Assembly: GCF_004959855.1 (NCBI RefSeq)
Contig: NZ_SPNT01000006.1
Coordinates: 1 to 64,000, forward strand
DNA length: 64,000 nt
Direction of reading: 5' to 3'
Source: Nitratireductor sp. XY-223
GTDB taxonomy: Bacteria; Pseudomonadota; Alphaproteobacteria; Rhizobiales; Rhizobiaceae
Shown here one piece after another: positions 1 to 64,000 of the stretch (positions within the stretch are counted from its first letter, which is position 1; each line of letters opens with the position of its first letter). The translations under genes and the position numbers were made by a program. The notes beneath the pieces were generated by a model. That model saw only the letters and a program-made list of their open reading frames with translations, did no database searches and was not told the origin of the DNA.

Positions 1-1
1 T

Positions 2-67
2 CTCCACAGACATGGCGCAGGATCGGGCGACAGCAACCAGGTTGACGACATGGCGCAGGCCGCCTAA
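2..67 (+). other. Possible 3' end of an upstream coding sequence
   Basis: The second forward frame is open from the window edge to a TAA at 65-67 and ends in the plausible C-terminal string DSNQVDDMAQAA. If real, an unrelated gene stops here and the PQQ dehydrogenase remnant is joined directly behind it. Only 21 codons are visible, so this is weak evidence. Confidence 0.2.
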
Positions 68-1280
68 TCATGAAACCGCAACGCTGCCCGTTCCTTTTTC
101 AACAGAGAACGGGACATCCCCCACCGGCGAGTACATCTGGCACTATCAGAATACGCCCGGCGACACCTGGGACTACACGTCGACACAGCACATCATTGCC
201 GCCGATCTGGAAATCGACGGCCGGATGCGCAAGGTCCTCATGCAGGCGCCCAAGAACGGTTTTTTCTATGTGATCGACCGGACCAACGGCGAATTCATCT
301 CGGCGGAGCCGTTCACCAAGGTGACGTGGGCCACCGGGTATGATGAAAATGGCAGGCCCATTGAAGCCGAAGGCGCACGGGACAAGGAAAAACCGTGGGA
401 GACAATTCCGTCCGCCTATGGCGCGCATAACTGGCACCCGATGAGCTACAACCCGGAAACCGGACTGGTCTATATTCCGGCGCAGGGTGTGCCTCTGGTG
501 CAGTCCACCGATCCTGCCTGGGAACTGAACAGCCACAAACCCATGTCGACCATGTCCGGGATGGGATGGAACCTCGGATATCTGTTCAACGCTGTGGCAC
601 CGGAAGCGACACCTTTCGGGCAATTGCTGGCCTGGGATCCGGTCCGGCAAAAGGAAGTTTGGCGCGCCGAGTATGTCAGCCCGTGGAACGGCGGCACTCT
701 CACCACCGCCGGGAACCTGGTCTTCCAGGGCACAGCCGACGGTCGCTTCATCGCATATAACGCAGCGACGGGTGAGGTTTTGTGGCAGACCCCCGTCGGC
801 TCGGGTGTGGTCGCGGCCCCTGCAACTTACGAGGTTGACGGCGTGCAGTATGTCTCCATCGCTGTCGGCTGGGGCGGTGTTTATGGCCTGATGCAGCGGG
901 CAACCGAGAGGGTCGGCCCGGGCCGGGTCTACACTTTCCGCATTGGCGGTACAGCTGAAATGCCGGCGCATGAACTCTCCGACCGCACTACCCTCGTGGA
1001 AGGTGTGCCCTACGATGCTGACGATGTTGCCCCCGGTCTCGGTGTCTATGTGTCGAACTGCCTGTTCTGCCACGGAGTTCCGGGCGTCAACAATGGCGGC
1101 GCGATCCCCAATCTCGGCTATTCCGATCCCGTCACCTTGACCAATGCCGATGCATGGGTCCTGCAAGGAGCGGGCATCCATAACGGCATGCCGCGGTTCG
1201 ATGCTCATCTGAGTGAGCGCGAAGTGGAGCAGCTCATTGCCTTCATTCAAGGCACTGCGGATGCTTTGAGACCGAAGTAA
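12..1280 (+). CDS. PQQ-dependent alcohol dehydrogenase with cytochrome c domain, 5'-truncated (probable remnant)
   Basis: Periplasmic quinohaemoprotein alcohol dehydrogenases oxidise alcohols with PQQ and pass electrons to a fused c-type haem. Family-like sequence begins only near residue 36 (TGEYIWHYQ, then DTWDYT and LMQAPKNGFFYVIDR), which in full-length enzymes lies well inside the beta-propeller. The first 35 or so codons do not resemble the family and no signal peptide is present. The C-terminal haem domain is intact: CLFCH at residues 350-354, with Met393 in NGMPRF as the likely axial ligand. Full-length relatives are roughly 700 residues, so about 40 percent is missing. The frame is open to the window edge, so a longer protein cannot be excluded, but the odd N-terminus argues for a deletion remnant. 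It lies convergent to the rhamnose locus. Confidence 0.75.
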   Translation: MAQDRATATRLTTWRRPPNHETATLPVPFSTENGTSPTGEYIWHYQNTPGDTWDYTSTQHIIAADLEIDGRMRKVLMQAPKNGFFYVIDRTNGEFISAEPFTKVTWATGYDENGRPIEAEGARDKEKPWETIPSAYGAHNWHPMSYNPETGLVYIPAQGVPLVQSTDPAWELNSHKPMSTMSGMGWNLGYLFNAVAPEATPFGQLLAWDPVRQKEVWRAEYVSPWNGGTLTTAGNLVFQGTADGRFIAYNAATGEVLWQTPVGSGVVAAPATYEVDGVQYVSIAVGWGGVYGLMQRATERVGPGRVYTFRIGGTAEMPAHELSDRTTLVEGVPYDADDVAPGLGVYVSNCLFCHGVPGVNNGGAIPNLGYSDPVTLTNADAWVLQGAGIHNGMPRFDAHLSEREVEQLIAFIQGTADALRPK

Positions 1281-1306
1281 CCTGAAGGCAGTTCAACCAA
1301 GTAGAG

Positions 1307-1323
1307 GGTGCGGCAGTCGCACC
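1307..1323 (+). terminator. Small hairpin downstream of the PQQ dehydrogenase
   Basis: GGTGCG (1307-1312) and CGCACC (1318-1323) form a perfect 6-bp stem with loop GCAGT, 27 bases after the stop codon. No T-run follows, so intrinsic termination is uncertain. The remaining bases up to 1576 hold nothing I can recognise; the genes on both sides converge on this gap. Confidence 0.3.
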
Positions 1324-1576
1324 GCGCCCTCACCAGCTCCCAGGCCAATGAGTTCAGAAAGCCGGCCTGGACCACCAAGCCGAAACTCGGTGGATTTAGC
1401 GAAAGGCCGCAACACTTCAATATATGACCTATGCCGGTTCTATCTGGGCGCAGGGTCTTTGGTCTCGGTCTTGGGCCTTTGTCTTGAGAACCGGGACATT
1501 CACCGTGGTTCCATTGGCCCGGCGCGTTCCCGATCAGGTTCTCACAAGAGCAACTGCTTCGTGCTTTTGCTTTGCC

Positions 1577-2317
1577 TCAGTAAGTGGCCCGTCCGCCCGA
1601 GAGATCGAAGACAGCCCCGGTGGTAAAACTATTTTCTCCGGATACCAGCCATGCGATCATCGACGCGGCCTCTTCCACCTCCAGGAAACGACCGCGCGGG
1701 ATCTTCGAAAGCATGAAATCAATGTGTTCCTGGCTCATCTGATCGAAAATACGGGTGCGCGCGGCTGCCGGTGTCACGCAGTTAACCGCTATGTCATAGG
1801 CTGCGGTTTCCTTGCCCAGCGATTTGGTCAGCGCGATCACACCGGCTTTGGATGCCGAATAGGCCGATGCGTTCGGATTGCCCTCTTTCCCCGCGATGGA
1901 AGACACGTTCACGATGCGTCCGTAGTTGCGGGCGATCATGCCGGGCAGAATCGCGCGATTGAGGTAGAACAGCCCGTTGAGGTTCACATCGATTATCTCC
2001 TTCCACGCCTCAACGGGATAATCGACGACGGGGGCATTGACGCCTGCAATGCCCGCCGAGGCAACGAGGATATCTATCCCGCCCGACCTGGCCTCGGTTT
2101 CAGCGGCTGCGGCGCTGACCGCGTCCGCATCTGTCTGGTCCACCTCGATGAAGTCACAGCCGAGTTCAGCGGCTGTTTTCCTGCCGAGATCTCCGTCAAG
2201 ATCCCAAATCGACAGTCTTGCGCCGCCGGACGCCAAGGCGCGGGCGACTGCCAAACCAATACCTTGGGCCCCACCTGTTACGACAGCGACGCGTCCTTCC
2301 AGGTCGATAGCGTTCAT
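1577..2317 (-). CDS. SDR oxidoreductase, probable 2-keto-3-deoxy-L-rhamnonate 4-dehydrogenase
   Basis: A 246-residue classical short-chain dehydrogenase. The dinucleotide motif TGGAQGIG is at residues 14-21, the active-site serines are at 139-140, and Tyr153 and Lys157 form YSASK. Asp39 at the end of the second strand suggests NAD+ rather than NADP+. A GAGGAG ribosome site precedes the ATG by seven bases. It is the last gene of the leftward rhamnose operon, 23 bases after L-rhamnonate dehydratase. In the oxidative rhamnose route of Sphingomonas an SDR (LRA5) oxidises 2-keto-3-deoxy-L-rhamnonate at C4, the product of the preceding enzyme here. Position makes that role likely. Sequence alone shows only an SDR, so other sugar-acid dehydrogenase roles remain possible. 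Confidence 0.8.
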   Translation of the reverse strand: MNAIDLEGRVAVVTGGAQGIGLAVARALASGGARLSIWDLDGDLGRKTAAELGCDFIEVDQTDADAVSAAAAETEARSGGIDILVASAGIAGVNAPVVDYPVEAWKEIIDVNLNGLFYLNRAILPGMIARNYGRIVNVSSIAGKEGNPNASAYSASKAGVIALTKSLGKETAAYDIAVNCVTPAAARTRIFDQMSQEHIDFMLSKIPRGRFLEVEEAASMIAWLVSGENSFTTGAVFDLSGGRATY

Positions 2318-2340
2318 CAGCGGACTCCTCGTCTAACGTT

Positions 2341-3519
2341 TCATCGTGCCAGTGGACGGGTCAGTGCGAGCGACCGGTTCAGCTCCACACCAAAGCCCGG
2401 CGTATCCGGCACCTTCAGCCTGCCGTTTTCCGGCAACGGCTCGTTCAGGAGCAGCGGATTGAACATCGGAACGACGCGGTCGGCGGCCGGAGCCATCATC
2501 AGGAATTCGGCAAACGGGCTGTTCGCGCAGGTCGTCACGAAATGGTAGCTGTATACCGATGAGCCATGGGGAATCACAGGCAGACCCGCTTTATCGGCCA
2601 ATGCCGAGATCCGGCGCAATTCGGTCAGGCCGCCGCACCAGCCCACATCGGGCTGGATCATGTCGCAGCATCCCATTTCGATCAGCATGCGAAAGCCCCA
2701 TCGGGTGGCCTCGTGTTCGCCGGTCGTGACCCAGGTCTTGCCCCCCAGCCGCTGCCGAATGTCGCCGTAACCCCAGTAGTCGTCGGGCAGAAGGGGTTCC
2801 TCGATCCATTTCAGATCGTGGGGCAGGCAACCCTCGGCCAGGCGTGTCGCATAGTCGAGGTCCAGCGCCATCCAGCAGTCATACATCAACCAGAAATCGG
2901 GGCCGACACGCGCGCGCATTTCGCCCAAGGCGCCGATATTGAGGGCGAGGCCTTCCTCGCCATCGGCCGGACCATACATCAGCGGCATCTTGCCGCCGAT
3001 GAATCCCAACTCCTTTGCGATATCAGGACGAGGGCCCGTGGCGTAGAAGGTCAGTTCATCATGAAACTTGCCGCCCAGAAGCTGCCATATCGGCTCCTGG
3101 CGCATCCGCCCCAGAAGGTCCCACAATGCGAGGTCGATGCCCGATATGACATTGAGCACAATACCCCGCCGCCCGTAAAAGAGGGTCGCGTTGAACATCT
3201 GGTCCCAGATGATTTCGATTTCGTCCAGCGTCCGGCCTTCCACGAAGCGCGCCAGATGGGTCTCGGCAATCAAGGCGCCGATCTCGCCGCCTGTGGTCAC
3301 GCCGAAACCCACGGTACCGTCCTCGGCCTCGATCTCAATCACCAGCGAGCCAAGAACATTCAAGCCGAAACTGTTGCGCGTTTCGCGATAGGCCGGGTAT
3401 TTCGACATCGGCGTGGCAATGCGGCCGTCAATCCAGTGCCCGGATTCCTGATCGTGATAATCGCCCCCGCCGCCCTTGACCGTCAGCGCCCGCAGAGCCT
3501 TGATTTTTGGCTGAGTCAT
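2341..3519 (-). CDS. rhmD: L-rhamnonate dehydratase
   Basis: An enolase-superfamily (mandelate racemase group) enzyme that dehydrates L-rhamnonate to 2-keto-3-deoxy-L-rhamnonate using Mg2+. The 392-residue protein follows the known RhmD pattern closely: GGGDYHD near residue 17, HWIDGRIATPMSKY near 28, GFIGGKMP near 172, MIQPDVGWCGGLT near 287. Asp214, Glu240 and Glu268 match the metal ligands, and His318 in PHGSS with Asp291 matches the general-base dyad. I chose the ATG at 3519 because AGGGG lies about ten bases upstream and the family N-terminus (MTQPKIKALRA) starts there; the open frame extends further upstream without similarity. It sits 16 bases after the permease gene, so transport and catabolism are co-transcribed. 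Confidence 0.95.
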   Translation of the reverse strand: MTQPKIKALRALTVKGGGGDYHDQESGHWIDGRIATPMSKYPAYRETRNSFGLNVLGSLVIEIEAEDGTVGFGVTTGGEIGALIAETHLARFVEGRTLDEIEIIWDQMFNATLFYGRRGIVLNVISGIDLALWDLLGRMRQEPIWQLLGGKFHDELTFYATGPRPDIAKELGFIGGKMPLMYGPADGEEGLALNIGALGEMRARVGPDFWLMYDCWMALDLDYATRLAEGCLPHDLKWIEEPLLPDDYWGYGDIRQRLGGKTWVTTGEHEATRWGFRMLIEMGCCDMIQPDVGWCGGLTELRRISALADKAGLPVIPHGSSVYSYHFVTTCANSPFAEFLMMAPAADRVVPMFNPLLLNEPLPENGRLKVPDTPGFGVELNRSLALTRPLAR

Positions 3520-3535
3520 TTGGACCGACCCCTGC

Positions 3536-4525
3536 CTAGCGCGCCTGAAGGTGCAGGCGAACCTGGTCCACACCGACCGCCAGTATCAGGACTACCCCGC
3601 GCGTCACATCCTGCCAGAAACTGGAGACGTCATTGAGCGTCAGCCCGTTGTTGAGTGTGCCGAGGATCAGCACAGCGATCAGCGTACCCCAAACCGATCC
3701 GCGCCCGCCGGCAAGTGAGGTGCCTCCCAGAATGATGGCGGCGATAACCGTCAGGAGATGGGGAGAAGCCGCAGCCGGCGCGGCAGCGCCAAGCATCGCG
3801 GCAAGCATGGCGCCGGCGACCGCACCAGATACCGCTGATATGACGTACAGTACCATCTGCACCCGCATGACCGGCAAGCCGATCAGGCGCGCAGCCTCGG
3901 GATTGCCCCCCACCGCATACACATAGCGTCCAAAATGCGTTGCCCGAAGCACGAATGCGAGGCCGACATATACACTGAGCATCAGGATCGCCGGCACGGG
4001 CACGCCAGCAAGGCGGCCCTGACCGATCCAATTAAAGCTCGGCTGCATGACCGGGCGCGTCAGCCCGCCAGTCAGAATAAGTGCGGCGCCGCCGACAATG
4101 GACATCGTGGCAAGTGTCACGATAAGCGGATTGAGCCGTAGTGTGGTCGACAGGAGGCCGTTGGCCAATCCCACGCCCACGCCCATCGCGAGCGCCGCAC
4201 CGACTGCCAACCATATCGGCCAGCCGGCGGCATTCAAAAGCGCGATAAGAACGCCTGACAACCCGGCCACCGCAGCAACCGACAAGTCCAGGCCGCCCGC
4301 GATTATCAGTGGTGTTCCGGCAGCCGCCATCATGCCGATGAAGGCCACATTGGACGCAATGCTCATGGCATTGCGTGTTGTGGCAAAGAATGGCGTGAAA
4401 ATCGCAAACGCGACGACAAGCAGAATGTAGAAGCCCAAAAGAATGAGTACACCCGATGCGGGGCCGCTCAAGAAGCCGCCGCGCAGGCGTTCCGCATGCC
4501 GTGTCGGTGTGTTGGCCATGGTCAT
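3536..4525 (-). CDS. Sugar ABC transporter permease (probable L-rhamnose uptake)
   Basis: An inner-membrane permease of the ribose/rhamnose type (BPD_transp_2 family), 329 residues with about eight to ten hydrophobic segments. The family hallmarks AGGLDLSVAAVAGLSGV and LGGTSLAGGRGSVWGT are both present. Its ATG overlaps the stop of the ATPase gene as ATGA, and AAGGAA lies just upstream. Rhizobial rhamnose systems often use two permeases; only one is found here, so the membrane part would be a homodimer. The substrate is inferred from the adjacent L-rhamnonate dehydratase and the divergent mutarotase. Confidence 0.88.
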   Translation of the reverse strand: MTMANTPTRHAERLRGGFLSGPASGVLILLGFYILLVVAFAIFTPFFATTRNAMSIASNVAFIGMMAAAGTPLIIAGGLDLSVAAVAGLSGVLIALLNAAGWPIWLAVGAALAMGVGVGLANGLLSTTLRLNPLIVTLATMSIVGGAALILTGGLTRPVMQPSFNWIGQGRLAGVPVPAILMLSVYVGLAFVLRATHFGRYVYAVGGNPEAARLIGLPVMRVQMVLYVISAVSGAVAGAMLAAMLGAAAPAAASPHLLTVIAAIILGGTSLAGGRGSVWGTLIAVLILGTLNNGLTLNDVSSFWQDVTRGVVLILAVGVDQVRLHLQAR

Positions 4526-6108
4526 GTGAGTTCCTTCTCGACTTCTGCGGGATCGGTCAGCGCGGTGGCGGCAAGCAGCGCACTGGCATCCGCCCCCCGG
4601 CCGAACCGCTGAACGACGCGGCCCCGGTTCAGAACCAGGCTGCGGTCGCACAGGCCCGCGATCTCCTCGGCATCGGACGACAGCACAAGCACGGTGAGGC
4701 CCTGCGCCGCGAATTCGGCAAGCTGGCGGTAAATGTCGCGGCGGGCACCCATGTCGACGCCACGCGTCGGTTCCTCGAGGATCAGAAGCCGGACGCCCTC
4801 GTGCAGCCAGCGCGCAACACAGACTTTCTGCTGGTTGCCGCCGGACAGAAGCCGGACGGGTTGATCCGGCCCCGATGTGCGTATGTCAAAACCCTTTATC
4901 CATTTTTGTGCCAGCGCCGCTTCGGCGTGCCGGGATGCGAAGGGGCCGTTCCGGTATTCCGGCCAGAACGCCGAAGCCAGATTCTGAGCGACGCTGAGAT
5001 CACCGAGTATTCCATCGGCCTTGCGTTCAGCGGTGACATATCCGAGGCCGCACGCCTTGCCATGAGCAGGGCTGATGGCTCGATAGGGCGATCCCATCAG
5101 TCTCATGTCACCCCTGACATTCCGACCCTCGGCGCCAAACACGACACGGCCCAGATATTCCACACCCGACCCGACAAGGCCAAAAATGCCGAAGATCTCA
5201 CCTGTCGAAACCGTAAACGAGACATCGGAAAGCTTGTCTTTCCATCCAAGCGCGGCTGCCTCAAAAGCAGCTTCGCCTCCGCTCGGTGCCTGGCGATGGT
5301 CAAACAGCGTTTCGGCTGCACGGCCGAGCATGGCCGCCAGAACGGATTCGACATCCGTCTCGGCGGTATGGAAAGAACCGGCGTTGCGCCCATCGCGCAG
5401 TACTTCGATCCTGTCCGATATTTCAAAGACTTCGCCCAGGTAGTGGGAGATATAGACCACCGAGGTCCCGTCCTCGCGCAGATTTCGAAGAACCTCGAAC
5501 ATCGCTTGCGCGTCGCGCTCGGACAACGCAGCCGTCGGTTCGTCCATGACTAGGACATTCGCGTCTGAGGCCAGCGCCCTTGCTATTTCGACAATCCGCT
5601 GCTCGGCAACGGAAAGGTGGCCGACATAACTGTCCGGTGACACGTGGTCAAAGCCGACCTGGCCCAGGATCTTCGTTGCCTTCGCCCGCATCGCCGCTCG
5701 GTCCACGAACGCGCCGCGCCCGAATTGATCCATATTCGCAAGGCATATGTTTTCGGCCACCGTCATATCAGGCATGACCGATATCTCCTGCGGAAGGAAA
5801 CTGATGCCGAGAGCAGCCGCCTCGCGCGGGTTACTCATCCTCACCTCGACGCCCTCCACCTTGATCGATCCGGCGTCGCGCGAGTAGACGCCGGTCAGGA
5901 TCTTCATGAGTGTGGATTTGCCTGCGCCATTGGCACCCAAGAGTGCCACAACCTCCCCGGGCTGGATGCTAAATCCGACGTTGCTTAGTACGGAAACGCC
6001 TCCGAAACTTTTGTCGACGTTGACCATGTCGATCCGATTGTCCACGCTGCTCTCCGAATATTGGCCATTCATGGAAGTGCCATGCGCAGCAAAAGGGTGG
6101 TCGACCAT
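4522..6108 (-). CDS. Sugar ABC transporter ATP-binding protein, double-domain RbsA type
   Basis: A cytoplasmic ATPase of 528 residues with two fused nucleotide-binding domains. The first has Walker A GANGAGKST, signature LSVAEQR and Walker B VLVMDEP. The second has the usual degenerate Walker A (GLVGSGVE), signature LSGGNQQK and LLILEEPTRG. This layout is typical of pentose and deoxyhexose importers. The start is uncertain: ATG codons at 6108, 6072 and 6027 are all in frame and none has a convincing ribosome site. It lies between the binding-protein and permease genes. Confidence 0.88.
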   Translation of the reverse strand: MVDHPFAAHGTSMNGQYSESSVDNRIDMVNVDKSFGGVSVLSNVGFSIQPGEVVALLGANGAGKSTLMKILTGVYSRDAGSIKVEGVEVRMSNPREAAALGISFLPQEISVMPDMTVAENICLANMDQFGRGAFVDRAAMRAKATKILGQVGFDHVSPDSYVGHLSVAEQRIVEIARALASDANVLVMDEPTAALSERDAQAMFEVLRNLREDGTSVVYISHYLGEVFEISDRIEVLRDGRNAGSFHTAETDVESVLAAMLGRAAETLFDHRQAPSGGEAAFEAAALGWKDKLSDVSFTVSTGEIFGIFGLVGSGVEYLGRVVFGAEGRNVRGDMRLMGSPYRAISPAHGKACGLGYVTAERKADGILGDLSVAQNLASAFWPEYRNGPFASRHAEAALAQKWIKGFDIRTSGPDQPVRLLSGGNQQKVCVARWLHEGVRLLILEEPTRGVDMGARRDIYRQLAEFAAQGLTVLVLSSDAEEIAGLCDRSLVLNRGRVVQRFGRGADASALLAATALTDPAEVEKELT

Positions 6109-6147
6109 CGAGAGGCAATTCGATGCCGACCGCCCTTTTGGGAGACG

Positions 6148-7320
6148 TCAGTTCGCCGGAATCAGGTTCTTGACATCAGCGAGTTCCGGATCATCCCGAA
6201 GGCTTGCCAGATGTGCCTCAAACTCCGCCTGCGGGAATGCGAGCGTGACCGATGTCTCCGACGCGCATGCCATGTCTTCATAATAGTTGCAGATGTTCTG
6301 CGGTGTGACCATGACATGATTGATCAGCACGGAATCAGGCAGGTCGCGTCCCGCCAGGATCGCGAGCGACATCGGGACAAGTGAATTTCCGTACCGCTCC
6401 GGAAAGGACCCGACGGCCGCAAGGAAATCCTCTTCCCCTGCCAGCGTTTCGCGTTCATCTGCGCCGAGGCCGATGATCACGATGTTCTTGCGGCCGGCCT
6501 GTTGCGCGGCGCGCAAAATACCGGTCGCAACCTGGTCATTGATGCCGGTTCCCATGATGACGGCATCCTCGGGAATGCGCGACAACAGGTTGTTTGTCTG
6601 CGCGAACGCCTCATCAAGCGTGTTCTTGCTGTCAAAGGTCAGGATGTTTTCTTCCGGAAAGCCTTTGGCTGCCGCGAGGAAGCCGGCACGCTGACCGCCG
6701 GTACGCATGGCGGGAATCGGTCCCGACTGGGGAAGGAGGCCGTGGAGGAAATAACCGTCCAACACAGCTTCTTTGCCGTGTTCGGCGATCGCCGCTTGCG
6801 CCAGGTAGCTGCCGCCCATGAAGCCGGCTCGTGGGTTGTTCACGCCGAAGAACGTCGCATCGCCCATCGGAATGTCGATGGCGATGACCGGAATTCCGGC
6901 CGCATCCATGCGCTGCATGATGGTCTGCCCGAAGGCAGCGTCGGTCTGGAACTCGATCACGAGGTCGACGCCGCGTGTTATGAAGCTTTCGGCATTGGCA
7001 AGCGCGGTCGCGCCATCGAGGCGGTTGTCGGCAACGACCACATCAATTCCGGCAAGCTCCGCGTTTTCCAGGATGCCCTTTTCCACGAGCGCGCAGAACG
7101 GAATGTCGCGCTGAAGATTGGCAAAACCAATCACATATTTCTTGCCATTTTTCGGCGGGTTGACGGCAATCGCCTCCTTTACCATGGCCGCCAGGTTGCC
7201 GGCAGGTAGCGTTGCACCGTCGAATGTGGCCGGATCGTAGCCGTGAAAATCTTCCGCAAATACTGGCGAAGCGAGCAATGTAGCAGCGGCGATCGCCGGG
7301 GGAATGACCCGTTTTTTCAT
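6148..7320 (-). CDS. Sugar ABC transporter substrate-binding protein (probable rhamnose binding)
   Basis: A periplasmic binding protein of the Peripla_BP_4 (ribose/rhamnose) group, 390 residues. It has a cleavable signal peptide (MKKRVIPPAIAAATLLASPVFA) and a typical sugar-binding core (VIGFANLQRDIPFC, VVADNRLDGATALANAE, GVDLVIEFQTD, VIAIDIP). GGGAGG lies shortly upstream of the ATG. It is the first gene of the leftward operon, reading away from the operator-like region at 7369-7400, with the rhamnose mutarotase divergent. Rhamnose specificity is inferred from context. Confidence 0.88.
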   Translation of the reverse strand: MKKRVIPPAIAAATLLASPVFAEDFHGYDPATFDGATLPAGNLAAMVKEAIAVNPPKNGKKYVIGFANLQRDIPFCALVEKGILENAELAGIDVVVADNRLDGATALANAESFITRGVDLVIEFQTDAAFGQTIMQRMDAAGIPVIAIDIPMGDATFFGVNNPRAGFMGGSYLAQAAIAEHGKEAVLDGYFLHGLLPQSGPIPAMRTGGQRAGFLAAAKGFPEENILTFDSKNTLDEAFAQTNNLLSRIPEDAVIMGTGINDQVATGILRAAQQAGRKNIVIIGLGADERETLAGEEDFLAAVGSFPERYGNSLVPMSLAILAGRDLPDSVLINHVMVTPQNICNYYEDMACASETSVTLAFPQAEFEAHLASLRDDPELADVKNLIPAN

Positions 7321-7368
7321 GATTTTCCTCCCAGGTTCCAGCTTGAAGCCGATTTCCGGAAACTAAAA

Positions 7369-7400
7369 CTTGTCTTACATGTTGTCAAGTTGACGACAAG
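7369..7400. promoter_or_regulatory. Operator-like palindromes between the divergent rhamnose operons
   Basis: GTCAAGTTGAC at 7384-7394 is a perfect 11-base palindrome, flanked by TTGTC (7382-7386) and GACAA (7395-7399). A further CTTGTC lies at 7369-7374. The site sits midway between the transporter gene and the mutarotase gene. The FadR-type GntR regulator two genes away is the obvious candidate to bind it; that link is inference. Confidence 0.5.
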
Positions 7401-7436
7401 GCAAACTGCAAGTAGTCTCCGCGTGGGAGGTGCATC

Positions 7437-7757
7437 ATGAGTCGCGTTTGCTTCACATTAAAGGTCCGCCGTGAACGGCTTGACGCGTATCGCGCAGCCC
7501 ACCTTGCCGTTTGGCCGGAGATGTTGTCAGCGCTGCGGGAGGCGGGCTGGACGAACTATTCTCTCTTTTTGTCGGACGACGGCCTGCTTGTTGGCTATCT
7601 GGAAACGGAGGATTTTGACGCCGCACTTGCAGACATGGCAAAGCGGGAGGTCAACCACCGCTGGCAGGCGGAGATGGCGGACTATTTCGAGCCGCTTTCC
7701 GGCGGCCGCGCAGACACAGGCCTGACACGCCTTGAAGAAGTATTTCACTTGGAGTGA
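7437..7757 (+). CDS. rhaM: L-rhamnose mutarotase
   Basis: Interconverts the alpha and beta anomers of L-rhamnose so that the transporter and the anomer-specific dehydrogenase work efficiently. The 106-residue dimeric alpha/beta-barrel family member shows His22 in the RAAHLAVWPEM context, the NYSLFL strand, the HRWQAEMADYFEP segment and the C-terminal EEVFHLE that is nearly invariant in RhaM/RhaU. GGGAGG at 7425-7430 sets the start. It is the first gene of the rightward operon, and its stop lies only eight bases from the chosen start of the regulator gene. Confidence 0.93.
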   Translation: MSRVCFTLKVRRERLDAYRAAHLAVWPEMLSALREAGWTNYSLFLSDDGLLVGYLETEDFDAALADMAKREVNHRWQAEMADYFEPLSGGRADTGLTRLEEVFHLE

Positions 7758-7765
7758 CAAACACA

Positions 7766-8506
7766 ATGCAGGCTCCCCTCTCGGCACTTTCACCCATCGA
7801 GCAACAGAAATCCGCTTCGGAAAGAGTGGGCGAGCAGATACGCGAGCTCATTGCTTCCGGCAACCTGGCGCCAGGTGAAAAGCTGCCTTCGGAAAATGAG
7901 TTAAGCCGGGCTCTGCAAGTGTCGCGCCCGGTTGTGCGTGAAGCGTTGCGCGGCCTGTCGATGCTGGGGCTGGTGGAGAGCAGGCAGGGCGGCGGCTGTT
8001 ACGTGACTGATCTGCATGTCGACCGTCTCATGGAACCGCTGTCTTTCTTCCTCCGGCTGAACGAGCATTCCCTGGACGACCTTTTCGAGGCCCGCGCGAT
8101 GATCGATTGCGGCCTGGCCAAAGCCGCTGCCGCACGTGCAACAGAGGATCAGAAGGCACGGCTGCTGGAAATGGCGAAAATCGGTTTCGATCTGGTCGAC
8201 GATCCGGTGGGGTTCCGCGTCATGGACGCTCAATTCCATAGCCTGATATCCGAAGCCGCCGGCAACGCCTTCCTGAATTCGGTGGCGCAGTCCTTTTACA
8301 GCCTGGCCATGGATGCCCGACGCCGCGCCTCAGCGATGCCGGGCGTACTCGAACAGTCCGCCAAGGATCACGACGCTATCGTGAAAGCGATCGTTGCCGG
8401 CGATGGCCGCGCGGCGGCAGCCGCCATGGGACAGCATGTAGACAATATCCGCCTGACCACGCTTGCGGCACGGAACTTGAGTGAGGATTTAGCAGATGCT
8501 CCTTGA
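7766..8506 (+). CDS. GntR-family (FadR/FCD) transcriptional regulator of the rhamnose locus
   Basis: A DNA-binding regulator of 246 residues. The N-terminal winged helix shows LAPGEKLPSENELSRALQVSRPVVREALRGLSMLGLVESRQGGGCYV. An all-helical FCD ligand domain follows, with the usual metal-site pattern (AMIDCGLAKAAAA, DAQFHSLISEAAGN, DHDAIVKAIVAGDG). I take the ATG at 7766, preceded by GGAG at 7751-7754; an in-frame GTG at 7754 is the alternative. It is inside the rightward rhamnose operon and overlaps the next gene by 11 bases, so it is probably a local repressor acting at 7369-7400. The inducer is unknown; L-rhamnonate or a keto-deoxy intermediate would fit. Confidence 0.87.
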   Translation: MQAPLSALSPIEQQKSASERVGEQIRELIASGNLAPGEKLPSENELSRALQVSRPVVREALRGLSMLGLVESRQGGGCYVTDLHVDRLMEPLSFFLRLNEHSLDDLFEARAMIDCGLAKAAAARATEDQKARLLEMAKIGFDLVDDPVGFRVMDAQFHSLISEAAGNAFLNSVAQSFYSLAMDARRRASAMPGVLEQSAKDHDAIVKAIVAGDGRAAAAAMGQHVDNIRLTTLAARNLSEDLADAP

Positions 8507-9275
8507 AGGAAAGCGGGCAATTGTTACCGGCGGTTCGCGCGGCATCGGACGCGGTATTGCTCTCGAATTCGCCAGGCACGGTGCCGACGTTGTCATAAAC
8601 TACCACGCCGACGCCGATGCCTCATTTTCTGCAAACGCTGCCGACGAAGTTGTCGAGGCATGCCGCTCTCTGGGCGGGCGTGCAATTGCCACCGAAGGTG
8701 ATATCGCTGATTCTCGGACCGACCGACGCCTCGTGGAATCGGCCGTCCGCGAATATGGCGGCATCGATGTCCTTGCATCAAACTCCGGCATTTGCCCGTT
8801 TCACGGATTCCTGGACATGCCCGAGGATCTGTTGCGCCGGGTCATGGACGTAAATCTGACCGGAGCCTTTTTTGTCTGTCAGGCGGTGGCCAATCGCATG
8901 AAGGAACAGGGAACCGGCGGAGCAATCGTCGCCACGTCATCGATCTCGGCATTGGTTGGCGGTGGTATGCAGACCCACTACACGCCGACGAAGGCCGGCG
9001 TGCATTCCCTCATGCAATCGACAGCGATCGTCCTTGGCCCGCACGGCATTCGCTGCAACTCGGTTTTACCCGGGGCTGTCGCCACCGACATAAACAGGGA
9101 CGACTGGTCGGATCGCGAAAAACGCGCCTATCTGGAGGGGCGAATTCCGCTCGGCCGCTTTGGCGAACCCGAAGATATCGGCAAGGCCGTGACTTTCCTC
9201 GCATCCGACATGGCCTCCTACATCACCGGAGCCGCGCTTTTGGTAGACGGCGGTCTTTTTGTGAACTTGCAGTAG
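8496..9275 (+). CDS. lra1: L-rhamnose 1-dehydrogenase (SDR)
   Basis: Oxidises L-rhamnose to L-rhamnono-lactone with NAD(P)+, the first step of the oxidative rhamnose route. The 259-residue SDR has TGGSRGIG at 11-18, Ser148/149, Tyr162 and Lys166. It also carries stretches that I recall as characteristic of the Azotobacter LRA1 enzyme: GICPFHGFLDMPEDL, SSISALVGGGMQTHYTPTKAG, LGPHGIRCNSVLPG and the C-terminus LLVDGGLFVNLQ. The usual NNAG motif reads SNSG here. The gene starts inside the end of the regulator gene and is followed after 13 bases by the lactonase gene. Confidence 0.9.
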   Translation: MLLEGKRAIVTGGSRGIGRGIALEFARHGADVVINYHADADASFSANAADEVVEACRSLGGRAIATEGDIADSRTDRRLVESAVREYGGIDVLASNSGICPFHGFLDMPEDLLRRVMDVNLTGAFFVCQAVANRMKEQGTGGAIVATSSISALVGGGMQTHYTPTKAGVHSLMQSTAIVLGPHGIRCNSVLPGAVATDINRDDWSDREKRAYLEGRIPLGRFGEPEDIGKAVTFLASDMASYITGAALLVDGGLFVNLQ

Positions 9276-9288
9276 GAAGGCGGTCGAA

Positions 9289-10167
9289 GTGAGAATCTGC
9301 GATCCGCACATCCACCTCTGGGACCTCTCGACCGGACTTTATCCCGGCCTTGAAACGCCATCCGTGGGCTTCATCGGATCCAATGCGCCGATTTGCCGGG
9401 ATTACCTGCTTGCAGAATATCTCGCAGAAGCGGGCGAAGGGCTGAATGTTGTCGCCGCCGTGCACGTGGAAGCGTTTCCGACCGATCCACTCGCCGAAGT
9501 GGCCCACGTTCAAAAAATGGCTGATGCCAGCCCGACACCGCTTGCTATCGTCGGCAATGCGGATCTCACAAGCCCTGACGTCGGCGGCCTGCTTGACCGC
9601 ATGCGCGCGCATTCCGCCCTCCGGGGCATCCGCCATGTGGTCAATCTGCACGACGACCCGGCGCTGAGCTACGTGCAGACCGACTACCTGTCGGATCCGG
9701 ACTTTGCGCGCGGGCTGCATGAACTGGAAACGCGCGAACTGAGTTTTGATTTGCAGCTTTATCCGCATCAGGTGGAGGCAGCAGTGCGCGTTTTCTCGGG
9801 ATTGGACAACCTGAGTGTCATCGTCAACCATGCAGGAATGTGGTGCGATCGTACGCCCTCCGGCTGGACAGCATGGAAGGCTGCGCTTCGCCGTCTTGCC
9901 GATCTTCCCAATGTCACGATGAAGATTTCGGGGCTCGGCATGTTTGATCGTGCCTTCACCATCGAAAGCCTTCGGCCGCTCGTTAGCGAATGTCTTGAGG
10001 TATTCGGACCGGATCGCGCGATGTTCGCGTCCAACTTTCCGGTCGACAAGCTGTTTTCGGATTTCAGCACGCTCTGGAGCAGCTTTGATGCAATTACCGC
10101 CGACCTTCCGCGCGACTCCCGGCATGCGTTGTTCGAGGCAAACGCGAGGCGGATTTACCGCATTTAG
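9289..10167 (+). CDS. lra2: Amidohydrolase-family lactonase, probable L-rhamnono-1,4-lactonase
   Basis: A 292-residue TIM-barrel metal hydrolase of amidohydrolase family 2 (COG3618 type). It shows DPHIHLWD near the N-terminus, the internal HV/NH histidines (VVAAVHVEAFP, VIVNHAGMWCD) and FASNFPVDK near the C-terminus. Lactonases of this group open sugar-acid lactones. Directly behind L-rhamnose 1-dehydrogenase, the expected substrate is L-rhamnono-lactone, giving L-rhamnonate for RhmD. The start is GTG, supported by AGGAAGG seven to thirteen bases upstream. No other lactonase lies in the locus. Confidence 0.85.
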   Translation: MRICDPHIHLWDLSTGLYPGLETPSVGFIGSNAPICRDYLLAEYLAEAGEGLNVVAAVHVEAFPTDPLAEVAHVQKMADASPTPLAIVGNADLTSPDVGGLLDRMRAHSALRGIRHVVNLHDDPALSYVQTDYLSDPDFARGLHELETRELSFDLQLYPHQVEAAVRVFSGLDNLSVIVNHAGMWCDRTPSGWTAWKAALRRLADLPNVTMKISGLGMFDRAFTIESLRPLVSECLEVFGPDRAMFASNFPVDKLFSDFSTLWSSFDAITADLPRDSRHALFEANARRIYRI

Positions 10168-10302
10168 AATGGCTCGTTGCCGCAGTGATCAGCAGTTCCG
10201 AACCCCGAGCCGCCGACCCTTTCAACACGCATTGCCAGATTCAGTGCTGACTGTCCAACCAGCATCGGTGGCTACCGGAAAACTCTGCCTTTCGCCAACG
10301 CA

Positions 10303-11064
10303 CTAGCCCTGACGCGTTGCATCAATTCGGGAAGCGACCAATGAGATACCCTCGAAGGCCTCGGCAAAGGCTTCGGCGCGGCGCGGCGCGAACTCCTCTT
10401 CGGAAACTTCAGCGTCGTTCACCCGATCGAGGCGAAAACTCCGTATAGCATCCCGATCGAGGTCCCAACACACGAGATACCAGACGGGATAGTTCAGCAT
10501 GAGGAAGTGTGGCTCGCCGTGCCTTAGGGTGGCTACTCCACGAACATCGGTGTATCCGAAACGAAGCCGCCTCAGTTCGACAAATGCGCGGCACAGAGCT
10601 TGGGTGCTCGCTTCGTCCGGTCTTGTAAAGGTGCCCAATACAGCCGGCGACGCAGATTGCCCGACCATGATCCGGCTCGATAGCGCTCCGATACGCTGCC
10701 GCATGTCCGCAGAGAAGGAAGCGGCCAGTTTTCGCCGGATCGGAGCGAGGTTGGCAATAAGCCACGGCGCATCCATTTGCTCCGCGATAGCCAGGCTAAC
10801 TGCAAGCTCAACAGCTTCGCGGTAGGTCAACGCGATCCGACCGACGCCCCAGGTACGAGCAATCCTCACACCACCGCCTCGCCCCTGGTCAGCCTCGATC
10901 GGAAGGCCACGGTCGCGGAGGATGGCAATGTCGCGAGACAGGGTTCGTCGGCTCACGCCAAACTCACGGGCTATCCCCTCGACGGTCATCGCCTCGTCGG
11001 ACTTTAATCGGCTTTCCAGGTGGTCAAGGCGCTCAAGACGGTCCTGCATTCGTCGTTTTGCCAT
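10303..11064 (-). CDS. WYL-domain transcriptional regulator (YafY type)
   Basis: A 253-residue regulator. The N-terminal HTH_11 domain reads MAKRRMQDRLERLDHLESRLKS followed by MTVEGIAREFGVSRRTLSRDIAILRDRGLPIEADQ. A C-terminal WYL region includes RLRFGYTDVRG and PVWYLVCWDLDRDAIRSFRLDRV. WYL domains sense small ligands or nucleotides. I placed the start at the ATG at 11064 because the N-terminal extension of the open frame has no similarity and would run through the divergent gene. It is divergent from the small protein at 11140, which it most likely controls through the inverted repeat at 11073-11091. Confidence 0.88.
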   Translation of the reverse strand: MAKRRMQDRLERLDHLESRLKSDEAMTVEGIAREFGVSRRTLSRDIAILRDRGLPIEADQGRGGGVRIARTWGVGRIALTYREAVELAVSLAIAEQMDAPWLIANLAPIRRKLAASFSADMRQRIGALSSRIMVGQSASPAVLGTFTRPDEASTQALCRAFVELRRLRFGYTDVRGVATLRHGEPHFLMLNYPVWYLVCWDLDRDAIRSFRLDRVNDAEVSEEEFAPRRAEAFAEAFEGISLVASRIDATRQG

Positions 11065-11072
11065 GGAAAAAA

Positions 11073-11091
11073 TGTGCCATAAGTTGTCACA
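11073..11091. promoter_or_regulatory. Inverted repeat between the WYL regulator and the divergent small gene
   Basis: TGTGCCA (11073-11079), spacer TAAGT, then TGTCACA (11085-11091): the arms match in six of seven positions. It lies nine bases upstream of the regulator start and 49 bases upstream of the divergent gene, a good place for an operator controlling both. Confidence 0.45.
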
Positions 11092-11139
11092 TATTTCCAT
11101 AATTAATTGTTTCGGAGACAGAAAGCACAGGAGATACCG

Positions 11140-11463
11140 ATGTCCCGAACGATTGTGGAAACCGCGGAGATCAAGCTCCGTGAGGGTGTGACCGAGGCTG
11201 AATTCATCGAGGCCTCGAAGACCTTCCAGCGTGAATTCCTGAGTGGCAAAAAGGGCTTCCTCAGGCGGGAGTTGCTCAAGCTCGACGAAAGGAACTATGT
11301 CGATCTGGTTCACTGGGAGAGCCGCGCCGCAGCTGACGAGGTTATGAACCTCGTCGGTGAATCCAATGCCTGCCGCGCGTTCTTCTCCTACATGGAGATG
11401 GATGAAGCAAATCCGTCCGACGGCGTGAACCACTACGAGTCGCTGGCCGTCTACGCCCCCTGA
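11140..11463 (+). CDS. Small antibiotic-biosynthesis-monooxygenase-like (ABM/dabb fold) protein
   Basis: A 107-residue protein with the pattern of the dimeric alpha-beta barrel family: an N-terminal strand (TIVETAEIKLREGVTEAEF), a helix ending in QREFLSGKKGFLRRELL, a strand YVDLVHWES and a helix AADEVMNLVGESNACRAFFSYM. Members include small monooxygenases and proteins of unknown function, so the reaction cannot be named. The start at 11140 is set by AGGAG at 11129-11133; an upstream in-frame ATG at 11107 has no ribosome site. It is divergent from the WYL regulator. Confidence 0.75.
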   Translation: MSRTIVETAEIKLREGVTEAEFIEASKTFQREFLSGKKGFLRRELLKLDERNYVDLVHWESRAAADEVMNLVGESNACRAFFSYMEMDEANPSDGVNHYESLAVYAP

Positions 11464-11758
11464 ATTTCCGGATCTGGATCGTCAGCCGAACAAAATACGG
11501 CATCCCCTGCATAACGTCCGGGGGATGTCGGCGTAAGAAATTCGGAGGCTTTGGCATCGTCAAACGCCGCGACGAAGCTTTGTCTGACGCCGCTGAGGCG
11601 TTCAGATCGTTCTTGCGCACAGTCTGAAACCGTTGTTGAAACCCTCGGCTGGACTGAACCGTTGCGTTTGGGTGTCGCCAACGGGCAAACCGTGCCCGAA
11701 GTGCGGCGGCAGCGTCGTCCGATACAGCGTATAGGATCAATTCCAACCCGGACTTGCT
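11464..11758. other. Gene-free spacer of 295 bases
   Basis: Short open frames exist on both strands but none has a ribosome site, family resemblance or normal composition. It separates the small monooxygenase-like gene from the 3' end of the leftward transporter operon. Nothing further is recognisable. Confidence 0.5.
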
Positions 11759-12415
11759 CTAAGCCGCGGCCATTTGCGCAAATTCAACACTGCCACGCTC
11801 AATGATGAATACGTTGTCGACCACTTTTTCGGAATGTGTGTAATCCGATTCCGAGATCAGAACCGTCAGGCTTTCCGATCGCAATTCTGCAATAACCTCC
11901 ATCAGCCGTTGAGCCAGGGCCGGCGCGACACCCTCGAAAGGCTCATCCAGGAGCAACAGATTTGTTCCGGTCACCATCGCTCTCGCCAAGGCGACGAGTT
12001 TCTGCTGACCTCCGCTGAGCGTCAGCGCCTTGCGGTCGGCGAAACGACCGATCTCCGGCATGAGGTCGTATACCCATTTTATCCTGGACGTGTCCGTGTC
12101 GTTGAGCGCCCAAAGCGGCACGCTGATGTTCTCCTCCACCGTGAAGTGAGGAACAAGTCTGCGGTCTTCGGGCAAATAACCGATGCCCATCCCCACCCGC
12201 GTATGGGATTTGGCTGCATCCAGTGAAATTCCGTCAAATGTTATCGATCCGCTGTTTAACGGCAGCAATCCCATGATGGCCCGCATGATGGTTGTTTTGC
12301 CGGCTCCATTGCGACCGACAAGACCGCAGGTGGTGGACGTTTCGATCGAAAACGAGACATCACGCAAAATGGGAACATCGTGAATGGACAGATCCAGGTT
12401 TTTGACCTCAAGCAT
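11759..12415 (-). CDS. HAAT ABC transporter ATP-binding protein, LivF type
   Basis: A 218-residue cytoplasmic ATPase with Walker A GRNGAGKTT, signature LSGGQQKLV, Walker B LLLLDEPFEGVAPA and the LivF-type IGYLPEDRRLVPHFTVEEN loop. It is slightly shorter than usual LivF proteins (about 235). The switch histidine is replaced: the segment after Walker B reads VLISESDYTHS. Its start overlaps the upstream LivG gene by one base (TAATG). It is the last gene of the five-gene transporter operon. Confidence 0.88.
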   Translation of the reverse strand: MLEVKNLDLSIHDVPILRDVSFSIETSTTCGLVGRNGAGKTTIMRAIMGLLPLNSGSITFDGISLDAAKSHTRVGMGIGYLPEDRRLVPHFTVEENISVPLWALNDTDTSRIKWVYDLMPEIGRFADRKALTLSGGQQKLVALARAMVTGTNLLLLDEPFEGVAPALAQRLMEVIAELRSESLTVLISESDYTHSEKVVDNVFIIERGSVEFAQMAAA

Positions 12416-13203
12416 TACGCGGTTCCTTTCATCGTTGCGGCGGTTCCGTTCCGGTGAAACTCCTGCCCGACAACGAATTCCCGTACCTTTTCGTTTCTCA
12501 GCACGTCCGCGGTGGGCCCGTCCGCGAGGATGGTTCCTTCGTAGAACGCCATCACACGCGGAGAGAAACGTTCAATGATCTCCATGTCGTGCTCAATGAA
12601 AAGGACGGCCGTATTGGTCGATTGAAGCGCGGAAATCAGAACTTCCATCATGTCCATCTTTTCCTCGGCGCTGACCCCACTGGTCGGTTCGTCCAGGAAA
12701 AGAAGATCGGGATTTGCGACCGTCGCCATTGCGATGTCGATCAGTTTGCGAACACCTTGGGGAAGGGCCGTAACCTCCTGATGGGCGACGTGCTCGATCC
12801 TGAATTTTGCAAGAAGTTCGAGCGCCTCATCGACAATCTCCCGGGTAACAACCGGCCGGAACAGAACCGGTCGCCTCTCCCTGGCGACCGAGAGCGCGAT
12901 CAGAACGTTGTCAAGCGCGGTCAATTCCAGGAAAAGCTGGGGTATCTGGAAGGATCGACAGATGCCCAACCGGGTGATGTCGCGCGTTTCCATGCCGGTG
13001 ATGTCGCGACCACGATACAAAATCTGTCCGGAGCTCGGTTGAAGATAGCCGGTGACCATGTTGACGAATGTCGTCTTGCCCGCCCCGTTCGATCCGATGA
13101 TGCCGAGCACTTCACTCTCGAAAATCTCTGCATTGATATCCCTGGCGGCCACGACGGCATCGAACCGCTTCTCCAGGCCCCGCGTTTCCAAAACAACGGT
13201 CAT
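12415..13203 (-). CDS. HAAT ABC transporter ATP-binding protein, LivG type
   Basis: A 262-residue ATPase with Walker A GSNGAGKTT, Walker B LLFLDEPTSGVSAEEK, switch histidine in VLFIEHDME and the LivG-type GICRSFQIPQLFLELT loop. The signature loop is unusual: ALPQGVRKLIDIAMA in place of LSYGQQRRLEIA. I set the start at 13203 (MTVVLETRGLEKRF), where ATG overlaps the permease stop as ATGA; the longer open frame has no similarity. Confidence 0.88.
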   Translation of the reverse strand: MTVVLETRGLEKRFDAVVAARDINAEIFESEVLGIIGSNGAGKTTFVNMVTGYLQPSSGQILYRGRDITGMETRDITRLGICRSFQIPQLFLELTALDNVLIALSVARERRPVLFRPVVTREIVDEALELLAKFRIEHVAHQEVTALPQGVRKLIDIAMATVANPDLLFLDEPTSGVSAEEKMDMMEVLISALQSTNTAVLFIEHDMEIIERFSPRVMAFYEGTILADGPTADVLRNEKVREFVVGQEFHRNGTAATMKGTA

Positions 13204-14195
13204 GAGCGTGCTCCTTCCGGTTCGGAGGCCGCCTTGACCCTGTGGGTGAATTTGTTTTTGAGGCCGTTGTTGGAGCTTACGAGAGACCAAAGCCCGCGCG
13301 GCAGGAACACGATGATCAAAAGCATGACCGAGCCGACAATGATGTGCCAGGAGTCAGGCGCAATCTCGACCGCGTAGACGCGTATGAACTCAAGCAGGAG
13401 CGTTCCGAAAAGCGGTGCCGCGACGTTTCCGATCCCGCTCAGAATAGCGATGAAGACGAACTGCGCCGAGGTTACCCAATTGGTCATTTCAGGGTCGATA
13501 TGACCCAATGCCATCGCCCAGAGAACACCGCCAATGGAAGACACGACCGCGGCGATCACATATATGATGTGAACGGCCTTGCGCGCCGACATTCCCAGAT
13601 ACTCGATGCGGATCTCGTTCTCCCGCAGCGCTTCCCCGACATAGCCCATCGGGCTGCGCAAGAACCGGTGAAGCAGGATCGCGCAGATGACGGTCGGGAT
13701 GCATGTCGCAACGTAGAGAACGTCTCCGGACACGCTCTGGCCAGGCAACCACCCCAGATAGCTCGTTGCCGGCAGGTTGAAGCCATCCGTGCTCCCCAGT
13801 TCCTCGCTGCTGCTCAGCAGTCCAAAAAGAATCATGGAAACGGCAAGCGACAGCATTGCGTAGAATATCCGCCGGTATCGGCGAAGCAGAAATCCGAGAA
13901 GGAACGAGACTACAAGGCCGGCTGCAATGCCCAGCGCGATCAACAGGAAAAAGTCGGAAAGACCCCAGAGTCTGCCCGCCAGTCCGGCCGCATAGCCTCC
14001 GATGCAGAAATAGAGACCCTGCCCGAAGGAAACGAGACCCGCCCGCATCTGGACCATGACGCCAAGGGCCACCAGTCCGGTTCCCAGCGACACATGGATG
14101 TAGTTGACGATCCACTGCGGAAGAAGAAGACCGCAGGCGATCAACAGCGGCAAGGCTGCAATGAAGCCAAGCTCCGTGCGATCGAGATTGTTCAT
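13200..14195 (-). CDS. HAAT ABC transporter permease, LivM type
   Basis: A 331-residue inner-membrane permease with about ten hydrophobic segments and the LivM signatures GLVSFGQGLYFCIGGYAAGL and AILSGIGNVAAPLFGTLLLEF. The open frame continues far upstream, but those residues are arginine-rich shadow of the LivH gene. The ATG at 14195 overlaps the LivH stop by one base and begins MNNLDRTELGFIAALPLLI. Confidence 0.88.
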   Translation of the reverse strand: MNNLDRTELGFIAALPLLIACGLLLPQWIVNYIHVSLGTGLVALGVMVQMRAGLVSFGQGLYFCIGGYAAGLAGRLWGLSDFFLLIALGIAAGLVVSFLLGFLLRRYRRIFYAMLSLAVSMILFGLLSSSEELGSTDGFNLPATSYLGWLPGQSVSGDVLYVATCIPTVICAILLHRFLRSPMGYVGEALRENEIRIEYLGMSARKAVHIIYVIAAVVSSIGGVLWAMALGHIDPEMTNWVTSAQFVFIAILSGIGNVAAPLFGTLLLEFIRVYAVEIAPDSWHIIVGSVMLLIIVFLPRGLWSLVSSNNGLKNKFTHRVKAASEPEGARS

Positions 14196-15091
14196 CAGAT
14201 CTTCCTCCCTTCGGCCAGCGCAAAGAGCCCGTAGGGCCTGAAGGCGAGAACCACGGCCATGACGAGGTAGATGGAAAAGAGTTCGGCCGGCGGATAGACA
14301 TGGACCGAAAAGGCCCGTGCGAAGCCGACGATGATTGCTCCGATCATCGCTCCCCCGACACTGCCCATGCCGCCGATCACGATAACGGCAAAAGCCAGAA
14401 CGATGATTTCCGCGCCGATCCCCGGCGTTACCGAGATTTCGGGCGCAGCGACGGCTCCGCCGAAGGCGCCGAGAACGGCACCGACAACGAAGGTCACGGT
14501 AAAGAAGAGCGTGACGTTGATACCGAGGGAAGCGCTCACTTCCCGGTCCTCGATAACCACCATGAGGAGCTTTCCGGAGCGGGTATAATTCAGCGCCCAC
14601 CAAAGCGCGGCCCCCACGACGGCGGCAACACCGATCACGATGAACCTGTAGACCGTGTAGGGAATGCCGAGGACATCGATCGAACCGAAGTAAAACGCCG
14701 GTTGATAGGCGACGTAGGAATCCGTTCCCCAGATGAGCTTGGTGACGTCCTCGAGAACCAGAAAAATCGCGTAGGTGACGAGAACCATCAGGATCTCGTC
14801 CTTGCCGTACATGAACCGCAGGATGCCCCGTTCGATCAGCAGCCCCGAAACGACCCCCGCCACCAGAGCGGCGACGGGTATGAGCAGGAAGGTGAGGGCG
14901 ATCGTACTGCCGGTCTGCGAATAGAGCCCAATCGACCAGGCCGCGGAATAGGCGCCGAGCGCATAAAATCCCCCATGGGCGATATTGAGTATGCGCATGA
15001 CGCCGTAGATCAGCGTCAAGCCGACGGATGAAAGGAAGAGCCAGGCTGAAAACCCCAATCCGTCGACAATGATGGCAATTGCTGTGAGCAT
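14195..15091 (-). CDS. HAAT ABC transporter permease, LivH type
   Basis: A permease of about 298 residues with LivH hallmarks: SVGLTLIYGVMRILNIAHGGFYALGAY, EDREVSASLGINV and AFAVIVIGGMGSVGGAMIGAIIVG. In-frame starts exist at 15118 (GTG), 15100 and 15091. I favour 15091 because GAGGGA is then spaced about ten bases away and the family N-terminus starts there. It pairs with the LivM protein to form the channel. Confidence 0.86.
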   Translation of the reverse strand: MLTAIAIIVDGLGFSAWLFLSSVGLTLIYGVMRILNIAHGGFYALGAYSAAWSIGLYSQTGSTIALTFLLIPVAALVAGVVSGLLIERGILRFMYGKDEILMVLVTYAIFLVLEDVTKLIWGTDSYVAYQPAFYFGSIDVLGIPYTVYRFIVIGVAAVVGAALWWALNYTRSGKLLMVVIEDREVSASLGINVTLFFTVTFVVGAVLGAFGGAVAAPEISVTPGIGAEIIVLAFAVIVIGGMGSVGGAMIGAIIVGFARAFSVHVYPPAELFSIYLVMAVVLAFRPYGLFALAEGRKI

Positions 15092-15170
15092 CGGGAGCAT
15101 TCCCTCTTGTCCGCTCACACAATCCGTCTTTCAAAGACCGAGGTTTGCATTTGCGGGAGTTTCGTGTGCC

Positions 15171-15258
15171 GCGGCGTGACGCCGCCGGCATCCGTTGTCG
15201 GTCGAGACAATCGGTTCTTGTCGCTCATATCGGCGACACCCGACATTTCTGCCGGGTG
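15171..15258 (-). terminator. Stem-loops between binding-protein and permease genes
   Basis: Two hairpins lie in the 15092-15275 gap: GCGGC/GCCGC (15171-15185, five-base loop) and CACCCG/CGGGTG (15237-15258, ten-base loop). Hairpins behind a binding-protein gene commonly stabilise its mRNA or partly stop transcription, so that more binding protein than permease is made. Confidence 0.35.
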
Positions 15259-15275
15259 CCCCGGGGAGGATGCGC

Positions 15276-16559
15276 CTAGTTGCACTTTGCGCCTTGCAGG
15301 CCGCCCTCGATCCACTCGGTGCCTTTGACACCGGCGGGAGGATTTACGCACTCGGCCGGATACTCCTTCAGATCGACCAGGGTGCCTTTTCCGACAGCTT
15401 CGTCGAATTTATAGGTGCCATAGGTGATGCCGGCGATTGCCTGATGACCGCCGGCGAGCGCCATTTGGATCGTTCCGCTCGGCGCCTCGAATGTCAGCCC
15501 CGCCAATGCGGCGCTGATGTCTTCCGGGGCGACGCTTCCGGCCTTGTCGGCGGCCGCTTTCAATGCCAGCAGGGCCTGGGCCGTCTGATAGGAGGGGCCG
15601 ACCGGCTGCGCCCCGAACCTGGCGACATAAGCTTCGGTGAACCACTTGTTCAGAGCGTTGTCCGGAGCAAGGAGGCCGTATGGGCCACGGGCGCCGATCA
15701 CGGTGCCGTCCGCGATCTGCTTGCCGAAGCGCTCGACAGCCGTGTCACCGACGGTCAGCACAACCTTGCTGTTGTCGAACAGTCCGCGGCCGCCGCCCTG
15801 CAGGATGAAGGCTTCCATGTCGCCGCCCCAGAGACTGGAATGCACGACATCGGACTTATTGGTAAGGAGAGCGGAAATTTCCGATCCGTATTGACCGGCG
15901 AAAATCTTCGGGAACTGCTCGGTTTTGACCTCAACGTCTTCTTTCAGCTTCGAGATCGCAGCCGAAAAATCGCGCCAGGAGTCCTGGCCCCAGGCATAGT
16001 TCTGATTGATGCCGGAAATCGACGCGAGATCAGGGGTCGTGTCGATGATGTAGCGCGCGGCGCCGACATTGTCGCTCGTCGCATGGCTGATCGTCCGGAA
16101 AGCATATTTCGGCTCCGTCACGACTTCTTCGAAGATTTGCGGTGTGCCGCAAACGGCAAAGATGGTCAGAGCCTTGACCTCTTCGGCAACCGGAGCGATC
16201 GCCTTGCAGCTTCCCGAGGACGTGTATCCGATGACAATCTGGGCGCCATCGCCTTGCACGAGCTTCTTGAAATCGGCAACCTTCTGCTTGCTGTTCTCAT
16301 CGACGTAGATCGGTTCGATCCGGGCGCCGGCGATTCCGACGGAATTGTAAGGCGCGGGAATCGTGCCGGCGTTTATTCCTTCGATGATGACTTCGGCAGC
16401 GTTTTTGGCTGGAATACCGAATGGGCCGGAAGCGCCACCGGAGTAAAAGTTGATGACACCGACTTTCACGGGTTCCTGTGCCTGTGCCGCAAGCGGCACT
16501 GAAAGAGCAACGGCGCCGAGCGCGCTTCCAACAAGAATTTTGCGAAGTGCATTCTTCAT
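15276..16559 (-). CDS. HAAT ABC transporter substrate-binding protein (Peripla_BP_6)
   Basis: A periplasmic binding protein of 427 residues with a clear signal peptide (MKNALRKILVGSALGAVALS, cleavage after AQA). The mature protein begins EPVKVGVINFYSGGASGPFG. A C-terminal Cys pairs plausibly with another near EYPAECVNPPAG. GGGAGG precedes the start. It is the first gene of the leftward transporter operon; its promoter region carries a 27-bp element (16672-16698) nearly identical to one upstream of the acyl-CoA synthetase. The ligand is unknown. The linked ligase suggests a carboxylic acid rather than an amino acid. Confidence 0.88.
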   Translation of the reverse strand: MKNALRKILVGSALGAVALSVPLAAQAQEPVKVGVINFYSGGASGPFGIPAKNAAEVIIEGINAGTIPAPYNSVGIAGARIEPIYVDENSKQKVADFKKLVQGDGAQIVIGYTSSGSCKAIAPVAEEVKALTIFAVCGTPQIFEEVVTEPKYAFRTISHATSDNVGAARYIIDTTPDLASISGINQNYAWGQDSWRDFSAAISKLKEDVEVKTEQFPKIFAGQYGSEISALLTNKSDVVHSSLWGGDMEAFILQGGGRGLFDNSKVVLTVGDTAVERFGKQIADGTVIGARGPYGLLAPDNALNKWFTEAYVARFGAQPVGPSYQTAQALLALKAAADKAGSVAPEDISAALAGLTFEAPSGTIQMALAGGHQAIAGITYGTYKFDEAVGKGTLVDLKEYPAECVNPPAGVKGTEWIEGGLQGAKCN

Positions 16560-16671
16560 GATTTCCTCCCATCATTGAGGCGTGGCTCGGAGCCCCAAGC
16601 CAGCTTCTCACAGCCCGGGACGGTTTCCCGGGCCTTGCCAATCGCTCAATGGCAGGAATGTGTTGTGTGAA

Positions 16672-16698
16672 TTTGCGCGAAACGTACGCAATTGTGAC
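16672..16698 (-). promoter_or_regulatory. 27-bp element upstream of the HAAT transporter operon
   Basis: Read on the minus strand it is GTCACAATTGCGTAC, then G, then TTTCGCGCAAA. The same 27 bases with one change occur at 19517-19543. Similarity continues weakly for another 12 bases, including ACAACAC in register. It lies 113 bases upstream of the binding-protein start and behind the 3' end of the response-regulator gene. A regulatory site shared by two promoters is the simplest reading. Confidence 0.7.
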
Positions 16699-16766
16699 GA
16701 AGGTCGTTCAGCGCCTGTCACGCCGCATTTCCGGCAATGATACCGAAGGGACGTTCAAACGATGGG

Positions 16767-17480
16767 TCACACCCACTCGACCTTTGACGAAAAAATGTAT
16801 CCGGCCCCGTAGACGGTTCTTATCAATGTCGGAGATTTTGAATCGTCGCCCAGCTTTTTTCTCAATCGGGAAATGCGGGCATCGACGCTGCGGTCCAGCG
16901 GGTCCTCATCGCTTGTCCGGATGTGGTCCATCAACTGGCTTCGGCTCAGGACGCGGCCGGTCGATTTCACAAATATTTCAAGAAGGCGCGTCTCCGAGGC
17001 ACTCAGGTCTGACTCCATCCCTGCGCGATCGCGCAATGTGCAACTCTGGAAATTCGCTTCCCAGCCGGCGAATCTCGCGGTCTTTTGCGCCTTCGCGCCT
17101 CCATCCGGTTCAAACTGTCTGGACCGCCGCAGAACCGCACGAACCCGCGCAAGCAGCTCTCGCGGCTCGAACGGCTTGACAACATAGTCATCCGCACCGA
17201 CTTCCAGTCCGATGATCTTGTCCGTGAGGCTGCTTCTTCCGGTGACCACGATTGAGGGGATGTTGCTGACCCGCAGATACTCGGTAACCACACTCAGCCC
17301 ATCGCCATCCGGCAGCGACAGATCGACAAGACAAAGATCCGGCGTCTGCCGCTTCAACCGGTTCAGGAAACTCCCGCGCCGCGAAAACGCTTCGATGGTG
17401 AAACCTTCATTCTTCAACGTGCGCGAGATCACCAGGGCAATGTCGGCGTCGTCCTCAAGAACGTAGATGAGCGGTTTCAT
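16767..17480 (-). CDS. OmpR-family response regulator
   Basis: A 237-residue two-component regulator. The receiver domain (about 1-120) has the acidic pair Asp10/Asp11, phospho-acceptor Asp53, Thr80 and Lys102. A C-terminal winged helix follows, with SASETRLLEIFVKSTGRVLSR, SVDARISRLRKKL and IRTVYGAGYIF. It overlaps the upstream hybrid kinase as ATGA, so the two are co-translated partners. It probably binds the repeated 27-bp element in front of the transporter operon and in the kinase/ligase gap; that is inferred from position. Confidence 0.92.
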   Translation of the reverse strand: MKPLIYVLEDDADIALVISRTLKNEGFTIEAFSRRGSFLNRLKRQTPDLCLVDLSLPDGDGLSVVTEYLRVSNIPSIVVTGRSSLTDKIIGLEVGADDYVVKPFEPRELLARVRAVLRRSRQFEPDGGAKAQKTARFAGWEANFQSCTLRDRAGMESDLSASETRLLEIFVKSTGRVLSRSQLMDHIRTSDEDPLDRSVDARISRLRKKLGDDSKSPTLIRTVYGAGYIFSSKVEWV

Positions 17481-19441
17481 CGTGCCGCCTTCACGCTCTT
17501 CATGCCGACTGAATCGGAGCCGGTCAGCGCGGCGATGAGCTCGGCATCCGAAAAGGGCTTACGAAGCATCGAAACGGAGTCCGGCGCATGTGCCAGGTGG
17601 TCCGTCTTGTCCATGTTTCCGCTCATCAGGACAATGGGAATGGCGGGATGGCTTTGGCGCGCGAGCCGGGCAAGTTCTGCACCGTCGACGGATCCGGGCA
17701 TGATGACGTCGGTGAGGATGGCATCCAGCTCCTCGATAACGTCAAGCAGCTCGACAGCCGCATCCGCGTTTTCGGCCTCGACGGTAGAATATCCCAGACC
17801 GGTCAATTGACGACGGACAACCCTTCTGACCTCCGCGTCGTCTTCCACCAGGAGGATGAGGGGTTTCTTCCCGGCATCCGGCATTTCGATTTCCCCGGCG
17901 ACTTGCGCGGGTGCGGCAGGGTGCTCCTCCGTCGTTGGCAACAGGATCGTGAAAGTCGACCCGTTTCCGGGCTCGCTTTCGACCCAGATTGTGCCGTTGG
18001 ACTGCCGAACAAAACCATAGACCAGTGCTAGACCGAGACCAGAACCGCCGACTTCACCTTTTGACGTATGAAAGGGCTCGAAGATCTGATCCGACTCCTC
18101 TTGAGTCATTCCGGAACCGGTGTCGACAATCGCAATGCGCAAATACCGGCCAGCCGAGATGCGCAGGACCGCCGCCTCATCGTCCATCAATTCATAGATG
18201 CCGCTCGACAGTGTTATCCGACCGCTTCCGTCAATTGCATCTCTTGCGTTGACGACAATGTTCAACAGGGCGGTCTCAAGTTCGGAAACGTCGACGAGAA
18301 CACGGGCGCCGTCCGCATCCAGGCGCAGGTCTATTTCTATGTTCTCGGGTATCGAACTGCGGAGAAGCTCGACAAGTCCCGAAACCGTCTCGTCGGCAAC
18401 GACCGGCCGGGGATTGATGGGTTTCTTTCGCGCGATGTTGAGCAGACGCTCCGTAAGGCCGGAACCGCGGCGAGCCGCCGAGATCGCGGGAACCAGGAAT
18501 TCATCGCGCAGCTTGTCGTCCTCAAGGCGCTCCTCCATCGGCACCAAATTGCCGAGAATGATGGCGAGCAGATTGTTGAAGTCATGGGATATGCCGCTCG
18601 ACAGCCGCCCAAGCGCGTCCATCTTTTGAGACCTCAGAAGCGCTGACGTGGCGGCTTTGGTCCGCGTGACATCGACGCTGACAATATAAAAACTGGCCGA
18701 CTCATCTTCTTGCGCCCGCTCGGGCCGCAGAAAAGTCCGGACATCACGAACCCGGTTGTTGCGCATGCGGACCTTCATCTCGAAATCCACGACCTTGCCG
18801 CGTTGCGCCGGCTCGAAGAACTTCTTCGCGATGGCCATTGTCTCCGGATGCAGGACATCGTTGCAGTTCATTCCGACGATCTCGTCGGCCGTCAATCCAT
18901 AGGCGCGGGCGAATTTCCGATTGGCAAACAGAATGTTCATATCGCTGTCGACACGGGCGATGCCCGCGGGGACTTCATCGGCGATCAGTTGCAATCGCGC
19001 CTGGCTCCGACGCAGCTCGCGTGTCCGTTCCGCAGCCTGCCGCTCAAGCTCGCGCTCGCGTTTCTTTTGTATGGTGATGTCGGTGTATATCGAAACGAAT
19101 CCGCCATGCGGCAGCGGCGAACCATAGACCTCGATAATCGTTCCGTCGGGACGTTCGCGCTCAAGGTGGTGTTTTTCGAACCGTTTCGCCGCCGCGACCC
19201 GTTCGGCCACGAGCTCCTCGACATCACCCGAGCCGTATTCTCCTATTTCGGCATTATACCGCATGAAGGACTCGAAATCGGCGCCCACGAAGGCAAGTTC
19301 CCTCGGGAACTCAAGCAGTTCCAGAAACCTGTCGTTCCAGAAAACGAGCCGAAGATGCTCGTCAAAAATGGTTATGCCCTGATTGATATGCTGAAATCCT
19401 TCCCAGGCATATCGGGAGTGCAGGTCTGATCGAGGATCCAC
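17477..19441 (-). CDS. PAS-domain hybrid histidine kinase
   Basis: A 654-residue soluble sensor kinase with no membrane segment. Order: PAS (about 10-125, QGITIFDEHLRLVFWN), a short coiled coil (125-150), second PAS/PAC (about 151-262), HisKA with His286 in SSGISHDFNN, HATPase with Asn398, DTGSGM at 440-445 and GSGLGLA at 466-472, then a C-terminal receiver with Asp578 and Lys628. The start is GTG with GGAAG about ten bases upstream. The cytoplasmic PAS sensors imply an internal signal, perhaps the imported acid or its CoA ester. It overlaps the response-regulator gene and is divergent from the acyl-CoA synthetase. Confidence 0.92.
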   Translation of the reverse strand: MDPRSDLHSRYAWEGFQHINQGITIFDEHLRLVFWNDRFLELLEFPRELAFVGADFESFMRYNAEIGEYGSGDVEELVAERVAAAKRFEKHHLERERPDGTIIEVYGSPLPHGGFVSIYTDITIQKKRERELERQAAERTRELRRSQARLQLIADEVPAGIARVDSDMNILFANRKFARAYGLTADEIVGMNCNDVLHPETMAIAKKFFEPAQRGKVVDFEMKVRMRNNRVRDVRTFLRPERAQEDESASFYIVSVDVTRTKAATSALLRSQKMDALGRLSSGISHDFNNLLAIILGNLVPMEERLEDDKLRDEFLVPAISAARRGSGLTERLLNIARKKPINPRPVVADETVSGLVELLRSSIPENIEIDLRLDADGARVLVDVSELETALLNIVVNARDAIDGSGRITLSSGIYELMDDEAAVLRISAGRYLRIAIVDTGSGMTQEESDQIFEPFHTSKGEVGGSGLGLALVYGFVRQSNGTIWVESEPGNGSTFTILLPTTEEHPAAPAQVAGEIEMPDAGKKPLILLVEDDAEVRRVVRRQLTGLGYSTVEAENADAAVELLDVIEELDAILTDVIMPGSVDGAELARLARQSHPAIPIVLMSGNMDKTDHLAHAPDSVSMLRKPFSDAELIAALTGSDSVGMKSVKAAR

Positions 19442-19516
19442 TGTTTTTCTTCCAGCCGGTTGCTCAAGTCCATAATAACAAGAGAAAATCTCTCAAGGCT
19501 CGAAAATTCTGCCCGT

Positions 19517-19543
19517 GTCACAATTGCGTACATTTCGCGCAAA
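19517..19543 (+). promoter_or_regulatory. 27-bp element in the kinase/acyl-CoA synthetase divergent region
   Basis: GTCACAATTGCGTAC, then A, then TTTCGCGCAAA, matching 26 of 27 bases of the element at 16672-16698 in inverse orientation. It lies 53 bases before the ligase start and 75 bases from the kinase start, so it could control both directions. TTTCGCGCAAA is a near palindrome. Confidence 0.7.
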
Positions 19544-19596
19544 GTCTGACAACACCATGCTGGGAAAACCTCCCGCGGGACCCGGGAGGAACTCGT

Positions 19597-21240
19597 ATGT
19601 CTGCATCATCCAGAAAGCCCAATATCTTCGAGATCGGACTGGACGCCAACGAGGCCAATTACGCGCCGCTCTCACCTTTGAGTTTTATCGAGCGTGCCGC
19701 GCATATCCATCCGGATGCGCTGGCTGTCGTTCACGGCGATGTACGAAGATCCTGGTCGCAAACCTACGATCGGACCCGGATGCTGGCCTCCGCTCTGGTC
19801 GGGCACGGAATATCCAAAGGCGACACGGTATCCGTCATTGCCGCCAATATTCCCGAGCTTTTGGAAGCCCATTTCGGCATACCGATGGCGGGCGCGGTGC
19901 TGAACGCTATAAACACGCGCCTCGACGCGGAAGCGATTGCCTTCATACTCGATCACGCCGAAACCAGGGTCTTCATGGTTGATCCGGAATTCTCCGAGGT
20001 CGCCAGAAAGGCAATCGGCATGTCGGAGAAGAAAGACCGCCTGGTTATCGACATCGAAGATCCCAGTTTCGCGGGCGGTGAAAGGATCGGGTCGCTGACC
20101 TACGAGGAATTCCTGCAACACGGTCGCGCGGACTTCGAATGGGAACTTCCGGACAGCGAATGGGACGCGATAACGCTGAACTACACGTCCGGCACGACGG
20201 GCAATCCAAAGGGCGTCGTCTATCACCACAGAGGCGCACATCTCAACGCACTCGCGCACATCGTCGACTGGGGCATGCCGCATCACAGCGTCTATTTGTG
20301 GACACTGCCGATGTTCCACTGCAATGGGTGGTGCTTTCCCTGGACGATCGCGGCAAACGCCGGTGTCAATGTGTGTCTTCGCGCTGTTCGGGAGGAGCCG
20401 ATCTTCCGCCTCATCCGGGATGAGAAGGTCAGTCATTTCTGCGGCGCGCCGATCGTCCTCAACATGCTGGCAAACGCTCCCGGCGTGTCAAAGGACTTTT
20501 CCCACGACGTGAAGGTGATGACCGCGGGCGCGTCTCCGCCGGCCGCCGTGATCGGAAAGATGGAGGCCATGGGGATCGAGGTGACGCATGTCTACGGTCT
20601 CACGGAAGTTTATGGACCTGCGGTCATCAGCGTGTGGAAAGACAAGTGGGACGGACTGACGGGGGATGAGCGCGCGGCGCTCAAGGCGCGTCAGGGTGTG
20701 AGCAATACAGCGCTTGAAGGTCTGATGGTCGCCGATCCGGAGACGTTGGAGCCTGTTCCAAACGATGGCGAGACGCTCGGTGAAATATTCATGCGCGGCA
20801 ACAACGTCATGCGCGGTTATCTCAAGAACCCCGCGGCCACGGAGGATTGTTTCAGGGGCGGATGGTTCGCCTCCGGAGACCTCGGCGTCATGCATCCGGA
20901 CGGATATGTCGAGCTGAAGGACCGGTCCAAGGACATCATCATCTCGGGCGGTGAGAACATCTCGTCCGTAGAGGTCGAGGACGTTCTCTACAAGCATCCC
21001 GCAATTCTCGAGGCCGCGGTTGTTGCGAAGCCGGACGAGAAATGGGGGGAGACACCATGTGCATTTATAACGCTCAAACCCGGTGAAGATGCCGACCCGA
21101 AAGGCATCATCGAATTCTGCCGGTCCAACATGGCAAGATACAAGGCCCCGAAGACGGTCGTTTTCGGTCCACTTCCCAAGACATCGACCGGAAAAATCCA
21201 GAAATTTGTGCTGAGAGAAAAGGCCAGGACAATCGTTTAG
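19597..21240 (+). CDS. AMP-forming acyl-CoA synthetase
   Basis: A 547-residue ANL-superfamily ligase that activates a carboxylic acid with ATP and CoA. The P-loop YTSGTTGNPKG is at 196-206. Later motifs are YGLTEVYGP, WFASGDLGVMHPDGYVELKDRSKDIIISGGENIS and the C-terminal catalytic lysine in PKTSTGKIQK. Length and the N-terminal PLSPLSFIERAA are typical of medium-chain/3-methylmercaptopropionate (DmdB-like) ligases, but the substrate cannot be read from sequence. GGGAGGAACTCGT precedes the ATG. It is divergent from the kinase operon and probably acts on the acid imported by the HAAT transporter. Confidence 0.88.
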   Translation: MSASSRKPNIFEIGLDANEANYAPLSPLSFIERAAHIHPDALAVVHGDVRRSWSQTYDRTRMLASALVGHGISKGDTVSVIAANIPELLEAHFGIPMAGAVLNAINTRLDAEAIAFILDHAETRVFMVDPEFSEVARKAIGMSEKKDRLVIDIEDPSFAGGERIGSLTYEEFLQHGRADFEWELPDSEWDAITLNYTSGTTGNPKGVVYHHRGAHLNALAHIVDWGMPHHSVYLWTLPMFHCNGWCFPWTIAANAGVNVCLRAVREEPIFRLIRDEKVSHFCGAPIVLNMLANAPGVSKDFSHDVKVMTAGASPPAAVIGKMEAMGIEVTHVYGLTEVYGPAVISVWKDKWDGLTGDERAALKARQGVSNTALEGLMVADPETLEPVPNDGETLGEIFMRGNNVMRGYLKNPAATEDCFRGGWFASGDLGVMHPDGYVELKDRSKDIIISGGENISSVEVEDVLYKHPAILEAAVVAKPDEKWGETPCAFITLKPGEDADPKGIIEFCRSNMARYKAPKTVVFGPLPKTSTGKIQKFVLREKARTIV

Positions 21241-21302
21241 GCGAGAGATTCCTCCCTGCGGCAGCTCGGGGCGGTCAACGCCACCGGCAGCCAATTGGCG
21301 CT

Positions 21303-22679
21303 TTAACCCGCCCCCAGCACCTCCACGACCGCTCTTGCGGTCTTGTCGACAATAATGTCCGCCTCTTCGCGGCTCAGGCACAGCGGCGGCGCAAAGCCGA
21401 GAATATCGCCCTGCGGCATGGCGCGTGCGATGACGCCGTGGTCGAACAGGGCCGCGGCGACCGACGGGCCGACCTTCCGGCCGGGGTCGAAGAAGCGGCG
21501 GTCGGCCCTGTCCTCGACGAATTCCACCGCACACAGCATGCCTTCGCCCCGGACTTCCCCCACATTCGGGTGCCCTGACAGGGCCTCGCGCATGGTCGAA
21601 TTCAGGTAGGCGCCGGTCTGGCCGGCGTTCATGACCAATCCAAGCCGGTCGATCAGGTCGAGATTTGCGATGCCTGCCGCAGCCCCGACTGGGTGTGCCG
21701 AATAGGTCCAGCCATGGCCGATCGGCCCGTTTTCGTCGGTTCCTTCCTCCAGGATTGTCCATACGGTGTCCGACACGATTGAACCGGAAAGCGGCGCATA
21801 GGCGGAGGTCAGGCCCTTGGCAACCGTTATGATATCGGGCTCAAGTCCATAGTGTGCCGAACCGAACATCGTTCCCAGGCGCCCGAAACCGGTGACGACC
21901 TCGTCGGCAATCAGCAGAATGTCGTGCTCCCTAAGAACCGACTGGACCGCCGGCCAATAGCCTTCGGGCGGCGGCACGATGCCGCCTGTGCCAAGCACCG
22001 GTTCGCCGATAAAGGCCGCGATTGTCTCGGCTCCCTCGCGCGCGATCAGCGCTTCCAGCTCCTCGACGCAGTGATTGACAAAATTGCCTTCCGACATCGC
22101 GGGATCGGGGCACCGGAAGAAATAGGGCGCCTCGGTATGCAGGACCTGATCAAGCGGCAGGTCGAACTTCTTGTGGAACAGCTCAAGGCCGGTCAGCGAT
22201 CCGGTCATCAGACCGGATCCGTGGTAGCCGCGCCAGCGCGATATGATCTTCTTCTTTTCCGGTCTGCCGAGAATATTGTTGTAGTACCAGACAAGCTTGA
22301 TGTTGGTTTCGTTGGCGTCCGAGCCGGACAGCCCGAAATAGACATGGTTCAAACGCGCCGGCGCGCGCTCGGCGATCATCTTCGCCAGCGTAATGGAGGC
22401 CTCGGTCCCGTGACCCACATAGGCGTGGTAGTAGGCCAGCTCGCGCGCCTGGTCCGCGATCGCATCGGCAATCTCCCGCCGCCCGTAGCCGACATTGACA
22501 CAATAGAGCCCGGCGAAGGCGTCAAGCAGGCGCTTGCCGTTGCGGTCTTCGATGTAGACGCCGTCGCCGCCTGTGATTATCCTGTTGGCCGCTTCGCCGC
22601 GGGCGAACTGCCCGAGATGGGTCGACGGGTGAAAGAAGTGGTCGCGGTCCCACTGGTCGAGATGATCGTTCTTCAGCAT
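21303..22679 (-). CDS. doeD: Class III aminotransferase, probable L-2,4-diaminobutyrate transaminase of ectoine degradation
   Basis: A PLP enzyme of 458 residues with the class III pattern [15 protein letters not shown] and the Schiff-base lysine in [14 protein letters not shown]. Motifs [22 protein letters not shown] and [10 protein letters not shown] fit the omega-amino-acid:pyruvate group. In ectoine degradation the final enzymes are a transaminase making aspartate semialdehyde from diaminobutyrate and a dehydrogenase making aspartate. The neighbouring dehydrogenase and AsnC regulator match the asuR-ssd-atf tail of the Ruegeria ectoine cluster. GAGGAAATAA precedes the start. Confidence 0.85.
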
Positions 22680-22688
22680 TTTATTTCC

Positions 22689-24173
22689 TCAGCTCCAGTC
22701 GCGGCAGACATATTTGACATCGGTGAACGCCTCGAGGCCGAGGCGTGATCCTTCCCGGCCGAGGCCGGACTGTTTCATGCCGCCAAAGGGAATCGGCGCG
22801 CCCGTGACCTTAGTCCGGTTGACCGCCACCATGCCGAACTGCAGCGTCCGGCTAGCGCGGTAGATCCGCCTCGGATCCTGGGTGTGAAGATAGGCGACAA
22901 GGCCGTATTCCGTGTCGTTCGCGCGCTGCAGGACTTCGTCCTCATTGTCGAATGGGGCAATCGCGGCGACGGGCCCAAAGGTCTCCTCACGCATGATGCG
23001 TGCATCGGTGGGCACGTCGGCAAGCACGGTCGGCTTGAAAAACAGCCCGTCGTCGCCATGCCGGCCGCCGCCGGTCAGAACCCGGGCGCCCCGTTCGACG
23101 GCGTCGCCGACCTGTTCTTCCTGCTTTGCGAGGGCCTTGCCGTTCATCAGCGGGCCGATATCGGGATCGTCCAGCCCGGGCCCGATGGTCAGGTGTTCCG
23201 TCCTTTCAGCGAACAAGGCACAGAATTTTTCATAGACCGGCCGCTCGACAAAAAACCGGTTCGCGCCGAGACAGTCCTGGCCGGAGGTCGCGAATTTTGC
23301 CTTGACGGCCTCGTCCACCGCGCGGTCGAGATCGGCGTCGCTAAAGACGATGAAGGGTGCGTGCCCGCCCAGCTCGAGCACCAGGCGTTTCACCGTTTGG
23401 GCGGCCTGCGCGTAAAGCAGCTTGCCGATCCCGGTCGAACCGGTGAACGAAATCGCGCGCACGCGCGGGTCCGACATCCACGGCTCCACGACCCTCGAAG
23501 CGGAGCCGGTCACCACATTAAAGGCGCCGGCGGGAAAGCCTGCCCGCTCGGCGAGTTCGGCAATTGCGAGCGCTGAAAACGGCGTCTCGCTCGAAGGATG
23601 CGCAACCACCGTGCAGCCTGCCGCAAGGGCGGCTGCCGCCTTGCGCGTCAGCATGGCGGATGGGAAGTTCCACGGCGTGATCAGCGCCGCCACGCCGACC
23701 GGCTCGCGCCACAGTTCGACCTCGGCATCGGGAAGATGCGAGGTGACGCTCTCGATGTTCGGACGCCTGGCTTCCTCGGCGAAGAATTCGACGAAGGACG
23801 CGCCGTAGTCGATTTCGCCGCGTGCCTCGGAAATCGGCTTGCCTTGCTCCAGCGTCATGATGCGCGCCAGATCTTCCTTGCTTTCCCGGATCAACTCGAA
23901 CCAGCGGCGCAACATGGCGCTGCGCTGCTGCGGCAACAGCGAAGACCATCGCGCAAAACAAGCCTCTGCGGCGTCGACGGCGTTCACGCTGTCGGCAGCG
24001 GTTAGCGAAGCGACGTCGCCCAAATGCACGCCGTCCACCGGATTGGTGACGGCGAAAGTCTCGCCGCCGCTGCCGGCGGTCCACCGCCCGTTCACATAGG
24101 CGAAACTGCGCAACAGCGTGGGACGGGAAAGGTCCCAGGGAACCTTGGGGCGTTCAGCAAGCGTGTCCGACAT
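22689..24173 (-). CDS. doeC: Aldehyde dehydrogenase, probable aspartate-semialdehyde dehydrogenase of ectoine degradation
   Basis: A 494-residue NAD(P)-dependent aldehyde dehydrogenase of the succinate-semialdehyde group. Visible motifs: the PWNFPSAMLTRKAAAALAAGC cofactor segment, FTGSTGIGK, the catalytic-base segment LELGGHAPFIVF and the nucleophile in SGQDCLGANR. The C-terminus FGGMKQSGLGREGSRLGLEAF is typical of GabD. Context suggests oxidation of L-aspartate semialdehyde from the adjacent transaminase to aspartate. The two genes are nine bases apart. Succinate semialdehyde remains a possible substrate. Confidence 0.87.
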   Translation of the reverse strand: MSDTLAERPKVPWDLSRPTLLRSFAYVNGRWTAGSGGETFAVTNPVDGVHLGDVASLTAADSVNAVDAAEACFARWSSLLPQQRSAMLRRWFELIRESKEDLARIMTLEQGKPISEARGEIDYGASFVEFFAEEARRPNIESVTSHLPDAEVELWREPVGVAALITPWNFPSAMLTRKAAAALAAGCTVVAHPSSETPFSALAIAELAERAGFPAGAFNVVTGSASRVVEPWMSDPRVRAISFTGSTGIGKLLYAQAAQTVKRLVLELGGHAPFIVFSDADLDRAVDEAVKAKFATSGQDCLGANRFFVERPVYEKFCALFAERTEHLTIGPGLDDPDIGPLMNGKALAKQEEQVGDAVERGARVLTGGGRHGDDGLFFKPTVLADVPTDARIMREETFGPVAAIAPFDNEDEVLQRANDTEYGLVAYLHTQDPRRIYRASRTLQFGMVAVNRTKVTGAPIPFGGMKQSGLGREGSRLGLEAFTDVKYVCRDWS

Positions 24174-24253
24174 GGGGTTTCTCGCGCTGGAGGGATTTGG
24201 CGCAGATTAGCCGTGATGGCGCAGAGGATTCGTTTCAAAATACGGAGGCCGCC

Positions 24254-24268
24254 AAGACGAAACGTCTT
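24254..24268. terminator. Small hairpin between the AsnC regulator and the dehydrogenase
   Basis: AAGACG (24254-24259), loop AAA, CGTCTT (24263-24268). A T-run follows only on the plus strand, whereas the genes read leftward, so it is not a standard terminator for them. The rest of the 24174-24287 gap shows nothing else. Confidence 0.25.
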
Positions 24269-24287
24269 TTGTTGCCTTCCAATTCCG

Positions 24288-24788
24288 TCAGTCCTTCTCC
24301 GCCAGCGTTGGCAGCAGGATGTCGAACGGCGGCATTGGCGATGCCTTGACCGGCTTGGTGACGATATAGCTGAAATAGCGCGCGAGGCCGGTTCCGCTTT
24401 CCAGGAGGGTGTCAATCAGCCGCTGATAGGTGTCGATGTCGCGCGTGATCACCTGAAGCAGGTAGTCGTACCCGCCCCCGATCGCCCAGCAAGAGGTTAT
24501 TTCGTCGTGGCGTGCCACGGCCCTTTCAAAGGTCTGAAAAGTTTCGGCCCGGTGGTTTTCCAGTTCCGCCATGACGAAAACCGAAACATGCGATGCGATG
24601 CGCTTGAGTTCGATCTTGGCGCCGTAACCGGATATGACGCCTGCCTTTTCCAGGCGGTTGAGCCGTTCCCAGCAGGGTGTCGCCGACAAATTCACCTTCT
24701 GCGCCAGCGCGGCTTTCGACATTCTGCCTTCGCGGGAAAGGGCAGCAAGGATCTTGATATCGCGTGCGTCCAGTTTGACGGTGTTCAT
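24288..24788 (-). CDS. asuR: Lrp/AsnC-family regulator of ectoine catabolism
   Basis: A 166-residue feast/famine regulator. The N-terminal helix-turn-helix reads LDARDIKILAALSREGRMSKAALAQKVNLSATPCWERLNRLEKAGVISGY. A RAM ligand domain follows, with SHVSVFVMAELENH and CWAIGGGYDYLLQVITRD. AsnC-type AsuR/DoeX proteins accompany ectoine degradation genes and respond to pathway amino acids. The ATG at 24788 is chosen; upstream in-frame ATG (24797) and TTG (24800) codons are alternatives and none has a clear ribosome site. It leads the leftward regulator-dehydrogenase-transaminase operon and is divergent from enuR. Confidence 0.87.
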   Translation of the reverse strand: MNTVKLDARDIKILAALSREGRMSKAALAQKVNLSATPCWERLNRLEKAGVISGYGAKIELKRIASHVSVFVMAELENHRAETFQTFERAVARHDEITSCWAIGGGYDYLLQVITRDIDTYQRLIDTLLESGTGLARYFSYIVTKPVKASPMPPFDILLPTLAEKD

Positions 24789-24847
24789 GGCAATCATCAA
24801 TGGGCCAGCATAAACGACTTGTCAATTGTCTCGAAAAAGTCCATCAA

Positions 24848-24861
24848 TAAATCATGACAAT
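24848..24861. promoter_or_regulatory. Conserved motif overlapping the enuR start codon
   Basis: TAAATCATGACAAT spans the enuR ATG (24854-24856). Its exact reverse complement, ATTGTCATGATTTA, occurs upstream of uehA at 26298-26311. A 14-base identity at two control regions of one regulon suggests an EnuR (or AsnC-type) binding site; here it would also allow autorepression by covering the start region. Confidence 0.5.
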
Positions 24862-26242
24862 ATGGCCACCCCGTCCCGAGGACCTGAAGCGTCCCGCCTA
24901 CCGCTCGCTCGCCGAGACCGTTATCCGCGCCATCGAGGAAGGCGAACTGCGCGGCGGCGATCGCCTGCCGACGCATCGCAACCTCGCCTATGATCTCGGT
25001 CTCAGCGTTCAGACGGTGAGCCGCGCCTATGACGAGTTGATCCGGAGGGGCTTTATTGCCGGGGAGGTGGGACGCGGCACCTTCATCAGGTCGGAACGCA
25101 GCGAGACCAGGACACCGTTCCTGCCTGAAAGCCAGCGCGGCGAGATCATCGACTGCTCGATGCTGAAGCCGGTTTTCGAGCCCCTGCACCAGGATGCGAT
25201 GAGCGAGGCCCTGGCGGCCTTGAGCGCCGACATGCCGAGCCCCGTCATCTCGTCCTTCCGTCCGTCGCGGCTGTTGCACCGCTACCGGGAAGCGGCTTTG
25301 AAATGGCTGCGGCTGTGCGGGCTGCGCATGCAGTCCCAGAGCCTGCTGCTGACCAATGGCAACACATCGGCCATGACCATTTCGCTGATGACGGCCGCCA
25401 ATCCCGGCGAACTCGTCGTTACCGAGGAGCTTGGGCATCACACACTCAAACCGCTGGTGCGCTATCTGGGTCTTCGCCTGCGCGGACTGGCCATCGACGA
25501 GGAAGGCATCGTCCCGTCTGCCTTCGCGCAGGCCTGCGACCGGGAGGCTGTGAAAGCGCTTTTCGTCATGCCCACCGGGCTTGCGCCCAAAGCCACGACC
25601 ATGTCCGAGGAACGCCGTTCGGAACTGGTCTCCATCGCCCGTGAACGGGACGTGCTGATTGTCGAAAACGATGCATGGGGTCCGGTTCAGGCCAAGAGGC
25701 CGCCGCCGATTGCGGCGCTTGCCCCCGAGCGCACCTTCTATTTCACCAGCCTGACCAAGTGCATCATGCCCGGGCTGCGCTACGGATTTCTCGTCGTGCC
25801 GGAAACATTCGAGGCCGCCGCGGCGAACCGGCATCTCGTCACCAACTGGATGGTGACGGCCCTGATGGCCGAGATCGGCTCACGATGGATCTCCGATGGC
25901 ACGGCGGAGCGCTTGCTCGATTGGCAAAAGAAGGCCCTCGGACGTCGCAACCGGCTCGCCGCGCGCATTTTTTCGGGGATCCCTTACTGCGGCAGCGAGA
26001 ACGGCATGCATATCTGGCTGCCGCTTCCGCAAAGCTGGACGGAAGAAGAGTTTGTCGCCCATGCGTCGCGCAACGGCGTGGCGGTCGGGCCGGGGTCGTC
26101 CTTCGCGGTGTCCGGGGTCTCGCCGGAGCCCGGCATACGGATCTGCCTCGGGGCTGAATCAATGCAGGACCTGGAAAGGGGCCTGACAATGATCTGTCGC
26201 CTGCTTCGCAGTCAGCCCGAACCGGTCCTGCTCGCTTACTAG
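24854..26242 (+). CDS. enuR: MocR/GntR-type PLP-dependent repressor of ectoine catabolism
   Basis: A 462-residue fusion of a GntR winged helix (about 15-75, GDRLPTHRNLAYDLGLSVQTVSRAYDELIRRGFIAGEVGRGTFI) to an inactive aminotransferase fold (about 110-450). The PLP-binding lysine in FTSLTKCIMPGLRYGF is Lys302, the position reported for Ruegeria pomeroyi EnuR. Known biology: EnuR represses uptake and catabolic genes until PLP reacts with the ectoine breakdown products alpha-ADABA or DABA. It is divergent from the AsnC regulator and followed by the TRAP transporter genes. Confidence 0.93.
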   Translation: MTIWPPRPEDLKRPAYRSLAETVIRAIEEGELRGGDRLPTHRNLAYDLGLSVQTVSRAYDELIRRGFIAGEVGRGTFIRSERSETRTPFLPESQRGEIIDCSMLKPVFEPLHQDAMSEALAALSADMPSPVISSFRPSRLLHRYREAALKWLRLCGLRMQSQSLLLTNGNTSAMTISLMTAANPGELVVTEELGHHTLKPLVRYLGLRLRGLAIDEEGIVPSAFAQACDREAVKALFVMPTGLAPKATTMSEERRSELVSIARERDVLIVENDAWGPVQAKRPPPIAALAPERTFYFTSLTKCIMPGLRYGFLVVPETFEAAAANRHLVTNWMVTALMAEIGSRWISDGTAERLLDWQKKALGRRNRLAARIFSGIPYCGSENGMHIWLPLPQSWTEEEFVAHASRNGVAVGPGSSFAVSGVSPEPGIRICLGAESMQDLERGLTMICRLLRSQPEPVLLAY

Positions 26243-26297
26243 AAATCGCCGTATCCGCCACATCGACGTGTACCGGCAGGGCGCCACGCCTGAAATA

Positions 26298-26311
26298 ATT
26301 GTCATGATTTA
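26298..26311 (+). promoter_or_regulatory. EnuR-type motif upstream of uehA
   Basis: ATTGTCATGATTTA, the exact reverse complement of the motif over the enuR start. It is followed by further TTGAC/TTGTCA repeats (TTGAC at 26320-26324 and TTGTCA at 26332-26337), which may be extra half-sites or parts of the promoter. The 26243-26498 gap otherwise holds only the uehA leader, with AGAGGAGAG just before its start. Confidence 0.5.
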
Positions 26312-26498
26312 ATATTTACATTGACTCTCGATTGTCACTGTTTCAGTTTCTCGAAACCATAACAAAGCGGGAAGCGTTCTCGTGCGTGCCGTTGCACCAG
26401 GCAACGGCCGCAAGTCTCAAACGTAAAACCGCTGGTCTGCCGGAACTGCTGTTCCAGGGCCGGCTGCAACCGCCAGATTTCTAGAGGAGAGCTCACTT

Positions 26499-27518
26499 AT
26501 GAAAACCGCAATTCGCAAATTCCTGAGCGGTGCCGCTGCCGCGGCCATCCTGGTCTCAGGTATCGCGGCTGCCGAAGCCGCCAACTGGAAATATGCATTC
26601 GAAGAGTCGCTGACCGAAGTTCAGGGCGTCTACGCGCAGAAATTCAAAGAGGAAATCGAGAAGAATTCCGATCATACCATTCAGCTCTTTCCGTACGGCA
26701 CGCTGGGTGAATCCGCCGATATCATGGAACAGGCCCAGGCCGGTATCCTTCAGTTCGTCGACCAGTCGCCGGGCTTTACCGGCGCGCTGATCCCGGAGGC
26801 CCAGGTGTTCTTCGTGCCCTATCTCCTCCCGACAGACCAGGAACATCTGGGCCGTTTCTACAAGCAGAGCAAGGCGATCAACGAGGACTTCACCGCGCTT
26901 TATGCCGACAAGGGCCTGGAACTGCTCGTCATGTTCCCGGAGGGCGAGGTGGCGATGACCACCAAGTCGCCGGTGACCGGCTGTGCCGATCTCAATGAGG
27001 TCAAGTTCCGGGTCATGACCAACCCGCTGCTGGTCGAATCCTACAAGGCCTTCGGTGCGACACCCACACCGTTGCCCTGGGGGGAGGTCTATGGCGGGCT
27101 TCAGACCAATATCATCCAGGGCCAGGAAAACCCGACCTTCTTCCTCTATTCGACGAAGATCTACGAGGTGACGGATCACATCACCTATGCCGGCCACAAC
27201 AACTTCACCACGGCGGTGATGGCCAACAAGGACTTCTTCGACGGACTGAGCGACGCGGACAAGAAGGTCGTCCGGGATGCCGCGGCAGTCGCGTATGATT
27301 TCATTGTCGACTACCAGAAGGGCCTCGCCGACCAGGAACTGAAGAAGATCCTCGAAGCCAAGCCCGAGATGACCGTCACCGTGCTCAATGAAGAGCAGCG
27401 CCGCTGCTTCAAGGAAGCGGCAGCGGAAGTCGAAGCCAAATTCATCGAGATGACCGGCGACAGCGGCAAGGCTATCCTGAACCAGTTGAAGGCGGATCTG
27501 GAAGCAACAAAGAACTAA
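26499..27518 (+). CDS. uehA: Ectoine/5-hydroxyectoine TRAP transporter, periplasmic binding protein
   Basis: A DctP-family binding protein of 339 residues with a signal peptide (MKTAIRKFLSGAAAAAILVS, cleavage near AEA|ANWK). Family motifs include NWKYAFEESLTEVQGVYAQKFKEEIEKNSD, KFRVMTNPLLVESYKAFGATPTPLPWGEVYGGLQTNIIQGQENP and YAGHNNF. UehA captures ectoine and hydroxyectoine for the UehBC permease. It is the first gene after enuR. The long leader and the stem-loop after its stop suggest strong, regulated expression. Confidence 0.93.
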   Translation: MKTAIRKFLSGAAAAAILVSGIAAAEAANWKYAFEESLTEVQGVYAQKFKEEIEKNSDHTIQLFPYGTLGESADIMEQAQAGILQFVDQSPGFTGALIPEAQVFFVPYLLPTDQEHLGRFYKQSKAINEDFTALYADKGLELLVMFPEGEVAMTTKSPVTGCADLNEVKFRVMTNPLLVESYKAFGATPTPLPWGEVYGGLQTNIIQGQENPTFFLYSTKIYEVTDHITYAGHNNFTTAVMANKDFFDGLSDADKKVVRDAAAVAYDFIVDYQKGLADQELKKILEAKPEMTVTVLNEEQRRCFKEAAAEVEAKFIEMTGDSGKAILNQLKADLEATKN

Positions 27519-27533
27519 CGGCGCACGGTGAGC

Positions 27534-27574
27534 GCGCGGCTTCGGGATTCAACGGGATGAATTCCGGGCCGCGC
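27534..27574 (+). terminator. Stem-loop between uehA and uehB
   Basis: GCGCGGC (27534-27540) pairs with GCCGCGC (27568-27574), with further pairing inside (CGGGATTC against GAATTCCG, imperfect). It probably protects the uehA message or causes partial termination ahead of the permease genes. No T-run follows. Confidence 0.45.
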
Positions 27575-27597
27575 CTTGCGTCAACTGGGAGGGAAGC

Positions 27598-28176
27598 GTG
27601 AACGATATCACCGACAGGTCGGCACATTCGTCGGCGCTCCCGGGTTTTCTGGGAACGGTCGATGTCGCCGTCAGCCATCTGGAATCCGTGATGCTGGCCG
27701 CCGGCGTTCTGCTGATGGCACTCAACACCGTCGCCAATGTCGTCGGCCGCTTCGTGCTCCAGCACAGCCTGTTTTTCTCCGAGGAACTGAACCGGATCCT
27801 GATCATCCTGATCACCTTCGCCGGCATCAGCTATGCCGCGCGGCAGGGCAGGCACATCCGCATGTCCGCCATCTATGACGCCCTGCCCCCCGGTATGCGC
27901 AAGAACCTTATGGTCCTGATCGCGGCGGTAACGGCCCTGGCCATGTTCGCGCTGTGTTATTTCGCGATCGGCTATATCACCAAGGTCGCCAATTCCGGCC
28001 GCGTTCTGCCGGCCCTGCAACTGCCTGTCTACTGGATATTCCTGTGGGTGCCCGTCGGATTCTTCATGACGGGCCTGCAATACGCATTGACGGCGGTAAA
28101 GAACATGACGGCCAAGGATATCTATCTCTCGACGCAGGTGCTCGAGGGCTACGATGACGATGAGCTGGAAGTCTAG
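27598..28176 (+). CDS. uehB: Ectoine TRAP transporter, small membrane subunit
   Basis: A 192-residue DctQ-family protein with four hydrophobic segments. It shows [44 protein letters not shown], the typical DctQ core, and a charged C-terminal tail. The start is GTG preceded by GGGAGGGAAG. It joins UehC to form the sodium-driven permease. UehC starts 11 bases downstream. Confidence 0.92.
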
Positions 28177-28187
28177 GGGGCGGAACG

Positions 28188-29471
28188 ATGGCCATTACAA
28201 TCTTCCTCATCATGGTCGTGCTCCTGCTCCTCGGCTTTCCGATGATGATCCCGCTGATTGCCGCCACGTTCGTCGGCTTCCTGATGATGTTCGGCGACAT
28301 GAGCAAGATGGACTTCATGGTCCAGCAGATGATGGCCGGCATCCGGCCCGCCTCGCTGATTGCCGTTCCGATGTTCATCCTTGCAGCGGACATCATGACG
28401 CGCGGCCAGTCGGCCAACCGGCTGATCGACATGGTCATGACTTTCGTCGGCCACATCAAGGGCGGGCTGGCGGTCAGCACGGCGGCCGCCTGCACGCTGT
28501 TCGGCGCCGTATCGGGCTCGACCCAGGCAACCGTCGTCGCGGTCGGCTCGCCCCTGCGGCCGAGAATGCTGAAGGCCGGCTACAAGGACTCCTTCGTGCT
28601 GGCCCTGATCATCAACGCGTCCGATATCGCCTTCCTGATACCGCCCTCCATCGGCATGATCATCTACGGTGTCATTTCAAGCACCTCGATCGCCGAATTG
28701 TTCATCGCCGGAATCGGGCCGGGTCTCTTGTTGCTCGTCCTGTTTTCCGCCTACAGCATGATCTACGCGGCGATAAAGGGCGTTCCCACGGAGCCGAGGG
28801 TAAGCTGGAAAGAGCGCCTCATCTCGGTGCAAAGAGCGGTTTGGCCGCTGGGCTTCCCGGTCATCATCGTCGGCGGTATCTATGGCGGCGTGTTCAGCCC
28901 GACCGAGGCCGCGGCGGCCTGCGTCCTTTACGCCGTGATCCTTGAATTCATCGTCTTCCGGTCGCTGCAGCCGGCCGATATCTACCGGATCGCCAAGTCG
29001 ACGGGCCTGATCACGGCGGTTGTGTTCGTGCTGGTCGGCGCCGGCGCGGCCTTTTCCTGGGTGATCTCATTCGCCCAGGTACCGCAGCAGATCCTGGCGG
29101 CGGTCGGTGTCGCCGATATGGGACCGAAGGGCGTTCTCGCCGTCATATCCGTTGCCTTCTTCATCGGCTGCATGTTCGTCGACCCGATCGTTGTCATTTT
29201 GATCCTGGTGCCGATCTTCGCGCCGGTGGTCCAGTCCGTCGGCCTCGATCCCGTGCTTGTCGGAACGATCATCACGCTGCAGGTGGCGATCGGATCCGCG
29301 ACGCCGCCATTCGGCTGCGACATCTTCACGGCGATCGCGATCTTCAAACGGCCCTATGTCGAGGTCATCCGCGGCATCTTCCCGTTCACGGTCCTCCTGT
29401 TGGGGGTCTCGGTGGCTCTGATTTTCTTTCCGCAGATAGCGCTGTTCCTGCGCGATCTTGCATTCCGGTAA
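28188..29471 (+). CDS. uehC: Ectoine TRAP transporter, large membrane subunit
   Basis: A DctM-family permease of 427 residues with about a dozen hydrophobic segments. Recognisable motifs are GFPMMIPLI near the N-terminus, FGAVSGSTQATVVAVGS, PPSIGMIIYGVISSTSIAELFIAGIGPG, GVFSPTEAAA and the ATPPFGCDIFTA segment near the C-terminus. It carries the ion-coupled substrate pathway. A small universal stress protein follows immediately, as in other ectoine TRAP loci. Confidence 0.93.
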   Translation: MAITIFLIMVVLLLLGFPMMIPLIAATFVGFLMMFGDMSKMDFMVQQMMAGIRPASLIAVPMFILAADIMTRGQSANRLIDMVMTFVGHIKGGLAVSTAAACTLFGAVSGSTQATVVAVGSPLRPRMLKAGYKDSFVLALIINASDIAFLIPPSIGMIIYGVISSTSIAELFIAGIGPGLLLLVLFSAYSMIYAAIKGVPTEPRVSWKERLISVQRAVWPLGFPVIIVGGIYGGVFSPTEAAAACVLYAVILEFIVFRSLQPADIYRIAKSTGLITAVVFVLVGAGAAFSWVISFAQVPQQILAAVGVADMGPKGVLAVISVAFFIGCMFVDPIVVILILVPIFAPVVQSVGLDPVLVGTIITLQVAIGSATPPFGCDIFTAIAIFKRPYVEVIRGIFPFTVLLLGVSVALIFFPQIALFLRDLAFR

Positions 29472-29486
29472 AGGAGGCCCTGGCAC

Positions 29487-29924
29487 ATGTTCACGCGTAT
29501 CATCGCCGCCTGTGACGGCTCGGAAGGATCGAAAAAGGCGCTGAAGATCGCCGCCGGGCTGCAAAAGACCTGGAACGGCGAGCTGCACATCGTCACCATC
29601 TTCCGGCACCACTCGATGCTCGAGGGTTCGATGTCCATGGTGCGGCCCGAGGAGCCGGAGAACCTGGATGACGCACTGCGCGGACACGCAAAGCAAATTG
29701 CCGAGGAGGCCAAAACCCTCGCGCAGGCCGAAGGAGCCGGGAACGTTCGCGCTTTCGTCAAGAGCGGGCAGCCGGCGCGGTCGTTGGTCAAGCTGGCCCA
29801 GGAACACGAGGCCGACCTCATCGTGCTCGGAAGCCGCGGCCTCGGAGACGGGGAGGGCTTCCTGCTTGGCAGCGTCTCGCACAAGGTCACAAGCCTTGCA
29901 AGCTGCCCGGTGCTCGTGGTTTAG
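29487..29924 (+). CDS. Universal stress protein of the ectoine transporter operon
   Basis: A 145-residue UspA-family protein with the ATP-binding type motif VLGSRGLGDGEGFLLGSVSHKVTSLASCPVLVV. Usp proteins sit next to ectoine TRAP transporters in several bacteria; TeaD of Halomonas binds ATP and dampens transport. A similar regulatory role is likely here. AAAGGAGG precedes the start, and it lies 15 bases after uehC. Confidence 0.88.
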   Translation: MFTRIIAACDGSEGSKKALKIAAGLQKTWNGELHIVTIFRHHSMLEGSMSMVRPEEPENLDDALRGHAKQIAEEAKTLAQAEGAGNVRAFVKSGQPARSLVKLAQEHEADLIVLGSRGLGDGEGFLLGSVSHKVTSLASCPVLVV

Positions 29925-29972
29925 CGCCGGCCGTTGCGGACCCGGCAGGTATCGATGAAGGATGGCGTATAG

Positions 29973-30770
29973 ATGACCACAGATCGTGTTTCGCGCTCCA
30001 ACCATGCACCGGAGCTGGATGACCGCGCCGGCGAGATCCGCTTCGGCCTGATCGTGCTTTCGACCGACCTGACCAGCGAGGGGGACCTTTATCGCCTGCT
30101 GCCGCTCGACACCGTTTCCATCCACGTCTCTCGCGTTGCCTACGAAAATCCGACGACACCGGAGAATCTTCGCAAGATGACGCCACGCCTTGCCGAGGCG
30201 GCTGACCTGATTGCGCCGGGCGAGGACCTGCGCGCCATCTGCTACAGCTGCACGGCCGCTTCGGTGACGATCGGCGACGCGGAAATCACCACCGCGATCA
30301 ACCGCGCGCGCCCGGATGTTCCGGTGGTGACGCCGACGCTCGCCGCCCGCCACGCGCTTTCCGCGCTTCGTGCGCGCCGGATCGCCATGCTCACGCCCTA
30401 TCTTGAAAAAACCGCGGCGCCAATGGTCGACTATTTCACGCGCCACGGTTTCACCGTCACCAATGCGCACTGTTTCGGTCTCGAGGACGACCGCGACATG
30501 GCGCGCATTTCCGTCTCGACGATTGTCGATGCGGCAGTGGCCGTCGATACGGACGACGCCGATGCGCTGTTCGTTTCCTGCACTGCTCTCAAGGCAGTCG
30601 GGGCCATTGCCGAAATCGAGGCGCGCACCGGCAAGCCGGTGGTGACATCGAACCAGGCCTGCGCATGGGTCTTGTCCCGTTTGGGCGGCCTGCAGGATCA
30701 CAGGCCGCCGGGATGTGGCCGTCTGTTCGAACAACCGCTTACAAACTTTCACAACGGAGAAGCTGCTTGA
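29973..30770 (+). CDS. eutA: Asp/Glu-racemase-family ectoine utilisation protein EutA
   Basis: A 265-residue member of the Asp/Glu/hydantoin racemase and maleate isomerase fold. The two active-site cysteines lie in AICYSCTAASVTIG and ALFVSCTALKAVG, both in the classic S/N-C-T context. EutA accompanies EutB and EutC in hydroxyectoine degradation, where it is thought to handle the hydroxylated intermediate. AAGGAT precedes the ATG. The stop overlaps the TTG start of eutB. Confidence 0.9.
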   Translation: MTTDRVSRSNHAPELDDRAGEIRFGLIVLSTDLTSEGDLYRLLPLDTVSIHVSRVAYENPTTPENLRKMTPRLAEAADLIAPGEDLRAICYSCTAASVTIGDAEITTAINRARPDVPVVTPTLAARHALSALRARRIAMLTPYLEKTAAPMVDYFTRHGFTVTNAHCFGLEDDRDMARISVSTIVDAAVAVDTDDADALFVSCTALKAVGAIAEIEARTGKPVVTSNQACAWVLSRLGGLQDHRPPGCGRLFEQPLTNFHNGEAA

Positions 30771-31768
30771 GCACGGAGCCCGTCGTCGGACCGGAGGAAA
30801 TCGGTTCGGCACGCAAGACAATTGCCGCAACCATCAGGCTGACGCCGGTTGACCGGTCGGCGGCGCTGGAAGAGATTGCCGGCTCGCCGGTCTATCTCAA
30901 GCTAGAGCACACGCAGGTCACCGGCAGTTTCAAGCTGCGCGGAGCGACAAACGCCGTCGCCAACCTGTCGGAGGGCGAAAAGGCACGGGGCGTTGTCGGC
31001 GTTTCAACCGGCAATCACGGCCGCGGACTGGCCTATGCGGCCCGCGCGGCGGGGGTGCCGTGCATCATCTGCATGTCGAGCCTGGTGCCACAGGCGAAGA
31101 TCGACGGCATTCGCGCACAGGGCGCCGACGTTCGCATCATCGGAAAATCCCAGGACGAAGCGCAGGAAGAGGTCAACCGCCTGGTCCGGGACGAGGGCAT
31201 GGTCATGATCCCGCCCTTCGACCAACGGGATATTATTGCCGGGCAGGGAACGCTGGGCCTTGAACTGCTCGAGCAGGTTCCGGACGCCGGGACCATCCTT
31301 GTGCCGGTGTCCGGCGGCGGCCTGATCAGCGGCGTCGCGGCGGCGATCAAGGCACAGCGTCCGGGGGTTCGCATCATCGGCGTATCCATGGAGCGCGGCG
31401 CGGCGATGTATGCGTGCCAGAAGGCCGGCAAGCCGGTCCCGGTCGAGGAACTGCCGACCCTGGCCGATTCACTCGGCGGCGGCATCGGCCTCGACAATCA
31501 ACTGACCTTCGCCATGACCCGCGATCTCGTCGACGATCTTCTGCTCGTCAGCGAGACGGAAATCGCGGCCGCAATCCGGCACCTTTACTGGAAGGAGCGG
31601 CAGATTGTCGAAGGGTCCGGCGCCGTCGGCGTCGCGGCGATCCTTGCCGGCAAGGTCCGGGCCGCCGGTCCTGTTGTCGCCATCTTGAGCGGCGGCAACA
31701 TCGACCTGAACCAGCACCACCGGATTGTCAGCGGCGAAGACGTCGATGTTTCGAAGGAGGCGGCGTGA
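30767..31768 (+). CDS. eutB: Threonine-dehydratase-like hydroxyectoine utilisation enzyme EutB
   Basis: A PLP fold-type II enzyme of 333 residues. The Schiff-base lysine is Lys56 in TGSFKLRGATNA, with the glycine-rich phosphate loop in PVSGGGLISGVAAAI. In hydroxyectoine breakdown EutB is proposed to dehydrate or deaminate the hydroxylated diaminobutyrate derivative. The start is TTG at 30767: it overlaps the eutA stop as TTGA, has ACGGAGAAG just upstream, and no ATG occurs in frame before the conserved core. The open frame extends 34 codons further upstream inside eutA without meaning. Confidence 0.9.
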   Translation: MSTEPVVGPEEIGSARKTIAATIRLTPVDRSAALEEIAGSPVYLKLEHTQVTGSFKLRGATNAVANLSEGEKARGVVGVSTGNHGRGLAYAARAAGVPCIICMSSLVPQAKIDGIRAQGADVRIIGKSQDEAQEEVNRLVRDEGMVMIPPFDQRDIIAGQGTLGLELLEQVPDAGTILVPVSGGGLISGVAAAIKAQRPGVRIIGVSMERGAAMYACQKAGKPVPVEELPTLADSLGGGIGLDNQLTFAMTRDLVDDLLLVSETEIAAAIRHLYWKERQIVEGSGAVGVAAILAGKVRAAGPVVAILSGGNIDLNQHHRIVSGEDVDVSKEAA

Positions 31769-31769
31769 G

Positions 31770-32762
31770 ATGGCGCATATCCGGATCCTGACCGAAGCCG
31801 TACTGCGGTCGGCGGTTGCCCTCGATCTTGACGCCATCGACTGCGTCGAGTGCGGGTTTGTGGCCCTTGCGGGCGGCGGGGTCGTCATGCCTCCGATCCT
31901 GTCCATGGCGATCAGACCCTTCAACGGCGAGGTGGACGTCAAGACCGCCTATGTGCCGGGCATCGACAGCTTCGCCATCAAGATTTCTCCCGGCTTTTTC
32001 GACAATCCGAAGCTGGGACTGCCGAGCACGTCGGGACTGATGGTCCTCTTTGCCGCCCGCACGGGAATGGTCGAGGCCCTGCTGCTCGACAACGGCTATC
32101 TAACCGATGTCAGGACCGCCGCGGCCGGGGCGGTCGCCGCGCGGCATCTGGCGCGTCCCGACGCAAACACGGCCTGCATCATCGGCGCCGGAACCCAGGC
32201 CGCCCTGCAGCTCCAGGCGCTTTGCCTCGTGCGCCCGATCGAGCGGGCAACGATCTGGGGACGCGATCCGGAAAAGGCCGAGCGCACGGCAGTCCGCGTC
32301 CGCGATCGTCTGGGTATTGCTGTTTCGGCTGCCGTTGACGCCGAAGACGCCATCTCAAAAGCCGATGTCATCGTGACGACAACACCGGCAGCCACGCCCG
32401 TTCTTCGTGCGGACTGGCTGCGTCCGGGACAGCACATCACCGCCATGGGCTCCGATCAGGACCACAAGAACGAACTCGAGCCGGCCTGTTTCGAGCGTGC
32501 CGATCTCTACGTGCCGGACAGGCTGCCCCAGACCCGTGCCCTTGGCGAACTCCGAAGCGCGATAGCAGCCGGGATCGTCGCCGCGGATGCCACGTTCGCC
32601 GAACTGGGGGACATCATCACAAAAAAAGCGCCCGGACGGCGCGATGCCGATGCCATCACCATAGCCGACCTGACCGGAACCGGCGTTCAGGACACCGCCA
32701 TTGCAACCTTCGCCCGTCAACGCGCCGAGGCCGGCAATGCCGGTACGGATTTCGAGAACTGA
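31770..32762 (+). CDS. eutC: Ornithine-cyclodeaminase-family protein EutC
   Basis: A 330-residue member of the ornithine cyclodeaminase/mu-crystallin family with the Rossmann motif IIGAGTQAALQLQAL and the family pattern GLMVLFAARTGMVEALLLDNGYLTDVRTAAAGAVAARHLA. In ectoine-degrading bacteria EutC acts with EutA and EutB on hydroxyectoine-derived intermediates. Its ATG at 31770 follows AAGGAGG and lies one base after the eutB stop. Confidence 0.9.
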   Translation: MAHIRILTEAVLRSAVALDLDAIDCVECGFVALAGGGVVMPPILSMAIRPFNGEVDVKTAYVPGIDSFAIKISPGFFDNPKLGLPSTSGLMVLFAARTGMVEALLLDNGYLTDVRTAAAGAVAARHLARPDANTACIIGAGTQAALQLQALCLVRPIERATIWGRDPEKAERTAVRVRDRLGIAVSAAVDAEDAISKADVIVTTTPAATPVLRADWLRPGQHITAMGSDQDHKNELEPACFERADLYVPDRLPQTRALGELRSAIAAGIVAADATFAELGDIITKKAPGRRDADAITIADLTGTGVQDTAIATFARQRAEAGNAGTDFEN

Positions 32763-32771
32763 GCTGCACAC

Positions 32772-33974
32772 ATGAAAGCCCTGAGTATGCCTGCTGCGTC
32801 GCTCCCCTTCAGCCTCGATGAATATGCCCAAAGACTGGCCAAGACGCGCCGAGCCATGGAGGCCGCCGGCGTTGATGTCATCATCGTATCCGATCCGTCG
32901 AACATGGCATGGCTGACGGGCTATGACGGCTGGTCATTCTATGTCCATCAATGCGTGCTGGTGGGCCCCGGCGAAGATCCTGTCTGGTTCGGCCGCGGCC
33001 AGGACGCCAACGGCGCGGCGCGGACGACCTATCTGAGCCAGGAAGACATTGTCGGATATCCCGACCACTACGTGCAGTCGACCGAGCGTCACCCCATGGA
33101 TTATCTCGCCGAACGCATTGCCGCGCGTGGATGGGGCAGCAAACGCATCGGTGTCGAGATGGACAATTACTGGTTCTCGGCCGCCGCCCTGGCGGCGCTG
33201 CAAAAGGGCCTTCCGAACGCGTCGATCGTCGATACCACCGCCCTTGTGAACTGGCAGCGGGCAGTGAAATCGCAGCAGGAGCTTGCCTATATGGAAAACG
33301 CCGCGCGGCTGGTGGAGCGCATGCACGGCGTCATTTTCGAAAAGGCTGCACCCGGCTACCGAAAGTGCGATCTCGCCGCCGATATCTATGAGGCCGGCCT
33401 GCGCTATGACGAGGCGCGCGGCTTTGGCGGGGATTATCCGGCGATCGTCCCGCTGCTGCCGTCCGGCGCGGACGCATCGGCGCCGCACCTGACCTGGAAC
33501 GACGAGCCCATGCGGACAGGCGAGGGCACCTTCTTCGAGATCGCCGGCGTCTACAGACGCTACCATTGCCCGCTGTCGCGCACCGTCTTTCTGGGAAAAC
33601 CGACGCAGACGTTCCTCGACGCGGAAATGGCGGTTCTTGAAGGCATGGAGGCCGGGCTGGAGGTGGCGCGCGCAGGCAACCTTTGCGAAGACATCGCCAG
33701 GGCATTCTTTGCGGTGCTCAACAGATACGGGATCGAGAAGGACAATCGTACCGGTTATCCGATCGGCCTGTCCTATCCGCCCGACTGGGGCGAGCGGACA
33801 ATGTCGCTGCGCGCCGGCGACCGGACCGAGCTGCGGGAAAACATGACGTTCCATTTCATGACCGGGCTCTGGATGGACGGCTGGGGTTTCGAAATCACCG
33901 AAAGCATCGTCATCGGCAAACGCGGGCCGCGGTGCCTCGCCGACGTTCCGCGCAGATTGTTCGTCAAGGAGTAG
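32772..33974 (+). CDS. eutD: Ectoine hydrolase
   Basis: Opens the ectoine ring to N-acetyl-diaminobutyrate isomers (EutD, also called DoeA). The 400-residue protein has the creatinase-type two-domain layout: an N-terminal domain (about 1-160, VDVIIVSDPSNMAWLTGYDGWSFYVHQ) and a C-terminal pita-bread domain (ADASAPHLTWND, GTFFEIAGVYRRYHCPLSRTVFLG, MTFHFMTGLWMDGWGFEITESIVIG). The usual metal-ligand aspartates of M24 peptidases are not evident, as expected for a creatinase-like non-metallo hydrolase. It is followed after five bases by the deacetylase gene, which works on its product. Confidence 0.92.
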   Translation: MKALSMPAASLPFSLDEYAQRLAKTRRAMEAAGVDVIIVSDPSNMAWLTGYDGWSFYVHQCVLVGPGEDPVWFGRGQDANGAARTTYLSQEDIVGYPDHYVQSTERHPMDYLAERIAARGWGSKRIGVEMDNYWFSAAALAALQKGLPNASIVDTTALVNWQRAVKSQQELAYMENAARLVERMHGVIFEKAAPGYRKCDLAADIYEAGLRYDEARGFGGDYPAIVPLLPSGADASAPHLTWNDEPMRTGEGTFFEIAGVYRRYHCPLSRTVFLGKPTQTFLDAEMAVLEGMEAGLEVARAGNLCEDIARAFFAVLNRYGIEKDNRTGYPIGLSYPPDWGERTMSLRAGDRTELRENMTFHFMTGLWMDGWGFEITESIVIGKRGPRCLADVPRRLFVKE

Positions 33975-33979
33975 TGGTC

Positions 33980-34969
33980 ATGTCGGCCAATCCCATCACA
34001 CCGACCATTGCACTCGATGACGAGGGAAAAAACCACGGGTTCCTGCGCCTGCCGTACAGCCGCGACGATTCCGCCTGGGGATCGGTGATGATCCCGATCA
34101 CGGTCATCAAGAACGGCGACGGGCCGACCGCGCTGCTGACCGGCGCCAATCACGGGGATGAATACGAAGGCCCGGTCGCGCTGCAGGGCCTGGCGCTCAA
34201 TCTGGACGCGGCGCACATAACGGGCCGCGTGATCATTGTGCCGGCGCTCAATTACCCGGCGTACCGCGCCGGCTTGCGCACATCGCCCATTGACCGTGGC
34301 AATATGAACCGTTCCTTTCCGGGACGCCCCGACGGCACGGTGACGGAAAAGATCGCCGATTTCTTCGCCACAAGGCTCGTGCCCCAGGCCGACGTCGTTC
34401 TCGACTTTCACTCGGGCGGAAAAACCCTTGATTTTGTCCCATTTGCATCGGCCCACGTCTTGGCAAACAAGGATCAGCAGGCGGCCTGTCTCGCCGCGGT
34501 CAAGGCATTCAACGCGCCTTATACGATGATGCTTCTCGAGATCGACAGCGCCGGCATGTACGACACAACCGTCGAGGAGCAGGGAAAAGTATTCGTCACC
34601 ACCGAACTCGGCGGTGGCGGGACGGCGACGGCGCGCTCGATCGCGATCGCCAAGAAGGGCGTGCGAAACGTGCTCAAACACGCCGGCATCATGCCGGGCG
34701 AGCCGGAAATCGAACCGTCGATTATGCTCGATATGCCCGATGCCGGCTGCTTCGTGTTCTGCGAGGATGATGGGCTGATCGAGCCGGTCCTTGATCTTGG
34801 AGATCCCGTCGGGGAAGGGGATATCGTCGCGCGGGTCTGGCCGGTCGACCGCACGGGCCGGGCGCCGATTGAATACCGCGCCCGCCGCTCCGGTATTCTG
34901 GTATCGCGGCATTTTCCAGGACTGATCAAATCCGGCGACTGCATGGCGGTCGTTGGCGTCAGGTCCTGA
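33980..34969 (+). CDS. eutE: N-alpha-acetyl-L-2,4-diaminobutyrate deacetylase
   Basis: A zinc-dependent deacetylase of the succinylglutamate desuccinylase/aspartoacylase family (EutE, also DoeB), 329 residues. Zinc ligands are visible in GANHGDEYEGP (His and Glu) and VLDFHSGG (His). RGNMNRSFPGRPDGT fits the substrate-binding segment. It removes acetate from alpha-ADABA to give L-2,4-diaminobutyrate for the transaminase. I chose the ATG at 33980, after AAGGAG, because the longer open frame upstream lies inside eutD. It is the last gene of the rightward ectoine operon. Confidence 0.92.
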   Translation: MSANPITPTIALDDEGKNHGFLRLPYSRDDSAWGSVMIPITVIKNGDGPTALLTGANHGDEYEGPVALQGLALNLDAAHITGRVIIVPALNYPAYRAGLRTSPIDRGNMNRSFPGRPDGTVTEKIADFFATRLVPQADVVLDFHSGGKTLDFVPFASAHVLANKDQQAACLAAVKAFNAPYTMMLLEIDSAGMYDTTVEEQGKVFVTTELGGGGTATARSIAIAKKGVRNVLKHAGIMPGEPEIEPSIMLDMPDAGCFVFCEDDGLIEPVLDLGDPVGEGDIVARVWPVDRTGRAPIEYRARRSGILVSRHFPGLIKSGDCMAVVGVRS

Positions 34970-35117
34970 CGGCGGTTACCAGTTCTGTTTCTTTGGAGTT
35001 TGATCAGCAGCATCTGATGCTACCGGCAGAGCGCTGCTTTAGTCGCGAAGCGCCTCCTGAGCAGTATCCCTTCGTCTTCAGTCCCACCTGAGCGCCCTTG
35101 CCGTCCGATGATTCAAC

Positions 35118-35129
35118 TGGTATCTACCA
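35118..35129. promoter_or_regulatory. NagR/DasR-like operator in front of the UTRA regulator gene
   Basis: TGGTATCTACCA, arms TGGTA and TACCA around TC: a perfect inverted repeat. It resembles the TGGT-N4-ACCA sites bound by amino-sugar GntR/UTRA regulators. A second copy occurs at 35909-35920. Its position supports starting the regulator gene at 35153, downstream of the site. Confidence 0.55.
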
Positions 35130-35152
35130 AGGCCCATGCGATAGGACCAGTT

Positions 35153-35905
35153 ATGCGTGATTATTCGGATCTATATCTGTATCTCATCAAACATCTGGAG
35201 AACTCCAACAAAGGCGAACCGCTGTATCGCCGGCTATCGCTCGCGCTGTCTGGTGCGTTGAAGTCAGGTGCCTTGTCTGAATCGGCCCATCTGCCGAGCG
35301 AAAGGAAACTGTCTGAAAAACTCGATATGAGCAGGGTAACGGTTCGTCGAGCGCTTGATGAGCTGCAAACCGAAGGATTCCTGAAAAGACGGCAGGGCGC
35401 CAGAACGTCAATCAAACCGCGACTTGAGAAACCGCTGTCGGTTCTGACCGGATTTTCCGATGAATTGAAAGCGAGGGGAATGGAGCCGGGACAGCGCTGG
35501 ATCTCGCGCAAGACCGTCAACCCTACGCCGGCAGAATCCATGGCGCTTGGTGTATCGCCCTCGGAATTTGTGGTCCGGCTGGTCCGTGTTCGCCTGGCGG
35601 ATGGTGTCCCGATCGCCGTGGAACGGGCCGCGGTGCCAAGTTCGTTCCTGCCTGACAGTGATTTGGTGACACACTCACTATATGCCGCGCTGACCTCGGC
35701 GGGTGCAGGGCCAGCGCGTGGAGTACAAAGAATCCGGGCGGGCATCATGACAAAAGCGGACGCCGAGCTGCTGGAGGCGGAACCCGGATCGCCGCTTCTG
35801 ATCGTAGAGCGCCGCTGTTTCCTTGAAGACGGCCGGCCGGTCGAGTTTACGGAAACCCGTTACAATGGCGATCGGTACGATTTTTCGGCCGAGCTGCAGA
35901 ATTAG
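35153..35905 (+). CDS. GntR-family (HutC/UTRA) regulator of the amino-sugar locus
   Basis: A 250-residue regulator. The N-terminal winged helix reads SESAHLPSERKLSEKLDMSRVTVRRALDELQTEGFLKRRQGART; the C-terminal UTRA effector domain has LTGFSDELKARGMEPGQRW and PLLIVERRCFLEDGRPVEFTETRYNGDRYDF. The ATG at 35153 has AGGA six bases upstream; the in-frame ATG at 35108 has no ribosome site and would put the operator inside the gene. UTRA proteins of this type sense phosphorylated amino sugars. NanE/NanK next door suggest ManNAc-6-P or GlcNAc-6-P as signal (inference). Confidence 0.88.
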   Translation: MRDYSDLYLYLIKHLENSNKGEPLYRRLSLALSGALKSGALSESAHLPSERKLSEKLDMSRVTVRRALDELQTEGFLKRRQGARTSIKPRLEKPLSVLTGFSDELKARGMEPGQRWISRKTVNPTPAESMALGVSPSEFVVRLVRVRLADGVPIAVERAAVPSSFLPDSDLVTHSLYAALTSAGAGPARGVQRIRAGIMTKADAELLEAEPGSPLLIVERRCFLEDGRPVEFTETRYNGDRYDFSAELQN

Positions 35906-35908
35906 ATT

Positions 35909-35961
35909 TGGTACATACCAGTTATAATTTTGTTGCATGCTGGTATTAAACTGGTATTTGA
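35909..35961. promoter_or_regulatory. Operator cluster upstream of nanE
   Basis: TGGTACATACCA at 35909-35920 is a perfect inverted repeat like that at 35118. It is followed by two direct copies of CTGGTAT (35940-35946 and 35951-35957); the first can also pair with TACCAG at 35916-35921. This packs several half-sites into the 82-base gap before the GTG start of nanE, consistent with strong repression of the operon. Confidence 0.55.
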
Positions 35962-35987
35962 TCTGACCTTATGTTGGGGAGATCGAT

Positions 35988-36674
35988 GTGCCATCAATCC
36001 TAGAGCAGCTGCGTGGAGGCCTGATTGTCTCGTGTCAGCCCGTCATTGGCGGGCCGCTTGACCGCCCTGACATCATAGCAGCCTATGCGCTGGCGGTGCT
36101 TGACGGCGGCGCGCGAGGTTTGCGGGTTGAGGGGATCGAGAATATCAAGGCCGTGCGAGCGGTCACCGACGCGCCGATGATCGGATTGATAAAGGAGGAT
36201 CTGGACAACAGCCCGATCCGGATCACGCCTCATGCGATTCAGGCACGTGAAATAGCGGCGGCCGGCGCGGACATTGTTGCCTTTGATGTCACCGACAGAG
36301 CGCGGCCTGAGCCAGTTTCCAACCTGGTCGAAACCATTTGTGAGGCAGGAGCAATGGCGATGGCCGATTGCTCATGTTCAACGGACGGTCAAAGAGCCGC
36401 CGATCTGGGCTGCGAAATACTCGGGTCGACAATGTCCGGGTATGTTGGCGGACCGGTTCCCGGCGCGCCGGATCTGGAGCTGGTGGCCGCCCTATCGCGA
36501 CTTGGACGTTTTACCGTCGCAGAGGGTCGATACCAGCGACCTCAGGACGCTGTCCTTGCCCGGCAAAAGGGCGCGGACGCCGTTGTGGTCGGGTCTGCTA
36601 TCACGCGGCCGGAGCATATCACCACCTGGTTCGCGGATGCGTTGGCAGGTGTTGGAAGGACGGGTGACCGCTGA
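35988..36674 (+). CDS. nanE: N-acetylmannosamine-6-phosphate 2-epimerase
   Basis: Converts ManNAc-6-phosphate to GlcNAc-6-phosphate. The 228-residue TIM-barrel shows the family sequence: LRGGLIVSCQPVIGGPLDRPDI, GLRVEGIENIKAVRA, IGLIKEDL with the catalytic lysine, and GADAVVVGSAITRPEHIT. The start is GTG preceded by GGGGAG. Its stop overlaps the nanK start (TGATG). It is the first gene of the operon behind the operator cluster. Confidence 0.93.
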   Translation: MPSILEQLRGGLIVSCQPVIGGPLDRPDIIAAYALAVLDGGARGLRVEGIENIKAVRAVTDAPMIGLIKEDLDNSPIRITPHAIQAREIAAAGADIVAFDVTDRARPEPVSNLVETICEAGAMAMADCSCSTDGQRAADLGCEILGSTMSGYVGGPVPGAPDLELVAALSRLGRFTVAEGRYQRPQDAVLARQKGADAVVVGSAITRPEHITTWFADALAGVGRTGDR

Positions 36675-37537
36675 TGTCTGCCACGTTGTCCATTGATATT
36701 GGCGGTACGAAAATTCTCGCTGCGCTCGTCCGGGGGAAAGAGGTGTTGAAATCCGGCACGGTGCCGACCTCGCGCGGCGACGGGCCAGATCGCTGGGTGT
36801 CTCAGGCCGCTGAGCTGGCTGCTCGCTGGCGCGGTGAATTCGACCGCTGCGGCGTAACCGTTACAGGCAAGGTTCACGGGGGTCTGTGGTCCGCGATGAA
36901 CCCCAGGACTCTCGATATTCCCGATGGATATCCACTCGAAAGTCGGGTTGCGGCTGTCTTCGACGTGCCGGTCACGCTCTGTAATGACGCTCAGGCTGCG
37001 GCCTGGGGTGAATATTGCTTCGGGGCTGGAAACCAGACCGACACTGTCTTTTTAACCGTCTCAACCGGTATTGGCGGTGGTGCGGTGATCGATGGGCGGC
37101 TCATTCAAGGGCAGTCGGGGATCGCGGGACATTTTGGATTGCTGCAATCCGAAAGTGGCGCATTGCTTGAAGACACCGCCTCAGGAAGCTGGATTGCCGA
37201 CGAGGCAGCCCTGCGCGGTCACTCCGCAGGGGGGCCGGAAGTTTTTGCGGCAGCGGCAAATGGTGAAGCCTGGGCGAAAAATATCATTGATGAGTCCGCG
37301 GCCCATATTGCTGGGCTTTGCCGCAATCTGCAGCTCATTTTCGATCCAGCCGTCATTGTCATCGGCGGCGGCGTGGGTCTGGCACCCGGATATCTGCCGC
37401 GGGTGAAAGCCAAACTTGAAATTCTGCCTGCTGGTGTTTCATCGACCCTGGCCCGTGCGGCGCTGGGGGCGAATGCAGGTGTATTGGGAATCGCCGCACT
37501 CGCAAACTTGAAAAACACCAGGGAGATTAGAAAATGA
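36674..37537 (+). CDS. nanK: ROK-family kinase, probable N-acetylmannosamine kinase without zinc motif
   Basis: Phosphorylates N-acetylmannosamine at O6 with ATP, supplying NanE. The 287-residue ROK protein has the phosphate-binding LSIDIGGTKILAALV, the catalytic-base segment CNDAQAAAWGEYCFGAG and TVSTGIGGGAVIDG. The zinc-binding stretch of most ROK kinases (a histidine followed by CxCGxxGC) is degenerate: the histidine remains in GIAGHFGLL but the following segment, QSESGALLEDTASG, has no cysteines. Zinc-free ROK kinases exist, so activity is still likely, but the specificity is inferred from nanE. Confidence 0.85.
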   Translation: MSATLSIDIGGTKILAALVRGKEVLKSGTVPTSRGDGPDRWVSQAAELAARWRGEFDRCGVTVTGKVHGGLWSAMNPRTLDIPDGYPLESRVAAVFDVPVTLCNDAQAAAWGEYCFGAGNQTDTVFLTVSTGIGGGAVIDGRLIQGQSGIAGHFGLLQSESGALLEDTASGSWIADEAALRGHSAGGPEVFAAAANGEAWAKNIIDESAAHIAGLCRNLQLIFDPAVIVIGGGVGLAPGYLPRVKAKLEILPAGVSSTLARAALGANAGVLGIAALANLKNTREIRK

Positions 37538-38835
37538 CGATATCGCGTATGCTCATATGCTCTGCCGCGCTATCGGTGCTTTCCGCAGGCGCCGCGCAAG
37601 CGGAAGTAACTGTTCTCGGTTGGCCGGGTGGTCCTGAAGAAGAAGCTCTTCGCGCTGTTGCAGAAATCTACAACGCCAAGTCCGATGTTGCCGAAGAAGA
37701 CAAGGTAGAACTTCTGTTCACCTCGCGTGACGGTTTCTTCGACAAGCTCCAGGTCGATTTGGCGGCCGGTAGCAATGCCTTTGACGCCAACCTGATCGCA
37801 ACCTATTCGATTGGTCGCTATGCGCCGTATATGGAGCCGATCACGCTGTCGGGCGAAGCCAGCGCGGTGTTTGGCGACACCGTTCTGTCGACCATGCAGT
37901 TTGATGGTGCGCAGTACGGCGTCCCGACCGATCTCTCGCTGCATTTTCTCTATTATCGAAGCGACCTGATCGACGCGCTCATGGCAGACGATGCCGCCAA
38001 GGCTCGTTACGGTGACATTTCTGAAGAATATCTGGGTGTGCGCCTGGAACCCAAGAACCCCGACGAATGGACTTGGCAGGATTTTGTGGCGAACGCTCTC
38101 TATTTCAGCCAGTCCGTGAACCCGGACAGCCCCACGCGTTACGGCACGGTGATCCAGATGAAGAACCTGCTGTTCAACATGATGGTCTTCCACTCCTGGC
38201 CGCGCAGTTTTGGCGCAAACTGGATGGATGATGCCGGAAACATCACGGTGGATTCCGAAGCCTACCGGAACGCGCTTGAAACAGTGAAGATGCTGTACGA
38301 TGCCGGCGCTACCCCTGCAGATTCCACGTCTTACGAATACGCCGAGGCGAATGCGGCTTATTCCGCCGGGCAGGTTGCCGCAATGGTGCAGTGGAATGCA
38401 GCCGCAGGCGAACTGAAGGGCGCGCAGGCTGAAACCAAAACAGTTGCGCCACCGACCGGTCCCGAAGCACGGTTCACCCATATCCACGGGCTCGGGCTCG
38501 GGCTAAATGCGGCGGCCGAAAACAAGGATGGTGCCAGGGCATTTCTCGACTGGCTTTCCACCGAAGAGGCTGCCCTGGCTTATGCGCGTTCCGGTGGTGC
38601 ACCCGGATTGGCAGGCGAAACCGTGGTAAAATTGGCGGAAGAACGCCCGGACCTGGTTCAGGTTGGCGATTATGCCTCCAACTACGGTTTCGTCATGAAC
38701 GGTGGAACGTCCGAGAATGCGCTTTCGGTCTACGAAGCGCAGGCCAAGGAGTTCACCGGCTATTGGGCAGGCACCCAGAGCCTTGATGATGCGATGAGCA
38801 ATATCTCGGCAACCATGAACGAGCTTTTGAAGTAG
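37534..38835 (+). CDS. Carbohydrate ABC transporter substrate-binding protein (amino-sugar uptake)
   Basis: A family 1 (MalE/UgpB-like) periplasmic binding protein of 433 residues with a signal peptide ending GAAQA|EVTVLG. Typical features are TVLGWPGGPEEEALR, KLQVDLAAGSNAFDANLI, YGVPTDLSLHFLYYRSDL and FLDWLSTEEAALAYARSGGAPG. It starts inside the nanK stop (ATGA). The bound sugar is probably N-acetylmannosamine or a derivative, judged only from nanE and nanK. Confidence 0.88.
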   Translation: MTISRMLICSAALSVLSAGAAQAEVTVLGWPGGPEEEALRAVAEIYNAKSDVAEEDKVELLFTSRDGFFDKLQVDLAAGSNAFDANLIATYSIGRYAPYMEPITLSGEASAVFGDTVLSTMQFDGAQYGVPTDLSLHFLYYRSDLIDALMADDAAKARYGDISEEYLGVRLEPKNPDEWTWQDFVANALYFSQSVNPDSPTRYGTVIQMKNLLFNMMVFHSWPRSFGANWMDDAGNITVDSEAYRNALETVKMLYDAGATPADSTSYEYAEANAAYSAGQVAAMVQWNAAAGELKGAQAETKTVAPPTGPEARFTHIHGLGLGLNAAAENKDGARAFLDWLSTEEAALAYARSGGAPGLAGETVVKLAEERPDLVQVGDYASNYGFVMNGGTSENALSVYEAQAKEFTGYWAGTQSLDDAMSNISATMNELLK

Positions 38836-38843
38836 ACTGCCTC

Positions 38844-38872
38844 GGGGCCGGCTCATCCTCCCGGCCGGCCCC
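38844..38872 (+). terminator. Stem-loop after the amino-sugar binding-protein gene
   Basis: GGGGCCGGC (38844-38852) pairs perfectly with GCCGGCCCC (38864-38872), loop of 11 bases, eight bases after the stop codon. No T-run follows. It likely raises binding-protein mRNA relative to the permease genes. Confidence 0.55.
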
Positions 38873-38889
38873 ACTCCCGGGATTCCTCG

Positions 38890-39753
38890 ATGCGCCTTTC
38901 TTCAAGCCAGGAAAATGCGGTTCTTGCCAGCCCAGTCGTTCTTTTTCTGCTGGCGCTTTTGGGTTTCCCCGTTGTCCTGAGCGTCGTTTACGGATTTTCC
39001 GAGGCGAACTTTCAGGCCCTGATGTCACCAACATTCGTTGGCTTGGAGAACTTTCACCTCGTTCTCAATGACATCGGTTTCTGGAATGCGGCCTGGTTCT
39101 CGCTGCGCTTCGCGGTCATCACGGCTTTTCTCGAATGTGCACTTGGTCTGTTTCTGGCCGTCTATCTGGCGCCTCTGATCAGAAACCACGGGTGGATGGT
39201 CGCGGTGCTCATCATTCCAATGATTGTGGCGCCGGCAATGATGGGATTGATGTACCGGCTGGTGCTTCACGAATTTGCGGGACCGATACCGTTCTATTTC
39301 TATCAATGGTTCGGTTGGTCCCCGTCTTTTTTGAGCGCGAAGACGGTTTTCCAGACCATCATTGTTGTCGAGACCCTGCAGTGGACACCTTTCGCTTTTC
39401 TGCTTTTCATGGCGGCGTACCAGGCAATCCCGCAGGAAATTCGTGAAGCAGCGTCCGTCGACGGAACGCGCCCGTGGCGCATGTTCTGGAAGATCGAATT
39501 ACCGCAAATGCTGCCAACGCTCTTCGTTGCCGGTTTCATAAGATTCATCGATGGTTTTCGCGTGTTCGACAACATCTACACCCTGGTTGGAGCAGGACCG
39601 GGTGGGTCCACGACATCAATGTCCATCTACATTTACGAGACGTTCCTTCGGCGAGGCGAAATAGGGAAGGCAATGGCGGCCGCCATCCTCTTGTTTCTGG
39701 TGGCATTTCTTGTTCTCGCCCTCGGGCAGTATCTGATGAGGCGGAGCCAATGA
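38890..39753 (+). CDS. Carbohydrate ABC transporter permease, MalF type
   Basis: A 287-residue permease with six hydrophobic segments and the EAA loop EIREAASVDGTRPWRMFWKIELPQMLPTLF. A second hallmark is IYTLVGAGPGGSTTSMSIYIYETFLRRGEIGKAMA. It ends overlapping the next permease gene (ATGA). Confidence 0.9.
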   Translation: MRLSSSQENAVLASPVVLFLLALLGFPVVLSVVYGFSEANFQALMSPTFVGLENFHLVLNDIGFWNAAWFSLRFAVITAFLECALGLFLAVYLAPLIRNHGWMVAVLIIPMIVAPAMMGLMYRLVLHEFAGPIPFYFYQWFGWSPSFLSAKTVFQTIIVVETLQWTPFAFLLFMAAYQAIPQEIREAASVDGTRPWRMFWKIELPQMLPTLFVAGFIRFIDGFRVFDNIYTLVGAGPGGSTTSMSIYIYETFLRRGEIGKAMAAAILLFLVAFLVLALGQYLMRRSQ

Positions 39754-40577
39754 AATTACACTTGGCCCTCAGATGGATCGTCTTCGCCTTTGTTGCGCTG
39801 ATTATGAATTTTCCGGTGATCGCAACGTTCATAACAGCACTGAAATCTCCCTCCGAGATCTCGAGAAATCCGTCTCTTGTGGTTGACAGCCCGACGCTTG
39901 AGAACTTTGTGACCGTTCTCACCGTAAGTGATCGTCTGAATGTCTATCACTATTTGTGGAATTCGTTTTCGGCGGCAACGATCGGTGCGATATTGCCAAT
40001 GCTTGTCGCTTTTCCGATGGCTTGGGTAATGGTACGGCGAGGCTATGGGCGTGCGCTCCTGTTCCCTCTTATCGTCAACCTGCGTGCCTTGCCGCTCATA
40101 ATTTTCGCGGTGCCGCTCTATTTGATGTTCTCCGTTGCGTATCTGCTCGATACGCGGATCGGTCTCGGGCTGGTCCTTGCCATCGTCAACCTGCCACTGA
40201 CACTCATGCTGCTGGTCAACGCGGTCGCGGAAATTCCAATTGAACTCGAGGAGGCCGCGCATATGGACGGAGCCAGGTTGCCACGCCTCATCGGGCGGGT
40301 TGTGCTGCCTCTGTGCCGTCCCGCTTTCATAACCACGTTCGTTTTCGGCTTTATCACCGCGTGGAACGAATTCCTCTTTGGTCTGATCCTGACCACTCAG
40401 CGAGCGGTGCCGATGACGGTCGGTGCGTCGTTCTTCTTCGCGACCTCTGGAGGTGGCGTTCAGTGGGGCGTTGCCGCCGCCGTGATGGTTGTGGCGGCTC
40501 TGCCACCGCTGATTCTGGGTCTGGTCATGTACCGCAGGATCTCCGGATCCATGGTTTCCGGAGCAGTGAAGGGATAA
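39750..40577 (+). CDS. Carbohydrate ABC transporter permease, MalG type
   Basis: A 275-residue permease with six hydrophobic segments. It shows TALKSPSEISRNPSLVVDSPTLENF and the EAA loop EIPIELEEAAHMDGARLPRLIGRVVLPLCRPAFIT. The start at 39750 (MKLHLALRW) overlaps the preceding stop; the longer open frame upstream is the shadow of the MalF-type gene. It pairs with the upstream permease. Confidence 0.9.
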   Translation: MKLHLALRWIVFAFVALIMNFPVIATFITALKSPSEISRNPSLVVDSPTLENFVTVLTVSDRLNVYHYLWNSFSAATIGAILPMLVAFPMAWVMVRRGYGRALLFPLIVNLRALPLIIFAVPLYLMFSVAYLLDTRIGLGLVLAIVNLPLTLMLLVNAVAEIPIELEEAAHMDGARLPRLIGRVVLPLCRPAFITTFVFGFITAWNEFLFGLILTTQRAVPMTVGASFFFATSGGGVQWGVAAAVMVVAALPPLILGLVMYRRISGSMVSGAVKG

Positions 40578-40580
40578 GGG

Positions 40581-41660
40581 ATGTCGAGAGTATCGCTGGA
40601 AAATGTCTGCAAGTCCTTCACTGCACTGGAGGTGATCAAATCAGTTTCGCTTACGGTGGAGGACGGCGAATTTTGCGTTTTCGTCGGACCGTCGGGCTGC
40701 GGGAAATCCACCTTGCTGCGCATGATAGCAGGGCTCGAAGGTGTGACTTCAGGCCGGATACTGATCGACGACGAAGATGTCACCGGGCTTGAGCCCTACG
40801 ATCGTCATCTGTCCATGGTTTTTCAAAGCTATGCGCTCTATCCGCATCTTTCCGTCCGGCAAAACATCGCCTTTGCCCTGGAGACCGCAAAACAACCCAA
40901 GAATCTGATTGAACAGAAAGTCGCCGAGGCGGCGCGAATGCTGAAACTCGAAGAATACCTGGATCGCAGACCATCCGCATTGTCGGGTGGCCAACGCCAA
41001 CGTGTTGCGATCGGACGGGCGATTGTACGAGAGCCCAAAGCCTTCCTGTTTGATGAACCCCTGTCCAATCTGGATGCCGCGCTGCGCGGCGAGACAAGAA
41101 TTGAGATAGCGTCTCTTCACAAATCGTTGGGCGCCACCATGATTTATGTGACGCATGACCAAGTGGAGGCAATGACGCTTGCCGATCGCATTGTCGTGTT
41201 GAACAAGGGGCAGATCATGCAGGTCGGCAGTCCGCAGGAATTATACGAGCGTCCCGGCAACACGTTCGTCGCACAATTTCTCGGAAGCCCAAAAATGAAT
41301 GTGATTGAAGCATCCGGCACCGGAAGAGGTGACATCAAGCTGCCCGGCAATAGATGCCTCGCGCTTTCTGAGGGCAACTCCGAAACCATCAGGCAGGTTG
41401 GAATTCGGCCCGAACAGATCGCAGTAACCGACGAGGCCGATGCGACGATCACGGGGACGGTCAAACTGCGGGAATACCATGGATCCGTGCTGAACCTTGT
41501 CGTCGACGCGGGACCGATCGGGGACCTCTCGGTCTTGGCGCCCAGTGTGTCCGGTTTGGCTGAGGGAAAGCGGATCGGCCTTGGATTTCCGACCGAAGCT
41601 CTTCATTTCTTCGATGCGCGCGGCCAGCGCGTTGAACTTGGCCCGGGTGCTCGAAGGTAA
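40581..41660 (+). CDS. Carbohydrate ABC transporter ATPase, MalK/UgpC type
   Basis: A 359-residue ATPase with Walker A GPSGCGKST, Q-loop VFQSYALYPHLSVRQN, signature LSGGQRQRVAIGRA, Walker B AFLFDEPLSNLDA and switch histidine MIYVTHDQ. A C-terminal TOBE-type domain from about 235 (FLGSPKMNVIEA, VGIRPEQIAV) follows. It completes the amino-sugar transporter operon, three bases after the permease gene. Convergent to the SDR gene at 41727. Confidence 0.92.
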   Translation: MSRVSLENVCKSFTALEVIKSVSLTVEDGEFCVFVGPSGCGKSTLLRMIAGLEGVTSGRILIDDEDVTGLEPYDRHLSMVFQSYALYPHLSVRQNIAFALETAKQPKNLIEQKVAEAARMLKLEEYLDRRPSALSGGQRQRVAIGRAIVREPKAFLFDEPLSNLDAALRGETRIEIASLHKSLGATMIYVTHDQVEAMTLADRIVVLNKGQIMQVGSPQELYERPGNTFVAQFLGSPKMNVIEASGTGRGDIKLPGNRCLALSEGNSETIRQVGIRPEQIAVTDEADATITGTVKLREYHGSVLNLVVDAGPIGDLSVLAPSVSGLAEGKRIGLGFPTEALHFFDARGQRVELGPGARR

Positions 41661-41726
41661 CCACTGAGCCGGCCAGAAGGTCCGGTGTTGCTCATGTAAC
41701 AAGAAATACCCTCAGCCGTGCAGCGG

Positions 41727-42608
41727 CTATTCCTGGAAATAGTCGGGTTTGCCCGTTGTCCAGGTCTCGCCCCAATGCTGGCTTCCGCCGGCGACATGGA
41801 ACACTTCACCGGTGACATATCCGGCGGCTGGACCGCCGAGATAGGCGCAGGCTTCGGCGACCTCCCAGGGGCTGCCGGTGCGCATCATCGGATTGGACCG
41901 GTAATATTGTGCCCGCGCTTCCGGCGTATAGACCTTCCAGCCTTCGGTCTCGATGGCGCCGGGCGCAATACAGTTGACGCGGATATCGAGCGGTGCCCAC
42001 TCGACGGCGAGATTCTGGCTCAGACCGATGACACCGGCGCGCGCGGCAACTGTGTGGGCGACGCCGTAGAGGCCGTGGCGTGTCACGACGACAATATTGA
42101 CGATTGAGCCCGGCTGCTTGCTGTCGCGCCAGCGGCGTGCGGCCGCCTGCATCATGAACCAGGTGCCGTTCAGATTGGTGTCGATGACTGCGTTCCAGCC
42201 TTTCTCCGAAAAGTCGATGGCCGCTTGCGGGAACTGCCCGCCGGCACTGTTGACCAGCAGGTCGAGGCGCCCCTGCGTCTCCCAGACCTTGTCGAACAGG
42301 GCATCGACCGATTCGGGGCGGCGGATATCTACGACAATGCCGCTTGCGGCGATCTCGCGTTCCGCAAGCGCCGATACCAATGCGTCGATGCGGTCCCGTT
42401 TGCGGCCGGCAATGACAACCCGTGCGCCCAGGCGTCCAAGCAACCAGGCCGTTGCGCGGCCAATCCCGCCGGCGCCGCCGGAGACAAGGACGACGTGACC
42501 GGCAAAGGCATCGGGCGCATAGATCGTCGGACTGGTCGCCAGCGCATCGTCGTCGAGGCCGATTTGTTCCGACGAACCGGGCGCTCCGGTTTTGCTGTCG
42601 TTCGCCAT
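41727..42608 (-). CDS. SDR-family protein with altered catalytic motif (AtuB/AtuG-like position)
   Basis: A 293-residue Rossmann-fold protein with the cofactor motif SGGAGGIGRAT and NSAGGQ. The place of the catalytic YxxxK reads TVAAR in GVAHTVAARAGVIGLS, so Tyr is Thr and Lys is Arg. The region is otherwise conserved (VNCIAPGAIETEG). Related SDRs with an AARAGV segment occur among enoyl-CoA or dienoyl-CoA reductase relatives, so a CoA-ester reductase with a different mechanism is possible. I take ATG 42608, one base after the dehydrogenase stop; ATG 42620 overlaps that gene and has its ribosome site too close. Second gene of the leftward pair. Confidence 0.8.
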   Translation of the reverse strand: MANDSKTGAPGSSEQIGLDDDALATSPTIYAPDAFAGHVVLVSGGAGGIGRATAWLLGRLGARVVIAGRKRDRIDALVSALAEREIAASGIVVDIRRPESVDALFDKVWETQGRLDLLVNSAGGQFPQAAIDFSEKGWNAVIDTNLNGTWFMMQAAARRWRDSKQPGSIVNIVVVTRHGLYGVAHTVAARAGVIGLSQNLAVEWAPLDIRVNCIAPGAIETEGWKVYTPEARAQYYRSNPMMRTGSPWEVAEACAYLGGPAAGYVTGEVFHVAGGSQHWGETWTTGKPDYFQE

Positions 42609-42609
42609 G

Positions 42610-43830
42610 TCAAAGGACATCCTTCAGCAGTTCGCCGGCAATGATCATTTTCCGGACTTCCGTCGTTCCCGCGCCGATTTCCAGCAGCTTGTTGGAGCGG
42701 TAGAGCCGGTTGATCTCGGATTCCCAGATGTAACCCGCTCCGCCATGGACCTGCACCGCCTTGTCGAGAACCTGGTGACAGGCCTCAGCCGCGTACATGA
42801 CCGATGCGGCCGTAAGCATGTGAATGTCGCCGCGGCCGCCTCCGCCGACTTCCAGCGGCGCGGCGGCGGCGAGCGTGCGGTAGGTGAAGGTGCGCATCGT
42901 CTCAACCGCCACATACATTTCGGCGATCATCGACTGCACCATCTGGAAGCTTCCGATCGGTTTGCCGAACTGTTTGCGGGTCTGGGCGTATTCGATCGAC
43001 AGTTCCAGCGCGCGCTCGGCAACGCCGAGGCAAATCGGCGCGATCATGGAGCGTTCGAGATCGAGGCCGCTCATGACGATGGAAACGCCCCTGTTTTCCT
43101 CGCCGAGGCGGTTTTCCGCCGGAACACGGCAATCGTTGAAGACCAGCTCCGCCGTCTGGCTGCCGCGGTACCCCATTTTTTCGAGTTTCTGGGCGACCTC
43201 GAAGCCGGGAAAATCCTTTTCAACGATGAAGGCGGAAATGCCGTGCGCGCCGCGCTCCTTGTCGGTCTTGGCATAGACAAGCACGACATCGGCGACCGGA
43301 CCGTTCGTGATGTAGATCTTCGTGCCGTTGAGCACATAATGATCGCCATCGCGGCGCGCGGTGGTGCGCATGGATCCCAGCGCATCGGAGCCGGCACCCG
43401 GTTCCGTCAGGCCAAGCGCGCCGATCTTGCGACCCGAGCACAGGTCAGGGAGGTATTTGCGGCGCTGTTCCTCATTGGCATTTCGATAGATGTTGTTGAG
43501 GCACAGGTTCTCATGTGCCACCCAACTGAGCGCCAGTGCATGGTTCCACCGCCCGAAGGCCTGGACCAGCAGGCCGGACGTGACGAGGTCCATGCCGACC
43601 CCGCCGTATTCCTCCGGCACGGTGATTCCGAAAAAGCCCGCGTCCCCCATCTTCGGGAAAATATCGTCCGGCCACCATTCCTCCGCATCCATCTTCTCCG
43701 AGAGGGGATAGAGCTCGTTGCGCGCATAGCGGTCGGCCTGGTCGAGGATCTCGCGCTGCTCGGCATTCAGATCAAAAGTTCCTCCGTCGTCGAAGTTGGC
43801 GAGATAGTCGGTCGCCGCGGCGCTGGTCAT
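42610..43830 (-). CDS. Acyl-CoA dehydrogenase, isovaleryl/citronellyl-CoA dehydrogenase type
   Basis: A flavin enzyme of 406 residues introducing an alpha-beta double bond into a branched acyl-CoA. The catalytic glutamate lies in MSGLDLERSMIA, the position used by isovaleryl-CoA dehydrogenase; the usual C-terminal glutamate position of straight-chain enzymes reads GAGTTEVRK, with glycine. Other motifs are LGLTEPGAGSDALG, YITNGPVADV and QVHGGAGYI. GGGAGGAA eight bases upstream sets the start at 43830. It is the first gene of the leftward operon, divergent from the enoyl-CoA hydratase, with operator-like repeats between them. AtuD or LiuA equivalents are the nearest described roles. Confidence 0.9.
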   Translation of the reverse strand: MTSAAATDYLANFDDGGTFDLNAEQREILDQADRYARNELYPLSEKMDAEEWWPDDIFPKMGDAGFFGITVPEEYGGVGMDLVTSGLLVQAFGRWNHALALSWVAHENLCLNNIYRNANEEQRRKYLPDLCSGRKIGALGLTEPGAGSDALGSMRTTARRDGDHYVLNGTKIYITNGPVADVVLVYAKTDKERGAHGISAFIVEKDFPGFEVAQKLEKMGYRGSQTAELVFNDCRVPAENRLGEENRGVSIVMSGLDLERSMIAPICLGVAERALELSIEYAQTRKQFGKPIGSFQMVQSMIAEMYVAVETMRTFTYRTLAAAAPLEVGGGGRGDIHMLTAASVMYAAEACHQVLDKAVQVHGGAGYIWESEINRLYRSNKLLEIGAGTTEVRKMIIAGELLKDVL

Positions 43831-43916
43831 TGGCTTGTTCCTCCCTTTGAAGCCCATATTTTACCGCCGCAACTGTCCGCGTCGCAACCGGGCTTAATGA
43901 ACGTGACTGGATATTA

Positions 43917-43931
43917 GTGAATTTAATTTAC
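43917..43931. promoter_or_regulatory. Operator-like palindrome near the acyl-CoA dehydrogenase promoter
   Basis: GTGAATTTAATTTAC: the two halves match in six of seven positions around a central T. It lies 87 bases upstream of the dehydrogenase start in an unusually AT-rich stretch (about 43910-44080). A related copy lies at 44060. Candidate site for the TetR regulator encoded at 46751. Confidence 0.45.
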
Positions 43932-44047
43932 CTAGTCTAGAAGATATTTTTTCGGAAAATTTGGTAATTAAAATAACATAAAAACAGATGTTTAGTAGAA
44001 AAAATTGAATCCGCCTCAAAATTTTCACAGATTCTGCAAATTCGAAG

Positions 44048-44078
44048 TTGACAAAATAAGTGAGTCTAATTCATTTTA
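44048..44078 (+). promoter_or_regulatory. Putative promoter and operator of the rightward operon
   Basis: TTGACA at 44048-44053 is a perfect -35 hexamer; CATTTT at 44072-44077 is a possible weak -10, 18 bases on. Between them, AGTGAGTCTAATTCA (44059-44073) matches AGTGAATTTAATTTA (43916-43930) in 12 of 15 positions, all differences being transitions. A repressor bound there would block the promoter. Confidence 0.4.
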
Positions 44079-44130
44079 GGCGAAAGCGTGATTGACGGCC
44101 CCACGGCTGAAAGCGCGCAGGGAGGATCAT

Positions 44131-44913
44131 TTGCAGAATGTCGTTCGGACCGCCCGGCAAGGCGGCGTGCTGACCATCACCATCAACCGGCCGGAGCGTC
44201 GCAATGCGCTCAACGAGGCGGTTGCGTCGGGCATAGCCGCGGCCCTGGATGCCGCGGAAGCTGATCGGCAGGTGCGCGCGGTGGTGCTGACGGGTGAGGG
44301 CGACAAGGCGTTTTGCGCCGGCGGCGACCTGCAGCTTAATGCCGACGGCACGCCGTTCACCATCTCAGCTGACGATCCGCGCCACTATGTCGCCCGGCTG
44401 TTTCGACGCATGCAGGCCTGCCGGCTGCCGATCATCGCCCGGGTCAACGGGCATGCCCTTGCCGGCGGCTTCGGTCTTGTCTGCGCATGCGATCTGGCGG
44501 TTGCGCGCGAGGACGCCCTGATCGGTGTGACGGAAGTCAAGGTCGGCCTGTTCCCGATGATGATCCTGCCATTGCTGCTGCGCGTCGTGCCCGAGCGCAC
44601 GCTGATGGAGATGTGCCTGACCGGCGAGACGATGAACGCTGGCGAGGCGGCTCAGCAAAGACTGGTCAACTACGCGGTGCCGGCCGCCGAACTCGATGCG
44701 AAGCTGGACTGGCTGGTCGGGCGTGTGACGTCCAAGTCGCCGACCGGCATCCGGCTCGGCAAACAGTCGCTGGCCAAGATCCGCGAGATGAGTTTCGACG
44801 GCGCACTCGAATATGCGCAGTTCATGCTGGCCAATATGAGCCGCACATCCGATGCGCGCGAAGGCTTCGCGGCTTTTGCCGAGAAGCGCGCGCCCGAATG
44901 GACGGGGGAGTGA
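44131..44913 (+). CDS. Enoyl-CoA hydratase/isomerase family protein
   Basis: A crotonase-fold enzyme of 260 residues. The oxyanion-hole segments are KAFCAGGDLQL and NGHALAGGFGLVCACDLAVA, and a glutamate is present in IGVTEVKVGLFP. The start is TTG at 44131: GGAGG at 44121-44125 is placed five bases before it, a near-ideal ribosome site, whereas the earlier in-frame TTG at 44092 has none. It leads the long rightward operon and lies six bases before atuA. It could hydrate the unsaturated acyl-CoA formed by the divergent dehydrogenase or the product of the carboxylase (AtuE/LiuC type). Confidence 0.87.
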   Translation: MQNVVRTARQGGVLTITINRPERRNALNEAVASGIAAALDAAEADRQVRAVVLTGEGDKAFCAGGDLQLNADGTPFTISADDPRHYVARLFRRMQACRLPIIARVNGHALAGGFGLVCACDLAVAREDALIGVTEVKVGLFPMMILPLLLRVVPERTLMEMCLTGETMNAGEAAQQRLVNYAVPAAELDAKLDWLVGRVTSKSPTGIRLGKQSLAKIREMSFDGALEYAQFMLANMSRTSDAREGFAAFAEKRAPEWTGE

Positions 44914-44918
44914 GCGCC

Positions 44919-46754
44919 ATGGCGAAGACCGTCCGCATCGGTTGCGGTGCCGGCTTCTGGGGCGACACGCCGGAAGGTCCCGCCCAGCTCGTCAGGTCCG
45001 GCGGGATCGACTATCTCGTGCTCGACTATCTTGCCGAAATCACCATGTCGATCCTTGCCCGGATGAAGGCCAAAAGGTCCGATCTCGGCTACGCGACGGA
45101 TTTCGTGGGCATGGTGGCCGCACCCCTGGCGAAGGAAATAGCCGAAAGAGGTGTCCGCGTTGTCACCAATGCCGGAGGGATCAATCCCGAGGCCTGCCGC
45201 GACGCGCTGCAAAAGGCCTTCGACGATGCCGGCGTCGCGTTGAAGGTCGCGGTTGTGCGGGGCGACGATCTGAGCGAAAGCATCGATCGGTTGCGGGCGC
45301 GGGACGTGCGGGAAATGTTCAACGGCAGGCCGCTTCCCGAAAAGCTCGCCAGCGTCAGCGCCTATCTCGGGGCGTTCCCGATTGCCCGGGCGCTTGACGA
45401 GGGAGCGGATATCGTCCTGACCGGCAGGGTCACGGATTCGGCGCTGGCGCTCGGACCGCTGATCCATGAATTCGGCTGGGGCGCGACAGACTACGACCGC
45501 CTCGCCGCCGGCAGCCTCGCAGGCCACGTTCTCGAATGCGGCACGCAGGCAACCGGCGGTATCTTCACCGATTGGCGCGAAGTCGAGGGCTGGGACCGGA
45601 TGGGCTTCCCGGTTGCCGAGTGCCACGAAGACGGGAGCTTTGTTCTCACCAAGCCGGACGGAACGGGCGGTCTCGTCAGCCCGATGACGGTTGCGGAGCA
45701 GATCGTCTACGAGATCGGCGATCCGGCCGCCTATGTGCTTCCCGACGTCGTATGCGATTTTTCAGATGTCCGGCTCTCCCAAGCGGGTCGGAATAGGGTG
45801 CGCGTCCAAGGAGTCCGAGGGCGCGCACCCACTTCAACCTACAAGGTCAGCGCCACCTTCGCGGACGGCTACCGCGCCTCCGTGACGATGATGATCGCCG
45901 GCCATGAAGCCGTTGCCAAGGCGAAAGCGGTCGGATCGGCGATCCTGTCGCGCGCCCGCAGGCTTATGGCCGAGGCGGGATTTGCCGACTTTACCGAAAC
46001 CTCGGTCGAAGTGCTCGGCGCGGAATCGACCTACGGCGCTGCCGGCCGCGCATCGGATGCGCGCGAGGTGATCCTCAAAATCGCTGTGCGGCACAATGAC
46101 AAGGACGCGCTCAAGGTCTTCGCGCGGGAGATCTATCCGGCCGCGACTGCCATGGCGCAGGGCCTGACCGGGTTTGCCGGCGGCAGGCCCGATCCGCAGC
46201 CGGTGATACGCCTGTTCTCGTTCCTCGTTGATAAAGCCAATGTTCCGGTCGAAGTCGAAATCGGCGGCAGACGCGTCTCCGTTCCGGTGCCGGCCGGCAC
46301 GCCCGACCGGGAAGAGGCGGTCTCCAATACCGCTTCCCCGAGCGATCCGCTGCCGAAGGGTGAAACCGTCACGGTGCCGCTTCTGGCGATTGCGCACGGG
46401 CGCAGCGGCGACAAGGGCGACATCGCCAATATCGGCATCCTCGCGCGGCGACCGGAATACCTGCCTGCCATTCGCGGCGCGCTGACCGCCGAAGCGGTGC
46501 GTGATTATTTTGCGCATATCGTCACCGGCCGGGTCGAACGCTTCGAATGGCCGGGCCTTCATGGCTTCAATTTCATGCTGCACGGCGGCCTTGGCGGCGG
46601 CGGAATCGCATCGTTGCGCCACGACCCGCAGGGCAAGACCTATGCGCAGATGCTGCTCGACATGACCGTTGATATCCCCGTCGCCTGGCTGGACTCGGAC
46701 GCTTCCCTGGCCAAATGGTCGAAAAGCCAAAACCGCCAGGAGGAATACGCATGA
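44919..46754 (+). CDS. atuA: Acyclic terpene utilisation protein AtuA (DUF1446)
   Basis: A 611-residue protein with the DUF1446 domain (about 1-450: IGCGAGFWGDTPEGPAQLVRSGGIDYLVLDYLAE, VVTNAGGINPEAC, ADIVLTGRVTDSALALGPLIHEFGW, AAGSLAGHVLECGTQATGG) and a C-terminal ferredoxin-fold type domain (about 495-590: LAIAHGRSGDKGDIANIGILAR, VERFEWPGLHGFNFML). AtuA is required for growth of Pseudomonas on citronellol and geraniol, but its reaction is unknown to me. Its presence with a carboxylase, dehydrogenase and hydratases is the main reason to call this an Atu-like cluster. Its stop overlaps the TetR gene (ATGA). A 9-bp perfect inverted repeat (GGGTGCGCG, 45796-45830) lies inside the gene. Confidence 0.9.
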   Translation: MAKTVRIGCGAGFWGDTPEGPAQLVRSGGIDYLVLDYLAEITMSILARMKAKRSDLGYATDFVGMVAAPLAKEIAERGVRVVTNAGGINPEACRDALQKAFDDAGVALKVAVVRGDDLSESIDRLRARDVREMFNGRPLPEKLASVSAYLGAFPIARALDEGADIVLTGRVTDSALALGPLIHEFGWGATDYDRLAAGSLAGHVLECGTQATGGIFTDWREVEGWDRMGFPVAECHEDGSFVLTKPDGTGGLVSPMTVAEQIVYEIGDPAAYVLPDVVCDFSDVRLSQAGRNRVRVQGVRGRAPTSTYKVSATFADGYRASVTMMIAGHEAVAKAKAVGSAILSRARRLMAEAGFADFTETSVEVLGAESTYGAAGRASDAREVILKIAVRHNDKDALKVFAREIYPAATAMAQGLTGFAGGRPDPQPVIRLFSFLVDKANVPVEVEIGGRRVSVPVPAGTPDREEAVSNTASPSDPLPKGETVTVPLLAIAHGRSGDKGDIANIGILARRPEYLPAIRGALTAEAVRDYFAHIVTGRVERFEWPGLHGFNFMLHGGLGGGGIASLRHDPQGKTYAQMLLDMTVDIPVAWLDSDASLAKWSKSQNRQEEYA

Positions 46755-47455
46755 CAACAGCCACAGCCAAACGCAGCTTCGTTCGCCTGCCGCGCGAGCA
46801 GCGCATGCGCGAGATCGAGGCGGCAGCCCGCGAGGTCTTTTCGCAGCGCGGCTATGACGCTGCGTCCATGACCGACATCGCAAAACGGGCCGGTGTTTCC
46901 GAGGGCTCGATCTACAAGTTCTACACCAACAAGCGCGATCTGCTGCTGACGGTGATCCGCACCTGGTATCAAAGCATGATCGACGAGTTCATGGAAAAGC
47001 TGTCGGGCGTCGAGGGAACCCGGGCACAGCTTCAGACCGTTATCTGGCAGCACCTTAAATCGATCAAGGCCAATCCCGATTTGTGCCGCCTGTTCTTCTT
47101 GGAAGTCAGGAGTGCTGACGATTATTTCGACAGCGATCTCTTTCACCTCAACCGCGACTACACGCATGTCCTGATGGATATCATCCAGGGTGGCATCGAC
47201 CGCGGCGAAATCCGCCCGGACATTTCAATCCCGCTCGTGCGCGACATGGTGTTCGGCGGCATCGAGCACCGCGTTTCGGGCTTTCTCGTCAACCGCGGTG
47301 ATTTCGACCACGACGAAACCGCCAACCAGCTCACCGATATGGTGATGGCCGGCATGGCGGCGCCCGCGAAGACGCCGAACGGCCTCGAAGCATTGGTCGA
47401 GCGGCTGGAACGGGTCGCCGACCGTTTCGACGGGCCGGGGGGCGGAGAAGGCTGA
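46751..47455 (+). CDS. TetR-family transcriptional regulator of the Atu-like operon
   Basis: A 234-residue regulator. The N-terminal helix-turn-helix reads REIEAAAREVFSQRGYDAASMTDIAKRAGVSEGSIYKFYTNKRDLL and a helical ligand domain follows. In Pseudomonas the atu genes are controlled by the TetR protein AtuR, so an acyl-CoA inducer is plausible. The ATG at 46751 overlaps the atuA stop and follows AGGAGG. It probably binds the AT-rich divergent region at 43917 and 44060. Confidence 0.88.
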   Translation: MTTATAKRSFVRLPREQRMREIEAAAREVFSQRGYDAASMTDIAKRAGVSEGSIYKFYTNKRDLLLTVIRTWYQSMIDEFMEKLSGVEGTRAQLQTVIWQHLKSIKANPDLCRLFFLEVRSADDYFDSDLFHLNRDYTHVLMDIIQGGIDRGEIRPDISIPLVRDMVFGGIEHRVSGFLVNRGDFDHDETANQLTDMVMAGMAAPAKTPNGLEALVERLERVADRFDGPGGGEG

Positions 47456-47457
47456 CC

Positions 47458-48249
47458 ATGCTGACGCTCACCAATGTGCAGATCATGTACGACCGGGCGA
47501 TCGAAGCCGTCCGCGATGTGTCGCTGACCGTTGATGGCGGGCGGATCGTTGCCCTGCTCGGGTCGAACGGCGCCGGCAAGTCGACGCTTTTGAAGGCGAT
47601 TTCCAACGTCCTCTACCCGGAAGAGGGCGAAGTTCTGCACGGTGAGATCGCGCTGGATGGCAGGAATCTTTTGACCATGTCCGCCGATGCCATCGTTGCA
47701 AGCGGCATCGTTCAGGTTCCGGAGGGCCGCCGGCTGTTTCCGCTGATGACGGTTGAGGAAAACCTGACGATGGGCGGCTTCCTGAAATCGCGCGGCGATG
47801 TCTCCGCCGACCTCGATCGTGTCTACGCGATGTTCCCGCGCCTCAAGGAGCGGCGCAATTCGACGGCCGGCTATCTTTCCGGCGGCGAGCAGCAGATGGC
47901 CGCCATCGGCCGGGCCCTGCTTGCCAGGCCGAAGCTGCTGATGCTCGACGAGCCGTCGCTTGGCCTGGCGCCGCAGATCATCGACCAGATTTTCGAGACC
48001 ATCGTCGCGCTGAACCGTGACGAGGAAATGTCCATTCTGCTCGTCGAACAGAATGCCTCGCTGGCGCTGCAGATCGCCCACTACGGTTACATCGTCGAAA
48101 ACGGCCGCGTTGTCCTGGACGGTCCGGCCGAGCGCATTGCCGGCAACGAGGACGTCAAGGAGTTCTATCTCGGCTTTTCCGAGGCAGGTGCGCGCAAGAA
48201 CTACCGCGAAGTCAAACATTACAAACGGCGCAAGAGGTGGCTGTCGTGA
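47458..48249 (+). CDS. HAAT ABC transporter ATPase, LivF type
   Basis: A 263-residue ATPase with Walker A GSNGAGKST, signature LSGGEQQMAAIGRA, Walker B LLMLDEPSLGLAP, and the typical VPEGRRLFPLMTVEENL. After residue 240 it carries a very basic tail (GARKNYREVKHYKRRKRW) not seen in ordinary LivF. It overlaps the next ATPase gene (GTGA). Together with the genes at 48246, 50858, 51730 and 52819 it forms one complete transporter. Confidence 0.9.
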   Translation: MLTLTNVQIMYDRAIEAVRDVSLTVDGGRIVALLGSNGAGKSTLLKAISNVLYPEEGEVLHGEIALDGRNLLTMSADAIVASGIVQVPEGRRLFPLMTVEENLTMGGFLKSRGDVSADLDRVYAMFPRLKERRNSTAGYLSGGEQQMAAIGRALLARPKLLMLDEPSLGLAPQIIDQIFETIVALNRDEEMSILLVEQNASLALQIAHYGYIVENGRVVLDGPAERIAGNEDVKEFYLGFSEAGARKNYREVKHYKRRKRWLS

Positions 48250-49010
48250 GTGCGCTTTTAGAACTCCGCAATGTCACCCGGCGCTTCGGTGGACTGACAG
48301 CCGTCGACAACGTGGCGTTCGACGTGCCCGAGGGTGCCATTTACAGCGTCATCGGGCCGAACGGCGCCGGAAAGACGACCCTGTTCAACCTGATCAGCGC
48401 GCTGTTCCAGCCCAACGAAGGTACGATCGAATTCGACGGCCATCAGATTCACCGGGCAAAGACCCACCAGCTTGTCGATTTCGGCATCGGGCGCACGTTC
48501 CAGAACCTTGCGATCTTCTCGCATGCGACAGTCGTTCAGAACCTGCTTGTCGGCCTGCACCACACACTGAAAGCCAATCCGCTGACGGCAGCGCTGTTCT
48601 GGGGCCCGGCGCAGCGCGAAGAGATCGCTGCAAGGAAGCGGGTCGAGGAGATCATCGACTTCCTGGAGATCGAGCATTTGCGCGACATGCCCGTCGGCCT
48701 CTTGTCCTACGGCCTTCAAAAACGGGTCGAGCTCGGCCGGGCGCTGGCGACCGGCCCGAAGATGCTTCTGCTCGACGAAATGGTGTCCGGCATGAACAGC
48801 GAGGAGACGGAGGACATCGCCCGTTTCATCCTCGACATTCGCGAAGAACTCGGCGTCACCGTCGTCATGGTCGAGCACGATATGGGCATCGTCATGGATA
48901 TTTCCGACCGCATCGCGGTGCTCAATCACGGGGCGCTGATCGCCGAGGGAACCCCCGCCGAAATCTCGTCCGACGACGCTGTCGTGCAGGCCTATCTGGG
49001 GAAGAACTGA
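48246..49010 (+). CDS. HAAT ABC transporter ATPase, LivG type
   Basis: A 254-residue ATPase with Walker A GPNGAGKTT, LivG-type IGRTFQNLAIFSHATVVQNLLVG, signature LSYGLQKRVELGRAL, Walker B LLLLDEMVSGMNSEE and switch histidine VVMVEHDMG. The Walker B region has Met-Val in place of Pro-Thr/Ser. I prefer GTG 48246, which overlaps the upstream stop with AAGAGG eight to fourteen bases before it; GTG 48237 is also in frame. Confidence 0.9.
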   Translation: MSALLELRNVTRRFGGLTAVDNVAFDVPEGAIYSVIGPNGAGKTTLFNLISALFQPNEGTIEFDGHQIHRAKTHQLVDFGIGRTFQNLAIFSHATVVQNLLVGLHHTLKANPLTAALFWGPAQREEIAARKRVEEIIDFLEIEHLRDMPVGLLSYGLQKRVELGRALATGPKMLLLDEMVSGMNSEETEDIARFILDIREELGVTVVMVEHDMGIVMDISDRIAVLNHGALIAEGTPAEISSDDAVVQAYLGKN

Positions 49011-49012
49011 CC

Positions 49013-50854
49013 ATGTTGCGTGACGTGTCCTTCATGGAGAAATCGACGCTTCCGGGCCTGCTGCGGTTCTGGGCGGACCGGCACCCGGAAAGGCTTGCCT
49101 TCCGCGAAAAGGACCTCGGCATCTGGAACCGCTTCACCTTCCGCGACTATTACGAGAACACGAAGGACTTCGCCTACGGCCTCGTGGCGCTGGGTGCGAA
49201 GAAGGGCGATTTCCTGGCCGTTGCCAGCGAGGACACGCCCGAATGGATGTTCGCGGATCTCGCCGTCCAGGCCCTCGGCGGCGCCTGCATCGGGATCTAT
49301 CCGACGAATCCGTGGCCGGAGCTGCGCTACATTCTCGAACATTCGCAAGCCCGTTTCGTCGTCTGCGGCGACCAGGAGCAGACAGACAAGGTCTTCGATG
49401 CGCTCAAGCATGGCGGCGAGCTTCCGCATCTGGAAAAGATCATCTGCGTCGACATGAAGGGCCTCAAGCACTATCCGCGCGACATGCTGATGAGCTTCGA
49501 GGAGGTGGCCGCGCTCGGCCGCTCCAGGCGCGAGGAATACGGATCGCTTTTCGAGGAATCCATCGATGCGCTCGATCCCGGCGGGACCGCCGTTGTGGTC
49601 TACACATCCGGAACCACGGGCATGCCCAAGGGCGCGATGCTTTCCCATCACGGCCTGATCTGGGGCGCCCTGCGGCTGTCGGAGCGCCACGGCATCGACG
49701 AGACGAACTGGGAGGTGCTGTGCTACCTGCCGCTTTGCCATGTGGCCGAGCGGCTGTGTTCGACCGTCATGCAGCTCGTCAACGGAACGCCGGTCAATTT
49801 CGCCGAATCGATCGATGCGGTGAACCAGAACCTGCGCGAGATTGCGCCGACCGGTTTTCTCGGCGTGCCGCGCATCTGGGAGAAGCTGCAATACGGGGTG
49901 ATGATCCAGCTCAAGGACGCAACGCCCCTGCAGCAGCGTATCGTCAGGAAAAGCCTCGAAATCGGGCGGGCGATCGCCCGGCGCCAACTGGCGAATGGCG
50001 GGGAGCGAAAGTCGCTCAGCGACAGGCTGGCATTCGCAGCCCTGTGGGTGCTGTGCTTCCGTTCCCTGCAGAAATCGATGGGCCTCGATAGGGCGCGCAC
50101 CATGCTGTGTGGAGGCGCATCGATTTCGCCGGAGGTGCTCGAGTTCTTCTGGGCACTCGGCCTCAGGGTCTACCAGGTCTACGGGATGACCGAACTTTCG
50201 GGCATATCGCACAGCCAGTATCCGGGCCACACGGCGCTCGGCCAGGCGGGGCCGCCGCTCGATACGTATGAGCAGAAGATCGCGAAGGACGGCGAGATCC
50301 TGGTACGTTCACAGGCGGTGTTTCCGGGCTATCTGCGCAATGAGGAAGCCACCGCGCAGGCTGTCCGGGACGGTTGGATGCGCACCGGAGACGTCGGTGA
50401 GATCGCCGAAGACGGCTCCATCATGATCACCGACCGCAAGAAGGACATCATCATCACGTCCGGCGGCAAGAACATCACACCGTCGCTGATCGAAAACCGT
50501 CTCAAGGACTCGATATTCATCCGCGAGGCGGTGCTGATCGGCGAGCGCCGCAACTTCCTGACTTCGCTCATCCAGATCGACTACGAGACGGTCGGCAAAT
50601 GGGCGCAGGAACGCGGACTTCCCTACACGACCTTCAAGAGCCTCGCGGGTCTGCAGGAAGTCCGTGATCTCATCTCCGGCGAGGTCAATTCGGTCAATAA
50701 CGAGTTCTCGCGTGTCGAAAATGTCCGCAAATTCTCTCTCCTCGACAAGGAGCTCGACCACGACGACGGCGAAGTGACCGCCACGATGAAGGTGCGCCGC
50801 TCGGTCATCGAGGAAAAATTCAAACCGCTGATCGAAGCGATGTACGGAGCCTGA
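49013..50854 (+). CDS. Long-chain-type acyl-CoA synthetase (AMP-binding)
   Basis: A 613-residue ANL ligase of the FadD15/long-chain type. Motifs: VVVYTSGTTGMPKGAMLSHHG, LPLCHVAERL, GGASISPEVLEFFWALGLRVYQVYGMTELSG, WMRTGDVGEIAEDGSIMITDRKKDIIITSGGKNITPSLIE. It lies between the ATPase and permease genes of a HAAT transporter, so import and CoA activation of the same acid are co-expressed. AtuH of Pseudomonas is a comparable ligase. The ATG at 49013 is two bases after the LivG-type stop; the longer open frame upstream is shadow. Confidence 0.9.
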   Translation: MLRDVSFMEKSTLPGLLRFWADRHPERLAFREKDLGIWNRFTFRDYYENTKDFAYGLVALGAKKGDFLAVASEDTPEWMFADLAVQALGGACIGIYPTNPWPELRYILEHSQARFVVCGDQEQTDKVFDALKHGGELPHLEKIICVDMKGLKHYPRDMLMSFEEVAALGRSRREEYGSLFEESIDALDPGGTAVVVYTSGTTGMPKGAMLSHHGLIWGALRLSERHGIDETNWEVLCYLPLCHVAERLCSTVMQLVNGTPVNFAESIDAVNQNLREIAPTGFLGVPRIWEKLQYGVMIQLKDATPLQQRIVRKSLEIGRAIARRQLANGGERKSLSDRLAFAALWVLCFRSLQKSMGLDRARTMLCGGASISPEVLEFFWALGLRVYQVYGMTELSGISHSQYPGHTALGQAGPPLDTYEQKIAKDGEILVRSQAVFPGYLRNEEATAQAVRDGWMRTGDVGEIAEDGSIMITDRKKDIIITSGGKNITPSLIENRLKDSIFIREAVLIGERRNFLTSLIQIDYETVGKWAQERGLPYTTFKSLAGLQEVRDLISGEVNSVNNEFSRVENVRKFSLLDKELDHDDGEVTATMKVRRSVIEEKFKPLIEAMYGA

Positions 50855-50857
50855 CCC

Positions 50858-51730
50858 ATGGATCTCTTCCTGAACCTTGTCGCCTCCGGGCTGGTGATCG
50901 GATCGATCTACGGCATTATAGCCATAGCCTTTGCCGTCATCTTCAAGACCACCGGCGTCCTGAATTTCGCGCAGGGCGAGGTGATGATGCTCGTCGCCTA
51001 TGTCAGCTGGAGCCTCGGCACCGAACTCAGCCTGTCCTTCCCAGTCCTCGTGATTGTCTCCATCGGCGTTGCCGCCCTGATCGGCATCATCGTCGAGCGG
51101 TTGTTCATAAGGCCGATGATCGGGCAGCCGATCTTCGCCATTGTCATGGTGACCATCGGGCTTGCCGTCATGTTGCGCAGCCTGATCGTTATCTTCTGGG
51201 GTGCGGATGCCGAACCGTTCAATGCGGCGATCGAGGGCGGGCTGGTCGAGATCGGGCCGGTCGTGCTGTTCACAGAGCAGCTCTTCGCCATCATCCTCTT
51301 CTTCGCGATCATGACGGCGGTGTTCCTGTTCTTCCGCTTTACACGCATCGGCATTGCCATGCGCGCCACGGCCATGGACGAGACAGCCGCGCTGCTGATG
51401 GGTGTCGATGTGCGGCGCATCTCTGCGCTCGCCTGGGCAATCGCGGCGGTCGTTTCGGGCCTCGCCGGCATCACCTTCGCGATCATGTTCTCACGCGCGC
51501 CCGATCTGTGGTTCCAGGGCCTGCGCGCCTTCCCGGCGACCATCCTGGGCGGACTCGACTCGCCGCTGGGCTCCGGATTCGGCGGCCTTATCATCGGTGT
51601 CATCGGAGACCTTTCGGAAGGCTATATCGGCCAGGGCCTGAAAGAGATCTCCGGCTTCATCGTCATCATCATTGTCCTCATGGTCAGGCCCTACGGCCTG
51701 TTCGGTGAAAAAGAGCTGGAGCGCGTGTGA
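50858..51730 (+). CDS. HAAT ABC transporter permease, LivH type
   Basis: A 290-residue permease with LivH motifs SGLVIGSIYGIIAIAFAVIFKTTGVLNFAQGEVMMLVAYVSW, GIAMRATAMDETAALLMGVDVRRISALAWAIAAVVSGLAG and FPATILGGLDSPLGSGFGGLIIG. About eight hydrophobic segments. Three bases after the ligase gene; its stop overlaps the LivM-type start. Confidence 0.9.
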   Translation: MDLFLNLVASGLVIGSIYGIIAIAFAVIFKTTGVLNFAQGEVMMLVAYVSWSLGTELSLSFPVLVIVSIGVAALIGIIVERLFIRPMIGQPIFAIVMVTIGLAVMLRSLIVIFWGADAEPFNAAIEGGLVEIGPVVLFTEQLFAIILFFAIMTAVFLFFRFTRIGIAMRATAMDETAALLMGVDVRRISALAWAIAAVVSGLAGITFAIMFSRAPDLWFQGLRAFPATILGGLDSPLGSGFGGLIIGVIGDLSEGYIGQGLKEISGFIVIIIVLMVRPYGLFGEKELERV

Positions 51731-52776
51731 TGCGGACCCACCATTTCGTGGAAACCTACGAGAAACACATCGCCCTGTCGGACAATCCCGTCACGTGGTC
51801 ATGGACAGGCCTGCTGCTTGTCGCGCTGGTGGTGTTTCCTTTCGCGACGAGCAATTACCTGATCGCGCTTGCCACCACGGTCGGCATTGCCGCAATCGGC
51901 GCCATCGGGCTCAACATTCTGACCGGCGTCACCGGACTGATCTCGCTGGGGCAGGCGGGTTTCCTTGCCGCCGGTTGCTACACCACCGCGCTGCTGATCG
52001 CCGACTATAATTGGCCGCCGGAGCTCGCGCTCATTGCCGCGGGCGTCGTTTCAGCGCTGCTCAGCCTTGTCGTCGGCGTGCCGTCGCTGCGGCTCAAGGG
52101 CCTTTATCTCGCCATAACGACCATGGCCTTTTCCTTCATCATCACGCATTTCCTGCTTTATGCGGAAAGCGTGACGCACGGGCCCTACGGCGTGCGCATC
52201 GAGGATCTGGGATTCCTCGGTCTCGATCTCGCTTCGCCCATCCAGCTCTATTTCCTGGTCCTTGCCGTCGCAGTCATTGCCGCCATCGCCGCGCTCAATA
52301 TCCTGCGCACGCGGGTCGGCCGCGCCTTCACCGCCATCCGCGATCACGACATCGCGGCGCGCGTCATGGGCATCAGCCTTACCCAGTACAAGCTCTCGGC
52401 CTTCGTGATCTCGTCTTTTTTCGTCGGCATCGCCGGCGGGCTGATGGCTTTCCAGTTCCGCTTCATCAATGTCGACATCTTCAATCTTCTGCTGTCGGTC
52501 GAGGCGCTGGCGATGATCATCGTCGGCGGGCTTGGCTCCGTTGCCGGAGCGATCCTCGGGGCCGTCTTCATCGTGCTTTTGCCGGAAGCAACGCGCGAGG
52601 TCATCGACCTGCTGCCGACCGGCATAACCTCGATGCTGTCGACCTATATCTACGAAATCCGCGGCCTGCTCACCGGCCTTACCATCATCATCATGCTGCG
52701 CATCGAGCCGCATGGCCTGATCGGCCTGTGGCGCGACATCAAGCGCTACTGGACCCACTGGCCCCTGTCGGTCTGA
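51730..52776 (+). CDS. HAAT ABC transporter permease, LivM type
   Basis: A 348-residue permease with LivM motifs GAIGLNILTGVTGLISLGQAGFLAAGCYTTALL, RAFTAIRDHDIAARVMGISLTQYKLSAFVISSFFVGIAGGLMA and SVEALAMIIVGGLGSVAGAILGAVFI. A hydrophilic N-terminus of about 30 residues precedes the first membrane segment. The ATG at 51730 overlaps the LivH-type stop; a GTG one codon earlier is possible. Confidence 0.9.
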   Translation: MRTHHFVETYEKHIALSDNPVTWSWTGLLLVALVVFPFATSNYLIALATTVGIAAIGAIGLNILTGVTGLISLGQAGFLAAGCYTTALLIADYNWPPELALIAAGVVSALLSLVVGVPSLRLKGLYLAITTMAFSFIITHFLLYAESVTHGPYGVRIEDLGFLGLDLASPIQLYFLVLAVAVIAAIAALNILRTRVGRAFTAIRDHDIAARVMGISLTQYKLSAFVISSFFVGIAGGLMAFQFRFINVDIFNLLLSVEALAMIIVGGLGSVAGAILGAVFIVLLPEATREVIDLLPTGITSMLSTYIYEIRGLLTGLTIIIMLRIEPHGLIGLWRDIKRYWTHWPLSV

Positions 52777-52818
52777 CACCGGGGCAAGAACAAACGGGTA
52801 AATGAAGGAGGAAGCACA

Positions 52819-53994
52819 ATGAAAATCTCGAAACTCGGCGCATTATGCGCCCTGGCGATCTCGACGGCGCTCTCGCCTGCGATGGCGGAGGAGGGCATCA
52901 CCGATACGGAGATTGTGATCGGCAATATCCTGCCGATGACCAGTTCGGCCGCGCTGGTCGGGCGGGCCGCGCATTTCGGCTCGGTCGTCGCCGCTGCCGA
53001 GGCCAATGCGGATGGCGGCGTCAACGGGCGCCAGGTCGTGATCCGCACCGAGGATGACGGCTATGTGCCGGCCCGCACGGTCCAGGGATTGCGCAAGCAC
53101 ATCGATGAAGGCGTTTTCGGCCTCATCGGAACCGGGGCGGGCGCCGGTACGGCAGCCATTTTGCCGATCCTTGAGGAAGAAGGCATTCCGGCCATCGTGT
53201 CATTCTCGCCGCTGCAGGCGGCGGTCGATCCGATCAAGCCGACGGTGTTCATGATCGGCGCGTCCTATCAGGACCTGCTGTTCGCGCAGCTCAAATACAT
53301 CCATGAAAACCACAATCCGGACAACGCAAAGTACGGCGTCATCCGCCAGGACGACGATTTCGGCAAACAGGTCGAGGAGGCCTTCACCAGGGCCGTCGAT
53401 GCCTTCGAGGTCGATGCGGCCGACCCGATCCGCTACAAGCGCGGGCAGAAGGACTTCGGCGCGGAAATCCTGAAGGTCCGGTCCAACGGCGTGAATGTGC
53501 TGATAGCCGGCGGCGTGACCACGGAAATTCCGACCATGTTGAAGGAGTCGAGCAAGTTCAAGCTGCCGCTCCAGGTCGCGACCGTTCCGACCTCGACCCT
53601 GCCGCCGATCATGAAACTGTCGGCGCCATACGGTTACTCCTATTACAGCGGCGACTACATCTCGCCGATGGGTTCGGAAGGCACGGCCCATTTCATGGAG
53701 GTGGCCAAAGCTAGCCTGAGCGAAGATGAGCTCAAGGCGCTGAACCGCTACGCGGTGACCGGCTACGTCGCAACCCGGATGATGATCGAGGCAATCCGCC
53801 GCTGTGGCGACAATCCGACCCGGGCCTGTGCCGTCGAGAAGCTGGAATCCGGTGAGGAATTCGATACCGCCGGCGTCACCCTGCCGCTGACCTTTGCCAA
53901 GGACCGGCATATTTCGGCGACGGCCGTGCGCGTTCTCGAGGTCGACCCGGTTGCCGGCTCGGTCACCCCGGTCACCGATTTCGCCCAGTACTGA
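52819..53994 (+). CDS. HAAT ABC transporter substrate-binding protein
   Basis: A Peripla_BP_6 binding protein of 391 residues with a signal peptide (cleavage near SPAMA|EEGITDTEIVIG). It shows IGNILPMTSSAALVGRAAHFGSVVAAAEANADGGVNGR, DDGYVPARTVQGLRK, GTGAGAGTAAILPILEEEGIPAIVSFSPLQAAVDP and GVIRQDDDFGKQV. AAGGAGGAAGC precedes the start. It completes the second HAAT system; the bound molecule is probably a branched or terpenoid carboxylate, judged only from the enzymes around it. Confidence 0.9.
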   Translation: MKISKLGALCALAISTALSPAMAEEGITDTEIVIGNILPMTSSAALVGRAAHFGSVVAAAEANADGGVNGRQVVIRTEDDGYVPARTVQGLRKHIDEGVFGLIGTGAGAGTAAILPILEEEGIPAIVSFSPLQAAVDPIKPTVFMIGASYQDLLFAQLKYIHENHNPDNAKYGVIRQDDDFGKQVEEAFTRAVDAFEVDAADPIRYKRGQKDFGAEILKVRSNGVNVLIAGGVTTEIPTMLKESSKFKLPLQVATVPTSTLPPIMKLSAPYGYSYYSGDYISPMGSEGTAHFMEVAKASLSEDELKALNRYAVTGYVATRMMIEAIRRCGDNPTRACAVEKLESGEEFDTAGVTLPLTFAKDRHISATAVRVLEVDPVAGSVTPVTDFAQY

Positions 53995-54002
53995 CAAATC
54001 GC

Positions 54003-54026
54003 GGCGGGCCGGGGTGCCGGCCCGCC
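54003..54026 (+). terminator. Strong hairpin between transporter and carboxylase genes
   Basis: GGCGGGCCGG (54003-54012), loop GGTG, CCGGCCCGCC (54017-54026): a perfect 10-bp GC stem eight bases after the binding-protein stop. The following TGTCTCCTGT is only mildly T-rich. It could end or attenuate transcription, so the carboxylase genes may be expressed at a different level. Confidence 0.6.
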
Positions 54027-54053
54027 TGTCTCCTGTAACCCGATGGTATTTCC

Positions 54054-55544
54054 ATGCAATCGACACACGCGCCATTTTTCAAGGTCCTGATCGCCAATCG
54101 CGGTGAAATCGCCTGCCGCGTCATGGATACGCTCGGCGAAATGGGCATTGCGTCCGTTGCTGTCTTCCATCACAGCGAACACCGCGCGCGGTTTGTCCTG
54201 ATGGCCGACGAATCCCATGAGATAACCGGAGAAACGCCTGTCGCTGCCTATCTCGACGGCAATCAGATTATCGAAATCGCACGCGCCACGGGAGCGCAGG
54301 CAATCCACCCGGGCTACGGCTTCCTTTCTGAAAACGCGGATTTTGCCAGGGCCGTGAGCGAGGCCGGACTCGTGTTTATCGGACCCGAACCCGGTTCGAT
54401 CGAACTGATGGGCGACAAGATCACCTCACGTGAATTTGCGGAGGAACACGGAGTTCCGGTGGCGCCGTCCGTGCTGACGGACGGCGATCTCGGCACCTTT
54501 ATCGAGCGTGCCTCGGCAATCGGATTTCCGCTTCTTATCAAAGCCTCCGCCGGCGGCGGCGGCAAGGGCATGAGTATCGTGAACAGCGCCGAGGAGCTTG
54601 AGGAAAACGCCCGTGTCGCAGCCAGCGAGGCCGAGCGCTATTTCGGCGATGCAACGATCTATGCCGAACGCTATGTCGAGCGGCCCCGCCATATCGAGGT
54701 TCAGGTGGTTGGCGATGGCGCCGGCAATGTCGTGCACCTCTTCGAGCGGGAGTGCTCGGTCCAGCGGCGCTTCCAGAAGATCATCGAGGAGGCGCCTTCC
54801 GCAGGCCTGCCGGAAGAACTGCGCGAACGCATATGCGCGGCGGCCGTGCGCCTGGCCTCGGCGGCGAATTACCGCAACGCCGGAACCGTGGAATTTATCC
54901 TTGCTCCCGATGGCGAATTCTATTTTCTCGAAATGAACACCCGCCTTCAGGTCGAGCATCCGGTATCGGAGATGATCACCGGCATTGACCTGGTCCGCAT
55001 GCAGGTCGAGATCGCGAGCGGCAAGCCGCTTTCCGTCAGCCAGGCGGACATCCAGGTTGACGGCCACGCGATCGAGTGCCGTGTCTGTGCCGAGATCCCC
55101 GAGCGCGATTTCATACCGGCCACCGGCAAGGTGCTGGTGCTGGACCCGCCGGAGGCGCCGGATATCCGCTTCGAGAACGGGCTCGTCGAAGGACATAACG
55201 TCACGCTCAGCTTCGATTCCATGCTGGCGAAACTCGTCGTGCATGGCGGTGACCGTTCCAATGCGATTGACAATACGGTCAGGGCTCTGCGCGACACGGT
55301 CCTACTCGGTGTCGAAACCAATCTCGATTATCTGGCGCGTGTCGCGGATCACCCGGCGTTCCGTGAGGGCGCGCTCCACACCGGCTTTGTCGTCGAACAC
55401 GCGGATGACCTTGCTGCCCCCGAGCCGGATGCTACGGACCGCAATGCAGCGTTGCTTGCAGCGGCCCTGGCCTTCCGCGAGTTCCGCACCCTCGCATTCG
55501 ACGCGCCCGATCCTTATGCCGCAATGAACGGCTGGAGAAACTGA
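54054..55544 (+). CDS. Biotin carboxylase subunit of an acyl-CoA carboxylase
   Basis: Carboxylates biotin with ATP and bicarbonate. The 496-residue ATP-grasp protein has FKVLIANRGEIACRVMDTL at the N-terminus, AIHPGYGFLSENADFA, KASAGGGGKGM, RHIEVQVVGDGAGNVVHLFERECSVQRRFQKIIEEAPS and the signature FLEMNTRLQVEHPVSEMITG. It ends after the carboxylase domain; the biotin carrier is a separate downstream gene, unlike the fused alpha subunits (about 650 residues) of AtuF, LiuD and MccA. The substrate is set by the carboxyltransferase. Confidence 0.92.
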   Translation: MQSTHAPFFKVLIANRGEIACRVMDTLGEMGIASVAVFHHSEHRARFVLMADESHEITGETPVAAYLDGNQIIEIARATGAQAIHPGYGFLSENADFARAVSEAGLVFIGPEPGSIELMGDKITSREFAEEHGVPVAPSVLTDGDLGTFIERASAIGFPLLIKASAGGGGKGMSIVNSAEELEENARVAASEAERYFGDATIYAERYVERPRHIEVQVVGDGAGNVVHLFERECSVQRRFQKIIEEAPSAGLPEELRERICAAAVRLASAANYRNAGTVEFILAPDGEFYFLEMNTRLQVEHPVSEMITGIDLVRMQVEIASGKPLSVSQADIQVDGHAIECRVCAEIPERDFIPATGKVLVLDPPEAPDIRFENGLVEGHNVTLSFDSMLAKLVVHGGDRSNAIDNTVRALRDTVLLGVETNLDYLARVADHPAFREGALHTGFVVEHADDLAAPEPDATDRNAALLAAALAFREFRTLAFDAPDPYAAMNGWRN

Positions 55545-55546
55545 GG

Positions 55547-56047
55547 ATGTCCTTGAAACTGACCATGGACGGGGCAGCGTTTGACCTGGATATCGTCAAT
55601 CTGCGCCCCGAATTGGGCGTTGAAATCGACGGCCAGGAAAGTGTCGTTATTGACCATGGAACGCGGGACGGCGTGCGGACCGTCGTCATCGACGGCCGGC
55701 AATTCGAATTCAGGCAGGCACGCGATGGCAACCGCGTCTTCCTGCGTCTTGGCGGGCGCAACTGGGTGATCGACCTCGTCGATCCGCGCGACGCCGCGCT
55801 GGAAGGCGGCAGCGCCGCCGACGAAATCCGCGCACCGATGCCGGGCGCCATTATCAGCTTGCACAAGGAGGTTGGTGCCACCGTCAAACACGGCGAAACA
55901 GTCCTGACGATCGAGAGCATGAAGCTGCAGACGAACCTGGTCTCGCCGCGGGACGGCATCATCGCATCGCTGCTGAAATCCGTGGATGAGACGTTCGAAA
56001 AGGACGAGGTGATAGCCACCCTGGAAACGGAGGCATCGGATGCGTAG
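55547..56047 (+). CDS. Biotin carboxyl carrier protein, stand-alone
   Basis: A 166-residue protein. An N-terminal beta-rich region (about 1-90) resembles the connector domain of fused alpha subunits, and the C-terminal biotinyl domain has APMPGAIISLHKEVGATVKHGETVLTIESMKLQ with biotin site Lys126. The usual AMKM is SMKL. It starts two bases after the biotin carboxylase stop and overlaps the carboxyltransferase gene by eight bases, so the three products form one carboxylase. Confidence 0.9.
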   Translation: MSLKLTMDGAAFDLDIVNLRPELGVEIDGQESVVIDHGTRDGVRTVVIDGRQFEFRQARDGNRVFLRLGGRNWVIDLVDPRDAALEGGSAADEIRAPMPGAIISLHKEVGATVKHGETVLTIESMKLQTNLVSPRDGIIASLLKSVDETFEKDEVIATLETEASDA

Positions 56048-57647
56048 GATCCAGTCGGCAATCAACACCGCAGGCCCCGATTTCCGCCGCAATCAGGATC
56101 ATTACAGGCGCCTGGTCGCCGAATTGCAGGAAAAGCAGGAAAAGGCCCGTCGGTCGCGTCCGGAGCGCGATGTTGCGCGGCTTGAGCGGCAGGGAAAGAT
56201 GCTGCCGCGTGACCGGGTGGAAAAACTGCTCGACCCAGGAACGCCGTTCCTGGAGCTTTCGACGCTTGCCGCCAATATGGATTATGACGGTGAATCGCCC
56301 GGCGCCAGCATCATCACCGGCATCGGCATCGTCTCAGGCCGAGAGGTGATGATCCATGCCGATGATTCGTCGGTCAAGGGCGGTGCCTGGTATCCGCTGT
56401 CGGTGAAGAAGATCATTCGGTGCCTGGACATCGCGCTCGAAAACCACCTCCCGGTCATCCATCTTTGCGATTCCGCCGGCGGGTTCCTGCCGCTTCAGTC
56501 CGAGGTGTTTCCAGACCGCCACATGGCCGGGCGGATATTCCGCAACCAGTGCCTTTTGTCGAAAGCCGGTATCAAGCAGCTTTCGCTGGTTTTCGGCCAG
56601 TGCACGGCGGGCGGCGCCTATATTCCGGGCCTGTCGGACTACAATGTCATCGTGCGCGGTACCGGGGCCGTCTTTCTCGGTGGGCCGCCGCTCGTCAAGG
56701 CGGCGACCGGCGAGGAAGTCGGCGTCGAGGAACTCGGCGGTGCGGACATGCACACCAGCGTCAGCGGCACCTGCGATTATCCGGCAGCGTCGGAGGAGGA
56801 GGCGATCGCCATCGGACGGGAAATCGTCGCGCAATGGGACCGGCCGCAGAAATGGCCCTGCCAGCGAGAGGAGCCGGCCGATCCCTATTACGACCCGGAA
56901 GAGCTCTACGGAATATTGCCGGACGACATCAAGAAGGGCTTCGACATCCGCGAGGTGATCGCCCGCATCGTCGACGGCAGTCGGTTCCACGAATACCAGC
57001 CGAATTACGGCACGACGCTGGTCTGCGGCTTTGCCAATATCTGGGGCTGGAAGGTCGGCATACTCGGCAACAACGGCGTTCTCTTCAACGATTCCTCGCT
57101 GAAGGGCGCCCATTTCATGGAATTGTGCAACCAGAACAACACGCCGCTCGTCTTCCTTCAGAACATTACCGGTTACATGATCGGCCAGGCCTATGAGCGG
57201 CGTGGCATCACCAAGGACGGCGCCAAGATGATCATGGCGCAGACCTGTTCGCGGGTTCCGAAATTCACGGTCATGTGCCACGGCTCGTTCGGCGCCGGCA
57301 ATTACGGCATGTGCGGCCGGGCCTTCGACGGGCGGTTCCTGTTCGGCTGGCCCGGCCACCAGATCGGCGTGATGGGCGGCGAGCAGGCGACCAATACGCT
57401 TGCAGACGTCAAGATCGCCCAGATGCAGCGCAACGGCGAGGCGATCGATCCGGCAGTGATCGAGGAGTTGCGCGAGACGACGCAGGCGGCGTATCTCGAG
57501 CAGCTCTCGGCCTATTACTCCACATCGCAAATCTGGGACGACGGAATTCTCGATCCGGTCGACACGCGCAACGCGCTCGGCATGGCGATCACCAGTTCGC
57601 TGAACGCGCCGCTCGGCGATCCGGGTTACGGCATTTTCAGGTTCTGA
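56040..57647 (+). CDS. Acyl-CoA carboxylase carboxyltransferase subunit (methylcrotonyl/geranyl-CoA type)
   Basis: A 535-residue crotonase-fold carboxyltransferase that moves CO2 from biotin to an enoyl-CoA. The length, the KMLPRDRVEKLLDPGTPFLELSTLAA segment and the LVFGQCTAGGAYIPGLSDYNVIVRGTGAVFLGGPPLVKAATGEEVGVEELGGADMHTSVSG stretch (about residues 180-245) place it in the MCC/GCC beta group rather than the propionyl-CoA group. HGSFGAGNYGMCGRAFDGRFLFGWP is also typical. Whether the acyl pocket fits methylcrotonyl-CoA, geranyl-CoA or another substrate cannot be decided by eye. Confidence 0.9.
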   Translation: MRRIQSAINTAGPDFRRNQDHYRRLVAELQEKQEKARRSRPERDVARLERQGKMLPRDRVEKLLDPGTPFLELSTLAANMDYDGESPGASIITGIGIVSGREVMIHADDSSVKGGAWYPLSVKKIIRCLDIALENHLPVIHLCDSAGGFLPLQSEVFPDRHMAGRIFRNQCLLSKAGIKQLSLVFGQCTAGGAYIPGLSDYNVIVRGTGAVFLGGPPLVKAATGEEVGVEELGGADMHTSVSGTCDYPAASEEEAIAIGREIVAQWDRPQKWPCQREEPADPYYDPEELYGILPDDIKKGFDIREVIARIVDGSRFHEYQPNYGTTLVCGFANIWGWKVGILGNNGVLFNDSSLKGAHFMELCNQNNTPLVFLQNITGYMIGQAYERRGITKDGAKMIMAQTCSRVPKFTVMCHGSFGAGNYGMCGRAFDGRFLFGWPGHQIGVMGGEQATNTLADVKIAQMQRNGEAIDPAVIEELRETTQAAYLEQLSAYYSTSQIWDDGILDPVDTRNALGMAITSSLNAPLGDPGYGIFRF

Positions 57648-57665
57648 CGGGAGGCGATCAGATCC

Positions 57666-58292
57666 ATGGCCGGACCGATCGAGATCTTCTTCGACTTCGC
57701 TTCCCCTTATGCCTATTTCGGCATTGGCCGGCTGGGTTCGCTTGCCGAACGGCACGGTCGCAAGGCAAGCCTTCATCCCATCCTGCTTTGGGCCGTGCGC
57801 AAATCGCTCGGAATGGCATCGCCAATGGATGATGCCGCGAAGTTCGACTACCTCAAGAGGGACATGGAGCGCTCTTCCCGGTTCTATGATCTGCCGTATC
57901 GCATGCCCGACGCGTTTCCGATCTCGACGCATCTGGCGGCCCGCATCTTCTACGCGCTGGAAGCAACCGATCCGCTTAAGTCGGGCCCGTTCGTGCGCTC
58001 GGTGTTCGACGCCTATTTCAACGCCAACCAGGATATCTCCGATGCCGCGGTGCTGACCAGGATCGGCGAAAAATACGGCCTCGGCCGAAAACAGCTCAGG
58101 GCAATGATGAACAATGACGGAGCCAGGGCGGCGCTGACGTCGGCCAACGAGAATGCCGCCGCCAGGGGTGTTTGGGGCTCGCCCTATGTGTTCGTCGACG
58201 GCGAGGCCTTCTTCGGCATTGACCGGCTTCCGCAGATCGAGTGGCACCTGGCAGGCGCCAACGGAACCGTTTCACAGGAGCACAGACCATGA
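57666..58292 (+). CDS. 2-hydroxychromene-2-carboxylate isomerase family protein (DsbA/kappa-GST fold)
   Basis: A 208-residue thioredoxin-fold protein with the family N-terminus PIEIFFDFASPYAYFGIGRLGSLAERHGRK and the C-terminal WGSPYVFVDGEAFFGIDRLPQIEWHL. The active-site serine of kappa-GST-like isomerases would be the Ser in FASPYAY. Relatives isomerise CoA or aromatic intermediates with glutathione. In this operon it may rearrange a double bond of a branched acyl-CoA or serve an aromatic side substrate. It overlaps the next gene (ATGA). Confidence 0.85.
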   Translation: MAGPIEIFFDFASPYAYFGIGRLGSLAERHGRKASLHPILLWAVRKSLGMASPMDDAAKFDYLKRDMERSSRFYDLPYRMPDAFPISTHLAARIFYALEATDPLKSGPFVRSVFDAYFNANQDISDAAVLTRIGEKYGLGRKQLRAMMNNDGARAALTSANENAAARGVWGSPYVFVDGEAFFGIDRLPQIEWHLAGANGTVSQEHRP

Positions 58293-59050
58293 CGTTTGAG
58301 GATATTTCGCTGGACATCGACGGCGCTGTCGCGACGATCACGGTTCGCCGGCCGGACAAGCTGAATGCCCTCCTTAACCGAACAGCCGACGAGCTGTGCG
58401 CTGTTCTTTCTCAACTCGAAGACAATCCGGAAATACGTGTCGCCCTGCTGACGGGCGAAGGGAGGGCGTTCGGCGCCGGCTACGATCTTTCCACCGTGGG
58501 CGAGGCCGGTTCACGCGAACTGGACCGCGTCATCGAAAATCACTTCAACCCGCTGATACGGGCCCTGCGCTCGTCGCGCCTGCCGATCATCGCCGCCGTC
58601 AACGGCCCCTGTGCCGGCGTTTCCGTCGGCATCGCGCTTGCCTGCGATATCGTAATGGCGGCGGATACGGCTTATTTCTACGAGCCGTTTGCGGGCATTG
58701 CGCTGGTGCCCGACGGCGGCAACACCTTCTTCCTTCCCAAAATCGCCGGTCGCATGCGCGCGACGGCCGCAATGCTGCTCGGGGAGCGGATTTCAGCGGA
58801 TGAAGCGCTCTCATGGGGCCTTGTCTGGGAAGTGCACGATGCCGGAAGTCTCATGAAGGCGGCCAGAAACGCGGCAGAGCGCATAGCAGGATTATCGCCA
58901 AACGCCGTGGCTGCGACCAAGCGCCTTGTCAGCGCAGCCTCCGAAAAGGATCTCCACGCACAGCTCGATCTCGAACGGGACGTTCAGGGAGACCTCGGTC
59001 GCAGTCCCGAGATGCATGAGGCCATTTCTACTTTTCTTGGAGGCCGTTAG
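58289..59050 (+). CDS. Enoyl-CoA hydratase family protein, last gene of the Atu-like operon
   Basis: A crotonase-fold enzyme of 253 residues with GRAFGAGYDLS, NGPCAGVSVGIALACDIVMAADTAYFYEPFAGIALVPDGG and a C-terminal helix ATKRLVSAA. The residue at the second catalytic-glutamate position appears to be Asp in VPDGG. The AtuE/LiuC role (hydration of the carboxylated enoyl-CoA) is one possibility; PaaG-like isomerisation is another. The start at 58289 follows CAGGAG and overlaps the isomerase stop. Convergent with the regulator-hydrolase gene. Confidence 0.87.
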   Translation: MTFEDISLDIDGAVATITVRRPDKLNALLNRTADELCAVLSQLEDNPEIRVALLTGEGRAFGAGYDLSTVGEAGSRELDRVIENHFNPLIRALRSSRLPIIAAVNGPCAGVSVGIALACDIVMAADTAYFYEPFAGIALVPDGGNTFFLPKIAGRMRATAAMLLGERISADEALSWGLVWEVHDAGSLMKAARNAAERIAGLSPNAVAATKRLVSAASEKDLHAQLDLERDVQGDLGRSPEMHEAISTFLGGR

Positions 59051-59078
59051 AGCGGCCGAGGATTGCTCCACACCGGCA

Positions 59079-60764
59079 TCATTCATCCCCGAGCGCAAGG
59101 TCGATGATCCTTGCGGTGTGGGAATGGTTCAACAATCCGCCCCCTTCGGTTTCCTCCACGAGCGTCAGGCAATGGGCATTGTCGCCGACGAATTCGCGGA
59201 CACCTGCGATCGGGACATTGGGGTCATGCACCCCGTGGTAAACGGTGACCGGCGTTCGCAGCGCCCGCAGTTCCGCAGACCAGTTCTGGAACCCGTCCAC
59301 CATTTCCTGAACACCCGCGCCAAGGCCCTGTTGCGTCACCTGGTGAACGCCGGCCCGAATGCAGGCCACCGCGTCCGGGTCATCGAGAGCCGCGCAATCG
59401 GATTCCGAATTCTGATACATCCTCTTCAGGAAGGACGCGCCGTGTGACCGGGTGAGCAGGCTGTTGCCCGTTCCCAATATGAGCATGGCCACCGGATAGG
59501 ACACGATAGAGGCGCTCATCAGGGCGGTCGTCCATTTTGAGACGACGCTCTTGCCTTCTATGTATTCGCGCGGGATCAAACCGTTGACGACAATCCCGCG
59601 GTCGATGCGGTCCGGCAATTGCGCCGCCAGGTTATAGAACGGCCGCCCCGCCGACGCGCGGGCGACGCACGGGCAGTTCGGAATCTCGAGACTGTCGAGG
59701 ATGGCCCGGACATCGCCTGCCAGGCAGCTATACAGGTCCTGATCCTGCGCCGGTGGGCTGGTGCCGCCAAATCCCGGGCGCATCAGGCTGACGAACAGGA
59801 CGCCGCGGTCCCGCAACAGGTCTTCGATCTCGGGGGTCACACCGTGACCGAACAGGCTGGGCAGGTTGAGGACGGGCCGCCCCTCCTCGTCGCCGCTCAG
59901 GGTCAGTTCCACAACACGGCCATTGGGGCGCGGCAGTGTCATCGTCCGGCTCACCTTCCGGCCGCCGCCCTGACGGGTCTCCACCGGATTTCCGATCAGC
60001 GAAAACAGGCTGAACGACAGCCGAAACAGCTCTGTCTGCGACGCGCAGCCGGATTTTTCCAGGATCCGCTGAAACTGGTTGCGTATGGTCACATAGGATC
60101 TTCCGCGTTGCGTGGCGATGTCGCGCAAGGCGCGCCCTTCCAGAAACGCTTCCGCTATTTCCGCTTCTGCGGACGTGAAATTGAATTTGTTGGCCATGAT
60201 CGCGACCGTGGACTGGACGTCGGGCGGAACGATAAAAAGAACAAGAAAGAGGGGATCGTCTTCGCCGTCCGCGTCGATTCTTGATATCGCCAGAACGACC
60301 GGGGCGCCGGAGCGGCTGTCCTCCGCCTGAACCAGATGAAAGGTCGATCGCCGGTCCTTTTCCTTTTTCTGCAACAGCGTTCCAACGGCGCTGTCGCCTT
60401 CGAACGTGATTCCGCAAGTCGACAGGCTGCGGCCGGGTGTCAGGTTTTGGGATCGGCCCGCAAATGCATTGACCTGTTTGATCATGCCTGCACCGGTCAC
60501 AAGTGCGGCACCGCATTCGTGCTGCGCCAGGTCGCCGGCGGACAAGGTGTGACCGGTTTCCAGGAAGCTGTGAACGGCGTAGGTGGCATAGCGTTCGAAA
60601 TCCGCAAACCCCTGGAGATCGGGCAGTTCGTCCGTGTCGTTCTCGTCAATCAGCGTCTGCCAGGCTTCCAGGAACGCGCTGTAGTCGTCCAGGTTGCGCA
60701 TCGCCAGATCGTGTTTGTGTAGCAGGTCGGCCTGCTTCGGCGACAGGCCCTTGGGCGACTTCAT
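59079..60764 (-). CDS. LuxR-type regulator fused to an alpha/beta hydrolase
   Basis: A 561-residue protein with three parts. The N-terminal part (about 1-185) looks like a PAS-type sensor. A LuxR helix-turn-helix lies at about 193-249 (FTSAEAEIAEAFLEGRALRDIATQRGRSYVTIRNQFQRILEKSG). An alpha/beta hydrolase runs from about 280 to the end, with nucleophile Ser371 in RASAG (first glycine of GxSxG replaced by arginine), Asp514 in HGVHDPNVP and His547 or His549 in NHSH. The HTH lies mid-protein. It may respond to, or degrade, an ester or lactone signal. ATG 60764 has GAGG five to eight bases upstream. It is divergent from the giant repeat protein, a plausible target. Confidence 0.85.
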   Translation of the reverse strand: MKSPKGLSPKQADLLHKHDLAMRNLDDYSAFLEAWQTLIDENDTDELPDLQGFADFERYATYAVHSFLETGHTLSAGDLAQHECGAALVTGAGMIKQVNAFAGRSQNLTPGRSLSTCGITFEGDSAVGTLLQKKEKDRRSTFHLVQAEDSRSGAPVVLAISRIDADGEDDPLFLVLFIVPPDVQSTVAIMANKFNFTSAEAEIAEAFLEGRALRDIATQRGRSYVTIRNQFQRILEKSGCASQTELFRLSFSLFSLIGNPVETRQGGGRKVSRTMTLPRPNGRVVELTLSGDEEGRPVLNLPSLFGHGVTPEIEDLLRDRGVLFVSLMRPGFGGTSPPAQDQDLYSCLAGDVRAILDSLEIPNCPCVARASAGRPFYNLAAQLPDRIDRGIVVNGLIPREYIEGKSVVSKWTTALMSASIVSYPVAMLILGTGNSLLTRSHGASFLKRMYQNSESDCAALDDPDAVACIRAGVHQVTQQGLGAGVQEMVDGFQNWSAELRALRTPVTVYHGVHDPNVPIAGVREFVGDNAHCLTLVEETEGGGLLNHSHTARIIDLALGDE

Positions 60765-60913
60765 GCAACCTCGCGGGTTTCTCAATGTATTTAGCAAGTT
60801 AGCGCAAGAATATGCGGTTCATAGTACACATGCATCATGACAGGTGCAAGAAACGCCCCTATAGCCAATCGCGATAGTTGCAAATTAACGTATTATTAAC
60901 ATTCGGAAATCCG

Positions 60914-63900
60914 ATGTGTGATGCATCAGGGGGCGTCAATACCGGAAAAGAGTTTTCCGCGTTAGGAACCATTTCTCGATTTTGTGGATTCCTTTTACTT
61001 GTGCTGTTGCTCCTGCCGGACAGCGCTTACGCCGTTTCCGTCGGCGATCCCGTGCTCAACCCGGTCACCGGCGCCCTTGAGACCGTGGTGCAGGTGCAGG
61101 CTGACGGGTCTGTGCTGACCAACCACAACAACGTCATTTTCACGCGCCTCGGGATTGGCGAAATATACGATGTCGACGGCGTTGACTACGCCGTCGATTC
61201 GGTCGTGAAAAACGGTGCCGGGCACATTGTCACCCTCAAACTGAAGGAAAAAGGTGGCTCCGCGACCATCGACCAGCCGGTGCTGCAACCCTTTGTGGAT
61301 GACCCCAATGGCGGAACTGCCGGCATCATACCCGGCGACCCGGGTGGGCCGGTTTCGGTTGCCATACCGGCCGGCAATGTCAACGTCGTCCACGACCACC
61401 GCGCGGGCCCGAGCGGCTCCAGCGGCCGCAATGGCTATGGCGTCGGGATCTGCATTGGAGCCTGGAAGTTCAAGACCTGCTTTACCGTCGGCCGGAATGG
61501 CAATCCGGGCGATCCCGGCCATAACGGGCCGGCAGTCGTGCGCAACATAACCGTAGGAAACAACGGCAATATCCAATCGATAACGCCGGGCCTGGCTGGC
61601 ATCACGGTCATCAGCCAGGGCGGAAACGGGGGAAAGGGCGGCGATGCATACGGGGCGAATATCAGCGCCAAGCATGGTGGCGCGGCCGGTCTGGGCGGCC
61701 CCGTCAACCTTACCTCCAGCGTCGAGATATCAACGCAGGGTGCCGGCGGGCACGGTATCTTCGCCCAGAGCCGCGGCGGCAGCGGCGGAAATGGCGGCAG
61801 CGGCTTTATCTTCGCCGGCAGTGGCAGCGGCGGGCCGGCAAGCGCCGGCGGAACCGTCACCGTCACGAATACCGGCAAGATCCTGACCATCGGCAAGGGC
61901 GCTGTCGGCATCTTTGCCCAGTCCATCGGTGGCGGCGGCGGTTCTAGCGGCAACAGCTACGGGATCGTCGGCGATGTCGGGACAGCCAGCGTCGGCGGCC
62001 ATGGCAATACGGTCAGCGTGACCAATGCCGGCGAAATCGAGACACGCGGCGTGGACGCTCACGGCATTCAGGCTCAGTCCATTGGCGGAACAGGCGGCAA
62101 TGCGGGCGATGCCATCGGTGTTGTCGCCCTGGGCGGGTCGACGCCGGGTGCCGGCGGCGGCAATGGCGGTGCCGTTTTCGTTCGCAACAATACCGGGAGC
62201 CGCATTCTGACCAAGAACCACGGTTCGATGGGCATCTTCGCGCAGTCGGTCGGCGGTGGCGGCGGCAATGGCGGCTTCGCTGCCGGCTTTCTCGCGCTGG
62301 GCTCCGGCGGTTCGCGCGGCGGCAATGGCGGCACCGTTGATGTGCGGACACAGGCCGGGAGCTCCATACAGACGGAAGGGATATCCGGCCATGGCATCCT
62401 GGCGCAGTCCATTGGCGGCGGTGGCGGGACCGGCGGATCCGCGGGCGGTCTGGTTGCCTTGGGCGGCAGTGGGGGAGCGGCCAGCCATGGCGGTCAGATC
62501 CTCGTCGTAAACCGTGGTTTCATAATCACGAGAAATCATGAAGCGAAAGGAATTTTTGCCCAGTCGATCGGCGGCGGTGGCGGTTCCGCCTCCGGCACCG
62601 GCGGTGTCATGTCGCTTGGCGGCGGCGGCGGGTCCGGCGGCAACGGGGGCATCGTCACGGTCGACAACTCCGGTGCGATTGAGACCAGCGGAATCGGCAG
62701 CGACGCGATCCTCGCGCAATCGATCGGCGGCGGCGGCGGTTCGGGCGCCGCCAGCGGCGGCCTTGTCGCGTTGGGAGGTTCGGGCGCACAGGGCGGATCG
62801 GGGAGCACGGTCAGCGTCGCCAACAGCGGTACATTGGCGACATCCGGCAGACGGGCACGGGGCATCCTTGCGCAATCGATCGGCGGCGGCGGCGGATCCG
62901 GCGGAGATACAGGCGGTGCCGTCGCTCTCGGCGGTTCGGGCGGTGTCGCCAGCAGCGGCGGGAACGTGATTGTCAGCAACAGCGGTCAAATCGACACCTC
63001 CGGAAATGTTTCCCACGGCATCCAGCTTCAATCCATCGGCGGCGGCGGCGGCGATGGCGGTTCCGTCGGGGGGCCGGTATCGATCGGCGGAGCGGGTGGT
63101 GCGGGCGGTCATGGCGGCACGGTCACGGCGACAAACTCCGGGCGCATCTCAACCGGAGGAAACGATTCGCACGGCATCTTCGCGCAATCCGTCGGCGGCG
63201 GCGGCGGCAGCGGCGGAAATTCCTTCGCCGTCGGCGCTTTTGCGTCCGTCGGCATTGGCGGCAGCGGCGGCAATGGCGGGGTCGGCGGGACAACCACGGT
63301 CAATCTCGGTCCGCGCACGGTCGTCATCAATGGCGTGCCGACCCAGATCGACCCGCTCATCACGACCGAGGGTGACCGGTCCAACGGAATTCTGGCGCAG
63401 TCGGTTGGCGGCGGCGGCGGCAATGGCGGGTTCTCGACATCCATCGCGGCCGGGGCCTTCGGAGCGGTGTCCGTGGGTATCGGCGGTACGGGCGGTTCGG
63501 GCGGGTATGGTGGCCAGGTTCAGGTCAACGGCAATGGCGCGGTAACGACACAGGGCGTGAATGCGGACGGTATTCTGGCCCAGAGCGTCGGCGGCGGCGG
63601 CGGCAATGGCGGCTCGGTGACTTCCATCGCCGTCGCGGCAGGCAAGGGCGGCGCGGTTTCCGCTTCCTTCGGTGTCGGCGGCTCGGGCGGCGCCGGCGGT
63701 GCCGGCGGCAGGGTTCAGATCCGTTCCGGCGGTTCCGTCACAACGAACGGCGTCATGTCGGACGGGCTGATCGCCCAATCCATTGGCGGCGGCGGCGGTA
63801 ATGGCGGATATTCCCTCTCCCTTTCGGGCGCGGTCTCCGACACGGCTGCCGTTGGCGTGGCCGTCGGTATTGGCGGCCGGGGCGGCAATGGCGGCAGCGC

Positions 63901-64000
63901 CGGGGTGGTCGATGTCCACTACGCCGGCACGGTGACGACCAGGCAGGCCGATTCGACCGGAATCTTGTTGCAGTCGGTCGGGGGCAGCGGCGGCAACGGA
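60914..64000 (+). CDS. Giant exported glycine-rich repeat protein, autotransporter-adhesin type, 3' end beyond window
   Basis: An open frame of at least 1029 codons with no stop before the window edge. It has an extended N-terminus with a strongly hydrophobic segment (FCGFLLLVLLLLPDSAYA), probably cleaved after AYA. A unique region follows to about residue 275, then 14 copies of a xGIxAQSxGGGGG repeat. Such glycine and Ser/Thr-rich beta-helix passengers are typical of type V autotransporters in Rhizobiales; the expected C-terminal beta-barrel lies outside the window. The ATG at 60914 has only a weak ribosome site, so the exact start is uncertain. It is divergent from the LuxR-hydrolase gene. 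Confidence 0.82.
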   Translation, partial: MCDASGGVNTGKEFSALGTISRFCGFLLLVLLLLPDSAYAVSVGDPVLNPVTGALETVVQVQADGSVLTNHNNVIFTRLGIGEIYDVDGVDYAVDSVVKNGAGHIVTLKLKEKGGSATIDQPVLQPFVDDPNGGTAGIIPGDPGGPVSVAIPAGNVNVVHDHRAGPSGSSGRNGYGVGICIGAWKFKTCFTVGRNGNPGDPGHNGPAVVRNITVGNNGNIQSITPGLAGITVISQGGNGGKGGDAYGANISAKHGGAAGLGGPVNLTSSVEISTQGAGGHGIFAQSRGGSGGNGGSGFIFAGSGSGGPASAGGTVTVTNTGKILTIGKGAVGIFAQSIGGGGGSSGNSYGIVGDVGTASVGGHGNTVSVTNAGEIETRGVDAHGIQAQSIGGTGGNAGDAIGVVALGGSTPGAGGGNGGAVFVRNNTGSRILTKNHGSMGIFAQSVGGGGGNGGFAAGFLALGSGGSRGGNGGTVDVRTQAGSSIQTEGISGHGILAQSIGGGGGTGGSAGGLVALGGSGGAASHGGQILVVNRGFIITRNHEAKGIFAQSIGGGGGSASGTGGVMSLGGGGGSGGNGGIVTVDNSGAIETSGIGSDAILAQSIGGGGGSGAASGGLVALGGSGAQGGSGSTVSVANSGTLATSGRRARGILAQSIGGGGGSGGDTGGAVALGGSGGVASSGGNVIVSNSGQIDTSGNVSHGIQLQSIGGGGGDGGSVGGPVSIGGAGGAGGHGGTVTATNSGRISTGGNDSHGIFAQSVGGGGGSGGNSFAVGAFASVGIGGSGGNGGVGGTTTVNLGPRTVVINGVPTQIDPLITTEGDRSNGILAQSVGGGGGNGGFSTSIAAGAFGAVSVGIGGTGGSGGYGGQVQVNGNGAVTTQGVNADGILAQSVGGGGGNGGSVTSIAVAAGKGGAVSASFGVGGSGGAGGAGGRVQIRSGGSVTTNGVMSDGLIAQSIGGGGGNGGYSLSLSGAVSDTAAVGVAVGIGGRGGNGGSAGVVDVHYAGTVTTRQADSTGILLQSVGGSGGNG
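60919..60928. promoter_or_regulatory. Palindrome at the start of the repeat-protein gene
   Basis: TGATGCATCA is a perfect 10-base palindrome just inside the gene, and ATGCATCA recurs at 60830-60837 in the divergent gap. The pair could be a site for the LuxR-type regulator. The gap also holds an AT-rich stretch (60880-60900) that could include a promoter. Confidence 0.3.
61766..64000 (+). repeat. Tandem in-gene repeats coding for xGIxAQSxGGGGG units
   Basis: The Gln-Ser codons of 14 units start at 61766, 61919, 62075, 62243, 62405, 62561, 62717, 62873, 63029, 63185, 63398, 63581, 63776 and 63971. The five steps from 62405 to 63185 are exactly 156 bases (52 residues). Earlier units are 51-56 residues apart and later ones 61-71. 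Units share the pattern GIxAQSxGGGGGxGG, then LGGSGG, then VxVxNxGxIxTxG. The regular length suggests expansion by duplication. Confidence 0.85.

What the first reader, a model, noticed from the sequence alone, without database searches (positions are those of the whole stretch)
16672..19543. Nearly identical 27-bp element at two promoters of one two-component module
Positions 16672-16698 (minus strand) and 19517-19543 (plus strand) share 26 of 27 bases: GTCACAATTGCGTAC, one variable base, TTTCGCGCAAA. Further in-register matches follow (ACAACAC). One copy lies before the HAAT transporter operon, the other between the kinase and acyl-CoA synthetase genes. With the kinase and regulator genes between the copies, this looks like the binding site of the OmpR-type regulator and defines its regulon: transporter, ligase and possibly itself.
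Basis: partly seen in the sequence, partly recalled or inferred. Interest (0 to 1): 0.75.

Follow-up and report, generated by a model that had tools for sequence, protein, structure and literature searches.

The report
Conserved regulator box controlling acid uptake
Two nearly identical 40-base DNA boxes look like docking sites through which a neighbouring sensor-regulator pair controls an acid-activating enzyme and a transporter, and the same kind of box recurs in related bacteria in front of such enzymes.

Summary
Confirmed: the 27-mer occurs twice, 26 of 27 bases alike, and at no third place in the 6.19-Mb genome within three mismatches. Both boxes face their targets alike: the SBP/HAAT operon and the acyl-CoA synthetase (ACS). 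A weight matrix from six orthologous loci ranks exactly these two sites first in 64 kb (37.6, 35.3 bits; next 9.0). In 295 genomes of another family, the 121 with the box (at most 2 mismatches) all carry the regulator or, on one cut contig, its kinase. Genomes with the acyl-CoA ligase have the box in 114 of 129 cases with the regulator and 0 of 78 without. Where pair and ligase lie apart, the box is at the ligase (5 of 5). TTGAC abuts the ligase side in 21 of 42 distant relatives, not in the window. Special to the window: a transporter of a different subfamily carries a copy. Binding, activation and the inducing acid are untested.

The parts
16660..16699 (+). Box copy 1, four 10-bp units GTGTTGTGTG AATTTGCGCG AAACGTACGC AATTGTGACG; target = SBP/HAAT operon on the minus strand (about 100 bp from box to SBP ATG)
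19516..19555 (-). Box copy 2, GTGTTGTCAG ACTTTGCGCG AAATGTACGC AATTGTGACA; target = acyl-CoA synthetase on the plus strand (41 bp to ATG); divergent kinase start about 75 bp away
16767..17480 (-). OmpR-family response regulator (237 aa), proposed to bind both boxes
   Evidence: Pfam Response_reg and Trans_reg_C; Asp53 present; 52-57% orthologs in six loci with a box
17477..19441 (-). Apparently soluble hybrid histidine kinase: PAS_7, PAS, HisKA/HATPase, C-terminal receiver
   Evidence: Pfam; H-box HDFNNLL with His286, highest 19-residue hydropathy 1.33, so no typical membrane span
19597..21240 (+). Acyl-CoA synthetase (PRK08162 subfamily), target of copy 2
   Evidence: NCBIfam NF006020, 912 bits against a cut-off of 677; 66-75% homologs in L080 and L243-L247
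15276..16559 (-). Periplasmic substrate-binding protein of a HAAT transporter, first gene of the operon behind copy 1
   Evidence: Pfam Peripla_BP_6; UrtA-like well below cut-off
14195..15118 (-). HAAT permease (UrtB/LivH-like)
13200..14204 (-). HAAT permease (UrtC/LivM-like)
   Evidence: 65-66% homologs in the same gene order in L060-L062
12415..13209 (-). HAAT ATPase (UrtD/LivG-like)
11759..12415 (-). HAAT ATPase (UrtE/LivF-like)

Best explanation
The two copies are operator boxes of the OmpR-type response regulator encoded between them. Each is a 40-bp array of four 10-bp units on which (inferred) two head-to-tail regulator dimers sit just upstream of, or overlapping, the promoter. The soluble PAS hybrid kinase (inferred) senses a carboxylic acid or its CoA ester inside the cell and phosphorylates the regulator, which activates the acyl-CoA synthetase and the HAAT transporter, coupling uptake of the acid to its activation. 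Shown: the box, its presence at just these two promoters under the patterns tried, its conservation at orthologous ligase operons and its co-occurrence with this regulator. Inferred: binding, phosphorelay, activation rather than repression, and the ligand.
For: Two strong sites in the genome under two patterns; a third, weak match scores 17.2 bits, inside the random range. A PWM from six non-window sites ranks the two copies first and second (37.6, 35.3; next 9.0); a PWM from 42 more distant sites also ranks them 1 and 2. In 58 related loci the locus-wide best hit is upstream of the kinase in 40; in 8 of the other 18 it is strong and in front of the ligase. In 295 genomes of another family: box (<=2 mismatches) in 121; 117 have the regulator at E<=1e-55; of the other 4, three have kinase and regulator beside the box and one has the kinase on a cut contig; the reversed control pattern matched in 3 of 295 (at <=3 mismatches). 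Ligase genomes: box in 114 of 129 with the regulator (110 of 125 before the four were added), 0 of 78 without. Pair and ligase unlinked: box at the ligase and none beside the pair in 5 of 5. PWM column similarity peaks at lags 10-11. TTGAC directly abuts the box on the ligase side in 21 of 42 sites; in the other 21 none follows within 45 nt. Both window copies have the same orientation to their target.
Against: No binding or expression data. 16 of 58 loci gave no usable in-register site; L085-L089 and L093 have at most a diverged variant. 17 of 134 regulator genomes lack a site at 2 mismatches and 8 at 3. The distant-class PWM gives the window copies only 5.3 and 4.2 bits, exceeded by 1 of 20 column-permuted matrices. 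One of 14 loci with unrelated regulators has a 21.2-bit hit (L028), so boxes of other OmpR-type regulators can score. Neither window copy is followed by TTGAC, and 41 bp before the ACS start leaves little room for a full downstream promoter, so it should overlap the box. The window 40-mers show no sharp lag-10 peak of their own. The pattern was derived from loci that carry the pair, and the genomes share ancestry, so the Fisher values overstate independence. Only the regulator, not the kinase, was searched in the 295 genomes.
Confidence: 0.87

Rival explanations
1. The boxes belong to the same regulon but the regulator represses from them (or is dual), for example by covering the promoter.
For: Copy 2 lies in a divergent promoter region, and neither window box has a free TTGAC downstream, so the box may cover the promoter.
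Against: In relatives the box sits directly upstream of TTGAC, the usual place of an activator, in 21 of 42 sites.
Confidence: 0.12
2. Another DNA-binding protein, not the neighbouring regulator, binds the boxes.
For: Co-occurrence is not proof of binding; the own genome has 49 first-look regulator candidates, and one unrelated regulator locus carries a similar-scoring site (L028).
Against: 121 of 121 boxed genomes carry the regulator or (one) its kinase; 0 of 78 ligase genomes without the regulator have the box; direct repeats of about 10-11 bp are the form used by OmpR-type regulators.
Confidence: 0.05
3. A dispersed repeat or small mobile element.
For: Near-identity of two copies in opposite orientations.
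Against: Only two copies in the genome, both at promoters and equally oriented to their targets; found mostly as one site per genome in other genera.
Confidence: 0.01
4. Chance, or a recent small duplication without function.
For: A short duplication could create 35 of 40 identical bases.
Against: Identity stops at the box edges, and a matrix that never saw the window recognises both copies.
Confidence: 0.02

Closest known systems
Pho box / PhoB, and PhoP, of the OmpR/PhoB family
   Same: Winged-helix response regulator on tandem direct repeats. PhoP: 7-bp repeats with 4-bp spacers (start of abstract of PMC4832192). PhoB: effector domains bind direct repeats in tandem and the dimer is modelled touching RNA polymerase (passages of PMC3348028).
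   Different: Other sequence, about 10-bp period, four units, targets for acid activation and uptake.
TctD-TctE of Pseudomonas aeruginosa
   Same: Two-component system answering to a carboxylic acid, citric acid (title and abstract start of PMC6403454). That TctD is OmpR-type and controls citrate uptake is recalled.
   Different: No acyl-CoA ligase, membrane sensor (recalled).
CrbS/CrbR and RpuS/RpuR
   Same: Two-component control of acetate use and of a pyruvate symporter (title and abstract start of PMC9100948).
   Different: SLC5/STAC sensor kinases; here an apparently soluble PAS hybrid kinase.

Membership tests
OmpR/PhoB-family response regulator | Receiver plus Trans_reg_C winged-helix domain | tested here: met
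   Response_reg 78.7 bits and Trans_reg_C 79.3 bits, both above cut-off
OmpR/PhoB-family response regulator | Phospho-acceptor aspartate | tested here: met
   Asp53, invariant in 17 aligned regulators
OmpR/PhoB-family response regulator | Binds tandem direct repeats of about 10-11 bp | tested here: inconclusive
   The box has that form in the pooled sites, less clearly in the window copies alone; binding not testable
Hybrid histidine kinase | HisKA with phospho-His, HATPase_c, receiver | tested here: met
   HATPase_c and Response_reg above cut-off; HisKA 24.5 bits, just below its 26.9 cut-off, but H-box intact
Activator box abutting a sigma-70 -35 element | TTGAC next to the box on the target side | tested here: not met
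   Met in 21 of 42 distant relatives but at neither window copy; no consensus promoter found by scan
Dispersed repeat family | Many copies in the genome | tested here: not met
   2 copies in 6.19 Mb within 3 mismatches
Named regulators of NCBIfam (CreB, OmpR, PhoB, TorR and others) | Score above the curated cut-off | tested here: not met
   Best score 176.6 against a cut-off of 273; none of the 25 families shown (of 85) reaches its cut-off

The most novel reading that the evidence does not exclude
A widespread, unnamed two-component regulon (soluble PAS hybrid kinase, OmpR-type regulator, 40-bp four-unit box) couples acyl-CoA activation to HAAT uptake of an organic acid. In this lineage a transporter from a different HAAT subfamily was drawn into the regulon by acquiring a near-copy of the box, in place of the HAAT genes that follow the synthetase in four orthologous loci. 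The kinase may read the intracellular acid or acyl-CoA.
Probability: 0.55. Interest if true: 0.62.

Novelty: new member of a known kind. Interest (0 to 1): 0.5.

Why it matters
It gives a regulator without a known function a defined operator and two defined targets, and predicts the same kind of regulon in over a hundred genera, with a testable prediction for each genome: the box marks the ligase that the pair controls, even when they lie far apart. It also offers a clear case of a transporter being recruited into a regulon through its promoter. The inducing acid is the open question, and the box makes a reporter for it easy to build.

Tried and rejected
None has this regulator in the stretch read and none has a box (best 15.4 bits). 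So the window's HAAT seems to have joined the regulon separately; this search did not help to define the box.

Dispersed repeat, chance and functionless duplication were rejected. A third pattern match in the own genome (contig 22) scores 17.2 bits, within the maxima of 20 random 64-kb sequences (9.1-17.8), and was set aside as chance. No matrix scan of the whole genome was possible, only patterns. The sigma-70 and terminator scan gave nothing above shuffles. Among these 80, two further loci had hits over 18 bits: L103 (25.0, discussed) and L121 (18.4, not followed up).

Rows dropped before counts: of 62 loci, 4 had no full kinase. Of the 58 left, 16 were kept out of the 42-site set because they had no site of 18 bits or one in the wrong register or strand. 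Of the 40 loci with the best hit upstream of the kinase, six are such cases: L087, L094, L098 under 18 bits, L097, L248, L242 in the wrong strand or register.

Two readings of my own were withdrawn on checking. G1308, first counted as a genome with pair and ligase apart, has both at contig ends, so they are probably one locus cut by the assembly; the count is 5, not 6. G1145, first read as having two boxed ligase operons, shows the same box region on two overlapping contig ends; notebook entries 3 and 4 still carry the old readings. The unlinked genomes were picked by eye from the place lists.

Ten literature searches ran. Seven were aimed at this module (42, 47, 48, 51, 52, 64, 71) and listed 2, 0, 0, 0, 0, 1 and 2 papers, judged by title and abstract start only; none appeared to describe it. 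Most subscription papers are not held, so that is no proof of absence.

Full report
Observation. The 27-mer is present at both stated places with one difference. Within 3 mismatches it occurs nowhere else in the 6.19-Mb genome and in 0 of 7 congeners. Extending both copies shows that they share 35 of 40 bases and nothing clear outside (14 of 60 and 16 of 60 in the flanks). Read in the direction of the kinase gene, each is four 10-bp units: GTGTTGTGTG AATTTGCGCG AAACGTACGC AATTGTGACG (copy 1, 16660-16699) and GTGTTGTCAG ACTTTGCGCG AAATGTACGC AATTGTGACA (copy 2, 19516-19555).

Genes. The regulator is a two-domain OmpR-type protein; none of the 25 NCBIfam families shown (of 85 matched) reaches its cut-off. 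The kinase is a PAS_7/PAS hybrid kinase with a C-terminal receiver and no stretch hydrophobic enough for a typical membrane span (highest 19-residue hydropathy 1.33). Copy 1 faces the operon of a periplasmic binding protein with HAAT permeases and ATPases; copy 2 faces the acyl-CoA synthetase, with the kinase-regulator operon diverging. Both boxes have the same orientation relative to their target gene.

Relatives. Homologs of the regulator (42-51% in the 14 loci fetched from the window's family; 52-57% in the five best of another family; 53% on a Thioclava plasmid) lie behind a homologous kinase. On the Thioclava plasmid and in L244-L247 the pair diverges from an ACS 71-75% identical to the window's; in L244-L247 that ACS is followed by HAAT genes only 31-35% identical to the window's (26% for the second permease). 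In a wider class the pair mostly diverges from a longer AMP ligase with a LivG-type HAAT gene.

The box is conserved. A weight matrix from six non-window sites, scanned over 64 kb on both strands, gives 37.6 and 35.3 bits at the two copies and 9.0 at the next position; the best of 20 random 64-kb sequences was 17.8. Over 58 other loci, the best hit of the whole locus lay upstream of the kinase in 40 (34 of them strong and in register); of the remaining 18, eight (L090-L092, L095, L229, L230, L237, L255) had a strong hit (25.7-36.9 bits) in front of the ligase, and ten had nothing above 12.0 bits. L217 carries two boxes, one upstream of the kinase and one before ACS, a parallel to the window. 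A gammaproteobacterial locus (Thiolinea, L103) has a 25.0-bit site between HAAT genes with a 63% ACS homolog and a kinase-regulator pair whose kinase matches only in its C-terminal part. As controls, 23 of 23 SBP-family loci had no hit over 15.4 bits, while 1 of 14 loci with other OmpR-type regulators (L028) had one of 21.2.

Genome-wide tests in 295 genomes (294 genera) of the second family. A 36-bp pattern with at most 2 mismatches is found in 121 genomes; 117 of these have the regulator at E<=1e-55. Of the other four, three (L285-L287) have kinase and regulator beside the box, two of the regulators cut by a contig end, and one (L288) has the kinase on a contig that ends there. 17 of 134 regulator genomes lack a site at 2 mismatches, 8 at 3. 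The reversed control pattern matched in 3 of 295 at up to 3 mismatches. Genomes with the ligase (E<=1e-200; 207 of 295) have the box in 114 of 129 with the regulator, the four inspected genomes counted in (110 of 125 before), and in 0 of 78 without; genomes with neither, 0 of 79; genomes with the regulator but no such ligase, 7 of 9. At 3 mismatches the first three figures are 123 of 129, 6 of 78 and 2 of 79; one of the six (L289) has a kinase of this kind beside the box. In five genomes (G1103, G1280, G1231, G1150, G1273) the pair lies on another contig or at least about 80 kb from the ligase; in 5 of 5 the box is in front of the ligase and none is beside the pair. So the box belongs to the ligase promoter and goes with the regulator. 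Fisher values (1.5e-57 for box and regulator; 4e-36 within ligase genomes before the four were added) are not corrected for ancestry.

Mechanism. The pooled sites resemble themselves at lags 10-11. In 21 of 42 distant sites TTGAC follows the box with no gap on the ligase side; in the other 21 none follows within 45 nt. That is where an activator touching RNA polymerase would sit, as modelled for PhoB (passages of PMC3348028). The window copies lack this TTGAC; with 41 bp between box and ACS start, the promoter should overlap the box. Activation is therefore inferred mainly from relatives. Autoregulation of the kinase operon is possible in the window but is not the conserved function, because the box stays with the ligase when the two are apart.

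Special to the window. Its HAAT belongs to a subfamily whose other members were, in the 23 loci read, neither beside this regulator nor boxed, whereas in four orthologous loci the ACS is followed by a different HAAT. The simplest account is that this transporter took the place of the other and came under the regulator by gaining a box nearly identical to copy 2: the copies share 35 of 40 bases with each other but only 19-28 of 40 with six orthologous boxes. The direction of copying and the timing are inference. Two neighbourhoods of homologous transporters contain a succinate-semialdehyde dehydrogenase, an iron-containing alcohol dehydrogenase and a lactonase or MBL-fold hydrolase, which hints at a C4 hydroxy-acid, semialdehyde or lactone; this is only a lead.

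Literature. Seven searches for this combination listed no paper that appeared to describe it, judged by titles and abstract starts; only open-licence papers are held.

Noticed in passing
window 15276-16559; L082, L083: Homologs of the SBP lie beside SSADH, iron alcohol dehydrogenase and lactonase/MBL-fold genes (annotated AttM in L083), suggesting a C4 hydroxy-acid or lactone substrate.
   Followed up: partly
L255 7993-9363; window 21303-22679: The PRK07482-type aminotransferase next to the window's ACS has a 75% homolog between kinase and boxed ligase in another genome, hinting at a shared pathway.
   Followed up: no
L085-L089, L093, L094, L096-L098: By eye, relatives in the window's family have diverged boxes (AATTGTTGCGAGAGTTTTTCC- or AATGTTGCGAAATGTTTCA-like) between the kinase and the HAAT/ligase operon.
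   Followed up: partly
L103 5445-5484: A gammaproteobacterial locus (Thiolinea) has a 25.0-bit site between HAAT genes plus a 63% ACS homolog and a regulator with a different kinase (membrane-type by eye).
   Followed up: partly
window 24854-26242: A MocR-like regulator above the NCBIfam EhuR (ectoine utilisation) cut-off; the next gene, 26499-27518, looks by eye like a TRAP binding protein. No box there.
   Followed up: no
L028 2287: Upstream of an unrelated OmpR-type regulator a 21.2-bit hit, apparently that regulator's own GTAACA-type repeats.
   Followed up: no
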